Of a stretch of 64,000 bases of DNA, positions 1 through 64,000 are shown in pieces. Numbering within the stretch: the first letter of the stretch is position 1; every line of letters begins with the position of its first letter. The translations under genes and the position numbers were made by a program. The notes below the pieces were generated by a model that saw only the letters and a list, made by a program, of their open reading frames with translations, was not told where the DNA came from and did not search any database. Origin of the DNA: Rhodococcus triatomae (GTDB taxonomy: Bacteria; Actinomycetota; Actinomycetes; Mycobacteriales; Mycobacteriaceae); the NCBI RefSeq assembly GCF_014217785.1, contig NZ_CP048814.1:1302001-1366000 (forward strand). Reading direction: 5' to 3'.

Positions 1-181
1 GATAGACGTCGACGAGCGCGAGATCGACCGCGTGCTCCTCGACCGCCGCGCGTGCGGCGTCCAGGGTGCCCACCGTGGCGACGACCCGGAAGCCGATGAC
101 CGCCGAGGCTGTTCCGGCGTGCAGTTCGGCGACCCGGAAGTCGTCGTCCACCACCAGCACGGCCAGTTCGGCGCCACTCAT
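1..181 (-). CDS. Response regulator, CitB/DpiA type (C-terminus cut by window edge)
   Basis: Only about 60 N-terminal residues lie in the window; the gene runs off position 1. The fragment has a typical receiver-domain opening, with a hydrophobic strand (LAVLVVDDD) carrying the acidic pair and, near residue 57, LALVDVY, where D is the likely phosphorylated aspartate. Its ATG overlaps the stop of the upstream kinase gene by four bases (ATGA), so the two are translationally coupled. Next to a CitA/DcuS-type kinase, the expected family is CitB/DcuR, with a C-terminal DNA-binding domain outside the window. The inferred role is to activate the adjacent citrate-type transporter in response to an extracellular di- or tricarboxylate. 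Confidence 0.85.
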   Translation of the reverse strand, partial: MSGAELAVLVVDDDFRVAELHAGTASAVIGFRVVATVGTLDAARAAVEEHAVDLALVDVY

Positions 182-1851
182 GCCGTCCCTCCTTCGCACA
201 CGTTCCGTAGCGTCGCCACGAATACCGCGCCGCCCGTGGGATTGTCGCCGGTACGCCTCCCGCCGGGGTCGCCGACGACGACGTCGCCGTCGTACCGGCG
301 GGCCAGCTGCCGGCTCAACGCGAGCCCGATACCGCGGCCACCCGGGCGATCTCCGGCGGGTTTCGTCGTCACCCCCTCGCGGAACACGTCGTCCGGCTCG
401 TCCACCTCGAGGCCCGGGCCGGTGTCGGCCACGGTGACGATCAGATCGCCGGCGTGCTCGACCAGTTCGATCTCCACCTCCGCGGGCCGTGCCTCTCCGG
501 CGGCCGCCGCGTCCACTGCATTGTCGACGAGATTGCCGGCCACCGTCGTCACGTCGACCGGTTCGAGCAGACTGCCCGTCACCCACGTGTTCGCACCGAG
601 CACCAGATTCACGCCCCGTTCGCGCGCGTGCGCGGCCTTCGCCATGAGAAATGCCCGCAGATACGGGTCCTCGACCGTCTCGATGCCCGGAAGGTCCTCA
701 CCGAGGGGTCCCCCTTCGACGAGTCGGTCGAGGTACGCGGCCGCAGCCTCCGTCTCGCCGCCGGCCAGCAGCCCGTGGAGCAGGTGCAGCCGGTTCGCGA
801 ACTCGTGCCGCTGTGCGCGCAGGACGGCGCCGAGGGAACGCACCGCGTCGAGTTCCCGGGTCAGGGTCTGGACGTCCGTGCGGTCCCGCACCGACATCAC
901 CGTTCCCAGGTCGATGCCGTCGCGTTCGACCCGGCTGGCCATCGCGAGGACGACCCGGTCCCCCACCGCCGCGGCGACCGGCTCGTCGGGCAGCGTGCGC
1001 AGCACCTCCCGGAGCCGGGGCGTCAGCCCGATCTCGTCGACGTCGTCGCCCGGACCACCGTGGAGTTGCAGCAGGCGGACCGCCTCCGCCGTCGCCACCG
1101 TGACCGTGCCGTCGCCGTCCTCACCGACGACCCCCTCGCCGAGCCCGTGCAGGACGGCCTCCTGCTCGCGGACCATCTGGGCGAGCTGCTCCGGTTCCAG
1201 CCCCAGCGTCAGGCGCTTCCAGCGGGCGGCGAGCAACGCCGACCCGACGATGCCGGCGAGCAGCGCCAGCCCGGCGACCAGTGCCGTCCAGCGCAGGTCG
1301 GACCACAGATCCGCGCGCACCTGCTCGGTGGACACCCCGACGCTGACCTCGCCGACGACGGCTCCGCTGCCGGGATCGGTGACCGGCACCTTCGCCCGCA
1401 CCGAGTCCCCGAGTGTCCCCCGTTCGCGGACCACGACCTCACGCCCTGCCAGCGCCTCGTCCGGATCGGTGCTCACGCGCAGACCGAGCAGAGCAGGGTC
1501 CGGATGCGCCAGCCGCAGCCCCTTCTCGTCGGTGACGACGACGAACAGCGACTCGGTGGCGGTCCGGATCGACTCGGCGGTGCGCTGCACGACGCCGTCG
1601 ACGAGTTCGGGATTTCCCGGGCCGACCACCCCGTCGTCGGCGGCGGCGAGGCGGCCGACGTCCGCGCGCACCATCGGATCCGCGGCCACCGACCGCGCCA
1701 CGGCCAGTGCGCGCTGACCGTGTTCGTCGGTCACCCGCCCCTCGGTGGTGCTGGCGAAGAACCCGTATCCGACGACGAGCGCCACTCCGACGACGGCCGT
1801 CTGCAACACGAGGACCTGGGTCCGCAGCCTCACGTTCGCTCCCGGTCGCAC
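178..1851 (-). CDS. Sensor histidine kinase, CitA/DcuS/DpiB family
   Basis: A 557-residue membrane kinase. Helix 1 spans about residues 10-32 and helix 2 about 186-210. Between them is a roughly 150-residue extracytoplasmic sensor with the family motif RALAVARSVAADP just after helix 1. A cytoplasmic PAS-like region (about 220-330) precedes the phosphoacceptor box RHEFANRLH (His near 349), the form seen in CitA/DcuS rather than in classical HisKA kinases. The ATPase domain shows the N-box NLVDNAVDAA (about 440), DTGPGL and GGRGIGLAL. The family senses citrate or C4-dicarboxylates outside the cell. The start is a GTG behind a GAGGTGAT-like site. It lies 28 bases after the transporter gene and overlaps the regulator gene, so the three form one operon. 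Confidence 0.92.
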   Translation of the reverse strand: MRPGANVRLRTQVLVLQTAVVGVALVVGYGFFASTTEGRVTDEHGQRALAVARSVAADPMVRADVGRLAAADDGVVGPGNPELVDGVVQRTAESIRTATESLFVVVTDEKGLRLAHPDPALLGLRVSTDPDEALAGREVVVRERGTLGDSVRAKVPVTDPGSGAVVGEVSVGVSTEQVRADLWSDLRWTALVAGLALLAGIVGSALLAARWKRLTLGLEPEQLAQMVREQEAVLHGLGEGVVGEDGDGTVTVATAEAVRLLQLHGGPGDDVDEIGLTPRLREVLRTLPDEPVAAAVGDRVVLAMASRVERDGIDLGTVMSVRDRTDVQTLTRELDAVRSLGAVLRAQRHEFANRLHLLHGLLAGGETEAAAAYLDRLVEGGPLGEDLPGIETVEDPYLRAFLMAKAAHARERGVNLVLGANTWVTGSLLEPVDVTTVAGNLVDNAVDAAAAGEARPAEVEIELVEHAGDLIVTVADTGPGLEVDEPDDVFREGVTTKPAGDRPGGRGIGLALSRQLARRYDGDVVVGDPGGRRTGDNPTGGAVFVATLRNVCEGGTA

Positions 1852-1879
1852 ATCACCTCAGTCTGCACGGCTCACCGGG

Positions 1880-3286
1880 CTATCCCAACGGAATCTGGCC
1901 GAGGACGACGCCGACGACGAGCATCACGATCGACACCAGCGCCGCTCGCCAGAGCACCTTGCGGTGGTGGTCGGCCAGCGAGACCCCGGCCAGAGTCACC
2001 AGCAACAGGATCGCCGGAACCAGCGGACTCTGCATGTGGACCGGCTGGCCGGTGATGGAGGCCCGGGCCATCTCCACCGGCTCGATGCCGTACTGCGCGG
2101 CGGTCTCGGTGAGTACGGGGAGCACGCCGAAGTAGAACGCGTCGTTGGTCATGAAGAACGTGAACGGGATGCTCAGGACGCCGGTGATCACGGCGAGGAA
2201 GGGGCCGAGTCCGTCCGGGATGACACCCGTGAGCCACAGGGCCATCTCCTCCACCATCCCGGTCCCCTGGAACACTCCGGTGAGGACCGCGGCGGCGAAC
2301 ACCATCGCCACGACGGAGACGATCGACGAGGAGTGCCGGGCGATCGCCTCGGACTGGTCGGCGACGCGGGGGAAGTTCACGGCCAGGGCGATGCCCGCGG
2401 CGATCATGAACAGCACCGGGATCGGGAGGATGTCGAGCCCGAGCACCACCAGCAGTACGGCGGTGAGTCCCGCATTGAACGGCAGCAGACGGGGCCGGAG
2501 CGTGGCACGATTCGGGTCGAGGCCTCCCGCCAGCTGCCCGACCTCGCCGACCTCGCCGCCACCGGCGTCGCCGGACCCGCCGCCGGTGCGGGGCTCGTCA
2601 CCACCCGCGGAGCCGGTCGGTGTCCGGGTCGAGCCGGCCGCCGCGAGGATCGGCTCCGAGGTGAGGACCAGCTTGCCGATGCGCCGTCGCTCCATCACCC
2701 CGAGGTGGACCGAGAACAGCATGACGACGACGAGGCCGGCGATCAGGGACGGAATCATCGGCACGAACACCTCGGACGGCGAGAGGCCGAGGGCACTCGC
2801 CGCACGCACGGTCGGTCCACCCCACGGGATGATGTTCATGGTGGCGTTCGAGAGCCCGGCCACGACGGTGAGGACCACCGGGCTGACCCGCAGTTTCAGG
2901 TAGAGCGGCAGCATCGCGGACGTGGTGATGATGAACGTCGTCGACCCGTCGCCGTCCAGCGAGACCACCATCGCGAGTACTGCGGTGCCGACGACCAGCC
3001 GGGCCGGATCGTCGCGGACCAGCCGCAGGATCAGTCGGACCAGCGGATCGAACAGGCCGACGTCGATCATGATCCCGAAGAAGATGATCGCGAAGAACAG
3101 CAGCGCCGCGGTGGGCGCGAGGCTCTCGATCCCGTCGAGAACCATCGATCCCAGATCGGTGCCTGCCCCCGCGACCAGCCCGAATGCGACCGGGACGAGG
3201 ATCAGCCCGACGACGGGCGTCGCCCGCTTGGCCAGGATGAGATACATGAACGTGGCGACCATGAGGAAGCCGAGTGCTACGAGCAT
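1880..3286 (-). CDS. Citrate transporter, CitMHS family
   Basis: A polytopic membrane protein of 468 residues, the usual CitMHS length. It starts MLVALGFLMVATFMYLIL, like known CitM/CitH proteins, which import citrate complexed with a divalent metal in symport with protons. Many hydrophobic segments surround a hydrophilic Gly/Glu-rich loop near residues 245-290. The reading frame stays open 52 codons further upstream, but the ATG at 3286 has a good AAGGTGGG site and matches the family N-terminus, so I chose it. The kinase and regulator follow immediately. In this family the two-component system usually controls the transporter, so citrate-inducible uptake is the likely job. Which metal-citrate complex is carried cannot be read from the sequence. 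Confidence 0.9.
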   Translation of the reverse strand: MLVALGFLMVATFMYLILAKRATPVVGLILVPVAFGLVAGAGTDLGSMVLDGIESLAPTAALLFFAIIFFGIMIDVGLFDPLVRLILRLVRDDPARLVVGTAVLAMVVSLDGDGSTTFIITTSAMLPLYLKLRVSPVVLTVVAGLSNATMNIIPWGGPTVRAASALGLSPSEVFVPMIPSLIAGLVVVMLFSVHLGVMERRRIGKLVLTSEPILAAAGSTRTPTGSAGGDEPRTGGGSGDAGGGEVGEVGQLAGGLDPNRATLRPRLLPFNAGLTAVLLVVLGLDILPIPVLFMIAAGIALAVNFPRVADQSEAIARHSSSIVSVVAMVFAAAVLTGVFQGTGMVEEMALWLTGVIPDGLGPFLAVITGVLSIPFTFFMTNDAFYFGVLPVLTETAAQYGIEPVEMARASITGQPVHMQSPLVPAILLLVTLAGVSLADHHRKVLWRAALVSIVMLVVGVVLGQIPLG

Positions 3287-3465
3287 CGTTGCCCACCTTC
3301 TCGTTTCGGGCCCGCGTCTACCGAGTCGCGGTTTCCGTCGAGTGTGGGGCAGGACACAGTGTCCGAACATGCTCGCGTGCAATTGCGATGTTCTGTGCAT
3401 TCTGCTCGAGTGCTTCGACCGGGCTGGCGGGGCACGCCGCACTCCCGATCCGATAGTTTCGACGT

Positions 3466-4131
3466 GTGCGACATTTCGATTTCCCCGTCGATCACGGCCA
3501 TGCCCGGTCGGTGAATCAGACCCTCGCGGACATGCGCCGCCTCCAGGTGTCCTCCGGCGTGGTGGCCCTCGCTCTCACCGTCGGGGCGGTGGTGCTGTTC
3601 GTGGTCGGAGACCTGTGGTCGACGATCCTCGGCGTCGTCGTCGCGGCAGCCGCCCTCACCTGTATCTGGCTGGTGCTGTGGGTACCGCGCAAGGTGGGCA
3701 GCATCGAGGACCTGTACGCGAACGGGCCTCTGGTTCCCGCCGTCGTCGGCACGGTGCATCCCCGCGGGGTGACGCTGCTGTCGCTGATCGACGTCGCCAA
3801 GCCGGGCCACGGGCCGACCTATGCGCTGGTGACCCGCAACATCCCGGTGCGGCCGAAGCAGCGGCCACGCGTCGGCGACCGGGTGCCGTCGGTGGGCCTG
3901 CTCAACGACCGCACCAAGCGCAATCGCGACGACACCTGGGAGATGGTCAGCCTGATGCCCGTCGAGTGGGGCACACGCGACGTCGCCGTCCATGCCCGCG
4001 CCGAGGCACAGATCCCGGACGTGGAATGGCAGTTCCTCGCGTCCCGCATCGACGAGGCCGAGCAGATCCGGACCAGCCGCGCACAGCGGCAGGTGCTTCC
4101 GATCGCCGAACTGCCGGACGAGTTGCGCTGA
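3466..4131 (+). CDS. DUF3239-like membrane protein
   Basis: A 221-residue protein with two adjacent hydrophobic helices at about residues 30-75, then a soluble domain containing VHPRGVTLLSLIDV, RVGDRVPSVGLL and MPVEWGT. These blocks match my memory of the corynebacterial DUF3239 family, whose function is unknown. Translation probably begins at the GTG at 3466. A short divergent intergenic region of about 180 bases separates it from the citrate transporter. It ends six bases from the convergent oxidoreductase gene. No enzymatic motif was recognised. Confidence 0.7.
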   Translation: MRHFDFPVDHGHARSVNQTLADMRRLQVSSGVVALALTVGAVVLFVVGDLWSTILGVVVAAAALTCIWLVLWVPRKVGSIEDLYANGPLVPAVVGTVHPRGVTLLSLIDVAKPGHGPTYALVTRNIPVRPKQRPRVGDRVPSVGLLNDRTKRNRDDTWEMVSLMPVEWGTRDVAVHARAEAQIPDVEWQFLASRIDEAEQIRTSRAQRQVLPIAELPDELR

Positions 4132-4137
4132 CCGGGT

Positions 4138-5124
4138 TCACCGGAGTGCGGGCAGTACTTCCCGCTCGAAGAGTTCGATGCCCGAGGTGTCGTAGGCGGC
4201 CTCGGGGAAGTAGAAGATTCCGTACCCGAGGCCGAGTTCCTTCAGCCGGCCGAGGTTCTCGACGATCTGCTCCGGCGTGCCCACACCGGGCATCCCTCGG
4301 AATGCCTGCAGTGCACCCTCGGCGGCAGCCTCCCCCACGTGAGGCGTCAACCGGTTCCGGAGATCGATCAACCGCTGCTCGACCTCGGCCTCGGTGGACC
4401 CGATGGCGACGTTGTAGTTGGACGAGCGGACGATGGCGTCGAAGTCGGTGCCGACGTCGGCGCAGTGCTCACGCAGGATGTCCGACTTGGCGGCGAAGCC
4501 CTCCGGGGTGCCGTCGAAGTTGGTGTATCGGGCGTACTTCGCGGCGATCTTCAGTGTCACCTTCTCGCCGCCTCCGGCGATCCACAGGGGAATGCCGCCG
4601 TCCTGCAGTGGCAGCGGCCGGACGATCGCGCCGTCCACCTGGTAGTGATTGCCGTCGAGGGTGGCCGTTCCCGTGGTCCAGGCCTGCCGCATGATCTGCA
4701 CGCCCTCGTCGAGGCGTCCGAGACGCGTTCCCGCCGAGGGAAAACCGTATCCGTATGCCCGCCACTCGTGTTCGTACCAGCCACCGCCGATGCCCATCTC
4801 GACACGGCCGCCGGAGATGATGTCCGTGGTGGCCGCCACCTTCGCGAGGTAGGCCGGGTTGCGATAGCTCACCGCGGTGCACATCTGACCGAGCCGCACC
4901 TCCGAGGTGACGGCCGCGAACGCCGCCATCAGCGTCCACGCCTCGTGGGTGGCTTCCTCGGTCGGTGCAGGAACGGTGTGGAAATGGTCGTAGACCCAGA
5001 GCGAATCCCACGGCCCGCGGTCGGCGCGCAGCGCGAGATCACGCATCGTCGCCCACTGGTCGGCGGGGTCGACGCCGACGAGATCGAGACGCCAGCCCTG
5101 GGGAATGAACAAACCGAATCGCAT
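4138..5124 (-). CDS. LLM-class F420-dependent oxidoreductase
   Basis: A 328-residue member of the luciferase-like monooxygenase fold. Diagnostic stretches are MRFGLFIPQG at the N-terminus, WDSLWVYDHF, the glycine-rich turn ISGGRVEMGIGGGWYEHEW, and IVRPLPLQDGGIPLWIAGGG, which shapes the flavin/F420 phosphate site. This subgroup normally uses F420 rather than FMN, but the substrate cannot be read. It is the last gene of the minus-strand operon that begins with the sulfonate-type ABC transporter, 14 bases after the MFS gene. That position suggests a role in breaking down the imported organosulfur compound. Confidence 0.85.
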   Translation of the reverse strand: MRFGLFIPQGWRLDLVGVDPADQWATMRDLALRADRGPWDSLWVYDHFHTVPAPTEEATHEAWTLMAAFAAVTSEVRLGQMCTAVSYRNPAYLAKVAATTDIISGGRVEMGIGGGWYEHEWRAYGYGFPSAGTRLGRLDEGVQIMRQAWTTGTATLDGNHYQVDGAIVRPLPLQDGGIPLWIAGGGEKVTLKIAAKYARYTNFDGTPEGFAAKSDILREHCADVGTDFDAIVRSSNYNVAIGSTEAEVEQRLIDLRNRLTPHVGEAAAEGALQAFRGMPGVGTPEQIVENLGRLKELGLGYGIFYFPEAAYDTSGIELFEREVLPALR

Positions 5125-5138
5125 GTGCCGGATCCTAT

Positions 5139-6416
5139 CTACACTGTCGTGGCCTGAGGTGATGCGGCTTTCTCCGCGGTGGAACGGCCCGGCGGGCTGC
5201 TCGCCGGCTCCGTCGGCACGGCCGGACGCGGTGGCGGCCAGGGCACGTAACGGGGGATGTACCGGAACAGGATTCCGGCACCGAGGACCGCGGATCCGCC
5301 CAGTGCGACGATCGCGCCGCCGAGCGGGACGACCGCGGCCAGGGCGCCCACCGCGAACGGCCCGGCGAACATGCCGGAGTCGTGGGTCAGTCGCCAGGCG
5401 GCGAGGAACTCCGCGCGAGTGGCGGGAGGAGCGGTGTCGGCGCCGAGGGTCATGATGACGCCGTTCCCGAAGCCGTTTCCGATGCCGAGCACCACCGCGA
5501 CCGCCATGATCGTGACGAGATCATGGGACAGAGGTATCAGCGCATAGGACAGCCCGAGAACGAGCAGGGACGGCACCGCGACGAATCTGCGGCCGTACCT
5601 GTCCATGAGCCGTCCAGCCGGATACGAGCACAGCAGATCGACGGCGGCACCCACGGCGAACACCAGACTGACCTGGGCCGCATCGAGTCCGATGTGCGCG
5701 GCCCACAGCGGCAGCACCGCTTCCCGGGACGCACGGGCGGCGCCCATGAGCAGCGACCCCGATCCCAGCGTCAGCAACAACCGCCGGTGGCGGGACAGGA
5801 TCGACGGCAACGTCGCGTGAGTGGGGCCCGTGGCACTGCCCGAGGCGGCTCGCGGGATGTCGGGCACCCGCGCCATCAGCCAGCCGGAGACGAGGATTCC
5901 GACGAACTGCACGACGAAACCGCCGCGCACGCCGAGAAGGAGGATCACGCCGGCACCGATCAGGGGGCCGATGAAGAACCCGAGCCGCCACATCGCCGCG
6001 AATGCCGACATCGCCCTGGCCCGTGCCTCGATCGGGACGGCCTCGGCGAGGTAGCTCTGCCGCGCCAGCCCCCAGACCGCATTCGCCAGGCCCGTCATCA
6101 GCGCGCCGACCGCGAGCATCCACGGGGCCACCGAGAAGAGGGCCACCAGGACACCGGCGGCACCGAGGAGACTGCCGCCGATGATCGACCGACGCTCGCC
6201 GAACTTCGCCACGAGACGGCCCGCGGGGAGGTCGCCGAGCACCGCACCCAGCCCGACGGCCGCGACGATGAGGCCGGACACCGCCACCGACGCACCGAGA
6301 TCGCGTGCGACGAGCGCGATGACCGGGGCGCCCGCACCCTGGCCGATCCCGAAGATGGCGGCCGGGACGAACACGGTGCCGAAGAAGGGACGCAGCGGTG
6401 ACGAACTCCGCGTCAT
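5139..6416 (-). CDS. MFS transporter
   Basis: A 425-residue major facilitator protein with about twelve hydrophobic segments. The inter-helix motif GDLPAGRLVAKFGERR (after helix 2) is repeated in the second half as DLLCSYPAGRLMDRYGRR, as expected of the duplicated MFS fold. The C-terminal 35 residues are a disordered Pro/Ser tail. Its start overlaps the stop of the NtaA-like gene (ATGA at 6413-6416), so it is coupled to a monooxygenase gene inside a sulfonate-type operon. It may export a reaction product or a toxic substrate, but the substrate is not deducible. Confidence 0.88.
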   Translation of the reverse strand: MTRSSSPLRPFFGTVFVPAAIFGIGQGAGAPVIALVARDLGASVAVSGLIVAAVGLGAVLGDLPAGRLVAKFGERRSIIGGSLLGAAGVLVALFSVAPWMLAVGALMTGLANAVWGLARQSYLAEAVPIEARARAMSAFAAMWRLGFFIGPLIGAGVILLLGVRGGFVVQFVGILVSGWLMARVPDIPRAASGSATGPTHATLPSILSRHRRLLLTLGSGSLLMGAARASREAVLPLWAAHIGLDAAQVSLVFAVGAAVDLLCSYPAGRLMDRYGRRFVAVPSLLVLGLSYALIPLSHDLVTIMAVAVVLGIGNGFGNGVIMTLGADTAPPATRAEFLAAWRLTHDSGMFAGPFAVGALAAVVPLGGAIVALGGSAVLGAGILFRYIPRYVPWPPPRPAVPTEPASSPPGRSTAEKAASPQATTV

Positions 6417-7765
6417 GCGCTCACGTCGCGCCCTGCGTGCCGCCCTCCGTCCGCGGCGAACCGGTTGCCCGGCTCCGCCAGCCCGTAGTGACCGCGCAGC
6501 GTCGTCTCGGCGTAGTCGGTCCGGAACAGCCCTCGCTGCTGCAGGATCGGCACCACTCGGTCGACGAAGTCCTCGAGCCCACCGGGCAGATACGGGGGCA
6601 TGATGTTGAATCCGTCCGCGGCGCCCTGCTCGAACCAGACCTGCAATTCGTCCGCGATCTGCTCGGGTGTGCCGGCGAAGGTACGGTGTCCGCGACCGCC
6701 GCCGAGACGCGCGATCAGCTCACGCACCGTGAGTGATTCGCTCTCCGCGAGGTCACGTACCAACTGGTAGCGGCTCTTGTGTCCCTCGATCTGTTCGAGC
6801 GGTGGCAACGGGGGCAGTGGCGCGTCGAGAGCGTGCTCGGTGAGGTCCACGCCGAGTAGGGTCGACAGCTGCCGGAGCGAGTACTCCGGCGAGATCAGGT
6901 CGGTGAAGGACTGTTCGAGCGCCTTCGCCTCCTCCTCGGTGTCCGCGATGAAGGGCACGATTCCCGGGAGCACCTTCAACTCGTCCGGGTGCCGGCCGTG
7001 CCGCACCACCCTCGCCTTCAGGTCCCGGTAGAACTCCTGCCCCTGATCGAGGGACCGTTGTGCGGTGAAGACCGCCTCGGCGTGCCGGGCGGCGAATTCC
7101 TTGCCGCTCTCCGAGGATCCGGCCTGGACCAGAAGCGGACGACCCTGCTCGGATCGCGGCGAGTTCAGCGGCCCGCGCACCCGGAAACGTTCACCGACGT
7201 GGTCGACGGGGTGCACCCTGACCGGGTCCGCGAACACACCGCTCTCGCGGTCGAGGACGACCGCACCGTCCTCCCAGCTGTCCCACAGGGCCAGCGCGAC
7301 ATCGACGAACTCCTCGGCCCGCTCGTAGCGCCCTCGGTGCTGTGGGATGCCGTCGAGACCGAAGTTCGCGGCCTCGTCGGCGCCCGCCGATGTCACGATG
7401 TTCCAGCCCGCGCGTCCTCCACTGATGTGGTCGAGGGACGCGAATTTGCGAGCGAGGTGGTAGGGATCGCCGTAGCTCGTCGAGGCGGTCGCGATGAGCC
7501 CTACCCGCTCCGTGACGACGGCGATGGCGGACAACAGCGTGACGGGCTCGAAGATCGCCTGCGAGTTGTGCTTGATCCGCGGGCCGACCGCGAGCCCGTC
7601 CGCGAAGAACACCGAATCGAGCTTGCCGCGTTCGGCGATACGGCCCAACTCCTGGAAGTGCGTGACGTCGAGCACCCGGCGGGCGTCGGTGCGCGGATGC
7701 CGCCACGCCGCCTCGTGGTGACCTACGCCCATCAGGAAGGCGTTGAGGTGGAACTGCTTGGTCAT
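6413..7765 (-). CDS. FMN-dependent monooxygenase, NtaA/SnaA/DszA family
   Basis: A 450-residue flavin monooxygenase. The opening FHLNAFLMGVGHHEAAWRHP, then DSVFFADG, ASLDHISGGRAGWNIVTS and RYERAEEFVDVALALWDSW, are hallmarks of the two-component nitrilotriacetate / pristinamycin / dibenzothiophene-sulfone monooxygenase family. These enzymes use FMNH2 supplied by a separate reductase; no reductase gene is seen here. The gene follows the ABC permease by 12 bases and overlaps the MFS gene. With a sulfonate/taurine-type importer in the same operon, C-S bond cleavage of an organosulfur compound is a reasonable inference. A paralogue at 39628-40908 is under different control. Confidence 0.9.
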   Translation of the reverse strand: MTKQFHLNAFLMGVGHHEAAWRHPRTDARRVLDVTHFQELGRIAERGKLDSVFFADGLAVGPRIKHNSQAIFEPVTLLSAIAVVTERVGLIATASTSYGDPYHLARKFASLDHISGGRAGWNIVTSAGADEAANFGLDGIPQHRGRYERAEEFVDVALALWDSWEDGAVVLDRESGVFADPVRVHPVDHVGERFRVRGPLNSPRSEQGRPLLVQAGSSESGKEFAARHAEAVFTAQRSLDQGQEFYRDLKARVVRHGRHPDELKVLPGIVPFIADTEEEAKALEQSFTDLISPEYSLRQLSTLLGVDLTEHALDAPLPPLPPLEQIEGHKSRYQLVRDLAESESLTVRELIARLGGGRGHRTFAGTPEQIADELQVWFEQGAADGFNIMPPYLPGGLEDFVDRVVPILQQRGLFRTDYAETTLRGHYGLAEPGNRFAADGGRHAGRDVSA

Positions 7766-7777
7766 GAACCGTCTCTT

Positions 7778-8638
7778 CTAGTTGGTCTCACGCCACCGTG
7801 AGAGCCTGCGCTCGATAGTGACGAGGATGGCATTGAGCGTGACCCCGAGAATCGAGATCGCGACGATGCCCGCGTACATGTCGGGGATCTGGAAGTTCAA
7901 CTGCGAGGCGGTGATCAGGTATCCCAGCCCCGCTTTCGCGCCGACCATCTCGGCGGCGATGAGCACCAGGATGGATGCCGCTGCAGCCATCCGGATACCG
8001 GTGAAGATCGTCGGCACCGCGGCGGGCAGCACCACCTTCTGGAACAGCCGCACGGGAGGCAGGCCGAGCGAGGAGGCGGACTTGATGAGCAGGGGGTCGA
8101 CGGTGCGCACCCCGGAAATGGTGTTCAGCAGGATCGGGAAGGTGCAGGCGAAGATCACCAGCGCGATCTTCGACTCCTCGCCGATGCCGAGGATGAGGAC
8201 GAACACCGGCAGCAACGCGAGTGCCGCGGTGTTGCGGAACACCTCGAGGATCGGGCTGAGGAACTCCGAGACCGGGCGGTACCACGCGATGGCGATACCG
8301 AGCGGAATGGCGATCACGACGGCGATCGAGAATCCGATGACGGCGCGAGTGAGGCTGGCCGACAGGTGTTCCCACAGCTGACCCGAGGACGCGAGACCGA
8401 AGAGCGCGTCGATGACGGTACTGAACGGCGGCAGGAAGACCTCGTCGGCGAGCCCGACCCGTGGTGCGAGTTCCCACAAGCCGAGGAACGCCAGGATCGC
8501 GATCGAGGGCTTGGTCACCCGCCACAGCGCCGCTCGCGTCGCGGCACCACGGACCACCGGCGGCTCGGGGGCTGCGGTGGCCGGCGTCGGCGAGACCGTG
8601 GGCTCTTCGACCGGTGGGGTCGCGAGTGCGCTAGACAT
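7778..8638 (-). CDS. ABC transporter permease, SsuC/TauC type
   Basis: A 286-residue inner-membrane permease of the nitrate/sulfonate/bicarbonate class. A Pro-rich cytoplasmic tail of about 35 residues precedes roughly six helices. The EAA loop, which contacts the ATPase, is visible around LGLPPVRLFQKVVLPAAVPT. An upstream in-frame start exists, but the ATG at 8638 has an AAGGAGATC ribosome site inside the end of the ATPase gene, giving an eight-base overlap and translational coupling. It works with the two preceding genes. Confidence 0.9.
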   Translation of the reverse strand: MSSALATPPVEEPTVSPTPATAAPEPPVVRGAATRAALWRVTKPSIAILAFLGLWELAPRVGLADEVFLPPFSTVIDALFGLASSGQLWEHLSASLTRAVIGFSIAVVIAIPLGIAIAWYRPVSEFLSPILEVFRNTAALALLPVFVLILGIGEESKIALVIFACTFPILLNTISGVRTVDPLLIKSASSLGLPPVRLFQKVVLPAAVPTIFTGIRMAAAASILVLIAAEMVGAKAGLGYLITASQLNFQIPDMYAGIVAISILGVTLNAILVTIERRLSRWRETN

Positions 8639-9437
8639 GGGCGATCTCCTTCTTCTGGGCGCGCTCGACCTCACCGTGCAGGAGGCTCCAGATGCGGTGG
8701 CGGTATTCGCGGAACTGCTCGGAGGAGCGGGTGTCCTCCCCGGAACGATCGATGTCCACGTCGACGAACGTCTTCACCCGGCCGGGACGCGAGGTGAGGA
8801 CCGCAACCCGCTGTCCGAGGTACACGGCCTCGTCGATTCCGTGCGTGATGAACAGGATCGTCTTGCCGGTCGTCTTCCAGATCCGGAGCAGCTCGTCCTG
8901 CAACGACTCCCTGGTCTGTGCGTCGAGCGCGGCGAACGGCTCGTCCATGAGCAGCACCTCGGGGTCGAAGGCGAGGCTGCGCGCGATCGCCACCCGCTGC
9001 TTCATCCCCCCGGACAGCTCGTGCGGGTACCGCTCCGCGAACCCGCTCAGCCCGACGAGCTCCAGGTAGTGGTCGGCGATCTCGCGCCGCTCCTTCTTCG
9101 GCAGGCCCTTCGCCTCCAGCCCGAACTCGATGTTGTGCCGGGCGGTGCGCCACGGCAACAACGCGTACTGCTGGAAGACGATTCCGCGATCGAGACCGGG
9201 ACCGGACACGGGGACCCCGTCGAGGAGGATCCGGCCGGTACTCGGCGTCGTCAGCCCACCGAGCAGATCGAGCAGGGTCGACTTTCCGCAGCCGCTGGGG
9301 CCGACGAGGACGAGGAACTCCCCCTCGGCGACCCGGATGTCGATGTCCTCGATCGCGGTCAACTGCTCACCGGTGCCACGGATCGGGAAGGTCTTGCTGA
9401 CGTGCTCGATACTGAGTTTGCTCGTGGTGCCGGTCAT
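8631..9437 (-). CDS. ABC transporter ATP-binding protein, SsuB/TauB type
   Basis: A 268-residue ATPase with Walker [10 protein letters not shown], a Q-loop in IVFQQYALLPW, signature LSGGMKQR and Walker B VLLMDEPFAAL followed by the H-loop FITHGIDEA. The sequence resembles SsuB/TauB/NrtD proteins that energise uptake of sulfonates, taurine or nitrate. The reading frame is open for 40 codons upstream, but the ATG at 9437 has GGAGGG at the right distance and lies one base after the stop of the binding-protein gene. Confidence 0.92.
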   Translation of the reverse strand: MTGTTSKLSIEHVSKTFPIRGTGEQLTAIEDIDIRVAEGEFLVLVGPSGCGKSTLLDLLGGLTTPSTGRILLDGVPVSGPGLDRGIVFQQYALLPWRTARHNIEFGLEAKGLPKKERREIADHYLELVGLSGFAERYPHELSGGMKQRVAIARSLAFDPEVLLMDEPFAALDAQTRESLQDELLRIWKTTGKTILFITHGIDEAVYLGQRVAVLTSRPGRVKTFVDVDIDRSGEDTRSSEQFREYRHRIWSLLHGEVERAQKKEIAHV

Positions 9438-9438
9438 C

Positions 9439-10509
9439 TCAGCCCTCCAGTGCTTCGCCGTCGGGTCCGCTCTCGGGCGAATAGGTTCCGTTGGAGTACG
9501 GGTTGTACTCGTTCGTGTAGACGTCGCCGGGGGCGGTGGCACCCGGCTCCAGCTCACCGTTGCGCTCGAGCCAGTCGATCCAGGTCTGGATCTCCTCCTC
9601 GGTGATCACTCCACCGGGGCCCGCGACTCCGGGGCTCTTCCAGTACTCGACGAGGTCGGTGTTCTCGTTGCGGCCGCGCTTCTCGATGATCTCCTTGGCA
9701 CGTTCGATCACCGCTTCCCGTGGCTGGGTCTGTGTCCACCGGATCGCCCGCGCAGTGCCCTGGACGAAGTCGGCGACGGCGTCTTCGTTCTTCGCGATGA
9801 AGTCGTCCCGGAACAGGATCGTCCCGTAACTGAACGAACCGAAGAGCGTCTCGTCGGTGAACAGCGGGCGGATGCCGCCGCGCTCGATGGCGCTGTCGCG
9901 GAACACACTGCCGAGAGTGCCCACGTCGATCTGGCCCTGGCGCAGTGCCTGCTCGGTGTTGACCGGGGGGACCACGATCAGTTCGACCTGGCGAATCTCG
10001 TCGGGGGTCAATCCTTCCCGTTCGAGCCACTCTCGCACCACGAACTCGTGGTGCGCGCCGAGGGTGTTCATGCCGACCTTCTTGCCGATGAGGTCGCGGG
10101 CCGAGCGGATCGGGCTGTCCTCGAGGACGTAGTAGCCGTTGAAGGTCTCCTGATCCGACCCGTAGTACGAGATGACCGAGGTGATCGGCGCGCCGCCCGC
10201 GGCGAGCTTGAGCACGGCGCCGTTGAACGCCCCGCCGAAGTCGGTCTCTCCAGTCGCGGCGTTCTGAATGCTCTGCGGGCCGCTGGTCTGGTCACCCACC
10301 CATTCGAGTTCGACGTTCTCGAAGTAACCGAGGTCCTCGGCCAGCTCGACGAACCCGACCTGGGAGGCGGAACCCTCGTACCGCAGCACGGTCTTGCCGT
10401 CCTCGGTCTGGGTGGCTTGTGACTGACCGGAGCAGGCCGCCACCACGCTGGTGGCGGTCAGCAGTGCAGCGGCAGCGGTCAGAGCCCGCGTGAAACGGGT
10501 ACGAGTCAT
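9439..10509 (-). CDS. ABC substrate-binding lipoprotein, SsuA/TauA/NrtA type
   Basis: A 356-residue extracytoplasmic binding protein. The signal peptide ends in a lipobox (VVAAC, Cys near residue 26), so it is membrane-anchored. The mature part shows the family features VGFVELAEDLGYFENVELEW at its start, then GETDFGGAFNGAVLKLAAGG and QGQIDVGTLG. It heads the operon and should capture the substrate, most likely an alkanesulfonate or related sulfur compound given the LLM monooxygenases downstream. Nitrate, taurine or a hydroxymethylpyrimidine precursor cannot be excluded on sequence alone. Confidence 0.88.
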   Translation of the reverse strand: MTRTRFTRALTAAAALLTATSVVAACSGQSQATQTEDGKTVLRYEGSASQVGFVELAEDLGYFENVELEWVGDQTSGPQSIQNAATGETDFGGAFNGAVLKLAAGGAPITSVISYYGSDQETFNGYYVLEDSPIRSARDLIGKKVGMNTLGAHHEFVVREWLEREGLTPDEIRQVELIVVPPVNTEQALRQGQIDVGTLGSVFRDSAIERGGIRPLFTDETLFGSFSYGTILFRDDFIAKNEDAVADFVQGTARAIRWTQTQPREAVIERAKEIIEKRGRNENTDLVEYWKSPGVAGPGGVITEEEIQTWIDWLERNGELEPGATAPGDVYTNEYNPYSNGTYSPESGPDGEALEG

Positions 10510-10621
10510 CGAAATTCTTCCTTGTTTCAGGCCGCGAGAGTCGCGGTCGAGTAGAGCCGAGAGTGTGTGCCGCGAGTCGGGAGGTCGCGGCAGCCGGCGA
10601 CGAGCCGGAGCGAGATGCGAA

Positions 10622-10641
10622 AGCTGTCAGCTACGACAGCT
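10622..10641 (-). promoter_or_regulatory. Inverted repeat in the leader of the sulfonate operon
   Basis: AGCTGTC and GACAGCT form a perfect 7-bp inverted repeat with a six-base spacer, about 120 bases upstream of the binding-protein start. On the minus strand it overlaps the end of a minimal frame MPQCSSCR. An actinobacterial cysteine-type attenuator or a regulator-binding site are both possible; neither is shown. The interval 10510-11076 otherwise holds the operon leader, the candidate small ORF at 10631-10846 and the sigma-factor promoter. Confidence 0.35.
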
Positions 10642-10846
10642 GGAACACTGGGGCATGAGCAGACTCCCGGGGCGTGGTGTGGTCGCAAAAACATACGTCC
10701 GGCCCCGAGGAGAGTCGACATTTCTCGCACTCGGGATTTTTAAGGCACACCAGCAGGTCCCGCAGGTCCGTGAGGAATCCGAACATCGCGTGGCGAACGA
10801 CGCGGGACCACTCGTCCGCGAGGATGACGCGATGACTCTGCCGCAC
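10631..10846 (-). CDS. Candidate cysteine-rich small protein upstream of the sulfonate operon
   Basis: A 71-codon frame starting with GTG. Its first half reads like real protein (RVILADEWSRVVRHAMFGF) with mostly G or C third positions. It is followed by the cysteine cluster CLKNPECEKCR and VCFCDH, five Cys in total after residue 30. The second half has AT-richer codons and overlaps other possible leader frames. I do not recognise the family. Being just upstream of, and on the same strand as, an organosulfur operon, it could be a small metal-binding protein or a Cys-sensing leader, or it may not be expressed. Confidence 0.3.
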   Translation of the reverse strand: MRQSHRVILADEWSRVVRHAMFGFLTDLRDLLVCLKNPECEKCRLSSGPDVCFCDHTTPRESAHAPVFQLS

Positions 10847-11064
10847 CGGACCGCCCGCGGTTGGAACATCCTCGATGTTCTCCGGGATCGACTCGGGTCA
10901 CTGGGAGTTCCGGTGCTCGGAGGATTGATGATCGGGCACAACGGGATCGGGCAGACGGTGCTCCCGATCAGGACGCCGTGACGCTCGGTGCCGACGCCGT
11001 CCTGGACACCTACACCGGAACGCTGACGGCGCGGCACGCGAATGTCGCATCGCGCGTTCGCTTG

Positions 11065-11070
11065 TACACT
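11065..11070 (+). promoter_or_regulatory. -10 element of a leaderless sigma-factor promoter
   Basis: TACACT fits the actinobacterial -10 consensus TANNNT and ends six bases before the GTG at 11077. The mRNA would therefore begin at or next to the start codon, and no ribosome site is seen. No convincing -35 was found. This is an inference from spacing. Confidence 0.45.
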
Positions 11071-11076
11071 CCGATC

Positions 11077-12012
11077 GTGGCCTCCACCGACGTCGTCGAC
11101 GACTTCGAGACACACCGCAGGCATCTGCTCGCCGTCGCCTACCGCCTGACCGGCAGCGTGACCGATGCCGAGGACGCCGTGCAGGAATCGTGGCTGCGCC
11201 TCGATCACGCCGACGTCCGTGAGATCCGCGATCTGCGCGCCTGGCTGACCACCGTGGTGGGCCGAATCTGCCTCGACCACCTGCGCTCGGCCGCCGTGCG
11301 CCGGGAACGCTATGTGGGGCAGTGGCTTCCGGAGCCGATCGTCACCGACGTGAATCCCTCGTCCCGCCCCGATCCGCTCGAGACGCTCGTCCAGGACGAG
11401 GACGCGCGGATGGCCGCCATGGTCGTGCTCGACACGATGAGCCCGCAGCAGCGCATCGCGTTCGTACTCCACGACGGATTCTCCGTGCCCTTCGACGAGA
11501 TCTCCGCGATCCTGGGCGTGGAGACGGCCACGGCACGCCAGCTCGCGTCCCGTGGCCGGCGTGCCGCCGCGGCCGCACCCCCACCGGTGTCCGCGGACCA
11601 GCACGCCGAAGCGGTCCTGCGCCTGGTCGAGGCAATGGCCACCGGCGACATCGACCGCATCGTCGCCACGCTCGATCCGGATGTGGTGATGGTCGGAGAC
11701 GCGGACGGAAAGACCGGCACGGCGATCAACGTGATCCGGGGACCGGAGAAGTTCGCACGATTCTTCCTCGGACTGGTGCGCCGCTACGGGTGGGAGGCAC
11801 TACTGGCCACCCGCACACCGGTCCTGGTCAACGGTCGCCTCGGCTTCTACGGAGAGAGGGCCGACGGCGACGGCACCCACCCGCCGGTCGCGCCGCGGGT
11901 GAGTGCCTATGCCGTTCGGGACGGCCGGGTGTGCGCCGCCTACGACGTCGCGAACCCGGACAAGTTCCACGGCATCGTGCTCGGCGGTCAGCGCCCGTTC
12001 GACGCGTCCTGA
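11077..12012 (+). CDS. ECF41-family sigma factor with SnoaL-like C-terminal domain
   Basis: A 311-residue sigma factor. Region 2 is at about residues 8-75 (HRRHLLAVAYRLTGSVTDAE, then QESWLRL) and region 4 at about 108-160 (MSPQQRIAFVLHDGFSVPFD). A C-terminal SnoaL-like domain follows. The ECF41 signatures are present: WLPEP in the linker (about residue 84), DADGKTG in the SnoaL part, and the terminal motif NPDKF. In ECF41 proteins this extra domain modulates activity in place of an anti-sigma factor, and the usual genomic partner is a CMD gene. Here that partner is tail-to-tail and overlaps by 25 bases. The GTG at 11077 was chosen because region 2 begins soon after it and a -10 box lies just upstream. 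Confidence 0.9.
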   Translation: MASTDVVDDFETHRRHLLAVAYRLTGSVTDAEDAVQESWLRLDHADVREIRDLRAWLTTVVGRICLDHLRSAAVRRERYVGQWLPEPIVTDVNPSSRPDPLETLVQDEDARMAAMVVLDTMSPQQRIAFVLHDGFSVPFDEISAILGVETATARQLASRGRRAAAAAPPPVSADQHAEAVLRLVEAMATGDIDRIVATLDPDVVMVGDADGKTGTAINVIRGPEKFARFFLGLVRRYGWEALLATRTPVLVNGRLGFYGERADGDGTHPPVAPRVSAYAVRDGRVCAAYDVANPDKFHGIVLGGQRPFDAS

Positions 12013-12608
12013 CCTGTCACCGCCGCCGTCTCGACGGGCTCGTCCACAGCCCACGGCACCCGGCAGGAATCCGTGCTGAAACCCTGGTCGGTGATCCCGA
12101 GCGCCGAGTTCGTCCGGGCCCGCTGGTTCTCGAGGCCGATCTGGAAGCTCAACTCGACCACGCCCGCGTGTCCGAACCGGTCGACCAGATCCTGCACCTG
12201 CTCGTCGGTGACCTCGATCGGCGTCGCGGTCATGGCGTCGGCGTAGGCGATGGCGGCACGCTCGTCGTCGCTGTACCTCGGAGAGGTCGCGTAGTCACCG
12301 ATGTCCTTCAACCGATCGATGTCGAGGCCGTCGAGGCGCTGCAACATCGTCCCGAAATCGACGCACCACGAGCAGCCGACGGTCCAGGCGACCCGGTACA
12401 CCGCGATCTCCCGGATGTTCGCCGGAAGCACCGTCGACGCCTTCTCCGCGGCCGTCTCCGCCACCGCCGACGCGACGAGGAGCCGTGGATGGTGCGCGAC
12501 CACGGCAAACGGTTCCGGAACCTCCCCGAACCGACGGGCTGCTGCCTTGTAGGCGAGCCTGACGAACCGATTCGCTTCCTGCGGTGGCACTCCTGCGATG
12601 CGAGCCAT
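11988..12608 (-). CDS. Carboxymuconolactone decarboxylase (AhpD-like) protein
   Basis: A 206-residue CMD/AhpD-fold protein. The active-site helix reads VGCSWCVDFG, with the CxxC pair that gives peroxidase-type redox activity, and the C-terminal half has the conserved pattern VVELSFQIGLENQRARTN. Translation starts at the ATG at 12608 behind GGAGGACATC. It is the cognate-type partner of the ECF41 factor, whose gene it meets tail-to-tail. The promoter elements at 12655-12681 match the motif described for ECF41, so the sigma factor probably transcribes it. The true substrate of these partners is unknown. Confidence 0.88.
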   Translation of the reverse strand: MARIAGVPPQEANRFVRLAYKAAARRFGEVPEPFAVVAHHPRLLVASAVAETAAEKASTVLPANIREIAVYRVAWTVGCSWCVDFGTMLQRLDGLDIDRLKDIGDYATSPRYSDDERAAIAYADAMTATPIEVTDEQVQDLVDRFGHAGVVELSFQIGLENQRARTNSALGITDQGFSTDSCRVPWAVDEPVETAAVTGQDASNGR

Positions 12609-12654
12609 GATGTCCTCCCACTGTCGAGGCGACTTCTTCGCCGTACGATTCGTG

Positions 12655-12681
12655 GACGAGACAGCCCCACCGAACGTGACA
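12655..12681 (-). promoter_or_regulatory. ECF41-type promoter of the CMD gene
   Basis: On the minus strand TGTCACG (12681-12675) is followed by exactly 16 bases and CGTC (12658-12655). The published ECF41 target motif, as I recall it, is TGTCACA-N16-CGTC, so ten of eleven specified bases match. Transcription would begin near 12648, leaving a leader of about 40 bases with a ribosome site before the ATG at 12608. Confidence 0.7.
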
Positions 12682-12725
12682 CGGCCGAGTCCCACCGGCT
12701 CCCACACACCCGCTACGCTGCAGTA

Positions 12726-13916
12726 ATGCCCGCAACGCGCCGAAACCGGACGACGGTCGCGCGCCTGCGCCCGTTCACGTCCACCATTTTCGCAGAGATG
12801 ACCGGGCTCGCGACGGAACACGACGCGATCAACCTCGGGCAGGGCTTCCCCGACACCGACGGCCCGGCCTCGATGCTCGAGGCCGCGCGGACTGCCATCT
12901 CCGACGGGGTCAACCAGTACGCCCCGGGCCCGGGCACACCCGAGCTGCGCCGGGCCGTCGCGGCCGACCGTGCCCGGCGATACGGCGTCGAGTACGACCC
13001 GGAGGGCGAGGTCCTCGTCACCGTGGGCGCCACCGAAGCGATCACCGCCGCGATCGTCGGTCTGGTCGAACCCGGCGAGGAAGTCCTGCTGATCGAGCCC
13101 TACTACGATTCCTACGCCGCGGCCGTCGCGATGGCCGGCGCGACGCGCACCACCGCATCGATGCGGGTGGACGGCGACGGATTCGCCCTCGACCTCGACG
13201 GACTGCGGTCGGCGGTCACTCCCCGGACGTCGATGATCGTGCTCAACACCCCGCACAATCCCACCGGAGCCGTGCTCACCGACGCCGAACTGCACGCGGT
13301 CGCCGACCTCGCCCGCGAGCACGACCTGCTGGTGCTCAGTGACGAGGTCTACGAACATCTCGTCTTCGACGGCGGGGTGCACACGCCGATCGCGACCCTT
13401 CCCGGCATGGCCGAGCGCACGGTCACGGTCTCCAGCGCGGGAAAGATGTTCAACGTCACCGGGTGGAAGATCGGTTGGGCGTGCGGCCCGTCGGAACTGA
13501 TCGCGGGGGTGCGGGCGGCGAAACAGTTCCTGTCCTTCACCGCGGGTGCGCCGCTGCAACCGGCCGTCGCCCACGCTCTCGAGCACGAATCCGCGTGGGT
13601 GCTGGGCCTTCGGGACGATCTGCAGCGCAAACGCGACCTGTTGCGGACCGCGCTCACCGACGCGGGGTTCGCGGTGTGCCACGGCGGGGGCACCTACTTC
13701 CTCTGCGCCGACATCACTGGGCTGGGCGCCCACGACGGCGTCGAGTTCTGCCGCGAACTGCCCGCACGCATCGGCGTCGCCGCCGTCCCGATCAGCGTGT
13801 TCACCGACCACCCCGAGGACTGGAACCACCTGGTGCGCTTCGCATTCTGCAAACAGGACCACATCCTCGCGGAAGCTGCCCGTCGCCTCGGCACCCTGGG
13901 GGCGTCCGCGCCGTGA
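12726..13916 (+). CDS. dapC: N-succinyldiaminopimelate aminotransferase-like enzyme (DapC)
   Basis: A 396-residue class I PLP aminotransferase. It matches mycobacterial Rv0858c (DapC) closely as I remember it: LRPFTSTIFAEMTGLATEH, NLGQGFPDTDGP, GVNQYAPGPGTPELRRAV, NTPHNPTGAVL, SDEVYEHLVFDG and, with the PLP lysine, SSAGKMFNVTGWKIGWACG (Lys near residue 242). DapC transfers an amino group from glutamate in the succinylase branch of lysine and meso-diaminopimelate synthesis, in the cytoplasm. Related enzymes act on kynurenine or methionine, so the exact substrate stays inferred. The stop overlaps the GTG of the downstream AraC-type regulator. Confidence 0.82.
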   Translation: MPATRRNRTTVARLRPFTSTIFAEMTGLATEHDAINLGQGFPDTDGPASMLEAARTAISDGVNQYAPGPGTPELRRAVAADRARRYGVEYDPEGEVLVTVGATEAITAAIVGLVEPGEEVLLIEPYYDSYAAAVAMAGATRTTASMRVDGDGFALDLDGLRSAVTPRTSMIVLNTPHNPTGAVLTDAELHAVADLAREHDLLVLSDEVYEHLVFDGGVHTPIATLPGMAERTVTVSSAGKMFNVTGWKIGWACGPSELIAGVRAAKQFLSFTAGAPLQPAVAHALEHESAWVLGLRDDLQRKRDLLRTALTDAGFAVCHGGGTYFLCADITGLGAHDGVEFCRELPARIGVAAVPISVFTDHPEDWNHLVRFAFCKQDHILAEAARRLGTLGASAP

Positions 13917-14923
13917 CCGACCGCATCATCCCGTCGGACTTCGTACGTCGCTCGGTGGAGCTGTCGCACCGCGAGGGCTCGGTGGATCTGACTCCCGCGG
14001 TGCGCGCCGCGGGTATCACCCCGGAGGAGATGGCCGATCCCCTGTACCGGCTCACTCCGTCGCAGGTGACCGCATTCGTCCAGGCCACCTGGCAGATCAC
14101 CGACGACGAACTGTTCGGGCTGGCCCCCGCGCCGGTGCCCCGCGGAACGTTCCGGATGGTCTGCCTGACGCTCATCCACACTCCCGACCTCGGCTCGGCC
14201 CTCGAGCGGATGTCCGACGTCCTGCGGGCACTGCCGACCCTCGCGCCGCTGCGGATCGAGCGCGGTTCGGCCACCACCCGGGTGTCGATCGAACTGCGCG
14301 ACGCGAGCGAACGGCCCAGCGACGAGACGCGGGTGATCACGGACTTCCTGTTGATCCTGCTACACCGGTTCGCCGCGTGGCTGGTGGGCAAGCGGGTGCG
14401 CCTGCTGGCCGTGGATCTCCCCTATCCCCAGCCGTCACAGGCGATGCTCGCCGAGAACTACGACCACATCTTCGGCGTGCCGGTGACGTTCGGTGCCGAC
14501 GTCCCCGCGCTCGAGATCGACAACGCGGTGTTGCGTGCCCCGATCATCCAGACCGAGGAGTCCCTCGAGGAGTATCTCCGCGAATCACCGACGCTGCTGC
14601 TGTCCGAGCGGGACTACGACAGCACCGCGTCGGCGCAGGTCCGGCGCGTTCTCGAGCTCGGGGTGAAGGGCCGTACGTCCACCGCCGAGGAGATCGCGTC
14701 CATGCTCTCGATCAGCGTTCCGCACCTGCGGCGACTGCTCCGCCAGGACGGTACGTCACTCAATCAGTTGCGGGAGGAGGTGCTGCGCGACGCCGCGATC
14801 GCCGGACTACGCCGTGGCGAGAGCGTCGACGAGTTGTCCGGCAGACTCGGATTCTCGGAACCGAGCGCGTTCCGCCGCGCCTTCAAACGGTGGACGGGCA
14901 GCACGCCGAGTACCTACCGCTGA
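13913..14923 (+). CDS. AraC-family regulator with arabinose-binding-like N-domain
   Basis: A 336-residue transcription factor. Residues 1-200 resemble the Arabinose_bd domain of OruR/ArgR-type AraC proteins (PLYRLTPSQVTAFVQATWQ). The last 85 residues hold two helix-turn-helix units: AEEIASMLSISVPHLRRLLR, then DELSGRLGFSEPSAFRRAFK with the usual terminal RWTGSTPSTYR. It overlaps the aminotransferase gene by four bases, which couples them. Nothing further shows which promoter it controls. Confidence 0.88.
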   Translation: MTDRIIPSDFVRRSVELSHREGSVDLTPAVRAAGITPEEMADPLYRLTPSQVTAFVQATWQITDDELFGLAPAPVPRGTFRMVCLTLIHTPDLGSALERMSDVLRALPTLAPLRIERGSATTRVSIELRDASERPSDETRVITDFLLILLHRFAAWLVGKRVRLLAVDLPYPQPSQAMLAENYDHIFGVPVTFGADVPALEIDNAVLRAPIIQTEESLEEYLRESPTLLLSERDYDSTASAQVRRVLELGVKGRTSTAEEIASMLSISVPHLRRLLRQDGTSLNQLREEVLRDAAIAGLRRGESVDELSGRLGFSEPSAFRRAFKRWTGSTPSTYR

Positions 14924-14979
14924 CGCAGCGGCACTGCCGACACTGCAGCGGCGTGACACTGCGGGGGTGACACCCACGC

Positions 14980-15405
14980 TCAGGTGACGCAGAACTCGTT
15001 GCCCTCCGGATCGGCCATCGTGACCCATTCGAACGGGCCCTGGCTGTCCCGGTACAGCACCGAGGCACCGGCCTGCTCCAGCGTGCGCGCCACCTCCTCG
15101 CGCCGATCCCCCGCTCGGATGTCGAGGTGCATGCGGTTCTTCACCGTCTTGCCCTCCGGCACCAGCTGGAACAGGACGCGGGGCCGGCCGGGGTGCACCG
15201 GATCCGAGATGGCGGCACCGACCTTCCACACCAGCACGCCGTCGAACACCGTCGTGTCGGACTCCTGCGCCCGACCCGCCTCGACCAGACCGCGGATGAA
15301 GTCCTCGTTGCTGGGCTCGACTTCCCACTCCAGCGCCCGTGCCCACCATTTCGCCTGCGTATGGGGGTCTGCCGCGTCGACCGTGACCTGAAATTCGTAT
15401 CCCAT
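14980..15405 (-). CDS. VOC-superfamily (glyoxalase-like) protein
   Basis: A 141-residue protein of the vicinal-oxygen-chelate fold. It shows DPHTQAKWWARALEWEV near the N-terminus, RMHLDIRAGDRREEVARTLEQAGA in the middle (with the probable metal-ligand His), and FEWVTMADPEGNEFCVT at the end. This type is common in actinobacteria and mostly uncharacterised; some members confer resistance or act on small hydrophobic molecules. It is convergent with the AraC gene and divergent from the membrane-protein gene at 15521. Confidence 0.82.
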   Translation of the reverse strand: MGYEFQVTVDAADPHTQAKWWARALEWEVEPSNEDFIRGLVEAGRAQESDTTVFDGVLVWKVGAAISDPVHPGRPRVLFQLVPEGKTVKNRMHLDIRAGDRREEVARTLEQAGASVLYRDSQGPFEWVTMADPEGNEFCVT

Positions 15406-15520
15406 GCACCGACGCTACCGCCGGCCCCCGACAGCCCTCCCCCTTCTCCCGCAACACCCCCACCTCCTCCGGATGCTGCTCGGTGCGGCGCCCGGGCAGG
15501 GGGCCGGTACTGTGTGCCGG

Positions 15521-16135
15521 GTGAAACGGAGCTCGGTGGGCACCGCGCGCCCCTCGGGCACGGCGCGGTCGCACGCCTCCGGCACGGCGCAGTCGCGCGC
15601 CTCCGGCACGGCACCGCTGCGTGGTGGCCTCGTCGGCTCCGTGTCCGGCGCGTTGAGCATCGCCGCCCACGGCATCGGCGGTGGGCACGCCGCCGCCATG
15701 TCCACGAACTCGCTGGCCCTGCTGGTCGCCGCGTGCGGCGCCGTCGGTGCGATCGCCGGGTCGGCGCGCACCGGGCACCGGCTCCTGCACATGGCAGCCC
15801 TGCTTCTCGCCGGTCAAGGTGCCGGCCACGTCAGTCTGTCGCTCACCTCGGGGCACGATCCACTGTCCTCCCTCACTCCCGCAATGACGACCGCGCACGT
15901 GCTGGCCGCCGTCGTCGCAGCGGCCGCGATCGCGGCCGCCGAACGTGGTGGACGACGCGCCCTCGCCCGCCTGCGCCGGCTCCGCCCGGCCCTCCTCGTC
16001 GTCGCCTCACCGGACGAGACACCGCGCTCCGCTCCGGATTTCACCTACCACCCGCGTGTCGTCCTCCGGCTGCTCGCCGGCTCGGGCGCCGGAACCCGGG
16101 GCCCACCCTCGCGTCTGGCCCTCGCCCTCACGTAG
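15521..16135 (+). CDS. Small membrane protein paralogous to 20492-21037
   Basis: A 204-residue protein with about four hydrophobic helices. Shared with the protein at 20492 are LSIAAHGIGGG, LALLVAACGAVGA, GQGAGHVSLSLTSGH and LTPAMTTAHVLAA. The repeated His residues in or near helices suggest metal handling. I took the GTG at 15521, since translation from it begins like the paralogue. An ATG at 15404 would add 39 residues but overlaps the divergent VOC start. An Ala/Ser/Thr-rich stretch (residues 8-35) comes from a tandem DNA repeat. It precedes a PepSY-type reductase, so a role in copper or iron handling is plausible but unproven. Confidence 0.65.
   Translation: MKRSSVGTARPSGTARSHASGTAQSRASGTAPLRGGLVGSVSGALSIAAHGIGGGHAAAMSTNSLALLVAACGAVGAIAGSARTGHRLLHMAALLLAGQGAGHVSLSLTSGHDPLSSLTPAMTTAHVLAAVVAAAAIAAAERGGRRALARLRRLRPALLVVASPDETPRSAPDFTYHPRVVLRLLAGSGAGTRGPPSRLALALT
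15552..15616 (+). repeat. 24-bp tandem repeat inside a coding region
   Basis: Two full 24-base units (15552-15575 and 15576-15599) and a partial third, about 85% alike, encode successive octapeptides of the form ASGTAxSR. The period is a multiple of three, so copy-number changes would keep the frame. Confidence 0.7.
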
Positions 16136-16226
16136 CGACGCGGACGACGCGCCGCTGCGTCGTCCTCTCCTGTGCCCACCTCACGGTGTGCAGAGGCATT
16201 CCCTCGTGAGCAGAATCGAGATCCCC

Positions 16227-17663
16227 ATGTCCCAGACTGCGCTCGACCGCGCACTTCCCCCGGAAGATGCCGATCCTCCCCGCCCCGAACCGGCTCGCCT
16301 GCGGCCGCTCGCGCTGCGGTTGCACTTCTACGCCGGCCTGCTCGTCGCCCCGTTCCTGCTGATCGCGACGATCAGCGGCGGCCTGTACGCCGTCGCCCCC
16401 ACTCTCGAGCAGTTCGTCTACCGCGATCTGCTCACCACCGCGCACACCGGAAGCGCCCTACCGGTTTCCGACCAGATCACCGCCGCCGAGCAGGCGAGGC
16501 CCGACCTCGGCGTCGTCGGTGTGCGCCCTGCACCCGAACCCGGAGACACCACCCGCGTGCTCTTCGCCGATCCGGCTCTCGGCGAGTCCGAGAAGCGCGC
16601 CGTGTTCGTCGACCCGTCGACCGCGGAGGTACTCGGTGAATCCACCGTGTACGGCAGCAGCAGCGCACTGCCGATGCGGACGTGGATCAGCCAGTTGCAC
16701 CGCAACCTGCACCTGGGCGAGCCGGGCCGGATCTACAGCGAACTCGCCGCGTCCTGGTTGTGGGTGATCGCCCTCGGCGGCCTGTACCTGTGGGTCGGGC
16801 GGTACCTGCGGACGCGGGCACGCAATCCCGAACGTGCCCACCTGCTGACGCCGGATCGCGGTGCCACCGGGCGTCGGCGCACTCTCGGCTGGCACGGCGC
16901 GGTCGGCGCATGGATCGCGGTGGGGCTGGTGTTCCTCTCCGCCACCGGCCTGACCTGGTCGAAGTATGCAGGCGACAACATCGGCGAGGTCCGCCAGTCA
17001 CTGAACTGGACCACCCCGTCCGTCTCGACTGTGCTCGGGGACGCGCCGGCGGATCACGGCAGCGGCGGCGGCCACGACGGCCACGGCACCGCGGCGCCCG
17101 TCACGGCCGACGTCGATCCCGCTGCCGTCGACCGGGTACTCGATGCCGGCCGGGCGGAGGGCCTTCGTTCCGCCGTGGAGGTCACGTTCCCGGCGACGTC
17201 GGAGGCGGCCTTCGTCGTGTCCGAGGTGCGGCAGCCGTGGGTGTTCTCCAACGACTCGGTGGCGGTGGACGGGGCAACCGGCGAGGTCACGGACGTCTCA
17301 CGATTCGCGCAGTGGCCCTTCGCGGCCCAGTTGACGTCCTGGGCGATCCAGCTGCACATGGGCTTGCTGTTCGGCCTGGTCAGTCAACTCGCTCTCCTGG
17401 CCCTGGCGGTGGCGCTCGGCACGGTCGTCGTGCGCGGCTACGTGCTGTGGTGGCGCCGCCGACCGACCCGGACCGGGTCCCGTCCGTTCGGCTCGCCGCC
17501 GCGGCGCGGCACACTCCGGCGGCTGCATCCCGCCGCGCTCGTGTCCGCGGCCGTCGTTGCGGCCTTGGTCGGCTGGTTCGTGCCGCTCCTGGGTATCAGC
17601 CTCGCGGCCTTCCTGGTGATCGACACGGTGATCGGCGTCCTCCGCCGCCCCCGCACCCCTTAG
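16227..17663 (+). CDS. PepSY-domain membrane protein (metal reductase type)
   Basis: A 478-residue PepSY-associated TM protein. A first helix (LHFYAGLLVAPFLLIATISG, about residue 36) leads into a PepSY-like domain, then HRNLHLGEPGRIYSELAASW and further helices near 175, 235, 375 and at the C-terminus. Paired His residues in the helices are the usual haem ligands of this family. The extracytoplasmic loop near residue 275 is His/Gly-rich (DHGSGGGHDGHG), which suggests metal binding. Such proteins reduce ferric siderophores or copper. An in-frame GTG at 16206 is an alternative start. It follows the small membrane protein and ends at a strong hairpin. Confidence 0.85.
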   Translation: MSQTALDRALPPEDADPPRPEPARLRPLALRLHFYAGLLVAPFLLIATISGGLYAVAPTLEQFVYRDLLTTAHTGSALPVSDQITAAEQARPDLGVVGVRPAPEPGDTTRVLFADPALGESEKRAVFVDPSTAEVLGESTVYGSSSALPMRTWISQLHRNLHLGEPGRIYSELAASWLWVIALGGLYLWVGRYLRTRARNPERAHLLTPDRGATGRRRTLGWHGAVGAWIAVGLVFLSATGLTWSKYAGDNIGEVRQSLNWTTPSVSTVLGDAPADHGSGGGHDGHGTAAPVTADVDPAAVDRVLDAGRAEGLRSAVEVTFPATSEAAFVVSEVRQPWVFSNDSVAVDGATGEVTDVSRFAQWPFAAQLTSWAIQLHMGLLFGLVSQLALLALAVALGTVVVRGYVLWWRRRPTRTGSRPFGSPPRRGTLRRLHPAALVSAAVVAALVGWFVPLLGISLAAFLVIDTVIGVLRRPRTP

Positions 17664-17687
17664 CTCCCGATCCCGCCCGCTCCCCCT

Positions 17688-17742
17688 CTGGGTGAAGGGA
17701 CCATTCGACCGATCTGACGGGTCGAATGGTCCTTTCACCCAG
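17688..17742. terminator. Long bidirectional hairpin between convergent genes
   Basis: Arms 17688-17710 and 17720-17742 pair over 23 bp with a single G-U wobble and a nine-base loop containing TCTGA. There is no clear U-tract. It lies between the PepSY and LysE genes, which converge, so it probably stops both. Its arm sequence (GGGTGAAGG...TTCGACC) is shared with the hairpin at 39571-39621. Confidence 0.75.
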
Positions 17743-17756
17743 GGAGAGTGGGGGGA

Positions 17757-18386
17757 TCACACCGGGCGGGATCGGTCCAGTGCAAGCCACACCGACATAC
17801 CGCCCAGAGCCGATCCCGTCGTCCAACGCGCCGCCCGACCCGAACCCCCGCCGACGACACGGGAGAGCGAGCCGGCAGCGAGGACGACGATCGCGTTGAC
17901 CGTCAGCGCCACCACGATCTGGATGCCGCCGAGCAGCAGGCTCTGCACCCACACCGCCCCGGAATCCGGTGTCACGAACTGCGGGATCAGGGCGACGTAC
18001 ATGAGCGCGATCTTCGGGTTCGCGAGGTTCGTCGCCAGGCCCATCGCGAACAACCTGCGATCGGACTCGCCGCCGGGAGCCGGCGTGAGAGTCGACGCCG
18101 ATCCCCCACGGAACGTCCGCCACGCCAGCCACGCGAGGTAGGCGACGCCGGCCGTCTTCACCGCCGTGTACAGCTGCGGTACCGCCGCGAACACGGCCGA
18201 GACACCGAGGGTGGCAGCCAACAGATAGCACGCGAAGCCCGCCGCGACCCCGGCCAACGACACGAGGCCGGCCCGGCGCCCGTGTGCCAGGCTCCGTGAG
18301 ATCAGATAGATCATGTTCGGCCCCGGGGTGAGCACCATTCCCAGAGCGATCACCGCCACCGCGGACACCGCCGTCACTTCCACCAT
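17757..18386 (-). CDS. LysE/RhtB-family amino-acid exporter
   Basis: A 209-residue membrane protein with about six helices. The N-terminal signature LTPGPNMIYLISRSLAHGRR and NLANPKIALMYVALIPQF are characteristic of LysE/RhtB exporters, which expel amino acids such as homoserine, threonine or lysine using the proton gradient. The open frame extends far upstream, but the ATG at 18386 gives the normal family length and N-terminus. It converges on the PepSY gene and diverges from ectD. Confidence 0.9.
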   Translation of the reverse strand: MVEVTAVSAVAVIALGMVLTPGPNMIYLISRSLAHGRRAGLVSLAGVAAGFACYLLAATLGVSAVFAAVPQLYTAVKTAGVAYLAWLAWRTFRGGSASTLTPAPGGESDRRLFAMGLATNLANPKIALMYVALIPQFVTPDSGAVWVQSLLLGGIQIVVALTVNAIVVLAAGSLSRVVGGGSGRAARWTTGSALGGMSVWLALDRSRPV

Positions 18387-18712
18387 TGCCCCACCGTCAC
18401 AGCACATCCGGCGTTCGTCGCGGTCCAGTTGCGCACGGCTGGACGGACCCGGTCCTCGCGCGGCGGGCGCACCCACGCACGCTCGGCTACGATCTGCGAA
18501 CCGTCGTGCCCGGACAGCGCCGTGGGGCCCACTTCTCTCCGCCAGGGGGAAACATGTTCGACACGCGCACCGTCCACGTCCCCGCTGGTCCCCCGCTCGG
18601 ACCCGGAGAGCCCGCCGCATCGAGCCCGTCGAAGGGTTTGCATTCGGGGACGACCAGTGAGAACGTCGAAGTACGTACACGTCGTCGAGTCCGAAAGGGT
18701 GAAACACGAGAT
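18387..18712. other. Divergent intergenic region between lysE-like gene and ectD
   Basis: About 326 bases with no supportable gene. A plus-strand frame is open through it but lacks any family resemblance. The region should hold the promoters of both flanking genes. I see no clear -10/-35 pair or strong palindrome in it. Confidence 0.5.
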
Positions 18713-19612
18713 ATGCGTATGACGGCCGTAGCCGACAACTACCCGACCAGGGGCCGCTCCGAATGCACCAGCACGATCCGACGGGATCCCACCGTCTGGG
18801 GCGATGCCAGGAACGGGCCACTGAACAAGGACGAGGTTGCCGCCTACGAGCGCAACGGGTTCCATTCCGTGGAGACCATCGTCCCCCCACACGACGTCTT
18901 CCGTCTGGTCGACGAGATGCACAGGCTCGCAGGGGCCGACGAACTCCGTGGTGACGACAGGGTCGTCCGCGAGAACGGTACCGGTGACGTCCGTTCCGTG
19001 TTCGACGTCCACCAGCTCAGCCCGGTCGTGGACGAGATCGTGCGTCGGCCCGAGGTGGTCGGAATGGCCCGCCAGGTGCTGGGATCCGACGTCTACATCC
19101 ATCAGTCCCGGCTCAACTACAAGCCCGGTTTCAGCGGTGGCCCCTTCTACTGGCACTCCGATTTCGAGACCTGGCACGCCGAGGACGGGATGCCCACCCC
19201 ACGGGCCGCGAGCATCTCGATAGCGCTCACCGAAAACTACGGCTACAACGGCGGATTGATGATCATGCCGGGCTCGCACAAGGCGTGGGTGTCGTGCCCG
19301 GGCGAGACGCCGGAGAACTACTACAAGGAATCGCTCGTCGTGGACGTACCGCCCACGGGCTCACCGGACCACGCGATGCTCACCCGGATGGCGAACGAAT
19401 ACGGCATCGAGACGATGACCGGGCATGCGGGCTCGGCAACCCTGTTCGACTCCAACTGCATGCACGGATCGAACGGCAACATCACCCCGTTCTCCCGCTC
19501 GAACCTGTTCATCGTGTTCAACAGCGTGGAGAACACCCTCCAGGAGCCGTTCGCGGCACCGGCGCCGCGTCCGTCCTACCTCGGCAGCCGCGATTTCACG
19601 CCCGTGAACTGA
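18713..19612 (+). CDS. ectD: Ectoine hydroxylase
   Basis: A 299-residue Fe(II)/2-oxoglutarate dioxygenase of the EctD family, which converts the osmolyte ectoine to 5-hydroxyectoine in the cytoplasm. The family signature FYWHSDFETWHAEDGMP is intact near residue 142 and supplies the first His and the Asp iron ligands. The second His is in SNCMHGSNGN (about residue 248), and SIALTENYGYNGGLMIMPGS is also typical. The start ATG at 18713 gives the usual length and N-terminal DNYPTR; ATG 18719 is an alternative. ectABC, which make ectoine, are not adjacent, so ectoine must be made elsewhere in the genome or imported. Confidence 0.93.
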   Translation: MRMTAVADNYPTRGRSECTSTIRRDPTVWGDARNGPLNKDEVAAYERNGFHSVETIVPPHDVFRLVDEMHRLAGADELRGDDRVVRENGTGDVRSVFDVHQLSPVVDEIVRRPEVVGMARQVLGSDVYIHQSRLNYKPGFSGGPFYWHSDFETWHAEDGMPTPRAASISIALTENYGYNGGLMIMPGSHKAWVSCPGETPENYYKESLVVDVPPTGSPDHAMLTRMANEYGIETMTGHAGSATLFDSNCMHGSNGNITPFSRSNLFIVFNSVENTLQEPFAAPAPRPSYLGSRDFTPVN

Positions 19613-19668
19613 ACGATCACACCTGAACCGAACCATCACGCCGGATCACCGAACACCCGGCCCCGGTG

Positions 19669-19716
19669 GAGCATCGGCGTCGTCCCCGCCTCACGGCGAG
19701 GGCGGCGCCGATGCTC
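19669..19716 (+). terminator. Probable ectD terminator
   Basis: Arms 19669-19679 and 19706-19716 (GAGCATCGGCG and its complement) pair perfectly over 11 bp around a GC-rich inner stem, 57 bases after the ectD stop. There is no U-tract, so termination is inferred. Confidence 0.4.
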
Positions 19717-19782
19717 GTCTCCCCGCGGGGACGATCGTGCCGGGGGCGGCCACCGGGACGGCATGCCGACTGCAGGAATAGT

Positions 19783-19798
19783 GCGAACACACGTTCGA
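19783..19798. promoter_or_regulatory. LexA-type SOS box
   Basis: GCGAAC-ACAC-GTTCGA matches the actinobacterial SOS box TCGAAC-N4-GTTCGA except at the outermost base. It lies nine bases before the putative -10 TATCCT (19807-19812) of the AlkB-like gene, an ideal position for LexA repression. A TGTCTA-independent, LexA-controlled DNA-damage response is inferred. Confidence 0.7.
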
Positions 19799-19819
19799 TG
19801 ATCGCGTATCCTGGAGGTC

Positions 19820-20449
19820 GTGAACGGATTGCAGGCCTCCCTGTTCGACGATGCGGCGTACGGCACGACGCTGGGTCGGCTCGGCCCCACGGTGCGACGC
19901 CGGGCGCTCACGGCGGGCGCCTGGGTGGACGTGCGCCCGGGTTGGCTCACGGGATCCGATGCACTGTTCGATCGGCTCGCCGGCGAGGTGCCGTGGCAAT
20001 CCGAACGCCGCCGGATGTACGACCGGGTGGTGGACGTGCCCCGGCTGGTCTGCTTCTACCCCGAGGGCGCGGAGCTTCCGGACTCGGTACTGGAGGCGAC
20101 ACGTGAGGCGCTGAGCAGCCACTATCGCCACGAACTCGGCGAGAACTTCGCGACGGCCGGGCTCTGCTGGTACCGGGACGGGCAGGACAGCGTCGCCTGG
20201 CACGGCGACGACACCGGGCGCAGTCGCACGGAGGACACGATGGTGGCGATCCTCTCGCTCGGGGCGGCGCGCCCGCTGCTGCTGCGACCGAAGGGCGGCG
20301 GCCCGTCGATCCGGTACACCGTCGGCCACGGCGATCTCCTGGTGATGGGAGGCTCCTGCCAGCGCACCTGGGAGCACGCCGTCCCGAAGACCACCAGGCC
20401 GGTCGGCCCACGGATCAGCGTGCAGTTCCGCACGCGCGGGGTGCGCTGA
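19820..20449 (+). CDS. AlkB-like 2-oxoglutarate dioxygenase (alkylation repair)
   Basis: A 209-residue AlkB-superfamily protein. The iron ligands are the HxD of AWHGDD (about residue 120) and the His of TWEHAVP (about residue 185); the 2-oxoglutarate arginines are in PRISVQFRTR. AWHGDD, with YRDGQDSVAWH before it, resembles the ALKBH2/3 type, which demethylates 1-methyladenine and 3-methylcytosine in DNA. The GTG at 19820 lies eight bases after a -10 box, so the transcript may be almost leaderless, with the GGAGG between them perhaps too close to the 5' end to be used. The SOS box upstream supports a repair role. Confidence 0.88.
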   Translation: MNGLQASLFDDAAYGTTLGRLGPTVRRRALTAGAWVDVRPGWLTGSDALFDRLAGEVPWQSERRRMYDRVVDVPRLVCFYPEGAELPDSVLEATREALSSHYRHELGENFATAGLCWYRDGQDSVAWHGDDTGRSRTEDTMVAILSLGAARPLLLRPKGGGPSIRYTVGHGDLLVMGGSCQRTWEHAVPKTTRPVGPRISVQFRTRGVR

Positions 20450-20457
20450 CCCGGGAT

Positions 20458-20485
20458 CTACTATCGCAAGTAGTAGTTGTAGGGT
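20458..20485 (+). promoter_or_regulatory. Operator CTACTA-N7-TAGTAG and -10 box of the copper-type module
   Basis: CTACTA (20458-20463) and TAGTAG (20471-20476) form a perfect 6-bp inverted repeat. TAGGGT (20480-20485) fits TANNNT and ends six bases before the ATG at 20492, so the transcript is probably leaderless. TACTA/TAGTA half-sites are typical of BlaI/CopY-family repressors. A copper-responsive regulator is inferred from the genes behind it. Confidence 0.5.
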
Positions 20486-20491
20486 GACGCC

Positions 20492-21037
20492 ATGGGCTCA
20501 CGGCAGTCGGGCATCGCGCAGAGGCGCGCGGCTGTCGGCCGTCTCCGGGGCGCCGCGGTCGCGGCGTTCTCCGGCCTGGTGAGTATCGCCGCGCACACCG
20601 CGGCCGGTGGGTCCGCTCCGGACGAGTCCTCGATCGTGTTGCTCGTCGCCGCCTGCGCCGCGTTCGGCGCGATGCTCTCGGTGGTGCGCACGGACTCCGA
20701 TGCCCTACTCCTCGTCCCGGCACTGGCCGGTGGACAGTTCCTCGGACACGGCGTGCTCACGCTGAGTGCCGGACACGCCCACGGGGCGACCGCGACGTTC
20801 ACCCCGGCGATGCTGTCCGCACACGCCGCCGCCACGCTCGTCTGTGCCGTCGCGATCGGTGCTGCGTCGCACACGCTGGGTGTGCGCCGATTCCGGCGCC
20901 TGCTCCCCACCCGTTTCCTGCCCGCGGTGGATACGTGCTCGGCCATCGCGCCGACGACACCGGCCCACCGGCGACTCACTCACTGGCTACTGGTCCGCAC
21001 CACCGGCGGGACCCGTGCCCCGCCCGTCCTCGCCTGA
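20492..21037 (+). CDS. Small membrane protein of the copper-type module
   Basis: A 181-residue protein with about four helices, paralogous to the protein at 15521. Shared blocks are LVSIAAHTAAGG, IVLLVAACAAFGA, GGQFLGHGVLTLSAGHAHG and TPAMLSAHAAATL. The His residues, including GHAHG, could bind a metal. It precedes a PCu(A)C copper chaperone and a DyP peroxidase on the same strand, so a copper-handling role is inferred. I do not know a characterised member. Confidence 0.7.
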   Translation: MGSRQSGIAQRRAAVGRLRGAAVAAFSGLVSIAAHTAAGGSAPDESSIVLLVAACAAFGAMLSVVRTDSDALLLVPALAGGQFLGHGVLTLSAGHAHGATATFTPAMLSAHAAATLVCAVAIGAASHTLGVRRFRRLLPTRFLPAVDTCSAIAPTTPAHRRLTHWLLVRTTGGTRAPPVLA

Positions 21038-21126
21038 ACAGACCTACTCCCCCGGCTCACCGGCACTCCGGTGAGTTCTGTTCCCGCTGCCGTGAATTCG
21101 GCAGCGGTACGACGAAGGACCATGTG

Positions 21127-21642
21127 ATGACCTCCAAGTACTTCCGCACGTCCGCCCTGGGCGTCGCGATCCTCGCCGGTGTCGCCCTCGCCGGATGCGG
21201 CACCGACTCCGACCCCCAGGAGAACACCGCACGCGCTGCCGACGCGATCACGGTCGCGGCCCCCTGGGTCAAGGCCGCCGAAACCGGGATGACCGGCGCA
21301 TTCGCAGATTTCACCAATACCGGTGACCGGGACATCCGCATCGTGGCCGTCGACAGCCCGGCCTCTGCTCGCGGTGAGTTGCACGAGATGGCCACCGGCG
21401 ACGCAGGCACACCGGTGATGCGGGAAGTCGAAGACGGCTTCCTCGTACCCACCGGCGACACCCGGTCCCTCGAGCCCGGTGCCGACCACATCATGCTCAT
21501 GGAACTGACGGCTCCCCTGATCGCCGGTTCGGACACCGACATCACGGTGACGTTCGACGACGGCTCCTCGACCACCTTCTCCGCCCAGGTGCGCGACTTC
21601 GCGGGCAATCGGGAGGAGTACGCACCAGGTCATGGGAACTGA
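21127..21642 (+). CDS. PCu(A)C copper chaperone lipoprotein
   Basis: A 171-residue exported protein. The signal peptide ends in ALAGC, a lipobox with Cys near residue 23. The PCu(A)C domain contains the copper-binding pattern H-x-M ... M ... H-x-M: LHEM (about 89), VMREV, then DHIMLM (about 122). The family delivers Cu(I) to cytochrome oxidase or other cuproproteins outside the membrane. The ATG at 21127 follows a GAAGGACC site. Its last 11 bases overlap the DyP gene, so chaperone and peroxidase are coupled. Confidence 0.9.
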   Translation: MTSKYFRTSALGVAILAGVALAGCGTDSDPQENTARAADAITVAAPWVKAAETGMTGAFADFTNTGDRDIRIVAVDSPASARGELHEMATGDAGTPVMREVEDGFLVPTGDTRSLEPGADHIMLMELTAPLIAGSDTDITVTFDDGSSTTFSAQVRDFAGNREEYAPGHGN

Positions 21643-22876
21643 CGGCGTGCCGGCACGTACCGGATTCAGCAGAAGGACGATTCTCGGAGGTGGTGCCGTC
21701 GCACTCGGTGCGGCCGGCCTCGGCTGGGGCACCGCGACCGCGACGAATCACGGCACGGACGGGCCGGCGGGTTCGCAGACCGAGCCGTTCCACGGCATCC
21801 ACCAGGCGGGGATCGCCACGGCACCACAGGCATACGCCGCGTTCGTGGGCCTCGACCTCGCCGAGGGTGCGGACCGCGAGCGCGTCACCGGGATCATGAA
21901 GGTGTGGACCGAGGACGCCGTTCGGCTGACCCGCGGCAGCCCGGCGCTCACCGACACCGAACCTGAACTCGCCCGTCTCCCGGCCCGGCTCACGGTCACG
22001 GTCGGGTTCGGGCCGGGGGTGTTCGACGCCGTCGGACGGCGGGATCGGGCGCCGGAGTGGTTGCGGCCGCTGCCGGCCTATCCGACGATCGACCGGCTCG
22101 ACCCCGCCTGGGGACAGACCGATCTGTTGGTGCAGATCTGCTCGGACGATCCGGTCACGGTCGCCCACGCCCTGCGGGAGTTGGTGAAGAACGTACGCAC
22201 CCTGGTCCATGTGCGCTGGGTGCAGCGCGGGTTCCGCCGCGCTCGCGGCACCGAGAACCCGGGACACACCATGCGTAATCTCATGGGACAGGTCGACGGC
22301 ACCGAGAATTTGCGCCCCGACGGCGATTTCGATCGGCTCGTCTGGGACGACGGCGCAGCGCACCCCTGGCTCGCCGGGGGCACATCCCTGGTGCTGCGTC
22401 GGATCCGGATGGAACTGGACACGTGGGACGAACTCGACCGTCCGGGAAGAGAACTCACGATGGGCCGCAACCTCGCCAACGGGGCGCCGCTCACCGGAAC
22501 CGACGAGTTCGACACCCCGGACCTGACGGCGAGGGATCAGTTCGGGATCCCGGTGATTCCGCCGGGATCCCATGTGGCACGGTCCCGGTTCACCCACGAG
22601 GGCGAACGGTTCTTCCGTCGCGCGTACAACTACGACGACGCCCCCACGGGCCCGTCGACTCCCGGCGAGTTGTCGAACAGCGGACTGATCTTCGCCGCGT
22701 TCCAGCGGGACATCGACAGTCAGTATCTGCCGGTGCAACAGCGCCTGGCCGATCACGACGCCCTCAACGAGTGGACGACCCCGATCGGGTCGGCCGTGTA
22801 CGCGATCCCACCGGGCGTCGCGGAGGGTGACTACGCAGCGGGTGACTACCTGGGAAGAACGCTCCTCGAGAACTGA
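21632..22876 (+). CDS. Dyp-type haem peroxidase, Tat-exported
   Basis: A 414-residue DyP peroxidase. A twin-arginine signal (FSRRTILGGG then a hydrophobic stretch) at residues 12-35 indicates folded export. The catalytic GxxDG motif is present as GQVDGTENL (about residue 224). SHVARSRFTHEG (about residue 315) carries the probable proximal haem His. Enzymes of this group oxidise dyes or porphyrins with hydrogen peroxide; EfeB relatives act in iron uptake. Coupling to a copper chaperone is seen in other actinobacteria, though the physiological link is unclear. The gene ends at a hairpin facing the next, convergent gene. Confidence 0.9.
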   Translation: MGTDGVPARTGFSRRTILGGGAVALGAAGLGWGTATATNHGTDGPAGSQTEPFHGIHQAGIATAPQAYAAFVGLDLAEGADRERVTGIMKVWTEDAVRLTRGSPALTDTEPELARLPARLTVTVGFGPGVFDAVGRRDRAPEWLRPLPAYPTIDRLDPAWGQTDLLVQICSDDPVTVAHALRELVKNVRTLVHVRWVQRGFRRARGTENPGHTMRNLMGQVDGTENLRPDGDFDRLVWDDGAAHPWLAGGTSLVLRRIRMELDTWDELDRPGRELTMGRNLANGAPLTGTDEFDTPDLTARDQFGIPVIPPGSHVARSRFTHEGERFFRRAYNYDDAPTGPSTPGELSNSGLIFAAFQRDIDSQYLPVQQRLADHDALNEWTTPIGSAVYAIPPGVAEGDYAAGDYLGRTLLEN

Positions 22877-22879
22877 GAG

Positions 22880-22915
22880 CGTCCGGCCCGCCGGGTATAT
22901 CCGGCGGGCCGGACG
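22880..22915. terminator. Bidirectional terminator hairpin
   Basis: Arms 22880-22894 and 22901-22915 pair perfectly over 15 bp, nearly all G-C, around the loop GTATAT. It sits in the 43-base gap between the convergent DyP and nucleoside-permease-like genes. Confidence 0.75.
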
Positions 22916-22919
22916 TTCG

Positions 22920-23972
22920 TCACTCGGCGGTCGGCACCCCGTCGCGCCACTGATCCCACGCCGAAATGATCTCGTCGGCGAATGTCGACGAGACGAGGTA
23001 GGCGTTCCGCGTCGCTATCGGAAGTCCACCCGACTCGGCCTCGATCGACTCGACGGCGGACTGGCCCGGATACTCCCTGTCGAAGTTGGAGCCCGCCCGC
23101 AGAACGGCCACTCGGTCGAGGTCGATCAACCCCGCATCCGCCCCGCGGGTCAGAGCGGTGAGGACGGCGTTGTCCTCCATCTGGGTGGTGCAGTAGGTAG
23201 CCCGGCCCTCGGTGAGCAGTCCGACCCAGTTGCCGACGTCCTGCGCCATGAGGGAACCGTGCCAGTAGGTGTCAGCCGACTGCGTGTCACACACGCTCAC
23301 GAACGGTGCCGACGACGCCGCCTGCTGAGGGTAGTGCGCCCGATAGGCCGCCGCGGTCTCGTTGTCGGTGAGATCCACGTCCCGGGTGGCCGCGAATGCG
23401 GCATCGACCAGGTCCGGATTCAGCTCGTAGACTTCCGTTCCCGCACCCCACCCCGGCGAATCACCCGGCTGCGATGTCCCCAGCGCGAAGACATTGGACG
23501 CCCAGTCCTCGGGGCTCTGTCGCTGGTCGATCTCGTGGCGAAGACCCGCGTCGACGACGTACTCCGCCCAGTGCGCGGATCCGAGGGTTCCGTGCTCGGG
23601 ATCGACGCCGGCGATCCCCGAAACGACGAAGTACGTGTTCGTCAGGTCGAATCGGTCGCTGGCGACCAGTGCCGCCACCGAACTCGCGGCGTTCGCGTAG
23701 CCCATAGCGGTGGTGACCATGCACAGGTCGTCACCGTCGCACGCGACGGTGGGAAATTCCGCCGACAACCCGGGAACGGCGATCTCCGTGGTCAGTGGTC
23801 GATCGTCGAGCCACGGCTGAGCTTCGGCGCCGAAGAGCGTGACGGCCAGGACTTTCGGGCTGATTCGGTCCGGCGCGTCGGCGGGCGCGGCGGCGCCCGA
23901 CGAGCAGGCGACGACGCTCGTCCCGGCCACGACACCGACAACGAGGGCGAGGGGTTTCTTCACGCGATACAC
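22920..23972 (-). CDS. Purine nucleoside permease (NUP)-like lipoprotein
   Basis: A 350-residue exported protein. The signal peptide ends in a lipobox (SVVAC, Cys near residue 18). The body follows the NUP family (Candida NUP relatives): KVLAVTLFGAEAQPWL, TTAMGYANAASSVAAL, FDLTNTYFVVSGIAGVDPEH and HEIDQRQSPEDWASN. Despite the name, the family is related to nucleoside phosphorylases and has no obvious membrane helices, so it may bind or process purine nucleosides at the cell surface. The start is the GTG at 23972, ten bases after an AGGAGAG site. A second GTG three codons on is possible. Confidence 0.8.
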   Translation of the reverse strand: MYRVKKPLALVVGVVAGTSVVACSSGAAAPADAPDRISPKVLAVTLFGAEAQPWLDDRPLTTEIAVPGLSAEFPTVACDGDDLCMVTTAMGYANAASSVAALVASDRFDLTNTYFVVSGIAGVDPEHGTLGSAHWAEYVVDAGLRHEIDQRQSPEDWASNVFALGTSQPGDSPGWGAGTEVYELNPDLVDAAFAATRDVDLTDNETAAAYRAHYPQQAASSAPFVSVCDTQSADTYWHGSLMAQDVGNWVGLLTEGRATYCTTQMEDNAVLTALTRGADAGLIDLDRVAVLRAGSNFDREYPGQSAVESIEAESGGLPIATRNAYLVSSTFADEIISAWDQWRDGVPTAE

Positions 23973-24237
23973 GGTTGTGCACTCTCCTGTGCGATTCGGC
24001 AGGTGCTGCTCGGATGTCTCCCGTGGGTACACGGGAGGGACCGCGGGACGAGATGTCCGCGCGGCTGTGCTGCGATTCCGAGCAGCCGCTAGCGACCGTG
24101 AGCGATCTGGCCTTTCGGCCATGCCGTCGCGTGGGCGTGGGACCGGAGATCGGCCCGGTACGCCCCGGCGAGTGACAACACGTGTTCCCCTCCGAGGTCG
24201 GTGTCCACGTCTCGGCGAGGCGGACTCGGCCCCTATT

Positions 24238-24257
24238 GATAACCGAGGGAGGTTATC
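24238..24257. promoter_or_regulatory. Perfect palindrome GATAACC-N6-GGTTATC
   Basis: A 7-bp inverted repeat with a six-base spacer in otherwise GC-rich DNA, about 265 bases upstream of the NUP-like start. Its size and symmetry fit a dimeric repressor of the TetR, GntR or MarR type. No regulator gene is adjacent. Function is inferred. Confidence 0.4.
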
Positions 24258-24303
24258 GACGTGTGGACGCAGGTTGCGCCGACGTAAAGGACCACGACCT
24301 GTC

Positions 24304-24327
24304 CGGCGGCGGCGCGAGGCCGCCGCC
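24304..24327 (-). terminator. Terminator of DAHP synthase gene
   Basis: A GC-only stem of about ten base pairs (CGGCGGCGGC and its complement) around a short loop, starting ten bases beyond the stop codon on the minus strand. No U-tract is present. Confidence 0.55.
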
Positions 24328-24337
24328 GAACCCACCC

Positions 24338-25435
24338 CTACCGGGCGCGCCGGTTCACGACGGCCGCCGCGAGCCGATCCAGCTGGGCCTCCGTGGTGGC
24401 CCAGTCGATGCAGGCGTCGGTGATGGACTTGCCGTACTCCAGCTCGTCCGAGTGTCCGAGGGTCAGGTTCTGACGACCGGCTTCGAGGAAGCTCTCGAGC
24501 ATCAACCCGACGATGCCCTCTTCGCCACCCTCGATCCGGGCGGCGACGTCGGTGACCACGTCCACCTGCTTGTTGTGATCCTTACGGCTGTTGCCGTGGC
24601 TGGCGTCGATGACGACCCGCTCGGGCAGGCCGGCCTTCGCGAGCCGTGCGTTCGTGTCGGCGACGGTCCCGGCGTCGTAGTTGGGGCCGTCGGTGCCACC
24701 CCGGAGGATCACGTGGCAGTCCGGGTTGCCCGTGGTGCGGATCAGCGCTGCCTGGCCGTCCAGGTCGGTGCCCGGGAAGACGTGGCTGGCGGCCGCCGCA
24801 CGAGTGCCGTCGACAGCCACCTGCACGTCTCCGTCGGTGCCGTTCTTGATACCGACGGGCATGGACAGCGCGCTCGAGAGCTGGCGGTGCACCTGGCTCG
24901 CCGCCGTGCGCGCGCCGATCGCGCCGTACGTCGTGAGGTCCGCGATGTACTGCGGGATGATCGGGTCCAGGAACTCGCAGGCGGTCGGCAAGCCGAGCCC
25001 GGCGATGTCGAGGAGGAGCTTGCGGCCGATCCGCAGGCCCGTGTTGATGTCGAACGTGCCGTCCAGGTGGGGATCGTTGAGGAGGCCCTTCCACCCCAGG
25101 GTGGTGCGCGGCTTCTCGAAGTAGACGCGCATCACCACGAGCAGGTCGTCGCGGACCTCGTCGGCCTTCGCGGCGAGGCGCCGGGCGTAGTCCATCGCGG
25201 CCACCGGATCGTGTACCGAGCACGGGCCGACCACGACCAGCAGCCGATCGTCGGTCCCGTTCAGGACGTCGACGGCGGCGCCACGACCGGTCCGCACCGT
25301 GGCGGAGGCGACGTCGTCGGGCGCGAACTCGGTGCGCACCACGGAGGGGGCGACGAGGGGGCTGATGCTCACCGTGCGCTGGTCGTCGAGGCGCGCAGCG
25401 TCGGCGCGAGAATGGTGATCGAGGCTGGCAGTCAT
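24338..25435 (-). CDS. DAHP synthase, class I (AroF/G/H type)
   Basis: A 365-residue 3-deoxy-7-phosphoheptulonate synthase, which condenses phosphoenolpyruvate and erythrose 4-phosphate as the first step of aromatic amino acid synthesis. Family blocks are VVGPCSVHDPVAAMDYARRL (about residue 68), MRVYFEKPRTTLGWKGLLND, GIKNGTDG, FPGTDLDG and VVIDASHGNSRKDHNKQ with the metal-binding His. Length fits the Escherichia coli class I enzymes. It stands alone on the minus strand behind a leader peptide rich in aromatic codons and a hairpin, so attenuation by charged aromatic tRNAs is likely. A 15-codon frame (MSGRTDTDHDTERES) ends overlapping its ATG and may couple translation. Confidence 0.93.
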   Translation of the reverse strand: MTASLDHHSRADAARLDDQRTVSISPLVAPSVVRTEFAPDDVASATVRTGRGAAVDVLNGTDDRLLVVVGPCSVHDPVAAMDYARRLAAKADEVRDDLLVVMRVYFEKPRTTLGWKGLLNDPHLDGTFDINTGLRIGRKLLLDIAGLGLPTACEFLDPIIPQYIADLTTYGAIGARTAASQVHRQLSSALSMPVGIKNGTDGDVQVAVDGTRAAAASHVFPGTDLDGQAALIRTTGNPDCHVILRGGTDGPNYDAGTVADTNARLAKAGLPERVVIDASHGNSRKDHNKQVDVVTDVAARIEGGEEGIVGLMLESFLEAGRQNLTLGHSDELEYGKSITDACIDWATTEAQLDRLAAAVVNRRAR

Positions 25436-25494
25436 GATTCTCTCTCGGTGTCGTGGTCTGTATCAGTCCGACCCGACATGAGATGGAAACCCAG

Positions 25495-25514
25495 CGAGCC
25501 GGCTGTCCGGCTCG
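25495..25514 (-). terminator. Attenuator hairpin ahead of DAHP synthase
   Basis: CGAGCCGG and CCGGCTCG pair perfectly over eight base pairs around a four-base loop. On the transcribed strand it lies 13 bases after the stop codon of the aromatic leader peptide and is followed by CTGGGTTTCC. The position fits an attenuator terminator. The competing antiterminator pairing was not worked out. Confidence 0.6.
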
Positions 25515-25526
25515 GGGTGGAAGAAG

Positions 25527-25595
25527 TCAGCGCGTGGTTACGCCGACCGACCCACCCGGGGCCGGCCTGCTAAACCAGAAATAGGTCGCTGACAC
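25527..25595 (-). CDS. Leader peptide with Tyr-Phe-Trp-Phe run (attenuator)
   Basis: A 22-residue frame, VSATYFWFSRPAPGGSVGVT followed by TR, with the four consecutive aromatic codons TAT TTC TGG TTT at 25583-25572. A -10 box TACAGT (25608-25603) lies seven bases before the GTG at 25595, so the mRNA probably starts at this codon and the leader is leaderless. The GTG at 25604 would add three residues. A stable hairpin follows the stop. The arrangement is classic for ribosome-mediated attenuation: stalling at Tyr, Phe or Trp codons would favour read-through into the DAHP synthase gene. Confidence 0.7.
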   Translation of the reverse strand: MSATYFWFSRPAPGGSVGVTTR

Positions 25596-25743
25596 GTCGG
25601 CCACTGTACACGAGGGCTCGCCCACGGCGGTGGGCTCGTTACGCGTGGGCGATGACTTCCGGGGGTATTCGAGGTCCGTATAGACAGACGGATCCCCTCG
25701 GGCACCCACCCGAGGGCCCCACCCTCGGACGACGGAGACGACG

Positions 25744-26154
25744 ATGACCGTGCGACTCAACCCCTACCTGTCCTTCCGTAGCTCGGCACGAGAAGCGATG
25801 GAGTTCTACCGGTCCGTTCTGGGCGGGACCCTCGAGCTGACCACCTTCGGCGAGGCCGGGATCACCGACTACCCCGGCGAGGAAGGCAAGGTCATGCACT
25901 CGATGCTCACCACGGACCTGGGGCTGATCCTCATGGGCGCCGACACCCCCGAGGTCATGGAACAGACCGCGGGCACCAACTTCGCGGTCTCCCTCAGCGG
26001 CGACGACGACCCGACGCTGCGGGGCTACTGGACGGCACTCGCCGAGGACGCGACGGACGTGATGGGGCTCGACACCGCGCCGTGGGGCGACTCCTTCGGC
26101 ATGCTCACCGACAAGTTCGGGATCCCGTGGATGGTGAACATCGGCGCATCCTGA
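25744..26154 (+). CDS. PhnB-like VOC protein
   Basis: A 136-residue glyoxalase-fold protein of the PhnB / 3-demethylubiquinone methyltransferase-like group. It shows LNPYLSFRSSAREAMEFYRS, GKVMHSMLTTDLGLILMGAD and the C-terminal WGDSFGMLTDKFGIPWMVNI typical of it. The ATG at 25744 follows a weak GACGACG region. It is divergent from the aromatic leader and precedes a cobalamin riboswitch region that serves other genes. No substrate is known for this family in actinobacteria. Confidence 0.85.
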   Translation: MTVRLNPYLSFRSSAREAMEFYRSVLGGTLELTTFGEAGITDYPGEEGKVMHSMLTTDLGLILMGADTPEVMEQTAGTNFAVSLSGDDDPTLRGYWTALAEDATDVMGLDTAPWGDSFGMLTDKFGIPWMVNIGAS

Positions 26155-26197
26155 GGAACGAGACCGCCCTCGACACCACGACGCGGTGTCCGCCGGA

Positions 26198-26203
26198 TAG
26201 GCT
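26198..26203 (+). promoter_or_regulatory. -10 box of the riboswitch-controlled transport operon
   Basis: TAGGCT in the context GGATAGGCTGCG fits TANNNT. It would start transcription about seven bases on, just ahead of the cobalamin riboswitch. No good -35 is seen. Confidence 0.4.
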
Positions 26204-26211
26204 GCGATGAC

Positions 26212-26345
26212 CGCTTCGGCGGTCTACCTGCGGCGAGGGAATCCGGTGCGAATCCGGGGCTGACGCGCAACGGTGACGCCCGCTCGGGCGGAGCCCGAAT
26301 GCTCGCTGACGGTATCCATGCTGTCGGCTCCGCGTTCGAGCCCCG
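26212..26345 (+). ncRNA. Cobalamin (B12) riboswitch ahead of the BtuFCD-like operon
   Basis: The conserved core is clear: GAGGGAA (26235), CCGGTG (26243-26248), AATCCGG (26251-26257), GGCTGACGCGCAACGGTGA (26258-26276), then GCCCGAATGC (26293) and CTGACGGTA near 26307. These match the cobalamin aptamer. The ribosome site GGAGAG of the first gene (26351) lies just after the aptamer, so ligand binding would repress translation. The exact 3' boundary is approximate. Confidence 0.85.
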
Positions 26346-26363
26346 AGCGAGGAGAGTTCCTCC

Positions 26364-27407
26364 ATGCACGCCTTCCTTCGTCGCACCGCCGTGACGACCG
26401 CTGCCCTGCTGGCCGTCGCCGGCTGCTCCACCGGTTCCTCGGAGGTGGACGAGCCGAGCTCACCCGGCGGGTCGCACTCGCACTTCCCCCTCACCCTGGA
26501 GAACTGCGGCCGCGAGGTGACGATCGATGCTCCCCCCGAGCGCGCGGTGTCCCTGAACCAGGGCTCCACGGAGATTCTGCTGTCGCTCGGACTGGCGGAC
26601 CGGATGGTCGGCACCGCCACCTGGACGGACCCGGTCCGCGAGAACCTGGCCGCCGACAACCGGACGGTTCCGCGTCTCGCCGACGACAAGCCCTCGCTCG
26701 AGGTCGTGCTCGACACCGAACCGGACTTCGTGTCCGCCTCGTTCGGCGGCACGCTCGGTCCGGGCGGTGTGGCCGACCGTGACCTGTTCGACCAGCTGGG
26801 TGTGCCCACCTATCTGTCGCCGACGGACTGCGACGGCAAGACGTCGGACAGTGTCAACGCGGACGGCGCCCGCACGGAACCACTCACGATGGACACCATC
26901 CATCGGGAGATCCGGGATCTGGCGGCGATCTTCGACGTCCGTGAGCGCGGCGAGGAGTTCGTCGCCGAACTGCGGGAGCGGTTCGATGCCGCCGCACGCG
27001 GGATCGCCGCCGCCGGGACGTCGCTGGGCTTCTGGTTCGCCGACCTGCGCACCCCCTATATGGCGGAGTGCTGCGGCTCGTCCGGGATCATCACCGAATC
27101 GGTAGGCGCGAGCAACGTCTTCGCGGACACCACCGACGAATGGCCACAGGTCTCCTGGGAGACCATCCTCGATCGCGACCCCACGGCACTGGTGCTCGCG
27201 GACCTCAGTCGCCGCAGCATCGAGGGCGACGCGCTCGAGAGCAAGATCGCGTTCCTCGAATCCGATCCGGTCGCCTCACAGCTGACGGCGGTCCGCGAAG
27301 GACGCTACATCGTGATCCACGGCGCCGACCTCAACCCGTCGATCCGTACGGTCGACGGAATCGAGAAAACTGCTGCAGCACTGCGTGACTGGGAGATGGA
27401 CGGGTGA
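26364..27407 (+). CDS. ABC substrate-binding lipoprotein, cobalamin/siderophore type (BtuF-like)
   Basis: A 347-residue helical-backbone (cluster A-III) binding protein. The signal peptide ends in AVAGC, a lipobox (Cys near residue 21). Family features are GREVTIDAPPERAVSLNQGS, EILLSLGLADRMVG, EVVLDTEPDF and the C-terminal GADLNPSIRTVDGIEKTAAA. Such proteins capture vitamin B12, haem or ferric siderophores outside the cell. The B12 riboswitch directly upstream makes cobalamin, or a corrinoid precursor, the best guess. The stop overlaps the permease start. Confidence 0.88.
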   Translation: MHAFLRRTAVTTAALLAVAGCSTGSSEVDEPSSPGGSHSHFPLTLENCGREVTIDAPPERAVSLNQGSTEILLSLGLADRMVGTATWTDPVRENLAADNRTVPRLADDKPSLEVVLDTEPDFVSASFGGTLGPGGVADRDLFDQLGVPTYLSPTDCDGKTSDSVNADGARTEPLTMDTIHREIRDLAAIFDVRERGEEFVAELRERFDAAARGIAAAGTSLGFWFADLRTPYMAECCGSSGIITESVGASNVFADTTDEWPQVSWETILDRDPTALVLADLSRRSIEGDALESKIAFLESDPVASQLTAVREGRYIVIHGADLNPSIRTVDGIEKTAAALRDWEMDG

Positions 27408-28462
27408 TCGACCAGGCGACCTCCACTCCGGTCGCCCCGCGGCGCCGGGCACGACCTGCCTTCGCGACGGCAATGGCCGCCGGGCTCGTCGTCCTGGTGC
27501 TGTCCGTGGCGCTCGCCGTCACCCTGGGACCGGCGGATCTTTCGGTGCGCGACGTCTATGCGGTCATCCTCGAACACCTCGGGCTCGCGGAGGCCGGAGT
27601 GACCCGGCTGCAGGACGCGATCGTCTGGCAGTTGCGGCTGCCCCGAACGCTTCTGGCCGCCGTGTGCGGGGCCGGGCTGGCCCTGTGTGGGGCGATCATG
27701 CAGTCGCTGCTGCGCAACCCGCTCGCCGATCCGTTCGTCCTCGGCATCTCGTCGGGTGCGTCCACCGGCGCGGTTCTCGTCGTCGTACTCGGGCTCGGCG
27801 GCGGAATCCTGTCGCTGTCGACCGGCGCCTTCCTCGGTGCCGCGGTGTCGTTCACCCTGGTGATGCTGCTGGCCGCGGGCGCGGGCGGCGGCACCTCACG
27901 CGTCATCCTGGCGGGCGTCGCAGGCACCCAGTTGTTCTCGGCGCTCACCTCGTTCATCGTCATCTCCTCCGCCGACGCCGAACAGACGCGGGGCGTGCTG
28001 TTCTGGCTGCTCGGATCGCTCAGCGGCGCCGGATGGGACGACGTCGCGCTGTGCGCATCCGTCTTCGCCGTCGGGCTGGTGGTCTGCTACCTCCATGCGT
28101 CCGCGCTGGACGCATTCACCTTCGGCAACGACGCCGCAGCAGCGCTCGGCGTCTCGGTCCCCAGGGTGCGTGCCGTCCTCTTCACGATCACCGCGCTCAT
28201 CACCGCGGTGCTCGTCAGCGCCGCCGGGGCGATCGGGTTCGTCGGCCTCGTGCTGCCACACGCCGCACGTTTCCTCGTCGGGCCGAGCCACCATCGGCTG
28301 CTCCCGGCGACCGTGCTGGCCGGCGCGATCTTCATGGTGTGGGTGGACGCGATCGCCCGAACCGTCTTCGAGCCGCAGGAGATCCCGGTCGGCGTGGTCA
28401 CCGCCCTCATCGGTGTCCCCGCGTTCGCGGTGATCCTGTTCCGGATGCGGAGCAGCCGATGA
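27404..28462 (+). CDS. ABC permease, FecCD/BtuC family
   Basis: A 352-residue permease with about ten helices. It has the FecCD signatures LPRTLLAAVCGAGLALCGAI, LRNPLADPFVLGISSGAS and SAAGAIGFVGLVLPHAAR, the last being the coupling region that contacts the ATPase. A 20-residue cytoplasmic tail precedes the first helix. It overlaps its neighbours on both sides by four bases (GTGA or ATGA), so the three transporter genes are translated as a set. Confidence 0.92.
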   Translation: MIDQATSTPVAPRRRARPAFATAMAAGLVVLVLSVALAVTLGPADLSVRDVYAVILEHLGLAEAGVTRLQDAIVWQLRLPRTLLAAVCGAGLALCGAIMQSLLRNPLADPFVLGISSGASTGAVLVVVLGLGGGILSLSTGAFLGAAVSFTLVMLLAAGAGGGTSRVILAGVAGTQLFSALTSFIVISSADAEQTRGVLFWLLGSLSGAGWDDVALCASVFAVGLVVCYLHASALDAFTFGNDAAAALGVSVPRVRAVLFTITALITAVLVSAAGAIGFVGLVLPHAARFLVGPSHHRLLPATVLAGAIFMVWVDAIARTVFEPQEIPVGVVTALIGVPAFAVILFRMRSSR

Positions 28463-29223
28463 CGCTGTCCGCGGAACGGATCTCACTCTCGCTCGGTGGC
28501 CGCAGCATCCTCGACTCGGTGACCTTCGCCGCCGGTGCGGGCGAGACGATCGGGCTGCTCGGCCCGAACGGATCCGGCAAGTCGACGCTGCTGCGTGTCC
28601 TCGCCGGAATCCGCAGGCCCGACTCCGGCCGGGTGGAACTCGACGGAGAGGATGTGCAGGGAATGCGCAGAGCGCGGATCGCCCGGCGCATCGCCGTCGT
28701 CAGCCAGCACTCCGACACCGAGGTCGACGTCACCGTCGAGGACGTGGTGCGGCTCGGACGTATCCCGCACCGTGGGATCTTCGGATCGGACGAGGCCGGA
28801 GACGCCGAGGCGGTGGAAGCCGCGCTCCTCGCAACCGGTACCGACGGACTGCGGGGACGCCGGTGGAGCACCCTGTCCGGCGGTGAACGGCAGCGCACCC
28901 AGATCGCGCGGGCACTCGCCCAGCAGCCGACCGAACTGCTCCTCGACGAGCCCACCAATCATCTCGACATCGCCCACCAACTCGACATCCTCGCCCTGGT
29001 CCGGGAGTTGCCGTTGACGAGTGTCGTCGCATTGCACGATCTCAATCTGGCAGCGATGTTCTGCGATCGCGTGATCGTGCTCGAGCAGGGGGCCGTCGTC
29101 GCGGCCGGGACCCCGACCGAGGTGATCGACGAGAGCCTCGTCTCCAGGGTGTACCAGGTCAAGGCGACGGTCACCGCCGATCCCACCGACGGCTATCCGA
29201 CCGTCCGGTACCGGCCCAGGTGA
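28459..29223 (+). CDS. ABC ATPase, FecE/BtuD type
   Basis: A 254-residue ATPase: Walker A GPNGSGKST (about residue 36), Q-loop AVVSQHSD, signature LSGGERQR, Walker B ELLLDEPTNHLD and H-loop VVALHDLNLA. These match the iron-siderophore/B12 importer class. The ATG at 28459 overlaps the permease stop. It completes the riboswitch-controlled importer, after which a second B12 riboswitch begins. Confidence 0.92.
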   Translation: MTLSAERISLSLGGRSILDSVTFAAGAGETIGLLGPNGSGKSTLLRVLAGIRRPDSGRVELDGEDVQGMRRARIARRIAVVSQHSDTEVDVTVEDVVRLGRIPHRGIFGSDEAGDAEAVEAALLATGTDGLRGRRWSTLSGGERQRTQIARALAQQPTELLLDEPTNHLDIAHQLDILALVRELPLTSVVALHDLNLAAMFCDRVIVLEQGAVVAAGTPTEVIDESLVSRVYQVKATVTADPTDGYPTVRYRPR

Positions 29224-29269
29224 GAGCCTGCCCGAGTGACGGCATGCCCGGGCCGGGGCCCGCTACCGC

Positions 29270-29275
29270 TATGCT
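29270..29275 (+). promoter_or_regulatory. Probable -10 box of metE
   Basis: TATGCT, in the context CTACCGCTATGCTGGG, is close to the TATAAT consensus and would start the metE leader RNA near 29283, about 50 bases before the riboswitch core. It has no strong -35. Confidence 0.45.
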
Positions 29276-29329
29276 GGGCCACGCAGCTGGTTCGCCCGGC
29301 GCGGTCGTGAGGAGCCCCGAAGACCGGCG

Positions 29330-29518
29330 TCGGCGTCGAAGCGCACGAGCGATCGTGCGTGAGAGGGAACCCGGTGAGAATCCGGGACTGTCCCGCAGCG
29401 GTATGCAGGAACGACCGCCGTCATCTGCACTGGGCCACCTGCCTGGGAAGCGACGGCCAGTAGGTCCGGAGTGTGAGCAACACCCGGGGTGCCTGTGAGT
29501 CCGAAGACCTGCCGGCTG
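29330..29518 (+). ncRNA. Cobalamin (B12) riboswitch of metE
   Basis: A textbook aptamer: GAGAGGGAAC (29361), CCGGTG (29371-29376), GAATCCGG (29378-29385), the central CTGTCCCGCAGCGGTAT, and the 3' element GAGTCCGAAGACCTGCCGG (29497-29515). MetE makes methionine without B12, so repressing it when B12 is plentiful is the established logic. The roughly 140 bases between the aptamer and the metE start hold the expression platform, which I did not resolve. Confidence 0.95.
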
Positions 29519-29656
29519 TGTCGGATGCGCCGCATCCGGCGGTCCACCGCCTCGTGGAATGGGCGTGTAGACCTGATCGCGGCTGGGTAATTCGGGCTCG
29601 ACAGGTATACCCGTCTGCCGGTGGTGGCCTTTCGGTTACGCAACTGGAGAAACACC

Positions 29657-31921
29657 GTGACACTCACCTTCACAGCAACCGTGCTGGGCTCCCCGCGCAT
29701 CGGTCCTCAGCGCGAACTCAAGCGGGCCGTCGAGTCCTACTGGGCGGGGCGTTCGGATGCCGCCACTCTCGAATCCGTCGCCGAGGGCCTGCGCCGCCGG
29801 ACGTGGACGCAACTGCGCGATGCCGGCATCGACTCGGTGCCCGTCAACACGTTCTCGTACTACGACCACGTCCTCGACACGGCCGTCATGCTCGGTGCCC
29901 TGCCCGAGCGCGTTGCCGGGATCGCCGATCCGCTGGACCGCTACTTCGCCGCGGCCCGAGGCAACGACACGATCGCCCCCCTCGAGATGACCAAGTGGTT
30001 CGACACGAACTACCACTACATCGTCCCGGAGATCGCTCCGTCCACCACGTTCGCGCTCGACGCCTCGAAGGTGCTCGGCGAACTGCGTGAGGCACTCGCT
30101 CTGGGCATTCCCGCGCGTCCGGTGATCGTCGGCCCGGTGACGTTCCTGCTGCTGTCCAAGCCGGTCGACACGAACGAGCCGCTACTCGGCCGCCTCGGCG
30201 AAATCCTGCCGCTGTACGCGGATCTGCTGGGTCGGCTCGCCGAAGCGGGCGCCGAGTGGGTGCAGTTCGACGAGCCCGCGTTGGTCGCCGACCGGAGCGA
30301 GGAGGAGATCGCGGCGGCCCGGCGCGCCTACGACCACCTGTCCGGTGTCGACACCCGTCCGGCGATCCTGCTGGCCTCGTACTTCGGCTCGCTCGGTGAG
30401 GCGCTGCCCGCGCTCGCGGAGACGGGGGTGGAAGGCATCGCCGTCGATCTGGTCGCCGGGTCCGACAACCTGGCGGGCGTGCCGGCGCTGGCGCACAAGC
30501 ACGTCGTCGCCGGCGTCGTCGACGGCCGCAACATCTGGCGCACCGACCTGGAGAAGGCGCTGGGGCAGCTGGGCACGCAGCTCGGTTCCGCCGGATCACT
30601 CGCCGTGTCCACCTCCTGCTCGCTGCTGCACGTGCCGTACACGCTCGACGCCGAGAGCGGCCTGGACAAGGCACTGCGGTCGTGGCTGGCATTCGGCTCC
30701 GAGAAGGTCCGCGAGGTGGTCGCGCTCGCCACCGCGCTCGCCGGTCGACGTGACGAGGTGGAGGACGAGTTCGCGCTCGCGCGCGCCGCGCAGTCCACCC
30801 GCGCCAACGACGGACGGCTGCACGACGCCGCGCTGCGGGCCCGGCTGAACGAGATCTCCTCCTCGGACGGCGGCCGCGCGAGCGCCGACGCACGTCGCGA
30901 GATCCAGACCGACAAGCTCGGGCTGCCCGTCCTGCCGACCACCACGATCGGGTCCTACCCGCAGACCACCGCGATCCGAGTGGCCCGCGCCGCGCTGCGC
31001 AAGGGCGAGATCGACGAGGCCGAGTACATCCGCCGCATGCAGCAGGAAGTCGCGGATGTCGTTGCTCTGCAGGAGAAGCTGGGGCTCGGCGTGCTGGTGC
31101 ACGGGGAACCCGAGCGCAACGACATGGTGCAGTACTTCGCCGAGCAGCTGGACGGTTTCTTCGCCACCGCCAACGGCTGGGTGCAGAGCTACGGCAGCCG
31201 TTGCGTGCGGCCGCCGATCCTGTTCGGCGATGTCCAGCGGCCGCACCCGATGACCGTCGAGTGGTACCGGTACGCGCAGTCCCTCACCGACAAGCCGGTC
31301 AAGGGCATGCTCACCGGCCCGGTCACCATCCTCGCGTGGTCGTTCGTGCGGGACGACCAGCCGCTGGCCGACTCGGCCGACCAGGTCGCGCTCGCGATCC
31401 GCGACGAGACGATCGATCTCGAGGCCGCCGGGGCTCGCGTCGTCCAGGTCGACGAACCCGCCCTGCGCGAGCTGCTTCCGCTGCGCAAGAAGGACCAGGA
31501 GGAGTACCTGAAGTGGTCGGTCGGGTCGTTCCGCCTGGCGACCTCGGGCGTCACCGACGCGACACAGATCCACACCCACCTGTGCTACTCGGAGTTCGGT
31601 GAGGTCATCGACGCCATCGCCGGCCTCGATGCCGACGTCACGTCCATCGAGGCGGCCCGCTCGCGTATGGAGGTGCTCGACGACCTCAACGCCGTCGGTT
31701 TCGATCTCGGTGTGGGCCCCGGTGTCTACGACATCCACTCCCCCCGGGTCCCGAGCGTCGACGAGATCGCCGAGTCGCTCCGCGCTGCTCTGAAGGCGGT
31801 TCCGGCACAGCGGCTGTGGGTCAACCCCGACTGCGGCCTGAAGACGCGTGGCAACGAAGAGGTGGAAGCGTCCCTGCGCAACCTCGTCGCCGCCACCGAA
31901 CGGGTCCGCGCCGAACTGTGA
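29657..31921 (+). CDS. metE: Cobalamin-independent methionine synthase
   Basis: A 754-residue enzyme, the standard MetE length. It transfers a methyl group from 5-methyltetrahydropteroyl-tri-L-glutamate to homocysteine. The N-terminal domain carries [20 protein letters not shown]. The C-terminal catalytic domain carries [21 protein letters not shown], and the zinc ligands in THLCYSEF (His-x-Cys) and [10 protein letters not shown] (Cys). An upstream ATG exists, but the GTG at 29657 follows TGGAG and matches the family N-terminus. It is monocistronic, ending at a very strong hairpin, and is controlled by the B12 riboswitch upstream. Confidence 0.96.
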
Positions 31922-31927
31922 GCTGCT

Positions 31928-31978
31928 GGCACGATGTCACATCGGTTCGTTCAGATCGAACCGATGTGACATCGTGCC
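31928..31978. terminator. Perfect 22-bp hairpin between metE and the clp gene
   Basis: Arms 31928-31949 and 31957-31978 are exact complements around a seven-base loop (TTCAGAT). The hairpin begins seven bases after the metE stop, and the next gene is convergent. No U-tract is present, so it should work in both directions if it terminates. Confidence 0.75.
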
Positions 31979-32036
31979 GCCAAAGGGGTTTCGGCCGGAC
32001 GTGACAGGGGGACGTCGGGCCCGCCCACTACAGGTG

Positions 32037-32070
32037 AAGGCGCGGCACCGGTTCACCGGTGCCGCGCCTT
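32037..32070. terminator. Second hairpin on the clp side
   Basis: Arms 32037-32051 and 32056-32070 (AAGGCGCGGCACCGG and its complement) pair over 15 bp around TTCA. In the minus direction the stem ends in TT, in the plus direction in TTCCTCC. It probably ends the minus-strand clp transcript. Confidence 0.65.
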
Positions 32071-32123
32071 CCTCCGTGTGCTGACGCCCCGTGCGCCCAT
32101 GCGACCTTGCAGGTCGAGTGCGC

Positions 32124-34553
32124 CTATGCGACCTGCAGGTCGAGCTCCCCGTCCTCGACGTCGACGGTGACCTTGCCGCCCTCGAGGATCAGGTCGTCGA
32201 GCAGCATGTCGGCGATCCGATCGTCGACCACCCGCTGGATGGACCGGCGGAGCGGACGGGCCCCGAACTCGGGCTGGTGCCCGTGCTCGGCGATCCAGTC
32301 GACCGCGGCGTCACTGAACGTGATCTCGATGCCCTTGTCACCGAGCCGCTTCCGGCTGTCCTCGAGCATGAGGTCGGTGATGCGATGCAGCTGATCGGTG
32401 TCGAGCTTGCGGAACATCACGATCTCGTCGATCCGGTTCAGGAACTCCGGCCGCATCGACTCGCGCAGCCGGGCCATCACCCGGTCGCGCAGCGGCTTCT
32501 CGGCCGCGGCCTCATCGCCCGTGGTGAAGCCGAGGGCACCGCCCTTGCTCGAGATGATGTCCGAACCCAGGTTGCTGGTCATGATCAGCACGGTGTTCTT
32601 GAAGTCCACCGTGCGGCCGTGACCGTCCGTCAGCCGCCCGTCGTCGAGCACCTGGAGCAGGGTGTTGAACACGTCCGGATGCGCCTTCTCGATCTCGTCG
32701 AGCAGCACCACCGAGTAGGGGTTGCGTCGCACCTGTTCGGTGAGCTGGCCCGCCTCGTCGTACCCGACGTACCCCGGAGGGGCGCCGACGAGCCGTGAGA
32801 CGGTGTGGCGTTCGCCGAACTCACTCATGTCGAAGCGGATCATCTTGTTCTCGTCACCGAACAGCGCCGCCGCGAGCGACTTCGCGAGCTCGGTCTTGCC
32901 GACACCCGTCGGGCCGAGGAACAGGAAGCTGCCGACCGGGCGATCCGGGTCGCTCATGCCGACTCGGGAACGGCGCACGGCGCGGGCAATGGCCCGGACG
33001 GCATCGTCCTGGCCGACGACGCGGCGGTGCAGTTCGTCCTCGAGCAGGCGCAGGCGTTCCTTCTCCTCCTGCGTCATCTGGCTGGCCGGGATACCGGTGG
33101 CCCGCGCGACGACCTCGGCGATCAGCTCCGCGGTCACCTCGGGAGTGTCCACGGACACGGATTCCGGGGCACCGTCGATTCGCTTCTGCAGCTTGCCGAT
33201 TCGGTCCCGCAACTCCGACGCCTGCTCGTAGGCCTCGTCGGCGACCGCCTGCTCCTTGTCCTTCTCGAGCTGCTCGAGTTCGGCCCGCAACGCCTCGGTG
33301 TCCACCTTCGGGGACCGCAGCGACAGCCGGGCACCCGCCTGGTCGATGAGGTCGATGGCCTTGTCCGGCAGGAACCGGTCGCCGATGTAGCGGTGCGACA
33401 GGTCGACGGCGGCGACGATCGCCTCGTCGGTGTACCGGACCCCGTGATGCTCCTCGTACCGGTCGCGCAGACCGGACAGGATGGTCACGGCATCCTCGAC
33501 CGTGGGCTCCTCGACCATCACCGGCTGGAACCGGCGCTCGAGGGCGGAGTCCTTCTCGATGTACTTGCGGTACTCGTCGAGTGTGGTGGCACCCACGATG
33601 TGCAGGTCCCCACGAGCGAGCTTCGGCTTGAGGATGTTTCCGGCATCCATCGCACCTTCCGCTCCCGCACCGGCCCCGGCGATCGTGTGCATCTCGTCGA
33701 TGAACACGATGAGTTCGCCCTTGTGCGCGGTGATCTCGTCGACCAGCTTGGTCAGCCGCTCCTCGAAGTCGCCGCGGTAGCGGGTGCCGGAGACCATGGC
33801 CGACATCTCCAGCTGGACGAGGCGCTTGCCGATCAGACGCTCCGGGACGTCCTCGTCGACGATGCGCTGGGCCAGGCCCTCGACGATCGCCGTCTTGCCG
33901 ACGCCGGCCTCACCGATGAGAACGGGGTTGTTCTTGGTGCGGCGGGAGAGGATCTCGACGGTCTGCTCGATTTCGAGGGCACGACCGATCACCGGGTCGA
34001 TCTCGCCGGCGCGGGCGCGCTCGGTGAGATCGACGCCGTACTGATCCAGTGTGGGCGTCTCGCTGGCCGCCTCCGGTTCACCCGGGCCCGCCTGGACGGC
34101 GCGCTGCAGCGATTCGGGTGTCACGCCGTTCTCGGCCAGCAGCCGCCCGACGGCGTGATCCTGGTCGGAGGCGAAGGCCAGGAACAGGTGTTCCGGGTCG
34201 ATGTAGGTGGAGCCGAGTGCTCGCGCGAGCTGGTGTCCCTCCAGCAGCGCGGTCTTGAGTGCGGGGCTCAGTGCGGGAGCGGGCGTGGCGAATCCCGTCG
34301 GGGTGCGACCCTGGGGCAGCCGCGACTCCGCGGAGTTTGCGACCGCGGCGGGGTCCGCACCGGCGCGCCGCATCAGGCCCGAGACCGGATCCTGCTCCGC
34401 CATGACGCGGAGAACGTGCAGCGCATCGAGCTCGGAGTCCCCACGGCCCGCCGCGAAACGTGCGGCGGCGCCCATGAGCTCCTGGGTGGACCGGCTCATG
34501 AGCCGGCTGATGTCGATGCGGCCGGGACCCTCGGGCCCGAAGAATGCTGGCAT
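32124..34553 (-). CDS. ClpC-like HSP100 unfoldase
   Basis: An 809-residue AAA+ unfoldase. An N-domain (about 1-150) precedes AAA module 1 with Walker A GEAGVGKT and module 2 with GPTGVGKT; arginine-finger and sensor blocks such as [11 protein letters not shown] are in place. The middle domain is short ([20 protein letters not shown], a UVR-like motif), as in ClpC, not the long coiled coil of ClpB. Module 2 contains GALGFTTG, whose LGF tripeptide resembles the ClpP-docking loop, so partnering with ClpP protease is likely. It is nevertheless preceded by an HspR-type operator, as is usual for clpB. The ATG at 34553 follows AGGAGG. Confidence 0.88.
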
Positions 34554-34572
34554 TCCGAAGCCTCCTGAAGAA

Positions 34573-34593
34573 GTTGAGTGTTACTGACTCAAC
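34573..34593. promoter_or_regulatory. HspR-type operator (HAIR-like inverted repeat)
   Basis: GTTGAGT-N7-ACTCAAC is a perfect inverted repeat 20 bases before the clp start codon. It differs from the known HspR box CTTGAGT-N7-ACTCAAG only in the outer base pair. HspR represses dnaK and clpB operons in actinobacteria, so heat-shock control of this gene is expected. Confidence 0.8.
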
Positions 34594-34720
34594 TAACGTG
34601 CTAACCGGTCCATCAATTCCCCGTCAAGAACCGATGTCGCGCGCGGCAGCAGAACTGCAGCTCAGAAGGCATTTTCGGCACCGTGATTCGCGTCACTCGG
34701 GCCGGTGAGTCGGCCCGACG

Positions 34721-35299
34721 TCAGGAGAGGTGGTGGGCCAACAGGACCCGCAGCTGGGTCTGCGCATCGTCGAAGGGCCGACTCGACTCGAGTGCGCGGC
34801 TCTGCACGATGGCGCCTTCGATCGCCGAGAGCAGCAGCCCCGCCATCGGGTTCGCGGCCGTTCGCTCGACTCCGGCCGCGATCAAGCCGTCGGCGAGCCG
34901 GGTGGTCCAGTCGGTGAACGCCTGACCGGCAGCGGACTTCACAGCTGGGTCCGGCTCGTCCAGCGCGGCCGCCATCATGAACGAGCCCAGCCGGTAGCCG
35001 CTGGACTCGAGCGGTTCACGCCAGAACGCGAACAGTTCGTCCAGCCACTGCTCCACCGACGGCGTACCCGGCAGCTTCTCCGCCATCACACCGAGGTGCG
35101 ACTGCACCAGCCGGGACACGATCCGGGTCGCCGTCTCCACCAGTTCGCCCTTACCCGCGGGGAAGTGCTGGTACAGAGAGTTGCGCGAGGTGTTGCTGCG
35201 GGCGAGCAGTTCGGTCAGCCCGGCGGCGTGCACCCCGAACTCCTGCACCATCGGGATAGTGCTCGCGAGCAGGCGAGCGCGCGGTCGTGCCGATGTCAC
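34721..35299 (-). CDS. TetR-family regulator
   Basis: A 192-residue TetR-type repressor. The N-terminal helix-turn-helix reads AAGLTELLARSNTSRNSLYQHF, interrupted here for length, ending in the usual F-x-xGKGELV. The C-terminal half resembles the group with FWREPLESSGYRLGSFMM (TetR_C, LmrA/YxaF-like). The GTG at 35299 is preceded by GGAGGG; a TTG five codons upstream lacks a ribosome site. It is divergent from the ketosynthase gene, and palindromes lie between them, so it probably represses both. Confidence 0.88.
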   Translation of the reverse strand: MTSARPRARLLASTIPMVQEFGVHAAGLTELLARSNTSRNSLYQHFPAGKGELVETATRIVSRLVQSHLGVMAEKLPGTPSVEQWLDELFAFWREPLESSGYRLGSFMMAAALDEPDPAVKSAAGQAFTDWTTRLADGLIAAGVERTAANPMAGLLLSAIEGAIVQSRALESSRPFDDAQTQLRVLLAHHLS

Positions 35300-35328
35300 G
35301 GGTGCTCCCTCCAAGCGCTTGTGTGGAT

Positions 35329-35371
35329 CGATCGGTTCATGTTAGACCTAGTCGTGAACCGATCGGTTCAC
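35329..35371. promoter_or_regulatory. TetR operator pair between divergent genes
   Basis: GTGAACCGATCGGTTCAC (35354-35371) is a perfect 18-bp palindrome. A second copy of its right half, CGATCGGTTCATG (35329-35341), lies 25 bases away. Both are in the 86-base gap between the TetR gene and the ketosynthase gene, overlapping where both promoters must be. Confidence 0.75.
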
Positions 35372-35385
35372 ATCGAGAGGATGTC

Positions 35386-36423
35386 ATGCCCACCCACATC
35401 GCCACCGCCGATCCCGTCGCCCACACGGCCCTCCTGGGTCTCGGGGTGTACCGGCCCCGACGGGTCGTCCCCAACGCCGAGATCGTCGACCGCATCGACT
35501 CCTCCGACGAGTGGATCCAGACCCGCTCCGGTATCACCGCTCGCCGCTGGGCCGAGCCCGACGAGACCATCGTCTCCATGAGCGTCGCGGCCGCCCGCGA
35601 CGCGCTCACCGCGTCGGGTCTCGCGGCCGACCAGATCGACGCGGTCGTACTGGCCACGTCCTCGCAGATGGTGCTGGGGCCGTCGGCGGGCGCGGTGGTC
35701 GCCACCGAGCTCGGCATGCACGACACCGCCGCCTACGACGTCTCCGCCGGCTGCGCGGGCTTCTGCTACGCGCTCGGCAACGCCGCGAGCCTCGTCCGCG
35801 CGGGCCAGGCACGCCACGTCCTGGTGATCGGTGTGGAGCGGCTGTCCGACCTGCTCGACACGGCCGACCGGACGTGCGCGTTCATCTTCGCCGACGGGGC
35901 AGGCGCGGTCGTCGTCGGTCCCGCCGACGCCGAGGGAATCGGCCCCGTCGCGTGGGGCTCGGACGGGACCCAGACCGCGGCGATCAAGCAGGACAAGGAC
36001 TTCGCCCAGTACTTCGCCGAGGTCGCCGAGGCCGAGGCCACCGGCGGCACCACGGAACGTCCCTACATCCGGATGAACGGCCAGGCGGTATTCCGCTGGG
36101 CGGTGACCTTCCTGGAGAAGGCCTGCCGCGACGCGCTGGAGAAGGCCGGTGTCACGGCGGAGGACCTGGACGCGTTCGTGCCGCACCAGGCGAACAGTCG
36201 CATCACCGATGCGCTGATCAGGACGCTGGGCCTGCCCGACGCCGTTGCCGTCGCCCGCGACATCGCCGAGTCCGGCAACACCAGTGCGGCGTCGATCCCG
36301 ATGGCCATGGAACAGCTCCTCCGCTCCGGCGGTGCCCGGCCCGGCGACACCGCGTTGCTGCTCGGCTTCGGTGCCGGGCTGGCCTATGCCGGGCAGGTCG
36401 TCCGGCTCCCCTCCATCGCCTGA
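35386..36423 (+). CDS. Ketoacyl-ACP synthase III (FabH-like)
   Basis: A 345-residue KAS III-type condensing enzyme. The catalytic triad is complete: Cys in VSAGCAGFCYA (about residue 125), His in VPHQANSRI (about residue 267) and Asn in ESGNTSAASIP (about residue 297). Substrate-channel features such as EWIQTRSGITARRW are standard. FabH enzymes start fatty acid synthesis, but here there is no fab operon, and the gene is divergently paired with a TetR repressor. It may therefore make a specialised acyl product. A short leader with a ribosome site GAGAGGAT precedes the ATG. Confidence 0.9.
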   Translation: MPTHIATADPVAHTALLGLGVYRPRRVVPNAEIVDRIDSSDEWIQTRSGITARRWAEPDETIVSMSVAAARDALTASGLAADQIDAVVLATSSQMVLGPSAGAVVATELGMHDTAAYDVSAGCAGFCYALGNAASLVRAGQARHVLVIGVERLSDLLDTADRTCAFIFADGAGAVVVGPADAEGIGPVAWGSDGTQTAAIKQDKDFAQYFAEVAEAEATGGTTERPYIRMNGQAVFRWAVTFLEKACRDALEKAGVTAEDLDAFVPHQANSRITDALIRTLGLPDAVAVARDIAESGNTSAASIPMAMEQLLRSGGARPGDTALLLGFGAGLAYAGQVVRLPSIA

Positions 36424-36443
36424 CCCGGGACTTCCGGCCCGGG

Positions 36444-36470
36444 TGTCACACCCGGGCCGTCGCCGGTGTC
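36444..36470 (+). promoter_or_regulatory. ECF41-type promoter of the CMD-sigma operon
   Basis: TGTCACA (36444-36450), exactly 16 bases, then TGTC (36467-36470). This is the ECF41 target motif TGTCACA-N16-CGTC with one mismatch, 36 bases before the CMD start. The -35 is also the centre of an 11-bp hairpin (36435-36459) that could terminate the preceding ketosynthase transcript. Confidence 0.65.
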
Positions 36471-36505
36471 TCCATGCCGAGAGCACGTACTCGACAGGAG
36501 GAATC

Positions 36506-37084
36506 ATGACCGGCAATACCAGGATCCCGAAGGCAGAGTTGACCGGCGTCTACGGCGCGATGGTCAAGCGGATGTCCCGCAAGATGCTCGGCGAGGTGGC
36601 CGAGCCGGTCGAGGTGGCGTGGCACAACCGGAAGGTGCTGAACTTCAGCTTCACCGTCGGCCGCAAGGCGCAGAAGTGGGACCGGTGCGACGAGAACCTG
36701 AAGTCGTTCGCCCACATGGCGGTGGCCGGCCTGGTCGGCTGCAGCTTCTGCCTGGACTTCGGCTACTTCCAGGCCCGCAACGACGGGCTCGACCTGACCA
36801 AGGCCCGCGAGGTGCCGCGCTGGCGCGAGTCGGACGTGTTCACGTCGCTGGAGCGCGAGGTGCTGGGGTACGCCGAAGCGATGACCCGGACCCCGCCGAC
36901 CGTCACCGACGAGATGTCCGCGCGCCTGCTCGAACAGCTCGGCGCACCCGCGCTGGTGGAGCTGACGGCATACATCGCGTTGGCGAACTTCATGACCCGC
37001 ACCAACACCGCCTTCGGCATCGAATCGCAGGGCTTCTCGACTGCGTGTGGCCTGGAGCCGCTCGCCGTACCCTCGACCACATGA
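36506..37084 (+). CDS. Carboxymuconolactone decarboxylase (AhpD-like) protein
   Basis: A 192-residue CMD-fold protein paralogous to that at 11988. The active-site helix contains VGCSFCLDFG with the CxxC pair, followed by the family pattern LVELTAYIALANFMTRTN. The ATG at 36506 follows AGGAGGAATC, a strong ribosome site. Its stop overlaps the sigma-factor start (ATGA), so partner and sigma factor are co-translated. The first pair, by contrast, is arranged tail-to-tail. CMD proteins near ECF41 factors are thought to be oxidoreductases or AhpD-type peroxide defences; the substrate is unknown. Confidence 0.88.
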   Translation: MTGNTRIPKAELTGVYGAMVKRMSRKMLGEVAEPVEVAWHNRKVLNFSFTVGRKAQKWDRCDENLKSFAHMAVAGLVGCSFCLDFGYFQARNDGLDLTKAREVPRWRESDVFTSLEREVLGYAEAMTRTPPTVTDEMSARLLEQLGAPALVELTAYIALANFMTRTNTAFGIESQGFSTACGLEPLAVPSTT

Positions 37085-37947
37085 GCGACGACCCGTTCGT
37101 CACCCACCGCGGCCTGCTCTTCACCGTCGCCTACGAGATGCTCGGCTCCGCCGCCGACGCCGAGGACGTCGTCCAGGAGACCTGGCTGCGGTGGGCGGAC
37201 GTCGACCGGTCCGAGATTCGTGACCCGCGCGCCTATCTGGTCCGGGTGGTCACCAGACAGGCACTGAACCGGCTCCGCACGGTGTCCCGCCGACGGGAGG
37301 AGTACATCGGCGAATGGCTGCCAGAGCCGCTGCTCACCGCTCCCGACGTGGCCGAGGACATCGAACTGGCGGAGAACGTCTCGATCGCGATGCTCACCGT
37401 CCTGGAGACCCTCGGCCCGGTCGAGCGGGCCGTGTTCGTACTGCACGAGGTGTTCGAGACGCCGTACCCGGAGATCGCCGAGGCGGTGGGCAAGACGCCG
37501 GCCGCGGTCCGGCAGATCGCGCACCGCGCCCGCGAACACGTCGGCGCGCGCCGGCCGCGGATGCGGGTCGACCGAGACCAACAGCAGGCGGCGGTCGAGA
37601 AGTTCCTGGCCGCCGTCTCGAACGGCGACGTCCAGGCACTGGTGGAAGTTCTCGCCCCGGACGTGGTGGTGATCGCCGACGGCGGCGGCATCGCGACGGC
37701 AGCCCGCAAGCCCATCGTCGGAGCAACCCGGGTTGCGACGTTCCTGGCCAGGTCGGCCGGGATCACGAACTTCGTCGCGACGGCCACCTGGTTGAACGGT
37801 ATGCCGGCCGCTCGCATCGACGTCCCGGGCACCACCCCCACCGCGGTGAGTCTGGTCGTCGAGGACGGCCGGATCACCCGCATCTACGCCGTGCGCAACC
37901 CGCACAAGCTCGGAGGACTGGACACGGTGACGGAACTACGGCGGTGA
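37081..37947 (+). CDS. ECF41-family sigma factor with SnoaL-like domain
   Basis: A 288-residue sigma factor with region 2 (HRGLLFTVAYEMLGSAADAE, ETWLRWADV) and region 4 (LGPVERAVFVLHEVFETPYP). A SnoaL-like C-terminal domain follows. ECF41 hallmarks are WLPEP (about residue 79), ADGGG (about residue 201) and the C-terminal NPHKL. The C-terminal domain substitutes for an anti-sigma factor in this group. An ECF41-type promoter stands before the CMD-sigma operon, which suggests autoregulation. Confidence 0.9.
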   Translation: MSDDPFVTHRGLLFTVAYEMLGSAADAEDVVQETWLRWADVDRSEIRDPRAYLVRVVTRQALNRLRTVSRRREEYIGEWLPEPLLTAPDVAEDIELAENVSIAMLTVLETLGPVERAVFVLHEVFETPYPEIAEAVGKTPAAVRQIAHRAREHVGARRPRMRVDRDQQQAAVEKFLAAVSNGDVQALVEVLAPDVVVIADGGGIATAARKPIVGATRVATFLARSAGITNFVATATWLNGMPAARIDVPGTTPTAVSLVVEDGRITRIYAVRNPHKLGGLDTVTELRR

Positions 37948-37950
37948 CCG

Positions 37951-38562
37951 CTACCGCGCAGCGGCCCCGCTCCCGGCCCGGCGCTGCAGCAGCGACTCCA
38001 TCGGACCGGCCAGGAAGAGCAGCAGCAGACTCAGGTAACCGACGGCATCGACCGCCACGCTGAGCACGAGCGCGACGAGGAACAGGCCGGCGATGACGGC
38101 CACCGGCACCACGGACGGTGCGGCGAGCCCGCCGGTCAGCTCCGGGTTTCGCGTCAGCGACCAGGCGATCGCCGTCAGGGCCAGCGCGCTGACCGCCATC
38201 GTTCCGATGTACAGCGCGCGGGTCGCGACGTCGTCGGCTCCGTCTGCCGCCAGCGCGGTCGGGAAGGGGAGGAACACGATGGTGAACGCCCAGAAGATGA
38301 GGGCGACGTCGAACAGCCGATCGTCCTTCACGACATTGCGCAGCATTCTGTGTTGGCCCCACCAGAATCGGAGGATCACGAGAAAGCTGAGCGCGAAGGC
38401 GCCGAGCTGGCCGGCATGATCGCGGAGAAGGTCTGCCGTCCCACCGTCGTGGTCGTTGGCGATGTCGACCAGAGGCAGGATCAGCAAGGTGATCGCGATG
38501 GCCACGATCGCATCGACGAAGGTCAGTACGCGGTCCAGGTCCCGTGAGCGTTCCAGCTCCAT
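37951..38562 (-). CDS. TMEM175-family (DUF1211) ion channel-like protein
   Basis: A 203-residue membrane protein with about six helices. The opening RVLTFVDAIVAIAITLLIL resembles the TMEM175 signature R-x3-FSD-A-x-x-AIAITLL, with Val in place of the Ser of FSD. Bacterial members form potassium-permeable tetrameric channels. The frame extends upstream, but the ATG at 38562 gives the normal N-terminus. It converges on the sigma gene and diverges from the OhrR-like gene, sharing its operator region. Confidence 0.82.
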   Translation of the reverse strand: MELERSRDLDRVLTFVDAIVAIAITLLILPLVDIANDHDGGTADLLRDHAGQLGAFALSFLVILRFWWGQHRMLRNVVKDDRLFDVALIFWAFTIVFLPFPTALAADGADDVATRALYIGTMAVSALALTAIAWSLTRNPELTGGLAAPSVVPVAVIAGLFLVALVLSVAVDAVGYLSLLLLFLAGPMESLLQRRAGSGAAAR

Positions 38563-38616
38563 GAGTGCCGAGCATCCCACGCGGAGCCGAGACGCGAGAT
38601 CGAATCCAGATACATT

Positions 38617-38637
38617 GTGCACAACTTGGTTGTGCAC
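38617..38637. promoter_or_regulatory. OhrR/MarR operator
   Basis: GTGCACAAC-TTG-GTTGTGCAC is a perfect 9-bp inverted repeat with a three-base centre, eight bases before the OhrR-like start. It is well placed for autorepression and may also touch the divergent channel promoter. Confidence 0.7.
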
Positions 38638-38644
38638 TACATTG

Positions 38645-39118
38645 ATGGACGTGATCGACGACCTCGCCCTCGAACGCCAGGTGTGCTTCGCCCTGTACTC
38701 GGCGTCCCGTGCCACGACCGCCGCCTACCGGCCGATGCTCGACAACCTGGGGCTCACCTATCCGCAGTACCTGGTCATGCTGGTGCTCTGGGAACACGAC
38801 GGCAGGGGCGTTCGCGAGATCTGCCGGGCGCTGGACCTCGACACCGGGACCCTGTCGCCACTGCTCAAGAGGCTCGAGAAGCTGGAACTGATCGAACGCA
38901 CCCGGCAGTCCGACGACGAGCGCCGCGTCGAGATCCGGCTGACATCGGCGGGGACGTCGCTGCGCGAGAAGGCGGCGCCCCTCCCCTCCACACTCGCGTG
39001 CGCGACCGGGCTGTCACCCGACGAGCACGTCGCACTGCGGGAGCTGCTGACCCGGCTGACCCGCTCCCTGCGAGACACACCCCGCCCCACCCCGACACAC
39101 GGAGAAGAGAACGCATGA
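38645..39118 (+). CDS. ohrR: MarR-family peroxide sensor, OhrR type
   Basis: A 157-residue MarR protein. ERQVCFALYSASRATTAAYR at residue 9-28 carries the N-terminal Cys that OhrR uses to sense organic hydroperoxides. The winged helix follows: LTYPQYLVMLVLWEHDG, REICRALDLDTGTLSPLLKR and the wing RTRQSDDERRVEIRLT. Oxidation of the Cys releases OhrR from DNA. The gene overlaps the ohr gene by four bases, and a perfect palindrome precedes it, so the pair is autoregulated. Confidence 0.9.
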   Translation: MDVIDDLALERQVCFALYSASRATTAAYRPMLDNLGLTYPQYLVMLVLWEHDGRGVREICRALDLDTGTLSPLLKRLEKLELIERTRQSDDERRVEIRLTSAGTSLREKAAPLPSTLACATGLSPDEHVALRELLTRLTRSLRDTPRPTPTHGEENA

Positions 39119-39537
39119 ACATCGTCTACACCGCCGAGGCCCTCGCCACCGGAGCGGGACGCAACGGGCACGCCCGCACCTCCGACGGCCGGCTCGACCT
39201 CGAACTGGCGATACCCACCGAGATGGGCGGGTCCGGGGACGGCACCAACCCGGAACAGCTGTTCGCCGCCGGATACGCCGCCTGCTTCCATTCCGCGCTG
39301 CAACTCGTCGCCCGCCAGGAGAAGGCGGACGCCACCGATTCCGCGGTCGGGGCACGGGTCGGTATCGGCCCGAACGGTGACGGCGGATTCGGGCTGGCAG
39401 TGACCCTCGAAGTCACCCTCCCGAATCTCCCCCACGACGAGGCGCTGGCACTGACGCAGAAAGCCCACCAGGTGTGCCCCTACTCCAACGCCACCCGCGG
39501 CAACATCGACGTGACCCTCGAGGTCACCGAAGACTGA
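39115..39537 (+). CDS. ohr: Organic hydroperoxide resistance protein (Ohr/OsmC)
   Basis: A 140-residue Ohr-type thiol peroxidase. Both redox cysteines are present in their family contexts, AACFHSAL (about residue 60) and VCPYSNATRGN (about residue 121). The N-terminal TGAGRNGHARTSDGRLDLEL, the Arg region and NPEQLFAAGYA are also typical. Ohr reduces organic hydroperoxides using dihydrolipoamide-type thiols. It is translated from an ATG overlapping the regulator's stop, behind GGAGAAGAGA. Confidence 0.93.
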   Translation: MNIVYTAEALATGAGRNGHARTSDGRLDLELAIPTEMGGSGDGTNPEQLFAAGYAACFHSALQLVARQEKADATDSAVGARVGIGPNGDGGFGLAVTLEVTLPNLPHDEALALTQKAHQVCPYSNATRGNIDVTLEVTED

Positions 39538-39570
39538 CCGCCCCCTGCCTCCCCCTACCCTCCCCTACTC

Positions 39571-39621
39571 GGGTGAAGGTGGCCTTCGACCGGTCTGACC
39601 GGTCGAAGGCCACCTTCACCC
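39571..39621. terminator. Perfect 23-bp hairpin between convergent genes
   Basis: Arms 39571-39593 and 39599-39621 are exact complements around the five-base loop TCTGA. It fills the gap between ohr and the convergent monooxygenase gene. The sequence resembles the hairpin at 17688-17742. Confidence 0.78.
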
Positions 39622-39627
39622 AGGAGA

Positions 39628-40908
39628 TCAGCCGGCGAGGTGGCCGCGCAGCGTGGCCGCGGTGTACTCGGTGCGGAACAGGCCGCGACGGGCGAGCACC
39701 GGGATCACCTCGTCGACGAAGTCCTCCAGATGGTCCGGGTACCGCGGAGGCATGAGGTTGAACCCGTCCGCCGCACCGCTGCGGAACCAGTCCTCGATCT
39801 CGTCGGCGATCGACTCGGGCGTCCCGATCATGGTGGCGTGGCCGCCACCGGCCGCGAGCGTTCCCAACAGCTCCCGCACCGTCGGGCGGTCCTTCTCGAC
39901 GATCGTGAGGATCGTCTGGTACCTGCCCTGGGGACCGGTGAACTCCGACAGCGGCGGGAGTGGAGGAACCGGGGCATCGAGATCCCACGCATGTGCATCC
40001 TGCTGCACGAACAGCGACAGCTGATCCAGCGACTGGGCCGTCGGCAGCAACGCGTCGAGTTCGGCCTTCTTCGCCCGCGCCTCCTCGACCGTCGAACCCA
40101 CGTACGTCACCAGGCCAGGCATCACCGTCACCGCATCCGGATCACGCCCGGCGTCGCGCACCCGTCGCCTCACGTCGCGGCGGTACCCGATTGCCGAATC
40201 CTTGTCGTAGGCCACCGAATAGATGCCCTCGGCGCAGCGTGCGGCGAGATCCCGTCCCGGACCCGACGCCCCTGCCTGGAACAGCACCGGCCGCCCCTGC
40301 GGTGAGCGCGGGACGGTGAGGGGCCCGTCGACCCGGAAGTGCGCGCCCCGGTGATCGATCGACCGCACCTGGTCCGGATCCGCGAACCGTCCGTTCCGAT
40401 CGAACTCGAGTGCCTGTTCTCCCCACGAATCCCACAGGGCCAGAGCGACATCGACGAACTCTCCGGCCCGTGCGTAGCGATCCTCGTGGGCAGGCATGGA
40501 CTCGAGGCCGTAGTTGCGGGCCTCCGCATCGAACATCGACGTCACGACGTTCCACCCGATCCTGCCGCCGCTGATGTGATCGAGCGAGGCCAGCATCCGC
40601 GCGGCCGGGAAGGGTTGGGAGAACGTCGTCGAGACGGTGGTGACCAGCCCGACCCGCTCGGTCGCGCGGGCCATCGCCGACAGCGCGGTCAACGGTTCGA
40701 GAAACCACCAGGCACCGGCGGCAGGATCGCGCACCGCGTGGCCGTCCGCGAAGAACACCGCGTCGAGCAGGCCCCGCTCCGCGGTCCGGGCCAGTTCCTC
40801 GTAGTAGCCGATGTCGCCGAGTCGTTCGGCCGGCGAGTCCGGGTGCCGCCACGCTGCCCCGTGGTGCCCGCATCCCCACAGGAACGCGTTGAAGTGCAAC
40901 TGCCGCAT
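39628..40908 (-). CDS. FMN-dependent monooxygenase, NtaA/SnaA/DszA family (second copy)
   Basis: A 426-residue flavin monooxygenase paralogous to the one at 6413: LHFNAFLWGCGHHGAAWRHP, DAVFFADGHAV, ASLDHISGGRIGWNVVTS, RYARAGEFVDVALALWDSW and the C-terminal GFNLMPPRYPDHLEDFVDEV. It needs reduced FMN from a separate reductase. It lies one base after an SDR gene, both behind a TPP riboswitch. That places the enzyme in a thiamin-responsive operon, so the substrate may be thiamin, a breakdown product or a precursor. This is inference; the protein family itself gives no such hint. Confidence 0.88.
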   Translation of the reverse strand: MRQLHFNAFLWGCGHHGAAWRHPDSPAERLGDIGYYEELARTAERGLLDAVFFADGHAVRDPAAGAWWFLEPLTALSAMARATERVGLVTTVSTTFSQPFPAARMLASLDHISGGRIGWNVVTSMFDAEARNYGLESMPAHEDRYARAGEFVDVALALWDSWGEQALEFDRNGRFADPDQVRSIDHRGAHFRVDGPLTVPRSPQGRPVLFQAGASGPGRDLAARCAEGIYSVAYDKDSAIGYRRDVRRRVRDAGRDPDAVTVMPGLVTYVGSTVEEARAKKAELDALLPTAQSLDQLSLFVQQDAHAWDLDAPVPPLPPLSEFTGPQGRYQTILTIVEKDRPTVRELLGTLAAGGGHATMIGTPESIADEIEDWFRSGAADGFNLMPPRYPDHLEDFVDEVIPVLARRGLFRTEYTAATLRGHLAG

Positions 40909-40909
40909 C

Positions 40910-41674
40910 TCAGTCCTTCACCAGGCCGCCGTCGACGACCAGGTTCTGGCCGGTCACCGCGCGCGACCACGGCGCGGCGAAGAACAGCACCGCGTCCGCG
41001 AACTCGTCGGGTGTGGTGACACTGCGCAGCGGGGTGCTCGTCGCGATGAGGTCGAACACCTCCTCCGGCGTGGCGGCGCTGGCATCGGTCGTGCGCAGCA
41101 GCCCCCCGGAGACCATGTTGACGGTGATCCCGTCCGGCCCGAGTTCGCTCGAGAGCGTGCGGGTCAACGACAGCGCCGCCGCCTTCGCGGCCGTGTAGTC
41201 GTGGTACGGCACGACGGGATTCTGGAACAGATTGGTACCGACGTTGACGATCCGCCCGAAGCCGGCGGACCGCATGCCCGGCAGCGCCGCCTGCGTCGTG
41301 TGGAGCATGCCCTGGACGCTGCCGCGCAGTTGCGCCTCGAACGCGTTCCACCCGATGCTGTCGGCCTTCTCCCTGGCATCACCGTTGAACGAGAACTCCG
41401 GCAGCGCGTTGTTGACCACGGTGGTGACGGCGCCACCGAACCGCTCCTGCCCCGCGGCCACCAGTGCGGACACCGACTCGGCGTCCGTCACGTCCCCCTG
41501 CACCGCGACGACGCGGTCGGTACCGATCTCCGCGACCAACCGTGCCGCCGCGTCCTCACTGCGATACCAGTTCACCACCACCCGGGCACCCTCGCGGGCG
41601 AAGGCCCGGGTGATCGCGGCGCCGAGGCCTCGGGCCCCACCGGTGACCAGCACGATTTGTTCGTCGATACGCAT
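40910..41674 (-). CDS. Short-chain dehydrogenase/reductase under TPP control
   Basis: A 254-residue classical SDR: cofactor motif VTGGARGLGAAI (TGxxxGxG), NNALPEFSF in the NNAG position, and the active-site Tyr and Lys in YHDYTAAKAAALSL. The C-terminus has GQNLVVDGGLVKD. It resembles 3-oxoacyl-ACP reductases, but the Asn-Asn-Ala-Leu motif and lone position suggest another substrate. The ATG at 41674 follows GAGGCGAGAG, which can be hidden in a short stem (41678-41698), a likely expression platform for the riboswitch upstream. Confidence 0.9.
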   Translation of the reverse strand: MRIDEQIVLVTGGARGLGAAITRAFAREGARVVVNWYRSEDAAARLVAEIGTDRVVAVQGDVTDAESVSALVAAGQERFGGAVTTVVNNALPEFSFNGDAREKADSIGWNAFEAQLRGSVQGMLHTTQAALPGMRSAGFGRIVNVGTNLFQNPVVPYHDYTAAKAAALSLTRTLSSELGPDGITVNMVSGGLLRTTDASAATPEEVFDLIATSTPLRSVTTPDEFADAVLFFAAPWSRAVTGQNLVVDGGLVKD

Positions 41675-41677
41675 CTC

Positions 41678-41698
41678 TCGCCTCTTTCACAAGGGCGA
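41678..41698 (-). promoter_or_regulatory. Shine-Dalgarno-sequestering stem below the TPP riboswitch
   Basis: On the minus strand TCGCC (41698-41694) can pair with GGCGA (41682-41678), which is part of the ribosome site GAGGCGAGAG of the SDR gene. Such a stem would let TPP binding block translation. The alternative pairing with the aptamer was not worked out. Confidence 0.45.
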
Positions 41699-41747
41699 AG
41701 GAACATCGGCACCCACGAACTCCGCTACCGGAAATCGCCCGCACCAC

Positions 41748-41828
41748 GCGACATCCCTTCGCCGGAATTACCCGGTTCAGGTTCGACGGGTGTGTTCTCA
41801 GCCGCCTGGTGGCAGCACCCCGTGTCAC
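41748..41828 (-). ncRNA. TPP (thiamin pyrophosphate) riboswitch
   Basis: The THI-box is nearly complete on the minus strand: GGGGTGC (41821-41815), GGCTGAGA (41803-41796), ACCCG, then ACCTGAACCGGGTAATTCCG (41783-41764) and GCGAAGGGA (41762-41754). Stem P1 is closed by GTGACA (41828-41823) and TGTCGC (41753-41748), six pairs with one G-U. A -10 box TACACT at 41845-41840 lies just upstream, so the RNA has its own promoter. It precedes the SDR and monooxygenase genes. Confidence 0.95.
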
Positions 41829-41862
41829 TTTCGGCGCCCAGTGTAGGCGCACCGGTTCGCGT

Positions 41863-42741
41863 TCAGTCGAAGGGGAACGCCACCCCGGTGAACTGCTGCG
41901 ACAACGTCCACAACCCCGCGGCCTTCGCGACGTCGTGCGACTTCTTGTTGGAGGAGACGACGTGCGGGTAGCCGCGTTGCTCCATGAATCCATCCGGTCC
42001 GAGATAGGTACCGCCCGCGACGCTCGGCACCGTCGCCGCATACAGCAACGGCAGCGCACCCATCTCGGCGGACTGGGCCAGGAAACGGTTGCCGAGTGCC
42101 ATCACCCGGTCCTGGATCGACTCGGTGTGCGCCTGGAGGTTGGTCGAGGCGTACCCGGGGTGCGAGGCCACCGACTTCACCGAGGAACCCGAGGCGGTCA
42201 GACGACGCTGCAACTCGTAGGCGAAGAGCAGATTGGCGAGCTTGGACTGCCCGTAGGCGGCCCACCGCGAGTACCGCCGGCGAGTCCAGTTGAGGTCGTC
42301 GAGATCGACGCTGCCGATCTGATGCAGTCCACTCGACATCGTCACGACCCGATCGGTCACCTTGTCGATCAGGTGGCCGGTGAGCGCGAAATGGCCGAGA
42401 TGGTTGGTGCCGATCTGCATCTCGAAACCGTCGACCGTGCGCCGCAGCGGCAGCGCCATCACGCCGGCGTTGTTCACCAGCACGTCGACCTCGTCGATTC
42501 CGTCGGCGAACTCCCGGATCGACGCCAGGTCCGCGAGGTCGAGCTTGCGGACCTCCGCGTTGTCACCGATCGAGCGCGCGACCCTCTCCCCCTTCTCGGT
42601 GTCCCGGCAGGCGAGCACGACGTGCGCGCCCGCCTTCCCGAGAGCGCGGGCGGCGACCTCGCCGAGCCCACTGTTGGCGCCGGTGACCACGAAGGTCCGG
42701 CCCTGCTGATCGTCGATGTCCGCGGCTGTCCACTGGGTCAT
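41863..42741 (-). CDS. Short-chain dehydrogenase (retinol-dehydrogenase-like)
   Basis: A 292-residue SDR with TGANSGLGEVAARALGKAG, NNAGVMALP, the catalytic YGQSKLANLLFAYEL and SHPGYASTNLQ. These match the atypical SDRs resembling retinol dehydrogenases and light-dependent protochlorophyllide reductases, common in Rhodococcus and mycobacteria. It is on the same strand as, and upstream of, the TPP-controlled genes. Those have their own promoter, so it is probably a separate unit. The substrate is unknown. Confidence 0.9.
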   Translation of the reverse strand: MTQWTAADIDDQQGRTFVVTGANSGLGEVAARALGKAGAHVVLACRDTEKGERVARSIGDNAEVRKLDLADLASIREFADGIDEVDVLVNNAGVMALPLRRTVDGFEMQIGTNHLGHFALTGHLIDKVTDRVVTMSSGLHQIGSVDLDDLNWTRRRYSRWAAYGQSKLANLLFAYELQRRLTASGSSVKSVASHPGYASTNLQAHTESIQDRVMALGNRFLAQSAEMGALPLLYAATVPSVAGGTYLGPDGFMEQRGYPHVVSSNKKSHDVAKAAGLWTLSQQFTGVAFPFD

Positions 42742-42781
42742 GCGCCCCAGCGTACGGACGTCTTCCCGGATGCGGCAGGGC

Positions 42782-43765
42782 TCAGGCGCCGATCGAGGCC
42801 TTCAGCATCGGCAACATCCTCCACAGCTGGTCCTGCCAGTACGGCCAGCTGTGCGTGCCCACCGGCGGGTAGTCGTAGTGGGCGCCGATACCCATGATCG
42901 CGAGCTGGACCTCGAACGAGCGGGTGTTGGCCAGCGACAACGCTTCCAAGCCCATTCCGGTGGCGGTGTTGAAGTAGTCGATCGGGGTGACCGGCTGGTT
43001 GTGCGGGCCCGGCAGACCGCTGCCCGCGGAGATCCACATCGGCAGACCGCGCAACCGCTCGGCCTGGACCAGCGGGTCGTGGCGCAGCCACGCCGGATCC
43101 CACGGCGGTCCCCACATCGCGTCGGCGTTGAAACGTCCGGCGTCGAGCATCGCGATGCGGATCGCCTCCCGCATACCCGGCGCCGAGAGGTTGAGGTATC
43201 CCGACATCGCCCCGGCGAAGCGGAACTTGTCCCGGTGGTGCGCCGCCAGGATCAACGCCGCGTTACCGCCCATCGACAGGCCGACCACGGCGTTGCTGCT
43301 GCGGTCGATCCCGTACCGGGCAGCCAGATGATTCGGCAGGTTCTGGGTGAGGAACGACTCCCACTTGTACGTGTACGGCTGGTTGGTGAAGTTGTTGGGT
43401 GCGTACCAGTCGGCATAGAAGCTGGACTCGCCGCCGACCGGCATGATCACGTTGACTCCGTGGTCGGAGAGCCACGCGGCGTTGGTCTCGTGCTCCCAAC
43501 CGCTGACGTCGTTGGTGGCGCGAAGTCCGTCGAGCAGGTAGACGGCCTTGTTGCTGCCGTTGTTCGCCAGCCACATCCGCACCTTGATGTGCCCGACACC
43601 GCCGGGCGCGGGCACCCAGTCCTCACGGAAACGGTCGTACGGGTGAGCCGCGGCCGTGGCGGTACCTGCGAGCATCAACGCAGCCGGCGCGATCAGCACC
43701 GCGACGAGTAGCTGCACGAGTACGCGGAGCCGCGCACTCCCACGCTTCTTCGCAACTGTGCCCAT
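42782..43765 (-). CDS. Mycolyltransferase, antigen 85 / corynomycolyltransferase family
   Basis: A 327-residue secreted esterase-fold enzyme that transfers mycolic acids to trehalose and arabinogalactan in the cell envelope. A Sec signal with a helix at about residues 14-38 ends near ATAAAHP. The nucleophile is Ser in VGLSMGGNAAL (about residue 158), and the C-terminal His lies in GTHSWPYWQDQL. WLSDHGVNVIMPVGGESSFY and the Lys-Trp-Glu block KWESFLTQNLP are also family marks. The ATG at 43765 follows AGGAGG. Its presence ties the genome to mycolic-acid bacteria. Confidence 0.93.
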   Translation of the reverse strand: MGTVAKKRGSARLRVLVQLLVAVLIAPAALMLAGTATAAAHPYDRFREDWVPAPGGVGHIKVRMWLANNGSNKAVYLLDGLRATNDVSGWEHETNAAWLSDHGVNVIMPVGGESSFYADWYAPNNFTNQPYTYKWESFLTQNLPNHLAARYGIDRSSNAVVGLSMGGNAALILAAHHRDKFRFAGAMSGYLNLSAPGMREAIRIAMLDAGRFNADAMWGPPWDPAWLRHDPLVQAERLRGLPMWISAGSGLPGPHNQPVTPIDYFNTATGMGLEALSLANTRSFEVQLAIMGIGAHYDYPPVGTHSWPYWQDQLWRMLPMLKASIGA

Positions 43766-43936
43766 TGGATCAGCCTCCTGACAGACGTCCCCGAGCCGGG
43801 TGTGCCACGTCACGGTATATCCCGGCACAGTCAGCACATCGGGTCACACACAGAATTGTTACCAACTCGGCGACGTCCGGGAGGGCCTTCGGAGGCTCGA
43901 TTTCCGCCTGACCGGCGGCGGGGTACCGTCGACCCC

Positions 43937-44860
43937 ATGTCCCGTGCGCCGTTGCCGCTTCGTGACGGCCTCGGACCGTCCCGAGTGCGCCTGCCCGACG
44001 AGGGCACGTGGCAGACGATCCTGGAACACCTGGTGGACCGATTCCCCGCGGACGAGCAGCGATTGCGGGAGAAGGTCGCCGCAGGAGAGGTGGTCGACGA
44101 GAGCGGGCGGCCGATCGGCACCGACACCGCGTTCCGGCCCCGTTCTGCGGTGTTCCTCCACCGGGACCCGCCGGTGGAGACGAGGATCCCCTTCGAGATC
44201 GAGATCCTGTACCGCGACGACGACATCGTCGTCGTCGACAAGCCGCATTTCCTCGCCACCATGCCGCGGGGCGGATTCGTGGCGGAATCGGTGCTGGTAC
44301 GGCTACGGCGGGAGTGGGACCTGCCGGACGCGAGTCCCGCACACCGGCTCGACCGCCTCACCGCAGGGGTACTCCTGTTCACCGTCCGGCCCGCGGTCCG
44401 CGGCGCCTATCAGCAGCTGTTCGAGCAGCGCCGGACGGACAAGACGTACGAGGCGATCGCGCGCCACGACCCCGATCTCACGCTGCCCGCCGGCGTCCGC
44501 AGTCACATCGTCAAGACACCGGGCACCCTCCAGGCCTTCGAGGTGGACCGCGAACCCAACAGCGAGAGCCTGATCGAACGCCTCGACGTCCGGGGCGAAT
44601 TCGCCCGCTACCGCCTGACACCGAGAACCGGGAAGACCCACCAGCTCCGCGTGCACATGAACTCCCTCGGGATCGCCCTGCACGGTGACCCGCTCTACCC
44701 GCGGATCGACGACGTTGCGCCGGACGACTATTCGTGCCCGCTCCGGCTGCTGTCGCGGTCCCTGTCGTTCACCGACCCGCTCTCCGGTCGCCGCCGCGAG
44801 TTCACCAGCACGCGCACCCTGGCCTGGCCGGACGAGGAGCCGGGCCGAACGCGACGCTAG
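43937..44860 (+). CDS. RluA-family pseudouridine synthase
   Basis: A 307-residue RNA-modifying enzyme. The catalytic aspartate is in PAHRLDRLTAGVLLF (about residue 137), and RYRLTPRTGKTHQLRVHMNS and GIALHGDPLYPRI near the C-terminus complete the RluA fold. The first 80 residues form an unusual Pro/Arg-rich N-terminus without a clear S4 domain. It isomerises uridines in rRNA or tRNA; which position cannot be read. The ATG at 43937 lacks a strong ribosome site. Confidence 0.9.
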   Translation: MSRAPLPLRDGLGPSRVRLPDEGTWQTILEHLVDRFPADEQRLREKVAAGEVVDESGRPIGTDTAFRPRSAVFLHRDPPVETRIPFEIEILYRDDDIVVVDKPHFLATMPRGGFVAESVLVRLRREWDLPDASPAHRLDRLTAGVLLFTVRPAVRGAYQQLFEQRRTDKTYEAIARHDPDLTLPAGVRSHIVKTPGTLQAFEVDREPNSESLIERLDVRGEFARYRLTPRTGKTHQLRVHMNSLGIALHGDPLYPRIDDVAPDDYSCPLRLLSRSLSFTDPLSGRRREFTSTRTLAWPDEEPGRTRR

Positions 44861-44908
44861 GGCCCTCGTTCCCTTTCGCCCGGTGCGGAAACTGGGCAGG
44901 ATGAGGTC

Positions 44909-46453
44909 ATGAGCCGAGCCGACGCCCCCACCGTCCTGCGGGAAACCGAACGCAAGTACGACGCGACGTCGGAACAGAGTCTCCCCAGCCTGTCCGGGTT
45001 GCCGGGTGCCGCGGGCGATCCCCACGTCGACAGCGTGCAGCTGTCCGCGCTCTACTACGACACCGCCGATCATCGCCTGCTGGCGGCGGGGATCACGCTG
45101 CGTCGCCGCGAGGGCGGCGAGGACGCGGGCTGGCACCTGAAGATCCCCGCCGGGGGCGACACCCGATCGGAATGGCACTCCCCCGGCGCCGAGGACGAGA
45201 CCGGCAACGGTGACGACGTCCCGGAAGCGCTGGTCCATCTCGTCCGCGGTGTCACCCGTGGACACCCGATCGTGCCGATCGCACTGATCACCACCGACCG
45301 GCAGCGGCACCGCGTCGTCGACACCGAGGGCGCGCCGTTGGTGGAGGTGGTCTCCGACGTGGTCGTCAGCGCCGGCGGCAGCGGCGCCGACGAGGAACTG
45401 GTGTGGCGCGAGATCGAGGTGGAGGAAGCCCCGGACGGGCACGAGACCGCGGATGCGATCGACGCCCGCCTGTGTGAGGCGGGATTCGTCCGCTCCGCCT
45501 TCCCCTCGAAGCTCAGCCGGGCTGTCGGTGCCGCCGCCCCGACAGCCGATGCCGCGCCGGGCTCCGGGACACCGGACGCGCGGGAGCTGTTGCGGCGCTA
45601 TGTCGCCGACCACGCGCAGTCGCTGTCGACGGCGGATCTGGCACTGCGGGCGGACCCGCGGGCCTCGGTACATGCCTTCCGGGTAGCCTCCCGGCGGGTG
45701 CGCAGCGCCCTGCAGACCTCCGCGAAGCGTCTCGATCTCGAGGCGGCGGCCGGGCCACTCGTCGACGAACTCCGCTGGGCCGGTCAGAAACTCGGAGATG
45801 CACGGGATATCGAGGTGCAGTGGAAGCGGCTGGTGGACCGTCTCGACGACCTCGACGACGTCCCGGACCGCGAAGCCGTGCGCGCCCGGATCGACGAGTA
45901 CTTCTCGTCACTGGAGGCGACCGCCCGCGAACAGATCGCGGACACCCTCGACTCGGCCCGATACCTCGAGTTCCGCGACGCCCTCGACACCTTCGCCGCC
46001 CAGCTCTCGACCGGCGTGATCGGGAGGACGCGGCCCGCGAAGTCGGTGCGCAAGGACCTCCGACGCCTCACCCACTCGGTCGATTCCCGGGTCCGAGCCG
46101 TCCGGCGAGCATCGGACCGCACCGAGCGGGACGAGAGAATTCACCGAGTCCGCAAGGGCGCCAAGAAGCTCCGGTACGCCCTCGAACTGAGCCGGCCCTA
46201 CACCGGCAAGAACGCCAAGCGCGCGGTACGCAAGCTCACCGGCCTCCAGGACCTCCTGGGCGAACACCAGGACTCCGTGGTCGCCGCCGAGCATCTGCGT
46301 GTGATGTCCGATTCCCAGGACCATTCCACGATCGTCGGCTTCGGACTCGGGATGGTGTACCGGCGCGAACTCGACCTCACCGATCAGCTGTCGAGCCGAG
46401 TGCGCAGCGAATGGCGTACCGCCCGCAAAGCGGCCCGCAAGATCTGGCGATGA
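44909..46453 (+). CDS. CYTH-CHAD domain protein
   Basis: A 514-residue two-domain protein. Residues 1-200 are a CYTH domain with the ETERKYD signature (ExExK) and paired acidic/basic strands, binding triphosphates and metals. Residues 220-510 are a CHAD domain, helical and rich in conserved His, Arg and Lys (HAFRVASRRVRSAL, RIHRVRKGAKKLRYALELS), known to bind polyphosphate. The combination suggests polyphosphate metabolism or storage, or triphosphatase activity. It begins 48 bases after the pseudouridine synthase gene and precedes a universal stress protein gene. Confidence 0.92.
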   Translation: MSRADAPTVLRETERKYDATSEQSLPSLSGLPGAAGDPHVDSVQLSALYYDTADHRLLAAGITLRRREGGEDAGWHLKIPAGGDTRSEWHSPGAEDETGNGDDVPEALVHLVRGVTRGHPIVPIALITTDRQRHRVVDTEGAPLVEVVSDVVVSAGGSGADEELVWREIEVEEAPDGHETADAIDARLCEAGFVRSAFPSKLSRAVGAAAPTADAAPGSGTPDARELLRRYVADHAQSLSTADLALRADPRASVHAFRVASRRVRSALQTSAKRLDLEAAAGPLVDELRWAGQKLGDARDIEVQWKRLVDRLDDLDDVPDREAVRARIDEYFSSLEATAREQIADTLDSARYLEFRDALDTFAAQLSTGVIGRTRPAKSVRKDLRRLTHSVDSRVRAVRRASDRTERDERIHRVRKGAKKLRYALELSRPYTGKNAKRAVRKLTGLQDLLGEHQDSVVAAEHLRVMSDSQDHSTIVGFGLGMVYRRELDLTDQLSSRVRSEWRTARKAARKIWR

Positions 46454-46494
46454 GGCACTCTGACAGCCACCCCCGTCGGGAAGGAACCGAGGTC

Positions 46495-47385
46495 ATGAAC
46501 GCTCCGGCTCATCGCCACCACGTCGTGGTCGGCGTCGACGGATCCGATACTTCGACCGGAGCCGCACTGTGGGCTGCCGCGCTCGCGTCCACCTGGGGGT
46601 GCACCCTGGTCGTCGCCCATGCGATACCCCAGGACGGCACCCGCTACAGTCCCGCGGCGGTACTGGCCGAGTCCCAGTTCATCAGTCAACTCCGTGAGGA
46701 CGCGGAAGCGATCGTCGACGCCGCACTCGCCGCCGTACGCGAGGCGTATCCCAGCGTGGACGTGCAGCATTCGGTCGGTGCCGGACCCGCGGGAGCATTC
46801 CTCGTGGATGCGGCCGCCCACGCCCGGGCCGTGGTCCTCGGATCGACCGGGTCCGGCGCTTTCCGCTCGCTGCTGCTCGGTTCCACGGCACTGCACGTCG
46901 CGAACCGGGCGCCGTGCCCCGTCACCGTGTGGCGCGGCACCCACACCCACCCGGACTCGTCCCCCGTGGTCGTCGGCGTCGACGGCAGCGACCTCAGTTC
47001 CGCCGCCGTCGACTCCGCATTCGAGTTCGCGTCGTTCTTCGACGCCCCGATCGTGGCCGTGCACACCTGGCAGGGCTCGCCGTCTCTCGGCGCCGGGGGC
47101 ACCGGCCTGCTCGTGGACTGGGACACCGTCGCACAGGAGGAGGAGGCCCTCCTCGGTGAACGACTGTCCGGGACGGCCGAGCAGTACCCCGACGTTCCGG
47201 TGCGTCGGGTCGCGGAACAGGGCGGATCGGCCGACACGATCCTGCGCGAGGCGGCCGGCGCCCAGCTGATCGTGGTCGGCAGCCACGGCCGCGGCCCGCT
47301 TCTCGGTGCGATGATGGGATCCACCAGCCAGAACATCCTGCACCACGCCCGCTGTTCGGTCACCGTGTGCCGACAACAGGACTGA
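46495..47385 (+). CDS. Tandem universal stress protein
   Basis: A 296-residue protein with two UspA domains. Each begins with a strand ending VVGVDGSD (residues about 11 and 159). Each ends with the ATP-binding loop, GSTGSGAFRSLLLGST in the first and GSHGRGPLLGAMMGSTSQ in the second. Tandem Usp proteins of actinobacteria bind ATP and are induced in hypoxia or stationary phase. An in-frame ATG at 46450 would add 15 residues; 46495 has the better site (AAGGAA). Confidence 0.92.
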   Translation: MNAPAHRHHVVVGVDGSDTSTGAALWAAALASTWGCTLVVAHAIPQDGTRYSPAAVLAESQFISQLREDAEAIVDAALAAVREAYPSVDVQHSVGAGPAGAFLVDAAAHARAVVLGSTGSGAFRSLLLGSTALHVANRAPCPVTVWRGTHTHPDSSPVVVGVDGSDLSSAAVDSAFEFASFFDAPIVAVHTWQGSPSLGAGGTGLLVDWDTVAQEEEALLGERLSGTAEQYPDVPVRRVAEQGGSADTILREAAGAQLIVVGSHGRGPLLGAMMGSTSQNILHHARCSVTVCRQQD

Positions 47386-47440
47386 CCGCGCCGGTCCGAA
47401 ACACGGCAGTGCGAGCCACTCCGCTGGTGTAATGGGTGCG

Positions 47441-48532
47441 ATGACGGACAGCGATCCCGAGCACCCGGCCGATCCCGAACCTCCGGCTCCCCGGCGCCGG
47501 TGGCGCCGGGCCCGAATCGTCCTCGGTGTCCTGCTCGTCGTCGTCCTCACCGTCGAGGTCGTACTGATCTGGCCCGAACTGTCCGACAGCGTACGCACTC
47601 TCGGGCACATCTCGTGGCCGTGGATGGTCGCCGCGGTACTGGCCTCACTGGCGTCGATGTGGAGCTTCGCGAGAGTGCAGAGAACGCTGCTCGGGGTGGG
47701 CGGCGTCCACATCCGTCAGCGCGATTCGCTGGCCGTCGCGTTCGCGGCCAACTCGATGAGCGTGACCCTGCCGGGCGGTCCGGTACTGGCGACGACGTTC
47801 ACCTACCGGCGCACCCGGATCTGGGGCGCCACCCCGGTCGTCGCGACCTGGCAGCTGGTCATGGCCGGCGCCCTGCAGGCGATCGGCCTGGCACTGATCG
47901 GGGTCTCGGGCGCCCTGCTCGTCGGGGCGCGCACCAATCCGTTCTCGCTGATCTTCACGGTCGGTGCGGTGTTCGCGTTCCTCGTCCTCGCGCAGTACGC
48001 CGCCTCCCGACCCGACGCGCTCGAGGGCATCGGGATCACGGCCGTCAAGGCGCTCAACTGGATCCGGAAGAAGCCCCCGCTGAACGGGGTGCGGCGATGG
48101 AAGCGGATCGTCGACCAGATCGGGGCGGTGCGAATGAACCGCACCGATGCCACCCGGTCGCTCGGCTGGTCTCTGTTGAACTGGATCACCGATGCCAGCT
48201 GCCTGGCTTTCGCGTGCTACGCGATCGGTGGGTTTCCTGCGCTCGCCGGCCTCGCCGTCGCGTATGCCGCGGGGAACACCGCACGCTCGGCCATTCCCCT
48301 GCTCCCGGCCGGTCTCGGCGTGATGGACGCGGTTCTGGTTCCGGCGTTGACCGCGGCGGGACTGACCGGCGCCCAGGCGGTCTCGGCGGTCGTCATCTAC
48401 CGACTGGTCAGCTTCCTCCTCATGGCGGTGATCGGCTGGATCGTCTTCGCCGTCAGATTCCGCGGTTCCGAGGAGGAGGACCCGATGCGGGACGGCGACG
48501 GACCCGACATCGAGCCGCTGTGGGGAAAGTAG
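47441..48532 (+). CDS. YbhN/UPF0104-family (LPG synthase-TM-like) membrane protein
   Basis: A 363-residue integral membrane protein with about eight helices. ANSMSVTLPGGPVLATTFTY, NTARSAIPLLPAGLGVMDA and the flanking helices mark the lysylphosphatidylglycerol-synthase transmembrane family (UPF0104/YbhN), presumed flippases or lipid-handling proteins. A TGTAAT -10-like element at 47428-47433 lies seven bases before the ATG at 47441, so a leaderless transcript is possible; ATG 47432 is the alternative. The charged C-terminal tail is acidic. Confidence 0.85.
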   Translation: MTDSDPEHPADPEPPAPRRRWRRARIVLGVLLVVVLTVEVVLIWPELSDSVRTLGHISWPWMVAAVLASLASMWSFARVQRTLLGVGGVHIRQRDSLAVAFAANSMSVTLPGGPVLATTFTYRRTRIWGATPVVATWQLVMAGALQAIGLALIGVSGALLVGARTNPFSLIFTVGAVFAFLVLAQYAASRPDALEGIGITAVKALNWIRKKPPLNGVRRWKRIVDQIGAVRMNRTDATRSLGWSLLNWITDASCLAFACYAIGGFPALAGLAVAYAAGNTARSAIPLLPAGLGVMDAVLVPALTAAGLTGAQAVSAVVIYRLVSFLLMAVIGWIVFAVRFRGSEEEDPMRDGDGPDIEPLWGK

Positions 48533-48554
48533 GGCTCTCGTCCCAGGCCCGAGA

Positions 48555-49211
48555 TCAGCCCCCGAGTCGGCGGAACACCAGGCGCACCGCCGAGGCGAGG
48601 TGCTCCAGGACATCCTCCGCCGACATCCGCCCGGCCACCCACGACACGAGCGTCGACATCCAGACGTCGCCGATGACGCGCACCGCGTTGAGCTGCACCG
48701 GCGACAGCTCCGCGGCCCCGATCGCCTTTCCGAACATCTGGCCCATCAGCGCACCGATCGCATCCAGTTCGGCGGACGCCGACGCATCGGCGAACATGTA
48801 GGCACGCACCATCGCCTCGTACCTCGGATGATCGCGTTCGAGAACCGTCGTGTTCTTCTGCAGGATGAACAGGATCCGCTCCGACGGGGTGTCGCCCGGG
48901 ATCTCGGCCTGCTCGAGCCTGGCCCGCATCCCCTCGAATGCGATGAGCATGCCCATCACCAGCAGGTGGTTCTTCGACGGGAAGTAGCGGTACACGGTGC
49001 CGAGGGCGACGCCGGCCCGGTCGGCCACCGCACGCATCTGCACGGCGTCGTAGCCGCCTTCACTCGCCAGCTCCATCGCGGAATCGACGATGCGTCGATA
49101 GCGCTCGCGCTGCGAGGGCTTGGCGTCGCGAGATGGTAGTTCACCGTCCCGGAGCAGTGACAACAGACCGTCGCGGCCGACTGCCGCCGGTGTTCCTTCG
49201 ACACTCTCCAT
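48555..49211 (-). CDS. TetR-family regulator, KstR-like
   Basis: A 218-residue TetR protein. The helix-turn-helix is AVQMRAVADRAGVALGTVYRYFP at about residues 55-77, interrupted here in naming only, and matches KstR of mycobacteria at many positions. KstR represses sterol-catabolism genes; no sterol genes are next to this one. It lies 22 bases after the MMPL exporter gene on the same strand and is probably co-transcribed with it. It could therefore regulate the exporter instead. Confidence 0.85.
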   Translation of the reverse strand: MESVEGTPAAVGRDGLLSLLRDGELPSRDAKPSQRERYRRIVDSAMELASEGGYDAVQMRAVADRAGVALGTVYRYFPSKNHLLVMGMLIAFEGMRARLEQAEIPGDTPSERILFILQKNTTVLERDHPRYEAMVRAYMFADASASAELDAIGALMGQMFGKAIGAAELSPVQLNAVRVIGDVWMSTLVSWVAGRMSAEDVLEHLASAVRLVFRRLGG

Positions 49212-49233
49212 GGCCGCCCACTATACGGTCCGA

Positions 49234-51390
49234 CTACCCCGGCACATCGGCGCCCGTTCGCTCCGTGGACGGTGTCGCCGTCTCCGGCGCGATCCCCTCG
49301 CCGATTCCGATCCGCCGGTGCAGGCGACGCAGCGGCGCGGGAGCCCACCAGTTCCAGGGCCCCGCCCAGGTCATCAGCGCCGGCACCAGGACGCCCCGCA
49401 CCACGGTGGCGTCGACGAGCACCGCCAGGGCCATGCCGATTCCGAGCTGCTGGAGGAACGTGATGCCGCTCGTCGCGTACAGGGCGAAGGATGCCGCCAG
49501 GACGAGCGCGGCCGCACTCACCAGGGGCGCCGAACGGGACACTCCCCGGATGACGGACAGTGTCGTGTCCCCGGTGCGCTCGTACTCCTCCTTGATACGC
49601 GAGAGCAGGAACACCTCGTAGTCCATCGACAGGCCGTAGGCGATGCAGAACATCAGGATCGGAATACTCGACTCGATCGAGCCCGTCGGTGTGAAGCCCA
49701 ACAACCAAGCCAGGTTGCCTTCCTGGAACCCCCACACCAGCACGCCGAACATCACCGACAGCGACAGCAGGTTGAGCACGGTCGCCTTCAGCGGCGCGAC
49801 CACCGAGCCGGTCATGAGGAACAGGACGCCGAAGCTCACCACCGCGATCAGTGCCGCCGCCAGAGGCAACCGCGACACGACGCCGTCGTTGTAGTCGGCG
49901 AGCAGGGCAGGTGCTCCTCCGACCACCACCTCGTGCGAGCTCGGTATCGCCCGGACGTCGTCCACCAGTTCGTCCGCGCCCCGATCCAATTGGGCCGCAG
50001 TGGGCAGTACCCGTAGTGCGCTGTCGCCGGTAACGGAGGTCAGTGTGTCCACCCGCAACACTCCGGGCAGTTCCGCCACTCGCGCCGCGTGATCGGCGAG
50101 GTCCACCGGCCCGGTGGCCACGGGCACCACCGTGACGGCGTCCGCATCCTCGGTGAGGAAGTCGGCGCGGATCGTGTCGTACACCGCGCGCACCGGCTGG
50201 GAGGCGGGCAGGACCCGGTCGTCGGGAGGCCCGAAGACCACGCCGAGCGCAGGGGCGCCCAGCAGGACGAGGACGGTCACCCCGCCCAACGCTCCCGCCA
50301 GCGGGCGCCTCGTGATCGCGGCGGCGAGCCTGCCCCAGCGGGCAGCCGAAGCGCTCGGGCCGTCACGGCGCGCGAGCGCGCGGCGGCCGAGCAGCATCAA
50401 CGCGGCCGGAAGGATCACGGTGGCACCGGCTACTGCGGTGAGTACCACGGCAATTCCCGCGTAGGCGAAGGACGAGAGGAACGGGAACGGGAAGACGAAC
50501 AGCACCGACAGCGATGCGGCGACCGTGGCTCCGCTGAACACGATCGTGCGCCCGGCCGCGGCGAGCGAGGTGCGTACGGCGTCGGCCACCTCTCGCCCGG
50601 CCCTCAGTTCCTCGCGGAAGCGGTAGACGAGGAACAGCCCGTAATCGACCCCGAGGGCGATGCCCATCACCAGGACGATGTTCGCCGCGAATGTCGACAC
50701 TTCGGTGAAGAGGGTGACGCCGCGCAGGATCGCCAGGGACGCGACGACGGAGAACACTCCGATGCCGAACACGACCAGTGCCAGCCCGAGCCTGCGGAAG
50801 ACGATCCAGAGCAGGCCGACGACGAGTGGGGCGATGAGCAGTTCCGCACGAAGGAAGTCCGCGCGCGCCTGTTCCGCGACGGCCCGGAACACCTGATCGC
50901 CTCCGGCGAGCACGATGTCGATGGCCTCGAGGTCCGTCGACAGCGCGTCGAGGCGCTCCTCCACCACCGGGAGGACGTTGCGCCGCACCTGGTCCGCGTC
51001 TCCGGGCGCCCACGCCATGATCAACGCGGAGGTGCCGTCCTCCGCCGTGAGCGTGGGCGACGCATCCGGGTCCCTGTACGACCAGACGGCGTCGACCCCG
51101 TTCTGTTCGCGCAGCACGTCCATCACCGTCACGGTCTCGTTTTCGACGGCAGGGTCGGACACGGTGCGGCCGTCACGCGGGGTGAGATGTACGGCGATGT
51201 TCGGTGTCGCCGCACCGAACCGCTCCTCCGCCAGTCTCTCCGCCACCGTGGATTCCGCATCGGTGGGCTCGAACCGATTCAGCGACAGCGCATTCATCGT
51301 TCCGGCGGCCGCGCCGCCGAGTACCAGCAGGAGCAGCAGGGCGATCGCGACGACTCGTCGCGGACGCGTGGTGACGAATCGGCCGACCAT
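49234..51390 (-). CDS. MMPL-family RND exporter
   Basis: A 718-residue transporter with about twelve helices in two halves and two large extracytoplasmic loops, the MMPL layout. Each half has the GxxxDY-like motif, ALGVDYGLFLVYRFREEL in the first and GLSMDYEVFLLSRIKEEY in the second, with the buried Asp used in proton coupling. MMPL proteins export lipids or drugs. The frame extends upstream, but the ATG at 51390 starts the usual short cytoplasmic tail and first helix. A palindromic operator pair lies between it and the divergent TetR gene. Confidence 0.9.
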   Translation of the reverse strand: MVGRFVTTRPRRVVAIALLLLLVLGGAAAGTMNALSLNRFEPTDAESTVAERLAEERFGAATPNIAVHLTPRDGRTVSDPAVENETVTVMDVLREQNGVDAVWSYRDPDASPTLTAEDGTSALIMAWAPGDADQVRRNVLPVVEERLDALSTDLEAIDIVLAGGDQVFRAVAEQARADFLRAELLIAPLVVGLLWIVFRRLGLALVVFGIGVFSVVASLAILRGVTLFTEVSTFAANIVLVMGIALGVDYGLFLVYRFREELRAGREVADAVRTSLAAAGRTIVFSGATVAASLSVLFVFPFPFLSSFAYAGIAVVLTAVAGATVILPAALMLLGRRALARRDGPSASAARWGRLAAAITRRPLAGALGGVTVLVLLGAPALGVVFGPPDDRVLPASQPVRAVYDTIRADFLTEDADAVTVVPVATGPVDLADHAARVAELPGVLRVDTLTSVTGDSALRVLPTAAQLDRGADELVDDVRAIPSSHEVVVGGAPALLADYNDGVVSRLPLAAALIAVVSFGVLFLMTGSVVAPLKATVLNLLSLSVMFGVLVWGFQEGNLAWLLGFTPTGSIESSIPILMFCIAYGLSMDYEVFLLSRIKEEYERTGDTTLSVIRGVSRSAPLVSAAALVLAASFALYATSGITFLQQLGIGMALAVLVDATVVRGVLVPALMTWAGPWNWWAPAPLRRLHRRIGIGEGIAPETATPSTERTGADVPG

Positions 51391-51418
51391 ACCGTCCCCC
51401 TGGGAGGCTCGAGGAATT

Positions 51419-51468
51419 AACACGAGTAATTGCTCGTGTTTCGACCAGAATACGAGCAAATGCTCGTA
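51419..51468. promoter_or_regulatory. Twin palindromic operators between MMPL and TetR genes
   Basis: AACACGAGTAATTGCTCGTG plus TT (51419-51440) and TACGAGCAAATGCTCGTA (51451-51468) are both perfect dyads. They share the core ACGAGYAAWTGCTCGT, and their centres are 30 bp apart (about three helical turns). They are in the gap between divergent genes, so the TetR protein at 51557 probably binds them cooperatively. Confidence 0.75.
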
Positions 51469-51556
51469 CTGTCTAGCGGAACCTCACACCGACTACTGCG
51501 ACACTGTTTCCACCGACCAGCCGTCACCGACCAGACGCCCACCGACGAGGAGTGCC

Positions 51557-52180
51557 GTGCCCGACACCGACCAGACGCAGACGCCCCGCAGGCAGGCCCG
51601 TGGCAGGCGACGCAGCGCCGAGATCCTCGACGCGGCCGAACAGGTCTTCGCGGATCGCGGATTCGAGCGAACCACGACGAACGCGATCGCCGAGGCGGCC
51701 CGGATCTCACCGGGGTCGCTCTACCAGTACTTCCGGAACAAGGAGGAGATCGCCGCCGCACTCGCGGAGCGCTACACGAACGCCCTGACCACGGCTCAGG
51801 AAGCAGCCGTCGGCGCGCGCGGTGACGATGCGGAGGAGCTCGATGTGTTCGTCACCCGCGCGGTCGATCGCATGGTGGCGTTCAACGCCGAACACCCGGT
51901 GTTTCTGGCGCTGTTCATGCGCGCGGACGCGCCGACGGCGTTGACCACGGCGATTGCCCCACTCCAGGAAGCCCTCGCCGCACGCGTCCACGAGGTGATC
52001 GCCACCCACGCCCCGGGCCGGGATTCCGCCGACATCGCATTGATCGCGCTCACCGCGCTGCAGATCGCGCGCGGAATCATGCCCGTCGTCGCCCGCGCCG
52101 ACGATCCCCTCGCCAGCCCGCTCACCGCGGAGCTGAAGAGGGCACTGCGCGCCTACCTCTCGGCAGCCATCGGCAACTGA
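51557..52180 (+). CDS. TetR-family regulator
   Basis: A 207-residue TetR repressor. After a basic disordered start (PRRQARGRRRSA), the helix-turn-helix has AAEQVFADRGFERTTTNAIA, then ISPGSLYQYFRNKEEI. The C-terminal domain (FVTRAVDRMVAFNAEHPVFL) is of the TetR_C_41-like type seen with drug exporters. The GTG at 51557 follows GAGGAG. It is divergent from the MMPL exporter gene and likely represses it through the twin operators. Confidence 0.88.
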   Translation: MPDTDQTQTPRRQARGRRRSAEILDAAEQVFADRGFERTTTNAIAEAARISPGSLYQYFRNKEEIAAALAERYTNALTTAQEAAVGARGDDAEELDVFVTRAVDRMVAFNAEHPVFLALFMRADAPTALTTAIAPLQEALAARVHEVIATHAPGRDSADIALIALTALQIARGIMPVVARADDPLASPLTAELKRALRAYLSAAIGN

Positions 52181-52247
52181 GGCTCGCTCGCCCCCCTTCT
52201 GCGATACCGCCCGATCCGTCACCCGGCCGAGGTCCGAGACGAGCACC

Positions 52248-52311
52248 TTGACAGGTAGCAGTACAGGCGTACTGTAAATGAAGTAAGGCAATCCTTACTC
52301 ATTTGCCTTAC
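52248..52311 (+). promoter_or_regulatory. Promoter with overlapping palindromes ahead of the MmgE/PrpD operon
   Basis: TTGACA (52248-52253), 16 bases, then TACTGT (52270-52275) form a good sigma-70 type promoter. CAGTAC-N4-GTACTG (52259-52274) overlaps the -10. Just downstream, AGTAAGG-CAAT-CCTTACT (52282-52299) and GTAAGGCAA-N11-TTGCCTTAC (52283-52311) are nested perfect dyads. The AAGTAAGG half resembles DtxR/IdeR iron boxes only loosely. Confidence 0.6.
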
Positions 52312-52391
52312 GGATCTCTCCGACTCGGCCGTCACGGCCGAGTGGATCACGCCTTCGCGCCGAGGCGGCGCATCGCAGAAGGAGAACGAGA

Positions 52392-53792
52392 ATGACGGAA
52401 GTACACCGACTCGCCGAGTTCGTCACCCGCGCCCGATTCGACCAGATCAGCGACACCGCGCTGCAGCAGTTGAAGATTCGCGTCCTCGACACGCTGGGTG
52501 TCGCCATCGGCGCCCTCGACGCCCCACCACTGATCGCGATCAGGGAACTGATCGACGACCTCGGCGGCACACCGTCCGCCACACTCGTCGGCGGCGGGCG
52601 AACCGCACCCGATCGCGCCGCGTTCTACAACGGCGCACTCAGCCGCTACCTCGACTACATGGACTCCTACATCGCACCGAAGGAAACCAACCACCCGTCC
52701 GACAACCTCGGTGCCGTGCTCGCATCCGCCGAGAGCGTGGGTGCCGACGGCCGGGAGTTCCTCACCGCGCTCGCCGTCGCCTACCAGGTCCACACCCGCC
52801 TGTCGGACGTTGCGCCCGTGCGCGACAAGGGGTTCGATCACACCACCCAGGGCGCCTACGCAGCCGCGGCGGCCGCGGCCAAGGCGCTCGGCCTCGACAC
52901 GGAACAGGTCGCGAATGCGATCGCCATCGCGGGTACCGCCAACAACGCGCTGCGGGTGACCCGCACCGGCAACCTGTCGCACTGGAAGGGCCTGGCCTAC
53001 CCCAACACCGCCAAGGAAGGGGTCTTCGCCGCGCTCCTCGCCGCGCGCGGCATCACCGGACCGGAGGAGGTGTTCGAGGGCAACAAGGGGTTCAAGCACA
53101 CCATCGCAGGCGAGTTCGAGATCGATTGGTCCGCAGAGGATCTCGAGTCGGTGCTACGCACCATCGTCAAGAAGCACAATGCCGAGATCCACTCCCAGTC
53201 CGCACTGGACGCGGCCCTCGACATCCGGGCCCAGGACGGCTTCTCGGTCCGTGCCGTCGACCGGGTGGAACTGAAGACCTTCGATGTCGCGTACTCGATC
53301 ATCGGCGGGGGCGAGGAGGGCGGCAAGCACACGATCCGGACCAAGGAGGAAGCCGACCACTCCCTGCCGTACATGCTCGCCGTCGCACTGCTCGACGGCC
53401 GCGTGACACCCGACCAGTACGAACCCGAGCGCATCGTCGCCGACGACGTCCAGGACCTGCTCGCGAAGGTGCACGTACAACCGGATCCCGAGCTCACCGC
53501 ACGGTTCCCCGGGCTGCTGCCGGCGGAACTGCGGGTGGTCCTCGCCGACGGCACCGTGTTCACCGCGAGCCGCGACGACTACGAGGGATTCTTCACCGAC
53601 CCGCTCGACTGGACCGTGGCACGGGAGAAGTTCGACTCGCTCGCGGCGCCGTTCGCTCCCTCGGAGCTCCGGGATCGCATCGCGGACACCGTCGCCGACC
53701 TCGAGAACCGGCGGGTCGCCGACGTCACCGCCCTTCTCGCGGAGGTCGGAACCACCCGCACCGTCGCGGAACTGACCGAATCGGCCACCTGA
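52392..53792 (+). CDS. MmgE/PrpD-family dehydratase/decarboxylase-like protein
   Basis: A 466-residue MmgE/PrpD protein. The family includes 2-methylcitrate dehydratase, cis-aconitate decarboxylase and iminodisuccinate epimerase. Typical blocks are DTLGVAIGALDAPP, ALSRYLDYMDSYIAPKETNH (with the conserved D-x-x-D), HPSDNLGAVLASAESVGADG and HNAEIHSQSALDAALDIR. No prpBC (methylcitrate cycle) genes are nearby, so propionate use is not supported. It is the first gene of an operon with a phosphosulfolactate-synthase-like gene. The ATG at 52392 follows AGAAGGAG. Confidence 0.9.
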   Translation: MTEVHRLAEFVTRARFDQISDTALQQLKIRVLDTLGVAIGALDAPPLIAIRELIDDLGGTPSATLVGGGRTAPDRAAFYNGALSRYLDYMDSYIAPKETNHPSDNLGAVLASAESVGADGREFLTALAVAYQVHTRLSDVAPVRDKGFDHTTQGAYAAAAAAAKALGLDTEQVANAIAIAGTANNALRVTRTGNLSHWKGLAYPNTAKEGVFAALLAARGITGPEEVFEGNKGFKHTIAGEFEIDWSAEDLESVLRTIVKKHNAEIHSQSALDAALDIRAQDGFSVRAVDRVELKTFDVAYSIIGGGEEGGKHTIRTKEEADHSLPYMLAVALLDGRVTPDQYEPERIVADDVQDLLAKVHVQPDPELTARFPGLLPAELRVVLADGTVFTASRDDYEGFFTDPLDWTVAREKFDSLAAPFAPSELRDRIADTVADLENRRVADVTALLAEVGTTRTVAELTESAT

Positions 53793-53848
53793 GCACACGT
53801 CCCGAGCGCACACCCCCACCACCGGATCGACCGACAGGAGGATCGACC

Positions 53849-54727
53849 ATGACCACACTCGACGATCGCCCGACCACCACCATCGGCACGACCACCACGA
53901 CACCGACCACGGCCTTCGACTTCGTCCCCCGGGCGCACCGCCCGGCCAAGCCGCGGACCTACGGGCTCACCGAGGTACGTGGGCCCTACTACTCGACCTA
54001 CGGCACCCGCCACCTGCAGGACGTCCTCGAGGTCGCCGGCCAATGGGTCGACGGCGTCAAGTGGGCGGGCGGCTCGTTCGCCCTCCTGCCCCGCGAGCAG
54101 GTGCGCGCGTTCAGCGACGTCGCCCACGAACACGGCGCCTACATCTCGTCCGGCGGGTGGATCGAGACCGTGCTGCGCTACGGCGAGCAGTATGTCGACG
54201 CCTACCTGAAGGAGGCCAAGGAGGTGGGGTTCGACGTCATCGAGATCTCCACCGGATTCATCTCCGTCCCGACGTCGGGACTGCTGCGCCTGGTGGAGAA
54301 GGTGAAGAAGGCCGGGCTGAAGGCCAAGCCGGAATTGGGTATCCAGTTCGGCTCGGGCGGCGACTCCACCGAGGCCGAACTCGCCGCCGAGGGCAAGAAG
54401 GACGTCGGTGACCTCATCGAACGGGCGAAACGAGCCCTGGACGCGGGGGCGGACATCATCATGATCGAGTCCGAGGGCATCACCGAGAACGTGACGGACT
54501 GGAACACCGGCGCGGTCGCGCAGATCATCAACGGCGTCGGGCTCGAGCACGTGATGTTCGAGGCGGCCGATCCGCTCGTCTTCGAGTGGTACATCAAGAA
54601 CTACGGCAACGAGGTCAACCTCTTCGTCGACCACTCCCAGGTGCTGCAGCTCGAGGGCTTGCGCCAGAACATCTGGGGCAACAAGAGCACGTGGGGCCGC
54701 ATCGTCAACCCGGTGTTCGGTGACTGA
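53849..54727 (+). CDS. Phosphosulfolactate synthase (ComA)-like protein
   Basis: A 292-residue TIM-barrel protein of the ComA family, which adds sulfite to phosphoenolpyruvate to give phosphosulfolactate in coenzyme M synthesis. The core is clear: PRTYGLTEVRGPYYSTYG, DGVKWAGGSF, AYISSGGWIETVLRYG, GFDVIEISTGFISVP, KPELGIQFGSGGD and MIESEGIT. Actinobacteria do not make coenzyme M in the classical way, and plant HSA32 is a relative with another role. The reaction here is therefore open. A Thr-rich N-terminus of about 25 residues precedes the domain. The ATG at 53849 follows ACAGGAGGA, 57 bases after the MmgE/PrpD gene. Confidence 0.85.
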   Translation: MTTLDDRPTTTIGTTTTTPTTAFDFVPRAHRPAKPRTYGLTEVRGPYYSTYGTRHLQDVLEVAGQWVDGVKWAGGSFALLPREQVRAFSDVAHEHGAYISSGGWIETVLRYGEQYVDAYLKEAKEVGFDVIEISTGFISVPTSGLLRLVEKVKKAGLKAKPELGIQFGSGGDSTEAELAAEGKKDVGDLIERAKRALDAGADIIMIESEGITENVTDWNTGAVAQIINGVGLEHVMFEAADPLVFEWYIKNYGNEVNLFVDHSQVLQLEGLRQNIWGNKSTWGRIVNPVFGD

Positions 54728-54740
54728 GCACGACCCGTGA

Positions 54741-54785
54741 CACGAGTTCGCGGCCCTCCCACCAGGGAAGGGCCGCGAATTCGTG
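54741..54785 (+). terminator. Terminator of the MmgE/PrpD-ComA operon
   Basis: Arms 54741-54757 and 54769-54785 pair over 17 bp with one G-U wobble, 14 bases after the ComA-like stop. It also separates this operon from the convergent tRNA genes. Confidence 0.75.
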
Positions 54786-54802
54786 TGAAGTTGTGTACCG
54801 AA

Positions 54803-54879
54803 TGGTGGCCAGGGCCGGGATCGAACCGGCGACCTTCCGCTTTTCAGGCGGACGCTCGTACCAACTGAGCTACCTGGCC
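54803..54879 (-). tRNA. tRNA-Phe (anticodon GAA)
   Basis: The acceptor arms GGCCAGG and CCTGGCC pair fully, the anticodon loop is CTGAAAA (GAA), and the T-arm reads GGTTCGATCC. The 3' CCA is encoded. It is the last gene of a Glu-Asp-Phe cluster on the minus strand. Confidence 0.95.
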
Positions 54880-54931
54880 GGACGGCACCCGAACCGAATG
54901 CCTACGCACGACGCCGTTTCCGACGTCCTTG

Positions 54932-55005
54932 CGACCCTGACGGGACTCGAACCCGCGACCTCCGCCGTGACAGGGCGGCGCGCTAACCAACTGCGCCACA
55001 GGGCC
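54932..55005 (-). tRNA. tRNA-Asp (anticodon GTC)
   Basis: The acceptor stem GGCCCTG/CAGGGTC includes one G-U pair, the anticodon loop is CTGTCAC (GTC), and the T-arm reads GGTTCGAGTCC. CCA is not encoded. It lies between the Glu and Phe genes. Confidence 0.95.
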
Positions 55006-55078
55006 TTGCTTGTACTGCGTTCCTGCTTGTCACATTCTTGCTCGTCACACTTTACTGCACGCTCGACACAGTCGAACG

Positions 55079-55151
55079 TACCCCCTACGGGATTCGAACC
55101 CGCGCTACCGCCTTGAAAGGGCGGCGTCCTAGGCCGCTAGACGAAGGGGGC
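55079..55151 (-). tRNA. tRNA-Glu (anticodon TTC)
   Basis: The acceptor stem GCCCCCT/AGGGGGT ends in a G-U pair, the anticodon loop is CTTTCAA (TTC), and the T-arm reads GGTTCGAATCC. CCA is not encoded. It is first in the Glu-Asp-Phe cluster. Confidence 0.95.
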
Positions 55152-55307
55152 CCGCCGGATCTCTCCGAACCTGTTTCTCAACGGCTTCCGTTGGGAGCTC
55201 CGATAGCTTAGGACACCGCGAAGGAAATTCCCAAATCAGCAGGTCGACGACCCTGAGCGGCAGGTCGAGGCATTGCCCGCACCCCGGGACGCCCACTCCG
55301 AACGCGG

Positions 55308-55962
55308 CTACCCCACCACCTCGGACACGATCGGCGGCCAGCCGTCGCGATGGAACTTCTCGAGCCACTCCGGCGCCGCGATTCCTTCGAGGATCACTTC
55401 GAGCGCCTCCTCGAACCGCTCCGCCAGCAGATCGTCCTCCTTGGTGAAGTCCGTCAGGAACCGCTGCCCGGCCAGGCTCGACGACAGCACTCGCATGAAT
55501 CGTTCCGGCGTGGCTCCAGGCCGCAGCGTGCCCTCGTCCGCCGCGCGCATCGCCAGCTGGTACGCCGCGCCGCCCCACACCTTCGATCCGCCCTCCTGGA
55601 CGTCGGGGTAGAACTCAGGCTCGACGATGAGACGGAACTCGGCGCGCACGATCACACTCGACCGGAAGAGATTCGCCAGATCCACGACGAGTCCGTGCAG
55701 CGCCTCGAGCGCGCCGACATCGGTGCGCTCGGTCCAGCGCCGGGTGAGTTCGGAGAACCGGCCGACCCCCCGCCGCGAGAACGGCCTTGGCGAGGTCTTC
55801 CTTCGACTGGAAGTGGAAGTACATCGCGCCCTTGGTCGCGTTCGAACCCTCGAGGATCGTGTTCACGGACGCAGCCGCGTACCCGCGTTTGGCGAACTCG
55901 ACTGCCGCCGATTCCACCAGCGCCGCACGGGTGCGTTTCGCGCGCTCCTGTTGACGTGCCAT
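55308..55962 (-). pseudogene. TetR regulator (gamma-butyrolactone-receptor-like) with a one-base frameshift
   Basis: Two minus-strand frames together make one TetR protein. The first encodes the N-terminus, RAKRTRAALVESAAVEFAKR then GATKGAMYFHFQSKEDLAKAV-like residues, a helix-turn-helix close to ScbR/ArpA-type gamma-butyrolactone receptors. The second encodes a normal ligand domain (DLANLFRSSVIVRAEFRLIV to the stop at 55308). They join if one G is removed from a run of six (C run at 55766-55771 on the plus strand), giving AAGVGRFSELTRRWTERTDV across the junction and an intact 217-residue protein. The cause may be a real mutation, phase variation or a sequencing error. Confidence 0.8.
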
Positions 55963-56137
55963 GCGGTCGATCCCTCCAGCAGGGTGTCGAGTCCTCCGCC
56001 TGGTAGGCCGAAGACCCTCGACACCCAGTATTCACTACCACAGGGCACCCTCCGTGAGCAGTCCGTCGTCGACGGCCTTTATCACGGCGATCAGCGCCCC
56101 GCAGGGAAATCGCTCGACTCGCTGAAAACACACCAAG

Positions 56138-56146
56138 TGGTATAAT
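56138..56146 (+). promoter_or_regulatory. Extended -10 promoter for tRNA-Lys
   Basis: TGGTATAAT contains a perfect TATAAT (56141-56146) with the extended-10 TG, in an AT-rich patch unlike its surroundings. No canonical -35 is present. Transcription would start near 56153, about 110 bases before the tRNA, leaving a leader to be processed. Confidence 0.65.
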
Positions 56147-56261
56147 TTCGATCGGCTCGGGTGCGCCTCAGGGGGTGCGCACCCGAGCTCACCCGCACCC
56201 GGGCCGGGGTTCGGACACGGTTACGCGTTCGGCCGCACCGCCCATTAGACTCTGGCTCCGC

Positions 56262-56337
56262 GCCCCTATAGCTCAGTTGGTAGAGCTACGGACTTTTAAT
56301 CCGCAGGTCCCAGGTTCGAGCCCTGGTGGGGGCACCA
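56262..56337 (+). tRNA. tRNA-Lys (anticodon TTT)
   Basis: The acceptor arms GCCCCTA and TGGGGGC pair with one G-U, the anticodon loop is CTTTTAA (TTT), and the T-arm reads GGTTCGAGCC. The 3' CCA is encoded. It faces away from the Glu-Asp-Phe cluster. Confidence 0.94.
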
Positions 56338-56484
56338 GAACATTGCCTGTCACACCGGCACCTCCCCTCGACGAGCAGCTCGGGCGAGGTGTCTCGCCGC
56401 CCGGCCGTCGAGGTTGGTGGGCCTGGTCGAGTGTTCCGCACCGATGCGGCACGACCCCCGGCGCCCGCAGGACTCGGGCGCTAC

Positions 56485-57057
56485 TCACACCGGATCCGTC
56501 GGCCCCTCGGCCAGCCGCTCGGTGCGCAGTTCGTCGACCTCGCGCCCCCGTCGCCGGTACATCACGTTCAAGGCGACCACGACGGCGAACAGCACTGCCC
56601 CGGCGATCGCGCCGACCAGACTCGCGCCACGGAATCCCGGCGCATCGACGTCCATGATCCGCTCCCCCGCGTGCGCCCCACTTCCACCGCCCAGGACGAC
56701 GGTGAGCGTGAGCAGGTTCGGGATCGCCGCGACGAGACCGAGTACCGCGACGGTGATCGCCAGCCATCGGACCTTGCGGCGTCTGCGCATCCGCCACGCG
56801 AACCAGAACATCACCAGAGGCGTGAAGGTGCAGAGGGTGCCGAACAACAGGCCCCACAGGACCCCCCGCCCCATGCTCGCCGAAGCGAGTCCACCCATAC
56901 GCTGCGCCCACCACCGCGGCAGAAATGCGGACAGGACGAAATAGGTGATGACGAGCACGACGACCAGGACCGCGATCCAGATCGTCTTCTTCAGCCAGGG
57001 CGGCATTCCCGCTCGCGTCGACGCTTCCTGTGGTGGAGCACTCTCCGGTGTGGTCAT
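56485..57057 (-). CDS. Predicted membrane protein, four helices
   Basis: A 190-residue protein with a Pro/Glu-rich N-terminal tail (about 22 residues), then helices at about 24-46, 67-90, 99-122 and 146-168, and a charged C-terminus (RRRGREVDELRTERLAEG). I recognise no family with certainty; mycobacteria have similar conserved hypothetical membrane proteins near tRNA clusters. It is divergent from the desaturase gene. Confidence 0.65.
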   Translation of the reverse strand: MTTPESAPPQEASTRAGMPPWLKKTIWIAVLVVVLVITYFVLSAFLPRWWAQRMGGLASASMGRGVLWGLLFGTLCTFTPLVMFWFAWRMRRRRKVRWLAITVAVLGLVAAIPNLLTLTVVLGGGSGAHAGERIMDVDAPGFRGASLVGAIAGAVLFAVVVALNVMYRRRGREVDELRTERLAEGPTDPV

Positions 57058-57285
57058 TCACTGACTCCATCCAACGAATCGGTGGCAGGTTTGTGAGGCC
57101 GGCCAATATTGTCCCCCGGAATACGACGGCGCGGTGCGGAAACCAGACCACGTCACATATGGCCAGTACACTGTGTAACGGGCCACCGCGTCTCGACGAC
57201 GTAGTCCCGGCACGGAGGTTCGGGCACGGAGGTTACGGTCGAGTAGCCCGCCTGGGCCCGCCGCCGACAAGGCGTTTACCAACCA

Positions 57286-57301
57286 CCTACGGTGCCGTAG
57301 G
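57286..57301. promoter_or_regulatory. Palindrome CCTACGG-TG-CCGTAGG upstream of the desaturase gene
   Basis: A perfect 7-bp dyad with a two-base centre, 40 bases before the desaturase ATG, partly overlapping a possible -10 (TAGGGT, 57298-57303). It is a good candidate for a fatty-acid-responsive TetR or similar regulator. Confidence 0.5.
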
Positions 57302-57340
57302 GTGGGCCACAGTCAATTCGCGTACACGGAGGCATGTTTG

Positions 57341-58306
57341 ATGGCGAGGGACCTGACCCAACTCGAGCTCCTGCAAGAGCTGGCGCCGGTGGCCGAGGAG
57401 AACGTCAACCGCCACATCTCCATGGCCAAGGAATGGCACCCGCACGACTACGTCCCGTGGGACGAAGGCCGCAACTTCGCCGCGATGGGCGGGGTGGACT
57501 GGGACATCGAGCAGTCCCAGTTGGACGAGGTCGCCCGGGCAGCGATGATCACCAACCTTCTCACCGAGGACAACCTGCCCTCCTACCACCGTGAGATCGC
57601 GGAGAACTTCTCCCGCGACGGCGCCTGGGGCACCTGGGTCGGTCGGTGGACCGCGGAGGAGAACCGCCACGGCATCGTGATGCGCGACTACCTGGTCGTG
57701 ACCCGCGCGGTGGACCCCGTCGAGCTCGAGCGGGCCCGCATGGAACACATGACCAACGGCTTCGCGACGCCGGACGAGATCAACGAGTCCGGTGCCGGCT
57801 TCCTGCACTCGGTCTCGTACGTCACGTTCCAGGAGCTCGCCACTCGCGTGAGCCACCGCAACACCGGCAAGGCTTGCAAGGATCCGATCGCGGACAAGAT
57901 GCTCCAGCGCATCGCGGCCGACGAGAACCTGCACATGATCTTCTACCGCAACATGTGCGGTGCCGCGCTCGACCTGGCGCCCGATCAGACCCTCGAGGCG
58001 ATCAACAACATCGTCCAGAACTTCCAGATGCCCGGCGCCGGCATGCCGAACTTCCGCCGCAACGGCGTTCTCATGGCCAAGCACGGCATCTACGACCTGC
58101 GCCAGCACCTCGAAGAGGTCGTCATGCCCGTTCTGCGCAAGTGGAACATCTTCGAGCGCACCGACTTCACCGCGCGCGGTGAAGCGGTGCGGGAGAGCCT
58201 CGGAGCCTTCCTCGAGAACCTCGAAGGTCAGGCCACGAAGTTCGAGGAGCAGCGCGACCGGATGCTCGCCCGCGAGGCCAAGAAGCGCGAACAGCGCGCC
58301 TCCTGA
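57341..58306 (+). CDS. Acyl-ACP desaturase, DesA family
   Basis: A 321-residue ferritin-like di-iron desaturase similar to mycobacterial DesA1/DesA2. The iron ligands sit in WTAEENRHG (ExxH, about residue 108) and RIAADENLHM (about residue 192). HDYVPWDEGRNFA near residue 34 is typical. DesA proteins introduce double bonds into acyl-ACPs, feeding membrane lipid and meromycolate synthesis, and rely on a ferredoxin. The ATG at 57341 follows GGAGG; an upstream in-frame start adds 13 residues without a ribosome site. A palindrome precedes it. Confidence 0.92.
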   Translation: MARDLTQLELLQELAPVAEENVNRHISMAKEWHPHDYVPWDEGRNFAAMGGVDWDIEQSQLDEVARAAMITNLLTEDNLPSYHREIAENFSRDGAWGTWVGRWTAEENRHGIVMRDYLVVTRAVDPVELERARMEHMTNGFATPDEINESGAGFLHSVSYVTFQELATRVSHRNTGKACKDPIADKMLQRIAADENLHMIFYRNMCGAALDLAPDQTLEAINNIVQNFQMPGAGMPNFRRNGVLMAKHGIYDLRQHLEEVVMPVLRKWNIFERTDFTARGEAVRESLGAFLENLEGQATKFEEQRDRMLAREAKKREQRAS

Positions 58307-58355
58307 GGTAGCCCGCGGCACCGGAACCGGCGCCGCACCCCGTTCCACAGATATC

Positions 58356-58397
58356 CTGTGCCCGGTACCGGATCCTCGGTACCGGGCACAGTCTTTT
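58356..58397 (+). terminator. Intrinsic terminator after the desaturase gene
   Basis: Arms 58356-58370 and 58377-58391 pair perfectly over 15 bp around GATCCT, followed by TCTTTT. This is the only hairpin in the window with a clear U-tract. Confidence 0.88.
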
Positions 58398-58430
58398 CCC
58401 GTTCTCGAAGAAAGCAGCAGGTCCACCGTC

Positions 58431-59573
58431 GTGTCGCCCCTCCGCATCGGCTCGCTCGAACTGAAGAGCCCCGTCGTCCTCGCGCCGATGGCGGGCATCA
58501 CGAACGTGGCGTTCCGCACCCTGTGCAGGGAACTCGAGATCGAGCGGGCCGGGAGCACCTCGGGTCTGTACGTCTGCGAGATGGTGACCGCGCGGGCACT
58601 GGTGGAGCGGCAGCCCGCCACCATGCACATGACGACCTTCGGTCCGGACGAGACACCGCGCTCGCTGCAGCTCTACACGGTCGATCCGGACACCACCTAT
58701 GCGGCCGCCAAGATGATCGTCGACGAGAACCTCGCCGACCACATCGACATGAACTTCGGCTGCCCGGTACCGAAGGTCACCCGCAAGGGCGGCGGTGCCG
58801 CCCTGCCCTACAAGCGCACCCTGTTCGGGCGGATCGTCGCGGCCGCCGTCAAGGCCACGGCAGGCACCGACATCCCGGTCACCGTGAAGTTCCGGGTGGG
58901 GATCGACGAGGACCACCACACCCACCTGGATGCGGGCCGGATCGCCGCCGCGGAGGGGGCCGCAGCCGTCGCCCTGCATGCACGCACCGCCTCCCAGCGC
59001 TACTCCGGTACCGCGGACTGGGGCGAGATCGCCCGACTCAAGGAGCATGTCACCGACGTGCCGGTCCTCGGCAACGGCGACATCTTCGCCGCCGAGGACG
59101 CCGCCCGGATGATGGCGGACACCGGGTGCGACGGGGTCGTCGTCGGGCGTGGCTGCCTGGGGAGACCGTGGCTGTTCGCCGAGCTCAGCGCCGCGCTGAA
59201 TGGGCGTGAACAGCCGACCCCGCCGACGCTCGGCGAGGTCGCCTCCATCATTCGTCGCCATGCGGAACTCCTCGCCGCGCACCACGGCGAGGACAAGGGC
59301 CTGCGTGAACTCCGCAAGCACGTCTCCTGGTATCTGCGGGGGTTCCCGGCCGGGTCGGAACTCCGCGTCGCCATGGCACTGGTGAGCAATCTCACCGAAC
59401 TCGACGACCTGCTGACGAAACTGGACCCGACCATCCCCTTCCCGAAGGACGCCGAAGGCCCCCGTGGGCGCCAGGGCTCGCCCGGAAAGGTCGCACTTCC
59501 GGACGGGTGGCTCGACGATCCCGACGATCCGGTCGTTCCTGCCGGAGCGGACCTGATGCACTCCGGCGGATGA
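58431..59573 (+). CDS. dusB: tRNA-dihydrouridine synthase, DusB type
   Basis: A 380-residue FMN enzyme that reduces uridines in the tRNA D-loop. Features are LAPMAGITNVAFRTLCRE (FMN-binding), the catalytic Cys in MNFGCPVPKVTRKGGGAAL, RVGIDEDHHTHLDAGRIAA, and LGNGDIFAAEDAARMM with GRGCLGRPWLF. The C-terminal 40 residues are Pro/Asp-rich. The GTG at 58431 gives the standard N-terminus (LRIGSLELKSPVVLAPMAG). It stands between the desaturase terminator and the LCP gene. Confidence 0.92.
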   Translation: MSPLRIGSLELKSPVVLAPMAGITNVAFRTLCRELEIERAGSTSGLYVCEMVTARALVERQPATMHMTTFGPDETPRSLQLYTVDPDTTYAAAKMIVDENLADHIDMNFGCPVPKVTRKGGGAALPYKRTLFGRIVAAAVKATAGTDIPVTVKFRVGIDEDHHTHLDAGRIAAAEGAAAVALHARTASQRYSGTADWGEIARLKEHVTDVPVLGNGDIFAAEDAARMMADTGCDGVVVGRGCLGRPWLFAELSAALNGREQPTPPTLGEVASIIRRHAELLAAHHGEDKGLRELRKHVSWYLRGFPAGSELRVAMALVSNLTELDDLLTKLDPTIPFPKDAEGPRGRQGSPGKVALPDGWLDDPDDPVVPAGADLMHSGG

Positions 59574-59693
59574 CGTTCCCGGTGGTCGGCGCCCGCGCGG
59601 CAGACGTGGTCCGTCGTCCACCGATCAGTACTATGGCTGCAGCCCGCACCACAGGCGGGTAGCCAGTCGACGGAGAGAGAGCGGGGTGAGCCG

Positions 59694-61628
59694 GTGGGTG
59701 ACGACCACGATCCCCCCGCTCCCGGCCCCCTACCGCCGTGGGAGCGAGCGCTCGCCGACCGCCGGTACCGCGAAAGTCACTCGTCCGGCCGACTCGGCCG
59801 ACGCGCACAGCCCCCCACCGAGGGGCTGTCCGTCGCGGACCTCGTCAAGAAGGTCGCCGACGAGGACGAACCGCAGGATCCCGTGCCCTACGACCCGGAC
59901 CGCACCGAGGTCATCGCGCCGATCACCGACGACGCTCCCCGGCCCGGCGGCTCTGTTCCCCCCAGCGGCACTGTTCCCCCCGACAATCCGGCTCCCCCGC
60001 CATCTCTCCCGCCGCCCGGTCGCCCCGATCCGGCCGCGGTGGACTGGGCCGCCGAGACGATCGAAACCGCGGCCGTCCCCCAGGCAGTGGGAACAGGAAC
60101 CCTCACTCGTCTCGCGCTGAGCCGCAATCGCCGCCGCAAGCGACTGCGGATCGCGGCTCGCTCGCTCGTCGCTCTCGTCTCGGTCGTCGCCCTCGGCGCG
60201 ACAGGTCTCGTCTGGGGCTACCTGCGCACCACCGAAGGCAAGTTCTCGCAGATCGCCGCGCTGGACATCGAATCCGACGACATCATCGACGCCCACGGGC
60301 AGCTCGGTGACGAGACCTACCTCATCGTGGGAACGGACACCCGGGTCGGCGCGAGTGGCGAGATCGGTGCCGGCACCATCGACGACGCCGAGGGCGCCCG
60401 TGCCGACACCGTCATGCTCGTCAACATTCCCGCCGACCGCAGCCGCGTCGTCGCCGTGTCCTTTCCCCGCGACCTCGACGTCGAACGCCCCGAGTGCGAG
60501 GCGTGGGACAACGACACCGGCACCTACTCGGACGAGACCTACCCGTCGGCCTACGGGGACAAGCTCAACGCCACCTATGCCCTGGGTGGCCCCAAATGCC
60601 TGGTCAAGGTCATTCAGAAGATGTCCGGTCTGAAGATCGGGTACTTCGTGGGAATGGACTTCGCCGGCTTCGAGAGCATGGTCAACGAGATCGGCGGGGT
60701 GAACATCTGCACCACCGGACCACTCGAGGACGGCATCCTCGGCACCGTGCTCCCTGCGGCGGGCAACCACAATCTCGACGGACGGACCGCGCTGAACTAC
60801 GTGCGCGCGCGCCACGTCGATTCCGAAGGCAACGGCGACTACGGCCGGATCACCAGGCAGCAGAAGTTCCTCTCGGCCCTGTTGCGCGGAGCACTGTCCG
60901 GCGACGTCCTCCTCAACCCGGGCAAGCTCAACGGTTTCATCAACGCGTTCACCCGGGAGACGTTCGTCGAGAACATCGACACCAAGTCGCTGATGACCCT
61001 CGGCCGCTCGATGCAGAACGTCGACGCGGGCGCGGTCACCTTCCTCACCGTGCCCACCGCGGGCACGAACGAGTGGGGCAACGAGATCCCCCGGACCGAC
61101 GACATCACCTCGATCTTCCGCGCCATCATCGACGACGATCCACTTCCCGGTGAGGAGCGCAGTACTCCGGCACCGGGGAGCGCCCCGGAGCCGACCGAAC
61201 CGTCGGAGAGCACGATGGTCGACGCCCTCCCACCGTCCGAGGCGTCGGTGCAGGTGTCCAACGCCTCCGGGATCTCGGGTGCCGCCGCGACCACGGCGGA
61301 CAACCTCTCCACCTATGGCTTCCAGATCTACAGTGTCGGCAACTACACGGAGACGAGCTCCGACACACTGGTCCGCTTCGGCCCCGGATACGGTGCCGAG
61401 GCCGCGACCGTCGCCTCGGCGATCCCGGGCGCCGTCCTGGAGGAGACGTCCGGCCTGGGCGCCATCGTCGAGGTGGTGATCGGTTCACGCACGGCGACCA
61501 CGGTGGTGGCACCCGCCGACCCGGGCGCTCCGCTCGATGCGACACCCGCCCGGATCGGAAAGTCCGAGCCGGTGGAGATCCCGTCGGACCTCGCGGTCGT
61601 CAACGCCGGCGACGCGACCTGCGAATAG
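59694..61628 (+). CDS. LytR-CpsA-Psr (LCP) family ligase with LytR_C domain
   Basis: A 644-residue envelope protein. An intrinsically disordered, Pro-rich cytoplasmic N-terminus (about 150 residues) is followed by one helix near 155-180. The LCP domain follows, with TYLIVGTDTRVG, ARADTVMLVNIPADRSRVVA, SFPRDLDVE and YVRARHVDSEGNGDYGRITR, whose Arg and Asp residues bind a polyprenyl-phosphate glycan. A C-terminal LytR_C domain (VQVSNASGISGAAATTADNL) begins near residue 525. In mycolic-acid bacteria, LCP enzymes attach arabinogalactan to peptidoglycan. The GTG at 59694 lies after a GGAGAGAGAGC region. A second GTG two codons downstream is possible. Confidence 0.92.
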   Translation: MGDDHDPPAPGPLPPWERALADRRYRESHSSGRLGRRAQPPTEGLSVADLVKKVADEDEPQDPVPYDPDRTEVIAPITDDAPRPGGSVPPSGTVPPDNPAPPPSLPPPGRPDPAAVDWAAETIETAAVPQAVGTGTLTRLALSRNRRRKRLRIAARSLVALVSVVALGATGLVWGYLRTTEGKFSQIAALDIESDDIIDAHGQLGDETYLIVGTDTRVGASGEIGAGTIDDAEGARADTVMLVNIPADRSRVVAVSFPRDLDVERPECEAWDNDTGTYSDETYPSAYGDKLNATYALGGPKCLVKVIQKMSGLKIGYFVGMDFAGFESMVNEIGGVNICTTGPLEDGILGTVLPAAGNHNLDGRTALNYVRARHVDSEGNGDYGRITRQQKFLSALLRGALSGDVLLNPGKLNGFINAFTRETFVENIDTKSLMTLGRSMQNVDAGAVTFLTVPTAGTNEWGNEIPRTDDITSIFRAIIDDDPLPGEERSTPAPGSAPEPTEPSESTMVDALPPSEASVQVSNASGISGAAATTADNLSTYGFQIYSVGNYTETSSDTLVRFGPGYGAEAATVASAIPGAVLEETSGLGAIVEVVIGSRTATTVVAPADPGAPLDATPARIGKSEPVEIPSDLAVVNAGDATCE

Positions 61629-61710
61629 CGCGCTGAGCTGGGAAGTCGTTCACCTCGCGTTCACGCTCCGATGGTGACTTGTACCCCAGCACGCCGTAGG
61701 CTGAGTTCTC

Positions 61711-62409
61711 ATGCGCGTCGCTTACAACGAACAGATGACCGAGCTGGCAGACATGCTCGGCGAGATGGCCGGATTGGCCGGTATGGCCATGGAGAAGGCC
61801 ACGCAGGCCCTGCTCCAGGCCGACCTCTCCCTCGCGGAGCAGGTGATCAGCGAACACGATCGGATCACCGAGCTCAGCGCGGTCGCCGAGGAGCGCGCGT
61901 TCGCGCTCCTGGCCCTGCAGGCACCGGTGGCCGGGGACCTGCGTTCCGTCGTGAGCGGCATCCAGATCGTCGCCGACATCGACCGGATGGGTGCCCTCGC
62001 CCTCCACGTCGCCAAGATCGCCCGCAGGCGCCATCCCAACCACGTCCTTCCGGAGGAGGTCAACGGCTACTTCGCCGAGATGGGCCGGATCGCGGTCTCC
62101 ATCGGCGCAGCCGCCAGGGAAGTCCTGGAAACCCGCGACCCCGAGCGCGCCGCCCGGCTGCGTGAGGAGGACGAGGCGATGGACGACCTGCACCGGCACC
62201 TCTTCACGGTTCTCATGGATCGGGAATGGAAGCACGGCGTCGCGGCGGCCGTCGACGTCACCCTCCTCGGGCGCTTCTACGAGCGATTCGCCGACCACGC
62301 CGTCGAGGTCGGCCGACGGGTCGTCTTCCTCGTCACCGGCAGGCTCCCCGAGGACAACGACGCGGCACTGCCCACGGCCGACAAGCTCACCACCTACCCG
62401 GAAGACTGA
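61711..62409 (+). CDS. phoU: Phosphate-signalling regulator PhoU
   Basis: A 232-residue PhoU: two three-helix repeats, each with the metal-binding E/D-x-x-x-D pattern ([20 protein letters not shown] and [20 protein letters not shown]). The opening [19 protein letters not shown] is the actinobacterial form. PhoU restrains phosphate uptake by acting on the Pst transporter and the PhoR kinase. It converges on pstB, separated by a long hairpin. Confidence 0.95.
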
Positions 62410-62515
62410 TCGGCCGGACCAGCGCGGTCGGGAGCCGGGGCCTCAGGCCCCGGCTCCTCGTACATCCCCGGCCCTGCTGCTCCCCCGCCCTGCGCGCGCT
62501 CCCCTGATCCCGAAA

Positions 62516-62564
62516 GATGAATGGCACTTTCATCGCCTCTGAGGCGATGAAAGTGCCATTCATC
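62516..62564. terminator. Perfect 23-bp hairpin between phoU and pstB
   Basis: Arms 62516-62538 and 62542-62564 are exact complements around a three-base loop, between the convergent phoU and pstB genes. No U-tract is present on either side. Confidence 0.78.
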
Positions 62565-62605
62565 CGTGTGCGGGGGCTCGGTATGGGGGCGAGGCCCCCG
62601 GCCGC

Positions 62606-63382
62606 CTACCCGAAGCGGCCGGAGATGTAGTCCTCGGTGGCCTTCTGCGTCGGGTTGGAGAAGATCTTCTCGGTGTCGTCGATCTCGACGAGCTTGCCGG
62701 GCTTCCCGGTGGCCTCGAGATTGAAGAACGCCGTCTGGTCGCTCACCCGAGCGGCCTGCTGCATGTTGTGCGTCACGATGACGATCGTGAAGTCCTTCTT
62801 CAGCTGGGTGATCAGGTCCTCGATCGCGAGAGTGGAGATCGGGTCGAGTGCCGAACACGGCTCGTCCATGAGCAGCACGTCCGGGGACACCGCGATCGCC
62901 CGCGCGATGCACAGACGCTGCTGCTGGCCACCGGACAGCCCGCCACCGGGCTTGTCGAGGCGGTCCTTGACCTCGGTCCAGAGGTTGGCACCGCGCAACG
63001 ACTGCTCGGCGACCTCGTCGAGCTTCTTCTTGTTCCGCTCGCCCTGCAGCTTCAGGCCGGCCACGACGTTGTCGCGGATCGACATGGTGGGGAACGGGTT
63101 GGGCCGCTGGAAGACCATGCCGATGGTCTTGCGGACCCCGACCGGGTCGACGCCGCTGCCGTAGATGTCCTCGCCGTCGAGCAGGATGGAACCTTCGACA
63201 CGGGCACCCGGGGTGACCTCGTGCATCCGGTTCAGCGCCCGCAGGACGGTCGACTTGCCGCAGCCGGACGGCCCGATGAAGGCGGTCACGTTCCGCGGGG
63301 GCACGGACAGACCGACATCGGCGACGGCGTGGAACTTGCCGTAGAAGATGTTGACGTCCTTGAGATCCAGACGCTTGGCCAT
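62606..63382 (-). CDS. pstB: Phosphate ABC transporter ATP-binding protein PstB
   Basis: A 258-residue ATPase: Walker [10 protein letters not shown] followed by VLRALNRM, signature [16 protein letters not shown], Walker [14 protein letters not shown] and H-loop [10 protein letters not shown]. The C-terminal [20 protein letters not shown] is specific to PstB. It powers high-affinity phosphate import with PstA, whose gene precedes it by about 65 bases on the same strand. Confidence 0.97.
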
Positions 63383-63446
63383 TACCGGCTCCCTACTGAT
63401 TGTTCTGACGGTTCGTGAACGTGTTCGTGAGCACCGAGGAGTGGAG

Positions 63447-64000
63447 TCACTTGGTGCGGACCTGTGAGAAGTGGCCGATGACCTTGGCCCCGATGTTGAG
63501 GATGGCGATGAGCAGGATCAGCGTGAGCGCCGCGCCCCAGATGCGCATGCTGCCCGCATCGGTGGGGTTGTTCATCTCGGCGACCATGACGCCGGGCAGG
63601 GTGCCCATCTCGCCGCCGAAGAGGTTGAAGTTGATGAAGGGTGCGTAGCCCACGAGGATCAGCAGCGGGGCCGTCTCGCCCATCACCCGAGCCAGCGCGA
63701 GCATGATGCCGGTGATGACACCGGGGGCCGCGGTAGGCAGGACGATCCGCGCGATGGTCTTCCACTTCGGGACACCGAGGGCGTAGGACGCCTCGCGCAG
63801 ATCCTGCGGGACGATCCGGAGCATCTCCTCGGTGCTGCGCACCACCACGGGCACCATCAGCAGGACGAGGGCCAGCGCCACCGCGAATCCGGACTTGGGG
63901 AAGCCGAAGGTGGCGATCCACAGCGCGAAGATGAACAGTGCAGCCACGATCGAGGGGACGCCGGAGAGGATGTCCACCATGAAGGTAGTCACGCGGGCGA
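63447..64000 (-). CDS. pstA: Phosphate ABC transporter permease PstA (N-terminus beyond window)
   Basis: The C-terminal 184 residues of a PstA permease; the frame continues past position 64000. [36 protein letters not shown] and [20 protein letters not shown] form the EAA-type coupling region, and [12 protein letters not shown] follows. It forms the membrane channel with PstC and works with PstB. The final residues HFSQVRTK are the normal cytoplasmic tail. Confidence 0.95.

Follow-up and report, generated by a model that had tools for sequence, protein, structure and literature searches.

Within the 64,000-nucleotide stretch of Rhodococcus triatomae DNA analysed here (the window), a TPP riboswitch precedes a two-gene operon encoding an SDR-family reductase (SDR) and an NtaA/DmoA-family FMN-dependent monooxygenase (LLM), and membership of this operon in the thiamin regulon is well supported. 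We lean, with moderate confidence, towards the possibility that the operon serves to salvage the pyrimidine of thiamin under feedback control by TPP, with LLM yielding an aldehyde that SDR would reduce to HMP. In B1 cycling, the source of HMP in bacteria that lack ThiC, and in some cases TenA as well, is a current question, and a TPP-controlled flavin oxygenase with a reductase is a directly testable candidate, with two soluble enzymes and few candidate substrates to try. The main features of the locus are as follows.

41840..41845, minus strand: tentative -10-like hexamer TACACT, seen in the sequence 7 bases ahead of the aptamer
41737..41832, minus strand: TPP riboswitch aptamer (RF00059; cmscan, 67.9 bits)
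40910..41674, minus strand: SDR-family reductase, 254 aa (NCBIfam PRK08642; 434.5 bits, cut-off 292)
39628..40908, minus strand: NtaA/DmoA-family FMN-dependent monooxygenase (LLM), 426 aa (TIGR03860; 529.4 bits, cut-off 279.7)
39571..39621, no strand assigned: perfect 25-bp inverted repeat, arms 100% complementary with 1 nt between them

An earlier note on this DNA had described a near-complete THI-box at 41748-41828 and suggested a check with the Rfam TPP model. That segment lies inside a full RF00059 match on the minus strand, which is significant (67.9 bits against a gathering score of 54.3, E 3.3e-11) and covers positions 1-105 of the 105 in the model; the aptamer is thus complete, and it ends 62 bases ahead of the SDR gene. 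The description of an SDR gene followed one base later by an FMN-dependent monooxygenase also held, both NCBIfam models scoring above their cut-offs and the TIGR03860 alignment spanning profile positions 1-422 of 422. NCBIfam names the SDR a 3-oxoacyl-ACP reductase. At E <= 0.001 in Pfam, LLM matched the luciferase-like family only and SDR matched adh_short_C2, adh_short, KR and Epimerase; neither gave a TenA or amidohydrolase fold. The proposal that the riboswitch has its own -10 box was sustained only in part: the corresponding site reads TACACT (7) or TAGACT (2) in 9/11 aligned upstream regions, counted by eye, but a consensus scan detected no sigma-70 promoter and likewise missed TACACT. 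At the other end of the operon, LLM and ohr converge, and the inverted repeat lies between them, directly past the stop codon of LLM; it is a possible bidirectional transcription end. A search of the minus strand from 39400 to 42000 gave no intrinsic terminator. Several Rhodococcus operons have a palindrome upstream, adjoining an ohrR-like gene, and this palindrome is probably the operator of that gene.

Both proteins carry strongly conserved positions. T147, Y160 and K164 of SDR fall in columns that are at least 97% conserved among 75 sequences, and Y160 and K164 supply the Tyr-xxx-Lys motif of classical SDRs. As a general rule the catalytic Ser of these enzymes lies 13 residues ahead of the Tyr; at that place the conserved residue here is Thr (T147) instead. 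The LLM clade has a CGHH motif, of which H15 and H16 are at least 97% conserved and C13 is present in 71/81 sequences. The window's LLM deviates at T98, H101, H133, C305, R335 and Q406, all in columns at least 95% conserved among the 81 sequences; at H101, H133 and C305 the other 80 are invariant. Because it departs at these columns, the window's copy may have changed substrate. The genome has nine relatives of LLM at E <= 1e-60, itself included, and only the window's LLM has a TPP element. The other eight have none since the genome holds four such elements in 4.77 Mb, of which the remaining three precede thiO, tenA and thiD.

Three further elements of the leader, all on the minus strand, bear on how the riboswitch might act.

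41756..41763, minus strand: aptamer 3' box GGCGAAGG, a proposed switching strand and the exact complement of the 8-mer at 41694-41701
41694..41701, minus strand: proposed switching sequence CCTTCGCC, which would pair with the aptamer box (ON) or the Shine-Dalgarno region (OFF)
41677..41686, minus strand: Shine-Dalgarno region AGAGGCGAGA, recognised from the sequence, ahead of the SDR start

The complementarity between the two 8-mers was reached in 0/200 shuffles. When alternative states of this one sequence were folded, removal of the aptamer gave at least 77% pairing for 8/9 bases of AGAGGCGAG, and in the MFE state its first four bases were 77-92% free and the remaining five at most 29% free. 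Folding thus suggests an ON/OFF switch in which the downstream 8-mer alternates between two partners. At low TPP it would pair with the aptamer box, the start of the Shine-Dalgarno would be free, and SDR and LLM would be translated; with TPP bound, it would be let go and mask the Shine-Dalgarno. In the window the 8-mer switch stands out clearly, but the expression platform varies, as only 22/74 sequences (73 loci plus the window, with 3 further loci left out that had no recognisable core) reached p <= 0.05 in a shuffle test.

The arrangement is conserved well beyond the window. We compared the best-scoring 80 LLM relatives from a species-wide scan of named species, which are spread over Actinomycetota and Pseudomonadota. 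Among these 80 best-scoring loci, a same-strand TPP element lies upstream of LLM in 76 (titled Rhodococcus, Dietzia, Nocardiopsis, Arthrobacter, Kocuria and Halomonas, among others) and SDR is adjacent in 74, the remaining six having an SDR orthologue elsewhere in the same genome; the order riboswitch-SDR-monooxygenase, which the earlier note had thought worth looking for in other bacteria, is therefore found elsewhere. In Achromobacter the pair, or LLM, occurs without its own TPP element, and the solo SDRs of two Achromobacter had no TPP element nearby. LLM or an orthologue (at least 74% identity) is present in 22/28 same-genus genomes, own included, and 21 of the 22 have the TPP element upstream. 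None of the 6/6 same-genus genomes without LLM gave an SDR match at E <= 1e-40. Early samples had suggested that LLM is nearly restricted to the genus, the order sample (298 genomes, E <= 1e-155, 5 candidates scored per genome) giving one match besides the own genome and the phylum sample (396 genomes, E <= 1e-130, 4 candidates scored per genome) giving only paralogues besides the own gene; both may undercount, and the named-species scan corrected this impression. The prospect that the riboswitch is mis-annotated, or that its position is the chance adjacency the earlier note had allowed for, is negligible. It could draw on the damaged aptamer core in loci L086, L087 and L093 and on the one same-genus operon of 22 without a riboswitch (G015, where the flanks still align but the aptamer between them is gone), but it is refuted by the element at 76 of the 80 loci and by four genomes in which SDR and LLM are unlinked and each stands behind its own TPP element.

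Thiamin transporter or biosynthesis genes occur near the pair in other species, as the earlier note had proposed to look for. A sodium:solute symporter is encoded at 14/16 proteobacterial loci; PF00474 scores above cut-off in 14/14 of these symporters, a TPP element stands in front of 14/14, and TIGR00813 scores below cut-off in the five scanned. ThiV, of the sodium:solute symporter superfamily, is described in passages of PMC11452348 and PMC10881298 as a likely pyrimidine transporter. At locus L116, TPP-thiM-thiE-SDR-LLM form one operon, and at L149 thiM lies near the SDR-LLM operon. Further arrangements near the pair are TPP-thiD-MFS-thiM-thiE, thiO-like and thiG genes, and TPP-NMT1-permease.

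The thiamin gene content of the window's genome speaks for salvage of the pyrimidine. ThiG, ThiO, ThiD, ThiE and TenA are present, and ThiC and ThiM gave no match in this genome. With this set, known enzymes would let it use only the pyrimidine half of thiamin. Counts of ThiC, ThiG, TenA and ThiM were taken over the 51 LLM-bearing genomes only. ThiG is strong (E < 1e-80) in 49/51; ThiC is above cut-off in 30, gave no match in 18 and only fragments in three more; a TenA-family match is found in 39 and a ThiM-family match over cut-off in 19. Against the salvage reading, an HMP route is often already present, because ThiC occurs in 30 and a TenA-family match in 39 of the 51, and the latter count leaves the idea of the operon as a TenA replacement unsupported. 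Also against it, within the genus there was no link between the operon and loss of ThiC, which is absent in 7/22 genomes with the operon and 3/6 without. A passage of PMC2947987 reports that HMP did not restore growth of thiC-less R. equi 103S, which would weigh against salvage if that species carries the operon. Pyrimidine (HMP) auxotrophy is in any case described in PMC11452348 as the commonest thiamin auxotrophy.

A plausible scenario for the chemistry, in which we infer the pyrimidine as the moiety, the bond broken and the direction of SDR, would be as follows. LLM, supplied with O2 and with reduced FMN from a reductase encoded elsewhere, would hydroxylate the 5-methylene carbon of a 4-amino-2-methylpyrimidine bearing an N or S substituent; candidate substrates are aminomethylpyrimidine, its N-formyl form, a sulfur or sulfonate adduct, and oxidised thiamin. 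The C-N or C-S bond would then break to leave the pyrimidine 5-aldehyde, NtaA-type enzymes being known for cleavage of such bonds with an aldehyde as a possible product. SDR would reduce the aldehyde to HMP, which could be phosphorylated by ThiD and then joined by ThiE to the thiazole made by ThiG. A role for SDR as a flavin reductase serving LLM was set aside on family knowledge.

The earlier note had left the choice between salvage or degradation of a pyrimidine or a thiazole and repair of an oxidised form. Pyrimidine salvage fits best. Repair or detoxification, in which the pair would act on oxidised thiamin or an antivitamin and so protect or restore thiamin at low TPP, seems unlikely to us; TPP control and thiamin neighbours are compatible with any thiamin-related role, and some members of the genus do have peroxide-type genes next to the operon (7/13 large same-genus or near-genus loci have an OsmC-family gene and 6/13 an OhrR-like gene, with one gene of each kind identified). 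However, no ohr genes were found beside the operon in the remaining genomic contexts, repression by TPP would be unexpected for a detoxifying enzyme, and the recurrent ThiV-type symporter partner points to uptake and use. Salvage on the thiazole side, with LLM releasing or repairing the hydroxyethylthiazole moiety, is less probable still. Such a role is possible at L116 and L149, because thiM lies in or near the operon and the genome of L149 has no true ThiG, but it fits the window's genome badly, where ThiG is present and ThiM unmatched. With ThiM over cut-off in so few of the LLM-bearing genomes and ThiG strong in nearly all of them, it was set aside as the main role.

A further possibility is that LLM and SDR replace ThiC by O2-dependent synthesis of HMP from a common metabolite, which would be the bacterial equivalent of the THI5-type pathway of fungi. 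The LLM-bearing genomes with no ThiC match or only fragments would accord with this, as would five in which ThiG is present and both ThiC and TenA are missing. We nevertheless consider it very improbable, since ThiC is kept in the 30 genomes counted above and the proteobacterial partner gene is a transporter, which suggests salvage. A passage in PMC2947987 also reports that thiC-less R. equi strains require thiamin, an observation that bears on the matter only if that species carries the operon. Were ThiC replacement nonetheless true, it would explain how thiamin is made by genomes in which ThiG stands alone, ThiC and TenA both being absent, and ThiC would be unnecessary. If, on the other hand, the operon salvages the pyrimidine, as we favor, an oxidative branch would be added to vitamin B1 salvage, a substrate class would be given to an NtaA-type monooxygenase clade in which none was found, and use of pyrimidine vitamers would become predictable from genomes.

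There are several known systems with which pyrimidine salvage by this operon can be compared. Cells that recover base-degraded thiamin through TenA/YlmB/ThiXYZ take up its pyrimidine vitamers (FAMP, AmMP) and convert them to HMP, and in the window's genome one TPP element similarly precedes tenA together with genes for an ATPase, a permease and a binding protein of the NMT1 type. Unlike TenA and YlmB, both of them hydrolases, the enzymes encoded by the window's operon are a flavin oxygenase and an SDR, of unrelated families. The proteobacterial symporter, which is LLM-adjacent, resembles ThiV of SAR11, a likely HMP transporter according to PMC11452348, in superfamily and in being TPP-preceded; the window's operon itself has no symporter. 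A literature search by title, start of abstract and term counts found no description of an NtaA-type monooxygenase paired with an SDR and controlled by TPP, which is weak evidence of absence, and a term search found no paper on oarX together with thiamin. Rodionov et al. 2002 reportedly described oarX as a THI-regulated 3-oxoacyl-ACP-reductase-like gene, to our knowledge with no monooxygenase partner; given the shared 3-oxoacyl-ACP reductase naming, the window's SDR may be the same gene. LLM itself belongs, by TIGR03860 and solved relatives, to the NtaA/DmoA family, together with the NTA and EDTA monooxygenases, YtnJ, DszA/BdsA, DmoA and riboflavin lyase. Three paralogues, L026-L028 (50-53% identity), were compared with the CGHH-bearing LLM clade and differ from it in having no TPP element within 1.5 kb. 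Riboflavin lyase is an enzyme of this family that acts on another vitamin.

The pairing of a short-chain dehydrogenase/reductase (SDR) gene with an NtaA/DmoA-type FMN-dependent monooxygenase gene, both behind a TPP riboswitch (RF00059), is a genuine member of the thiamin regulon and is conserved widely. An earlier note, made from the sequence alone, had claimed such control for the two genes in the window, and the riboswitch ahead of them is borne out by cmscan:

41737-41832, minus strand: complete TPP aptamer (67.9 bits; gathering score 54.3)
41674 to 40910, minus strand: SDR gene (NCBIfam PRK08642, over cut-off)
40908 to 39628, minus strand: monooxygenase gene (TIGR03860, NtaA/DmoA, over cut-off)

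The gap between aptamer and SDR start is 62 bases, and a single base separates the SDR stop from the monooxygenase gene. The genome has four TPP elements including this one; the remaining three sit before thiO, tenA and thiD, with tenA followed by genes for an NMT1-type binding protein, a permease and an ATPase. The window holds a second NtaA-type monooxygenase gene (L028; 6485-7759, minus strand), 53% identical to the first, and no TPP element lies within 1.5 kb of it.

Downstream of the operon and convergent with it are genes for a MarR-type regulator and an OsmC-like protein (38456-39537), a pair that in several relatives (e.g. locus L060, 7345-8252) is divergent and upstream; relatives with the upstream pair have a palindrome, TTGCACACAA-N5-TTGTGTGCAA, near the promoter. 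Long inverted repeats at 39571-39621, between the monooxygenase gene and ohr, and at 17676-17754 have a GGGTGAAGG stretch in common, and a similar string was seen by eye in the thiE region; a perfect 24-bp inverted repeat at 62516-62564 has another sequence. Elsewhere in the window are a cobalamin riboswitch (29320-29530, plus strand, 84.2 bits) and a match to the ASdes sRNA family (57659-57726, minus strand, 83.8 bits) that may fall within a coding gene.

The monooxygenase or an orthologue of at least 74% identity is encoded in 22 of 28 same-genus genomes, its own included; 21 of the 22 have a TPP element ahead of the gene (the window's genome, 18 of 19 loci by Rfam scan and two further by position). 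The sole exception, G015 (L018/L059), lacks the aptamer, its leader flanks can be aligned with those of relatives and both genes are intact; this apparent clean loss has perhaps left a natural derepressed operon. A scan of 84,980 genomes, one per species, gave 397 relatives among 504 pattern matches. For the best 80 of the 397, a covariance model based on 26 TPP elements placed a same-strand element upstream in 76 loci, eight of the 80 matching by construction as they had supplied elements for the model. Rfam, applied to 11 of the 80 that were mostly doubtful cases, confirmed a same-strand element in eight, found in L131 an opposite-strand element and no other and, at the gathering score, none in L086 and L101. 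The four loci without a same-strand upstream element are L101, a 3.6-kb contig, and L131, L134 and L140 of Achromobacter, in each of which an opposite-strand element serves a nearby symporter gene. The aptamer is at most 143 bases from the first gene start in 73 of the 76 loci, the exceptions being L124, L149 and L116, the last with thiM and thiE between aptamer and pair. The order of riboswitch, SDR and monooxygenase is kept elsewhere, with the SDR gene adjoining in 74 of the same best 80 loci.

The aptamers of L086, L087 (Rhodococcoides fascians A44A) and L093 are without the GCGNAGGGA core, and the SDR locus of the L086 genome (L166) scores 52.9 against the gathering score of 54.3; these are perhaps decaying riboswitches. 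In L140 (Achromobacter pulmonis) there are two opposite-strand TPP elements, one beside a monooxygenase gene fragment and the other beside a full copy, perhaps a local duplication.

The SDR and the monooxygenase belong together beyond linkage. In the six unlinked cases (three Dietzia, one Nocardiopsis, two Achromobacter) an SDR orthologue of 69-74% identity is encoded elsewhere in the genome, and the Nocardiopsis locus keeps an SDR remnant in place. Each gene has its own TPP element in four of these six genomes; in the two Achromobacter a GntR-family gene precedes the solo SDR gene, and the 16 kb that were read around the latter contain no TPP element. No SDR match at E <= 1e-40 came from any of the six genomes of the genus that lack the monooxygenase, one of which is just 75% complete. 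In Dietzia (L163-L165) a guanidine-III riboswitch lies about 1 kb from the solo SDR's TPP element.

Between the aptamer and the SDR start, CCTTCGCC is complementary to GGCGAAGG of the aptamer, an 8-mer complementarity reached in none of 200 shuffles. The complete leader has a minimum free energy fold in which the aptamer box is paired to CCTTCGCC; of nine Shine-Dalgarno bases, the leading four are 77-92% free there and the other five mostly paired (at most 29% free); when the aptamer is removed and the remainder folded, eight of the nine are at least 77% paired. In L021, L022 and L112, by eye, a G-rich Shine-Dalgarno lies within the aptamer and the start codon directly follows. Given this folding and these in-aptamer sites, control is likely to be exerted at translation, in ways that vary between loci.

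With FMNH2 and O2, enzymes of the NtaA type oxidise a carbon beside nitrogen or sulphur, and an aldehyde is often left. We favor pyrimidine salvage as the best reading of the operon, with a predicted chemistry: the monooxygenase would oxidise the 5-methylene of thiamin's pyrimidine to an aldehyde, which the SDR, well placed beside such an enzyme, would reduce to HMP, the substrate of ThiD. The group on the substrate could be NH2, NH-CHO, S, SO3 or thiazolium. The SDR retains Tyr160 and Lys164, with Thr at 147 where Ser is usual; of 75 sequences, 44 have Arg at position 37, and the window protein has Tyr37 and Arg38, which suggests NADPH as cofactor. The window monooxygenase, its reading frame intact, departs at six columns that are each at least 95% conserved among 81 sequences, having P101, Y133 and A305 at sites that are H, H and C in every one of the 80 other orthologues compared; only L149 (nine) and L152 (eight) show more departures in total. 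Judged from these residues, its substrate could have shifted. No description of a TPP-controlled SDR and NtaA-type monooxygenase was found in the literature searched.

Gene content bears on which half of thiamin is involved. The window's own genome encodes ThiG, ThiO, ThiD, ThiE and TenA and has no ThiC or ThiM match; by the known enzymes, it is able to use a pyrimidine precursor and not free thiazole. We surveyed 51 monooxygenase-bearing genomes (this one plus the genomes of 50 loci from the 80, picked to cover the non-Rhodococcus ones): (i) ThiG was strong (E < 1e-80) in 49; (ii) ThiC was over cut-off in 30, with fragments in three others; (iii) a TenA-family gene was found in 39 and (iv) a ThiM-family match over cut-off in 19. 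Five genomes (G720, G726, G727, G729 and G752) have ThiG and neither ThiC nor TenA. Fragments show that thiC may be decaying in the operon-bearing G705 (L088, Dietzia alimentaria), whose fragment has an in-frame stop, and G732 (L133, Cryobacterium sp. Y29). Two observations tell against the pyrimidine reading. Within the genus alone, ThiC is absent from 7 of 22 genomes with the operon versus 3 of 6 without, and so its absence is not commoner with the operon. Growth of R. equi 103S, which lacks thiC, was reportedly not restored by HMP (PMC2947987), a result that would bear on the operon if this strain carries it. Pyrimidine salvage is still the reading that we prefer.

In other species thiamin genes, which the earlier note had proposed to look for, neighbor the pair. 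Among Actinomycetota, L116 has the order TPP-thiM-thiE-SDR-monooxygenase, and in L149 TPP-thiD-MFS-thiM-thiE lies behind the pair. In L125 a TPP match that is weak (26.7 bits) comes first, followed by a thiO-like gene, thiG and a further TPP element, the last ahead of an ABC_cobalt-family gene; L135 has the same clusters starting at thiG. TPP-NMT1-permease lies near the pair in L133, and a divergent TPP-ABC_cobalt gene in L124. In a monooxygenase tree built by a quick method, a 100% branch parts the operon clade from three paralogues, and the Proteobacteria fall with Nocardiopsis, Cryobacterium Y50 and Glaciibacter sequences in a group of 27 (support 90), a placement that suggests, with moderate support, gene transfer. 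A sodium:solute symporter gene with a TPP element in front is present in 14 of 16 proteobacterial loci (PF00474 over cut-off in 14/14); the two without it are L154 and L147, which has an opposite-strand TPP element near the locus end. ThiV, a member of the same superfamily, is given in two reports as the likely transporter of HMP or pyrimidine (PMC11452348, PMC10881298).
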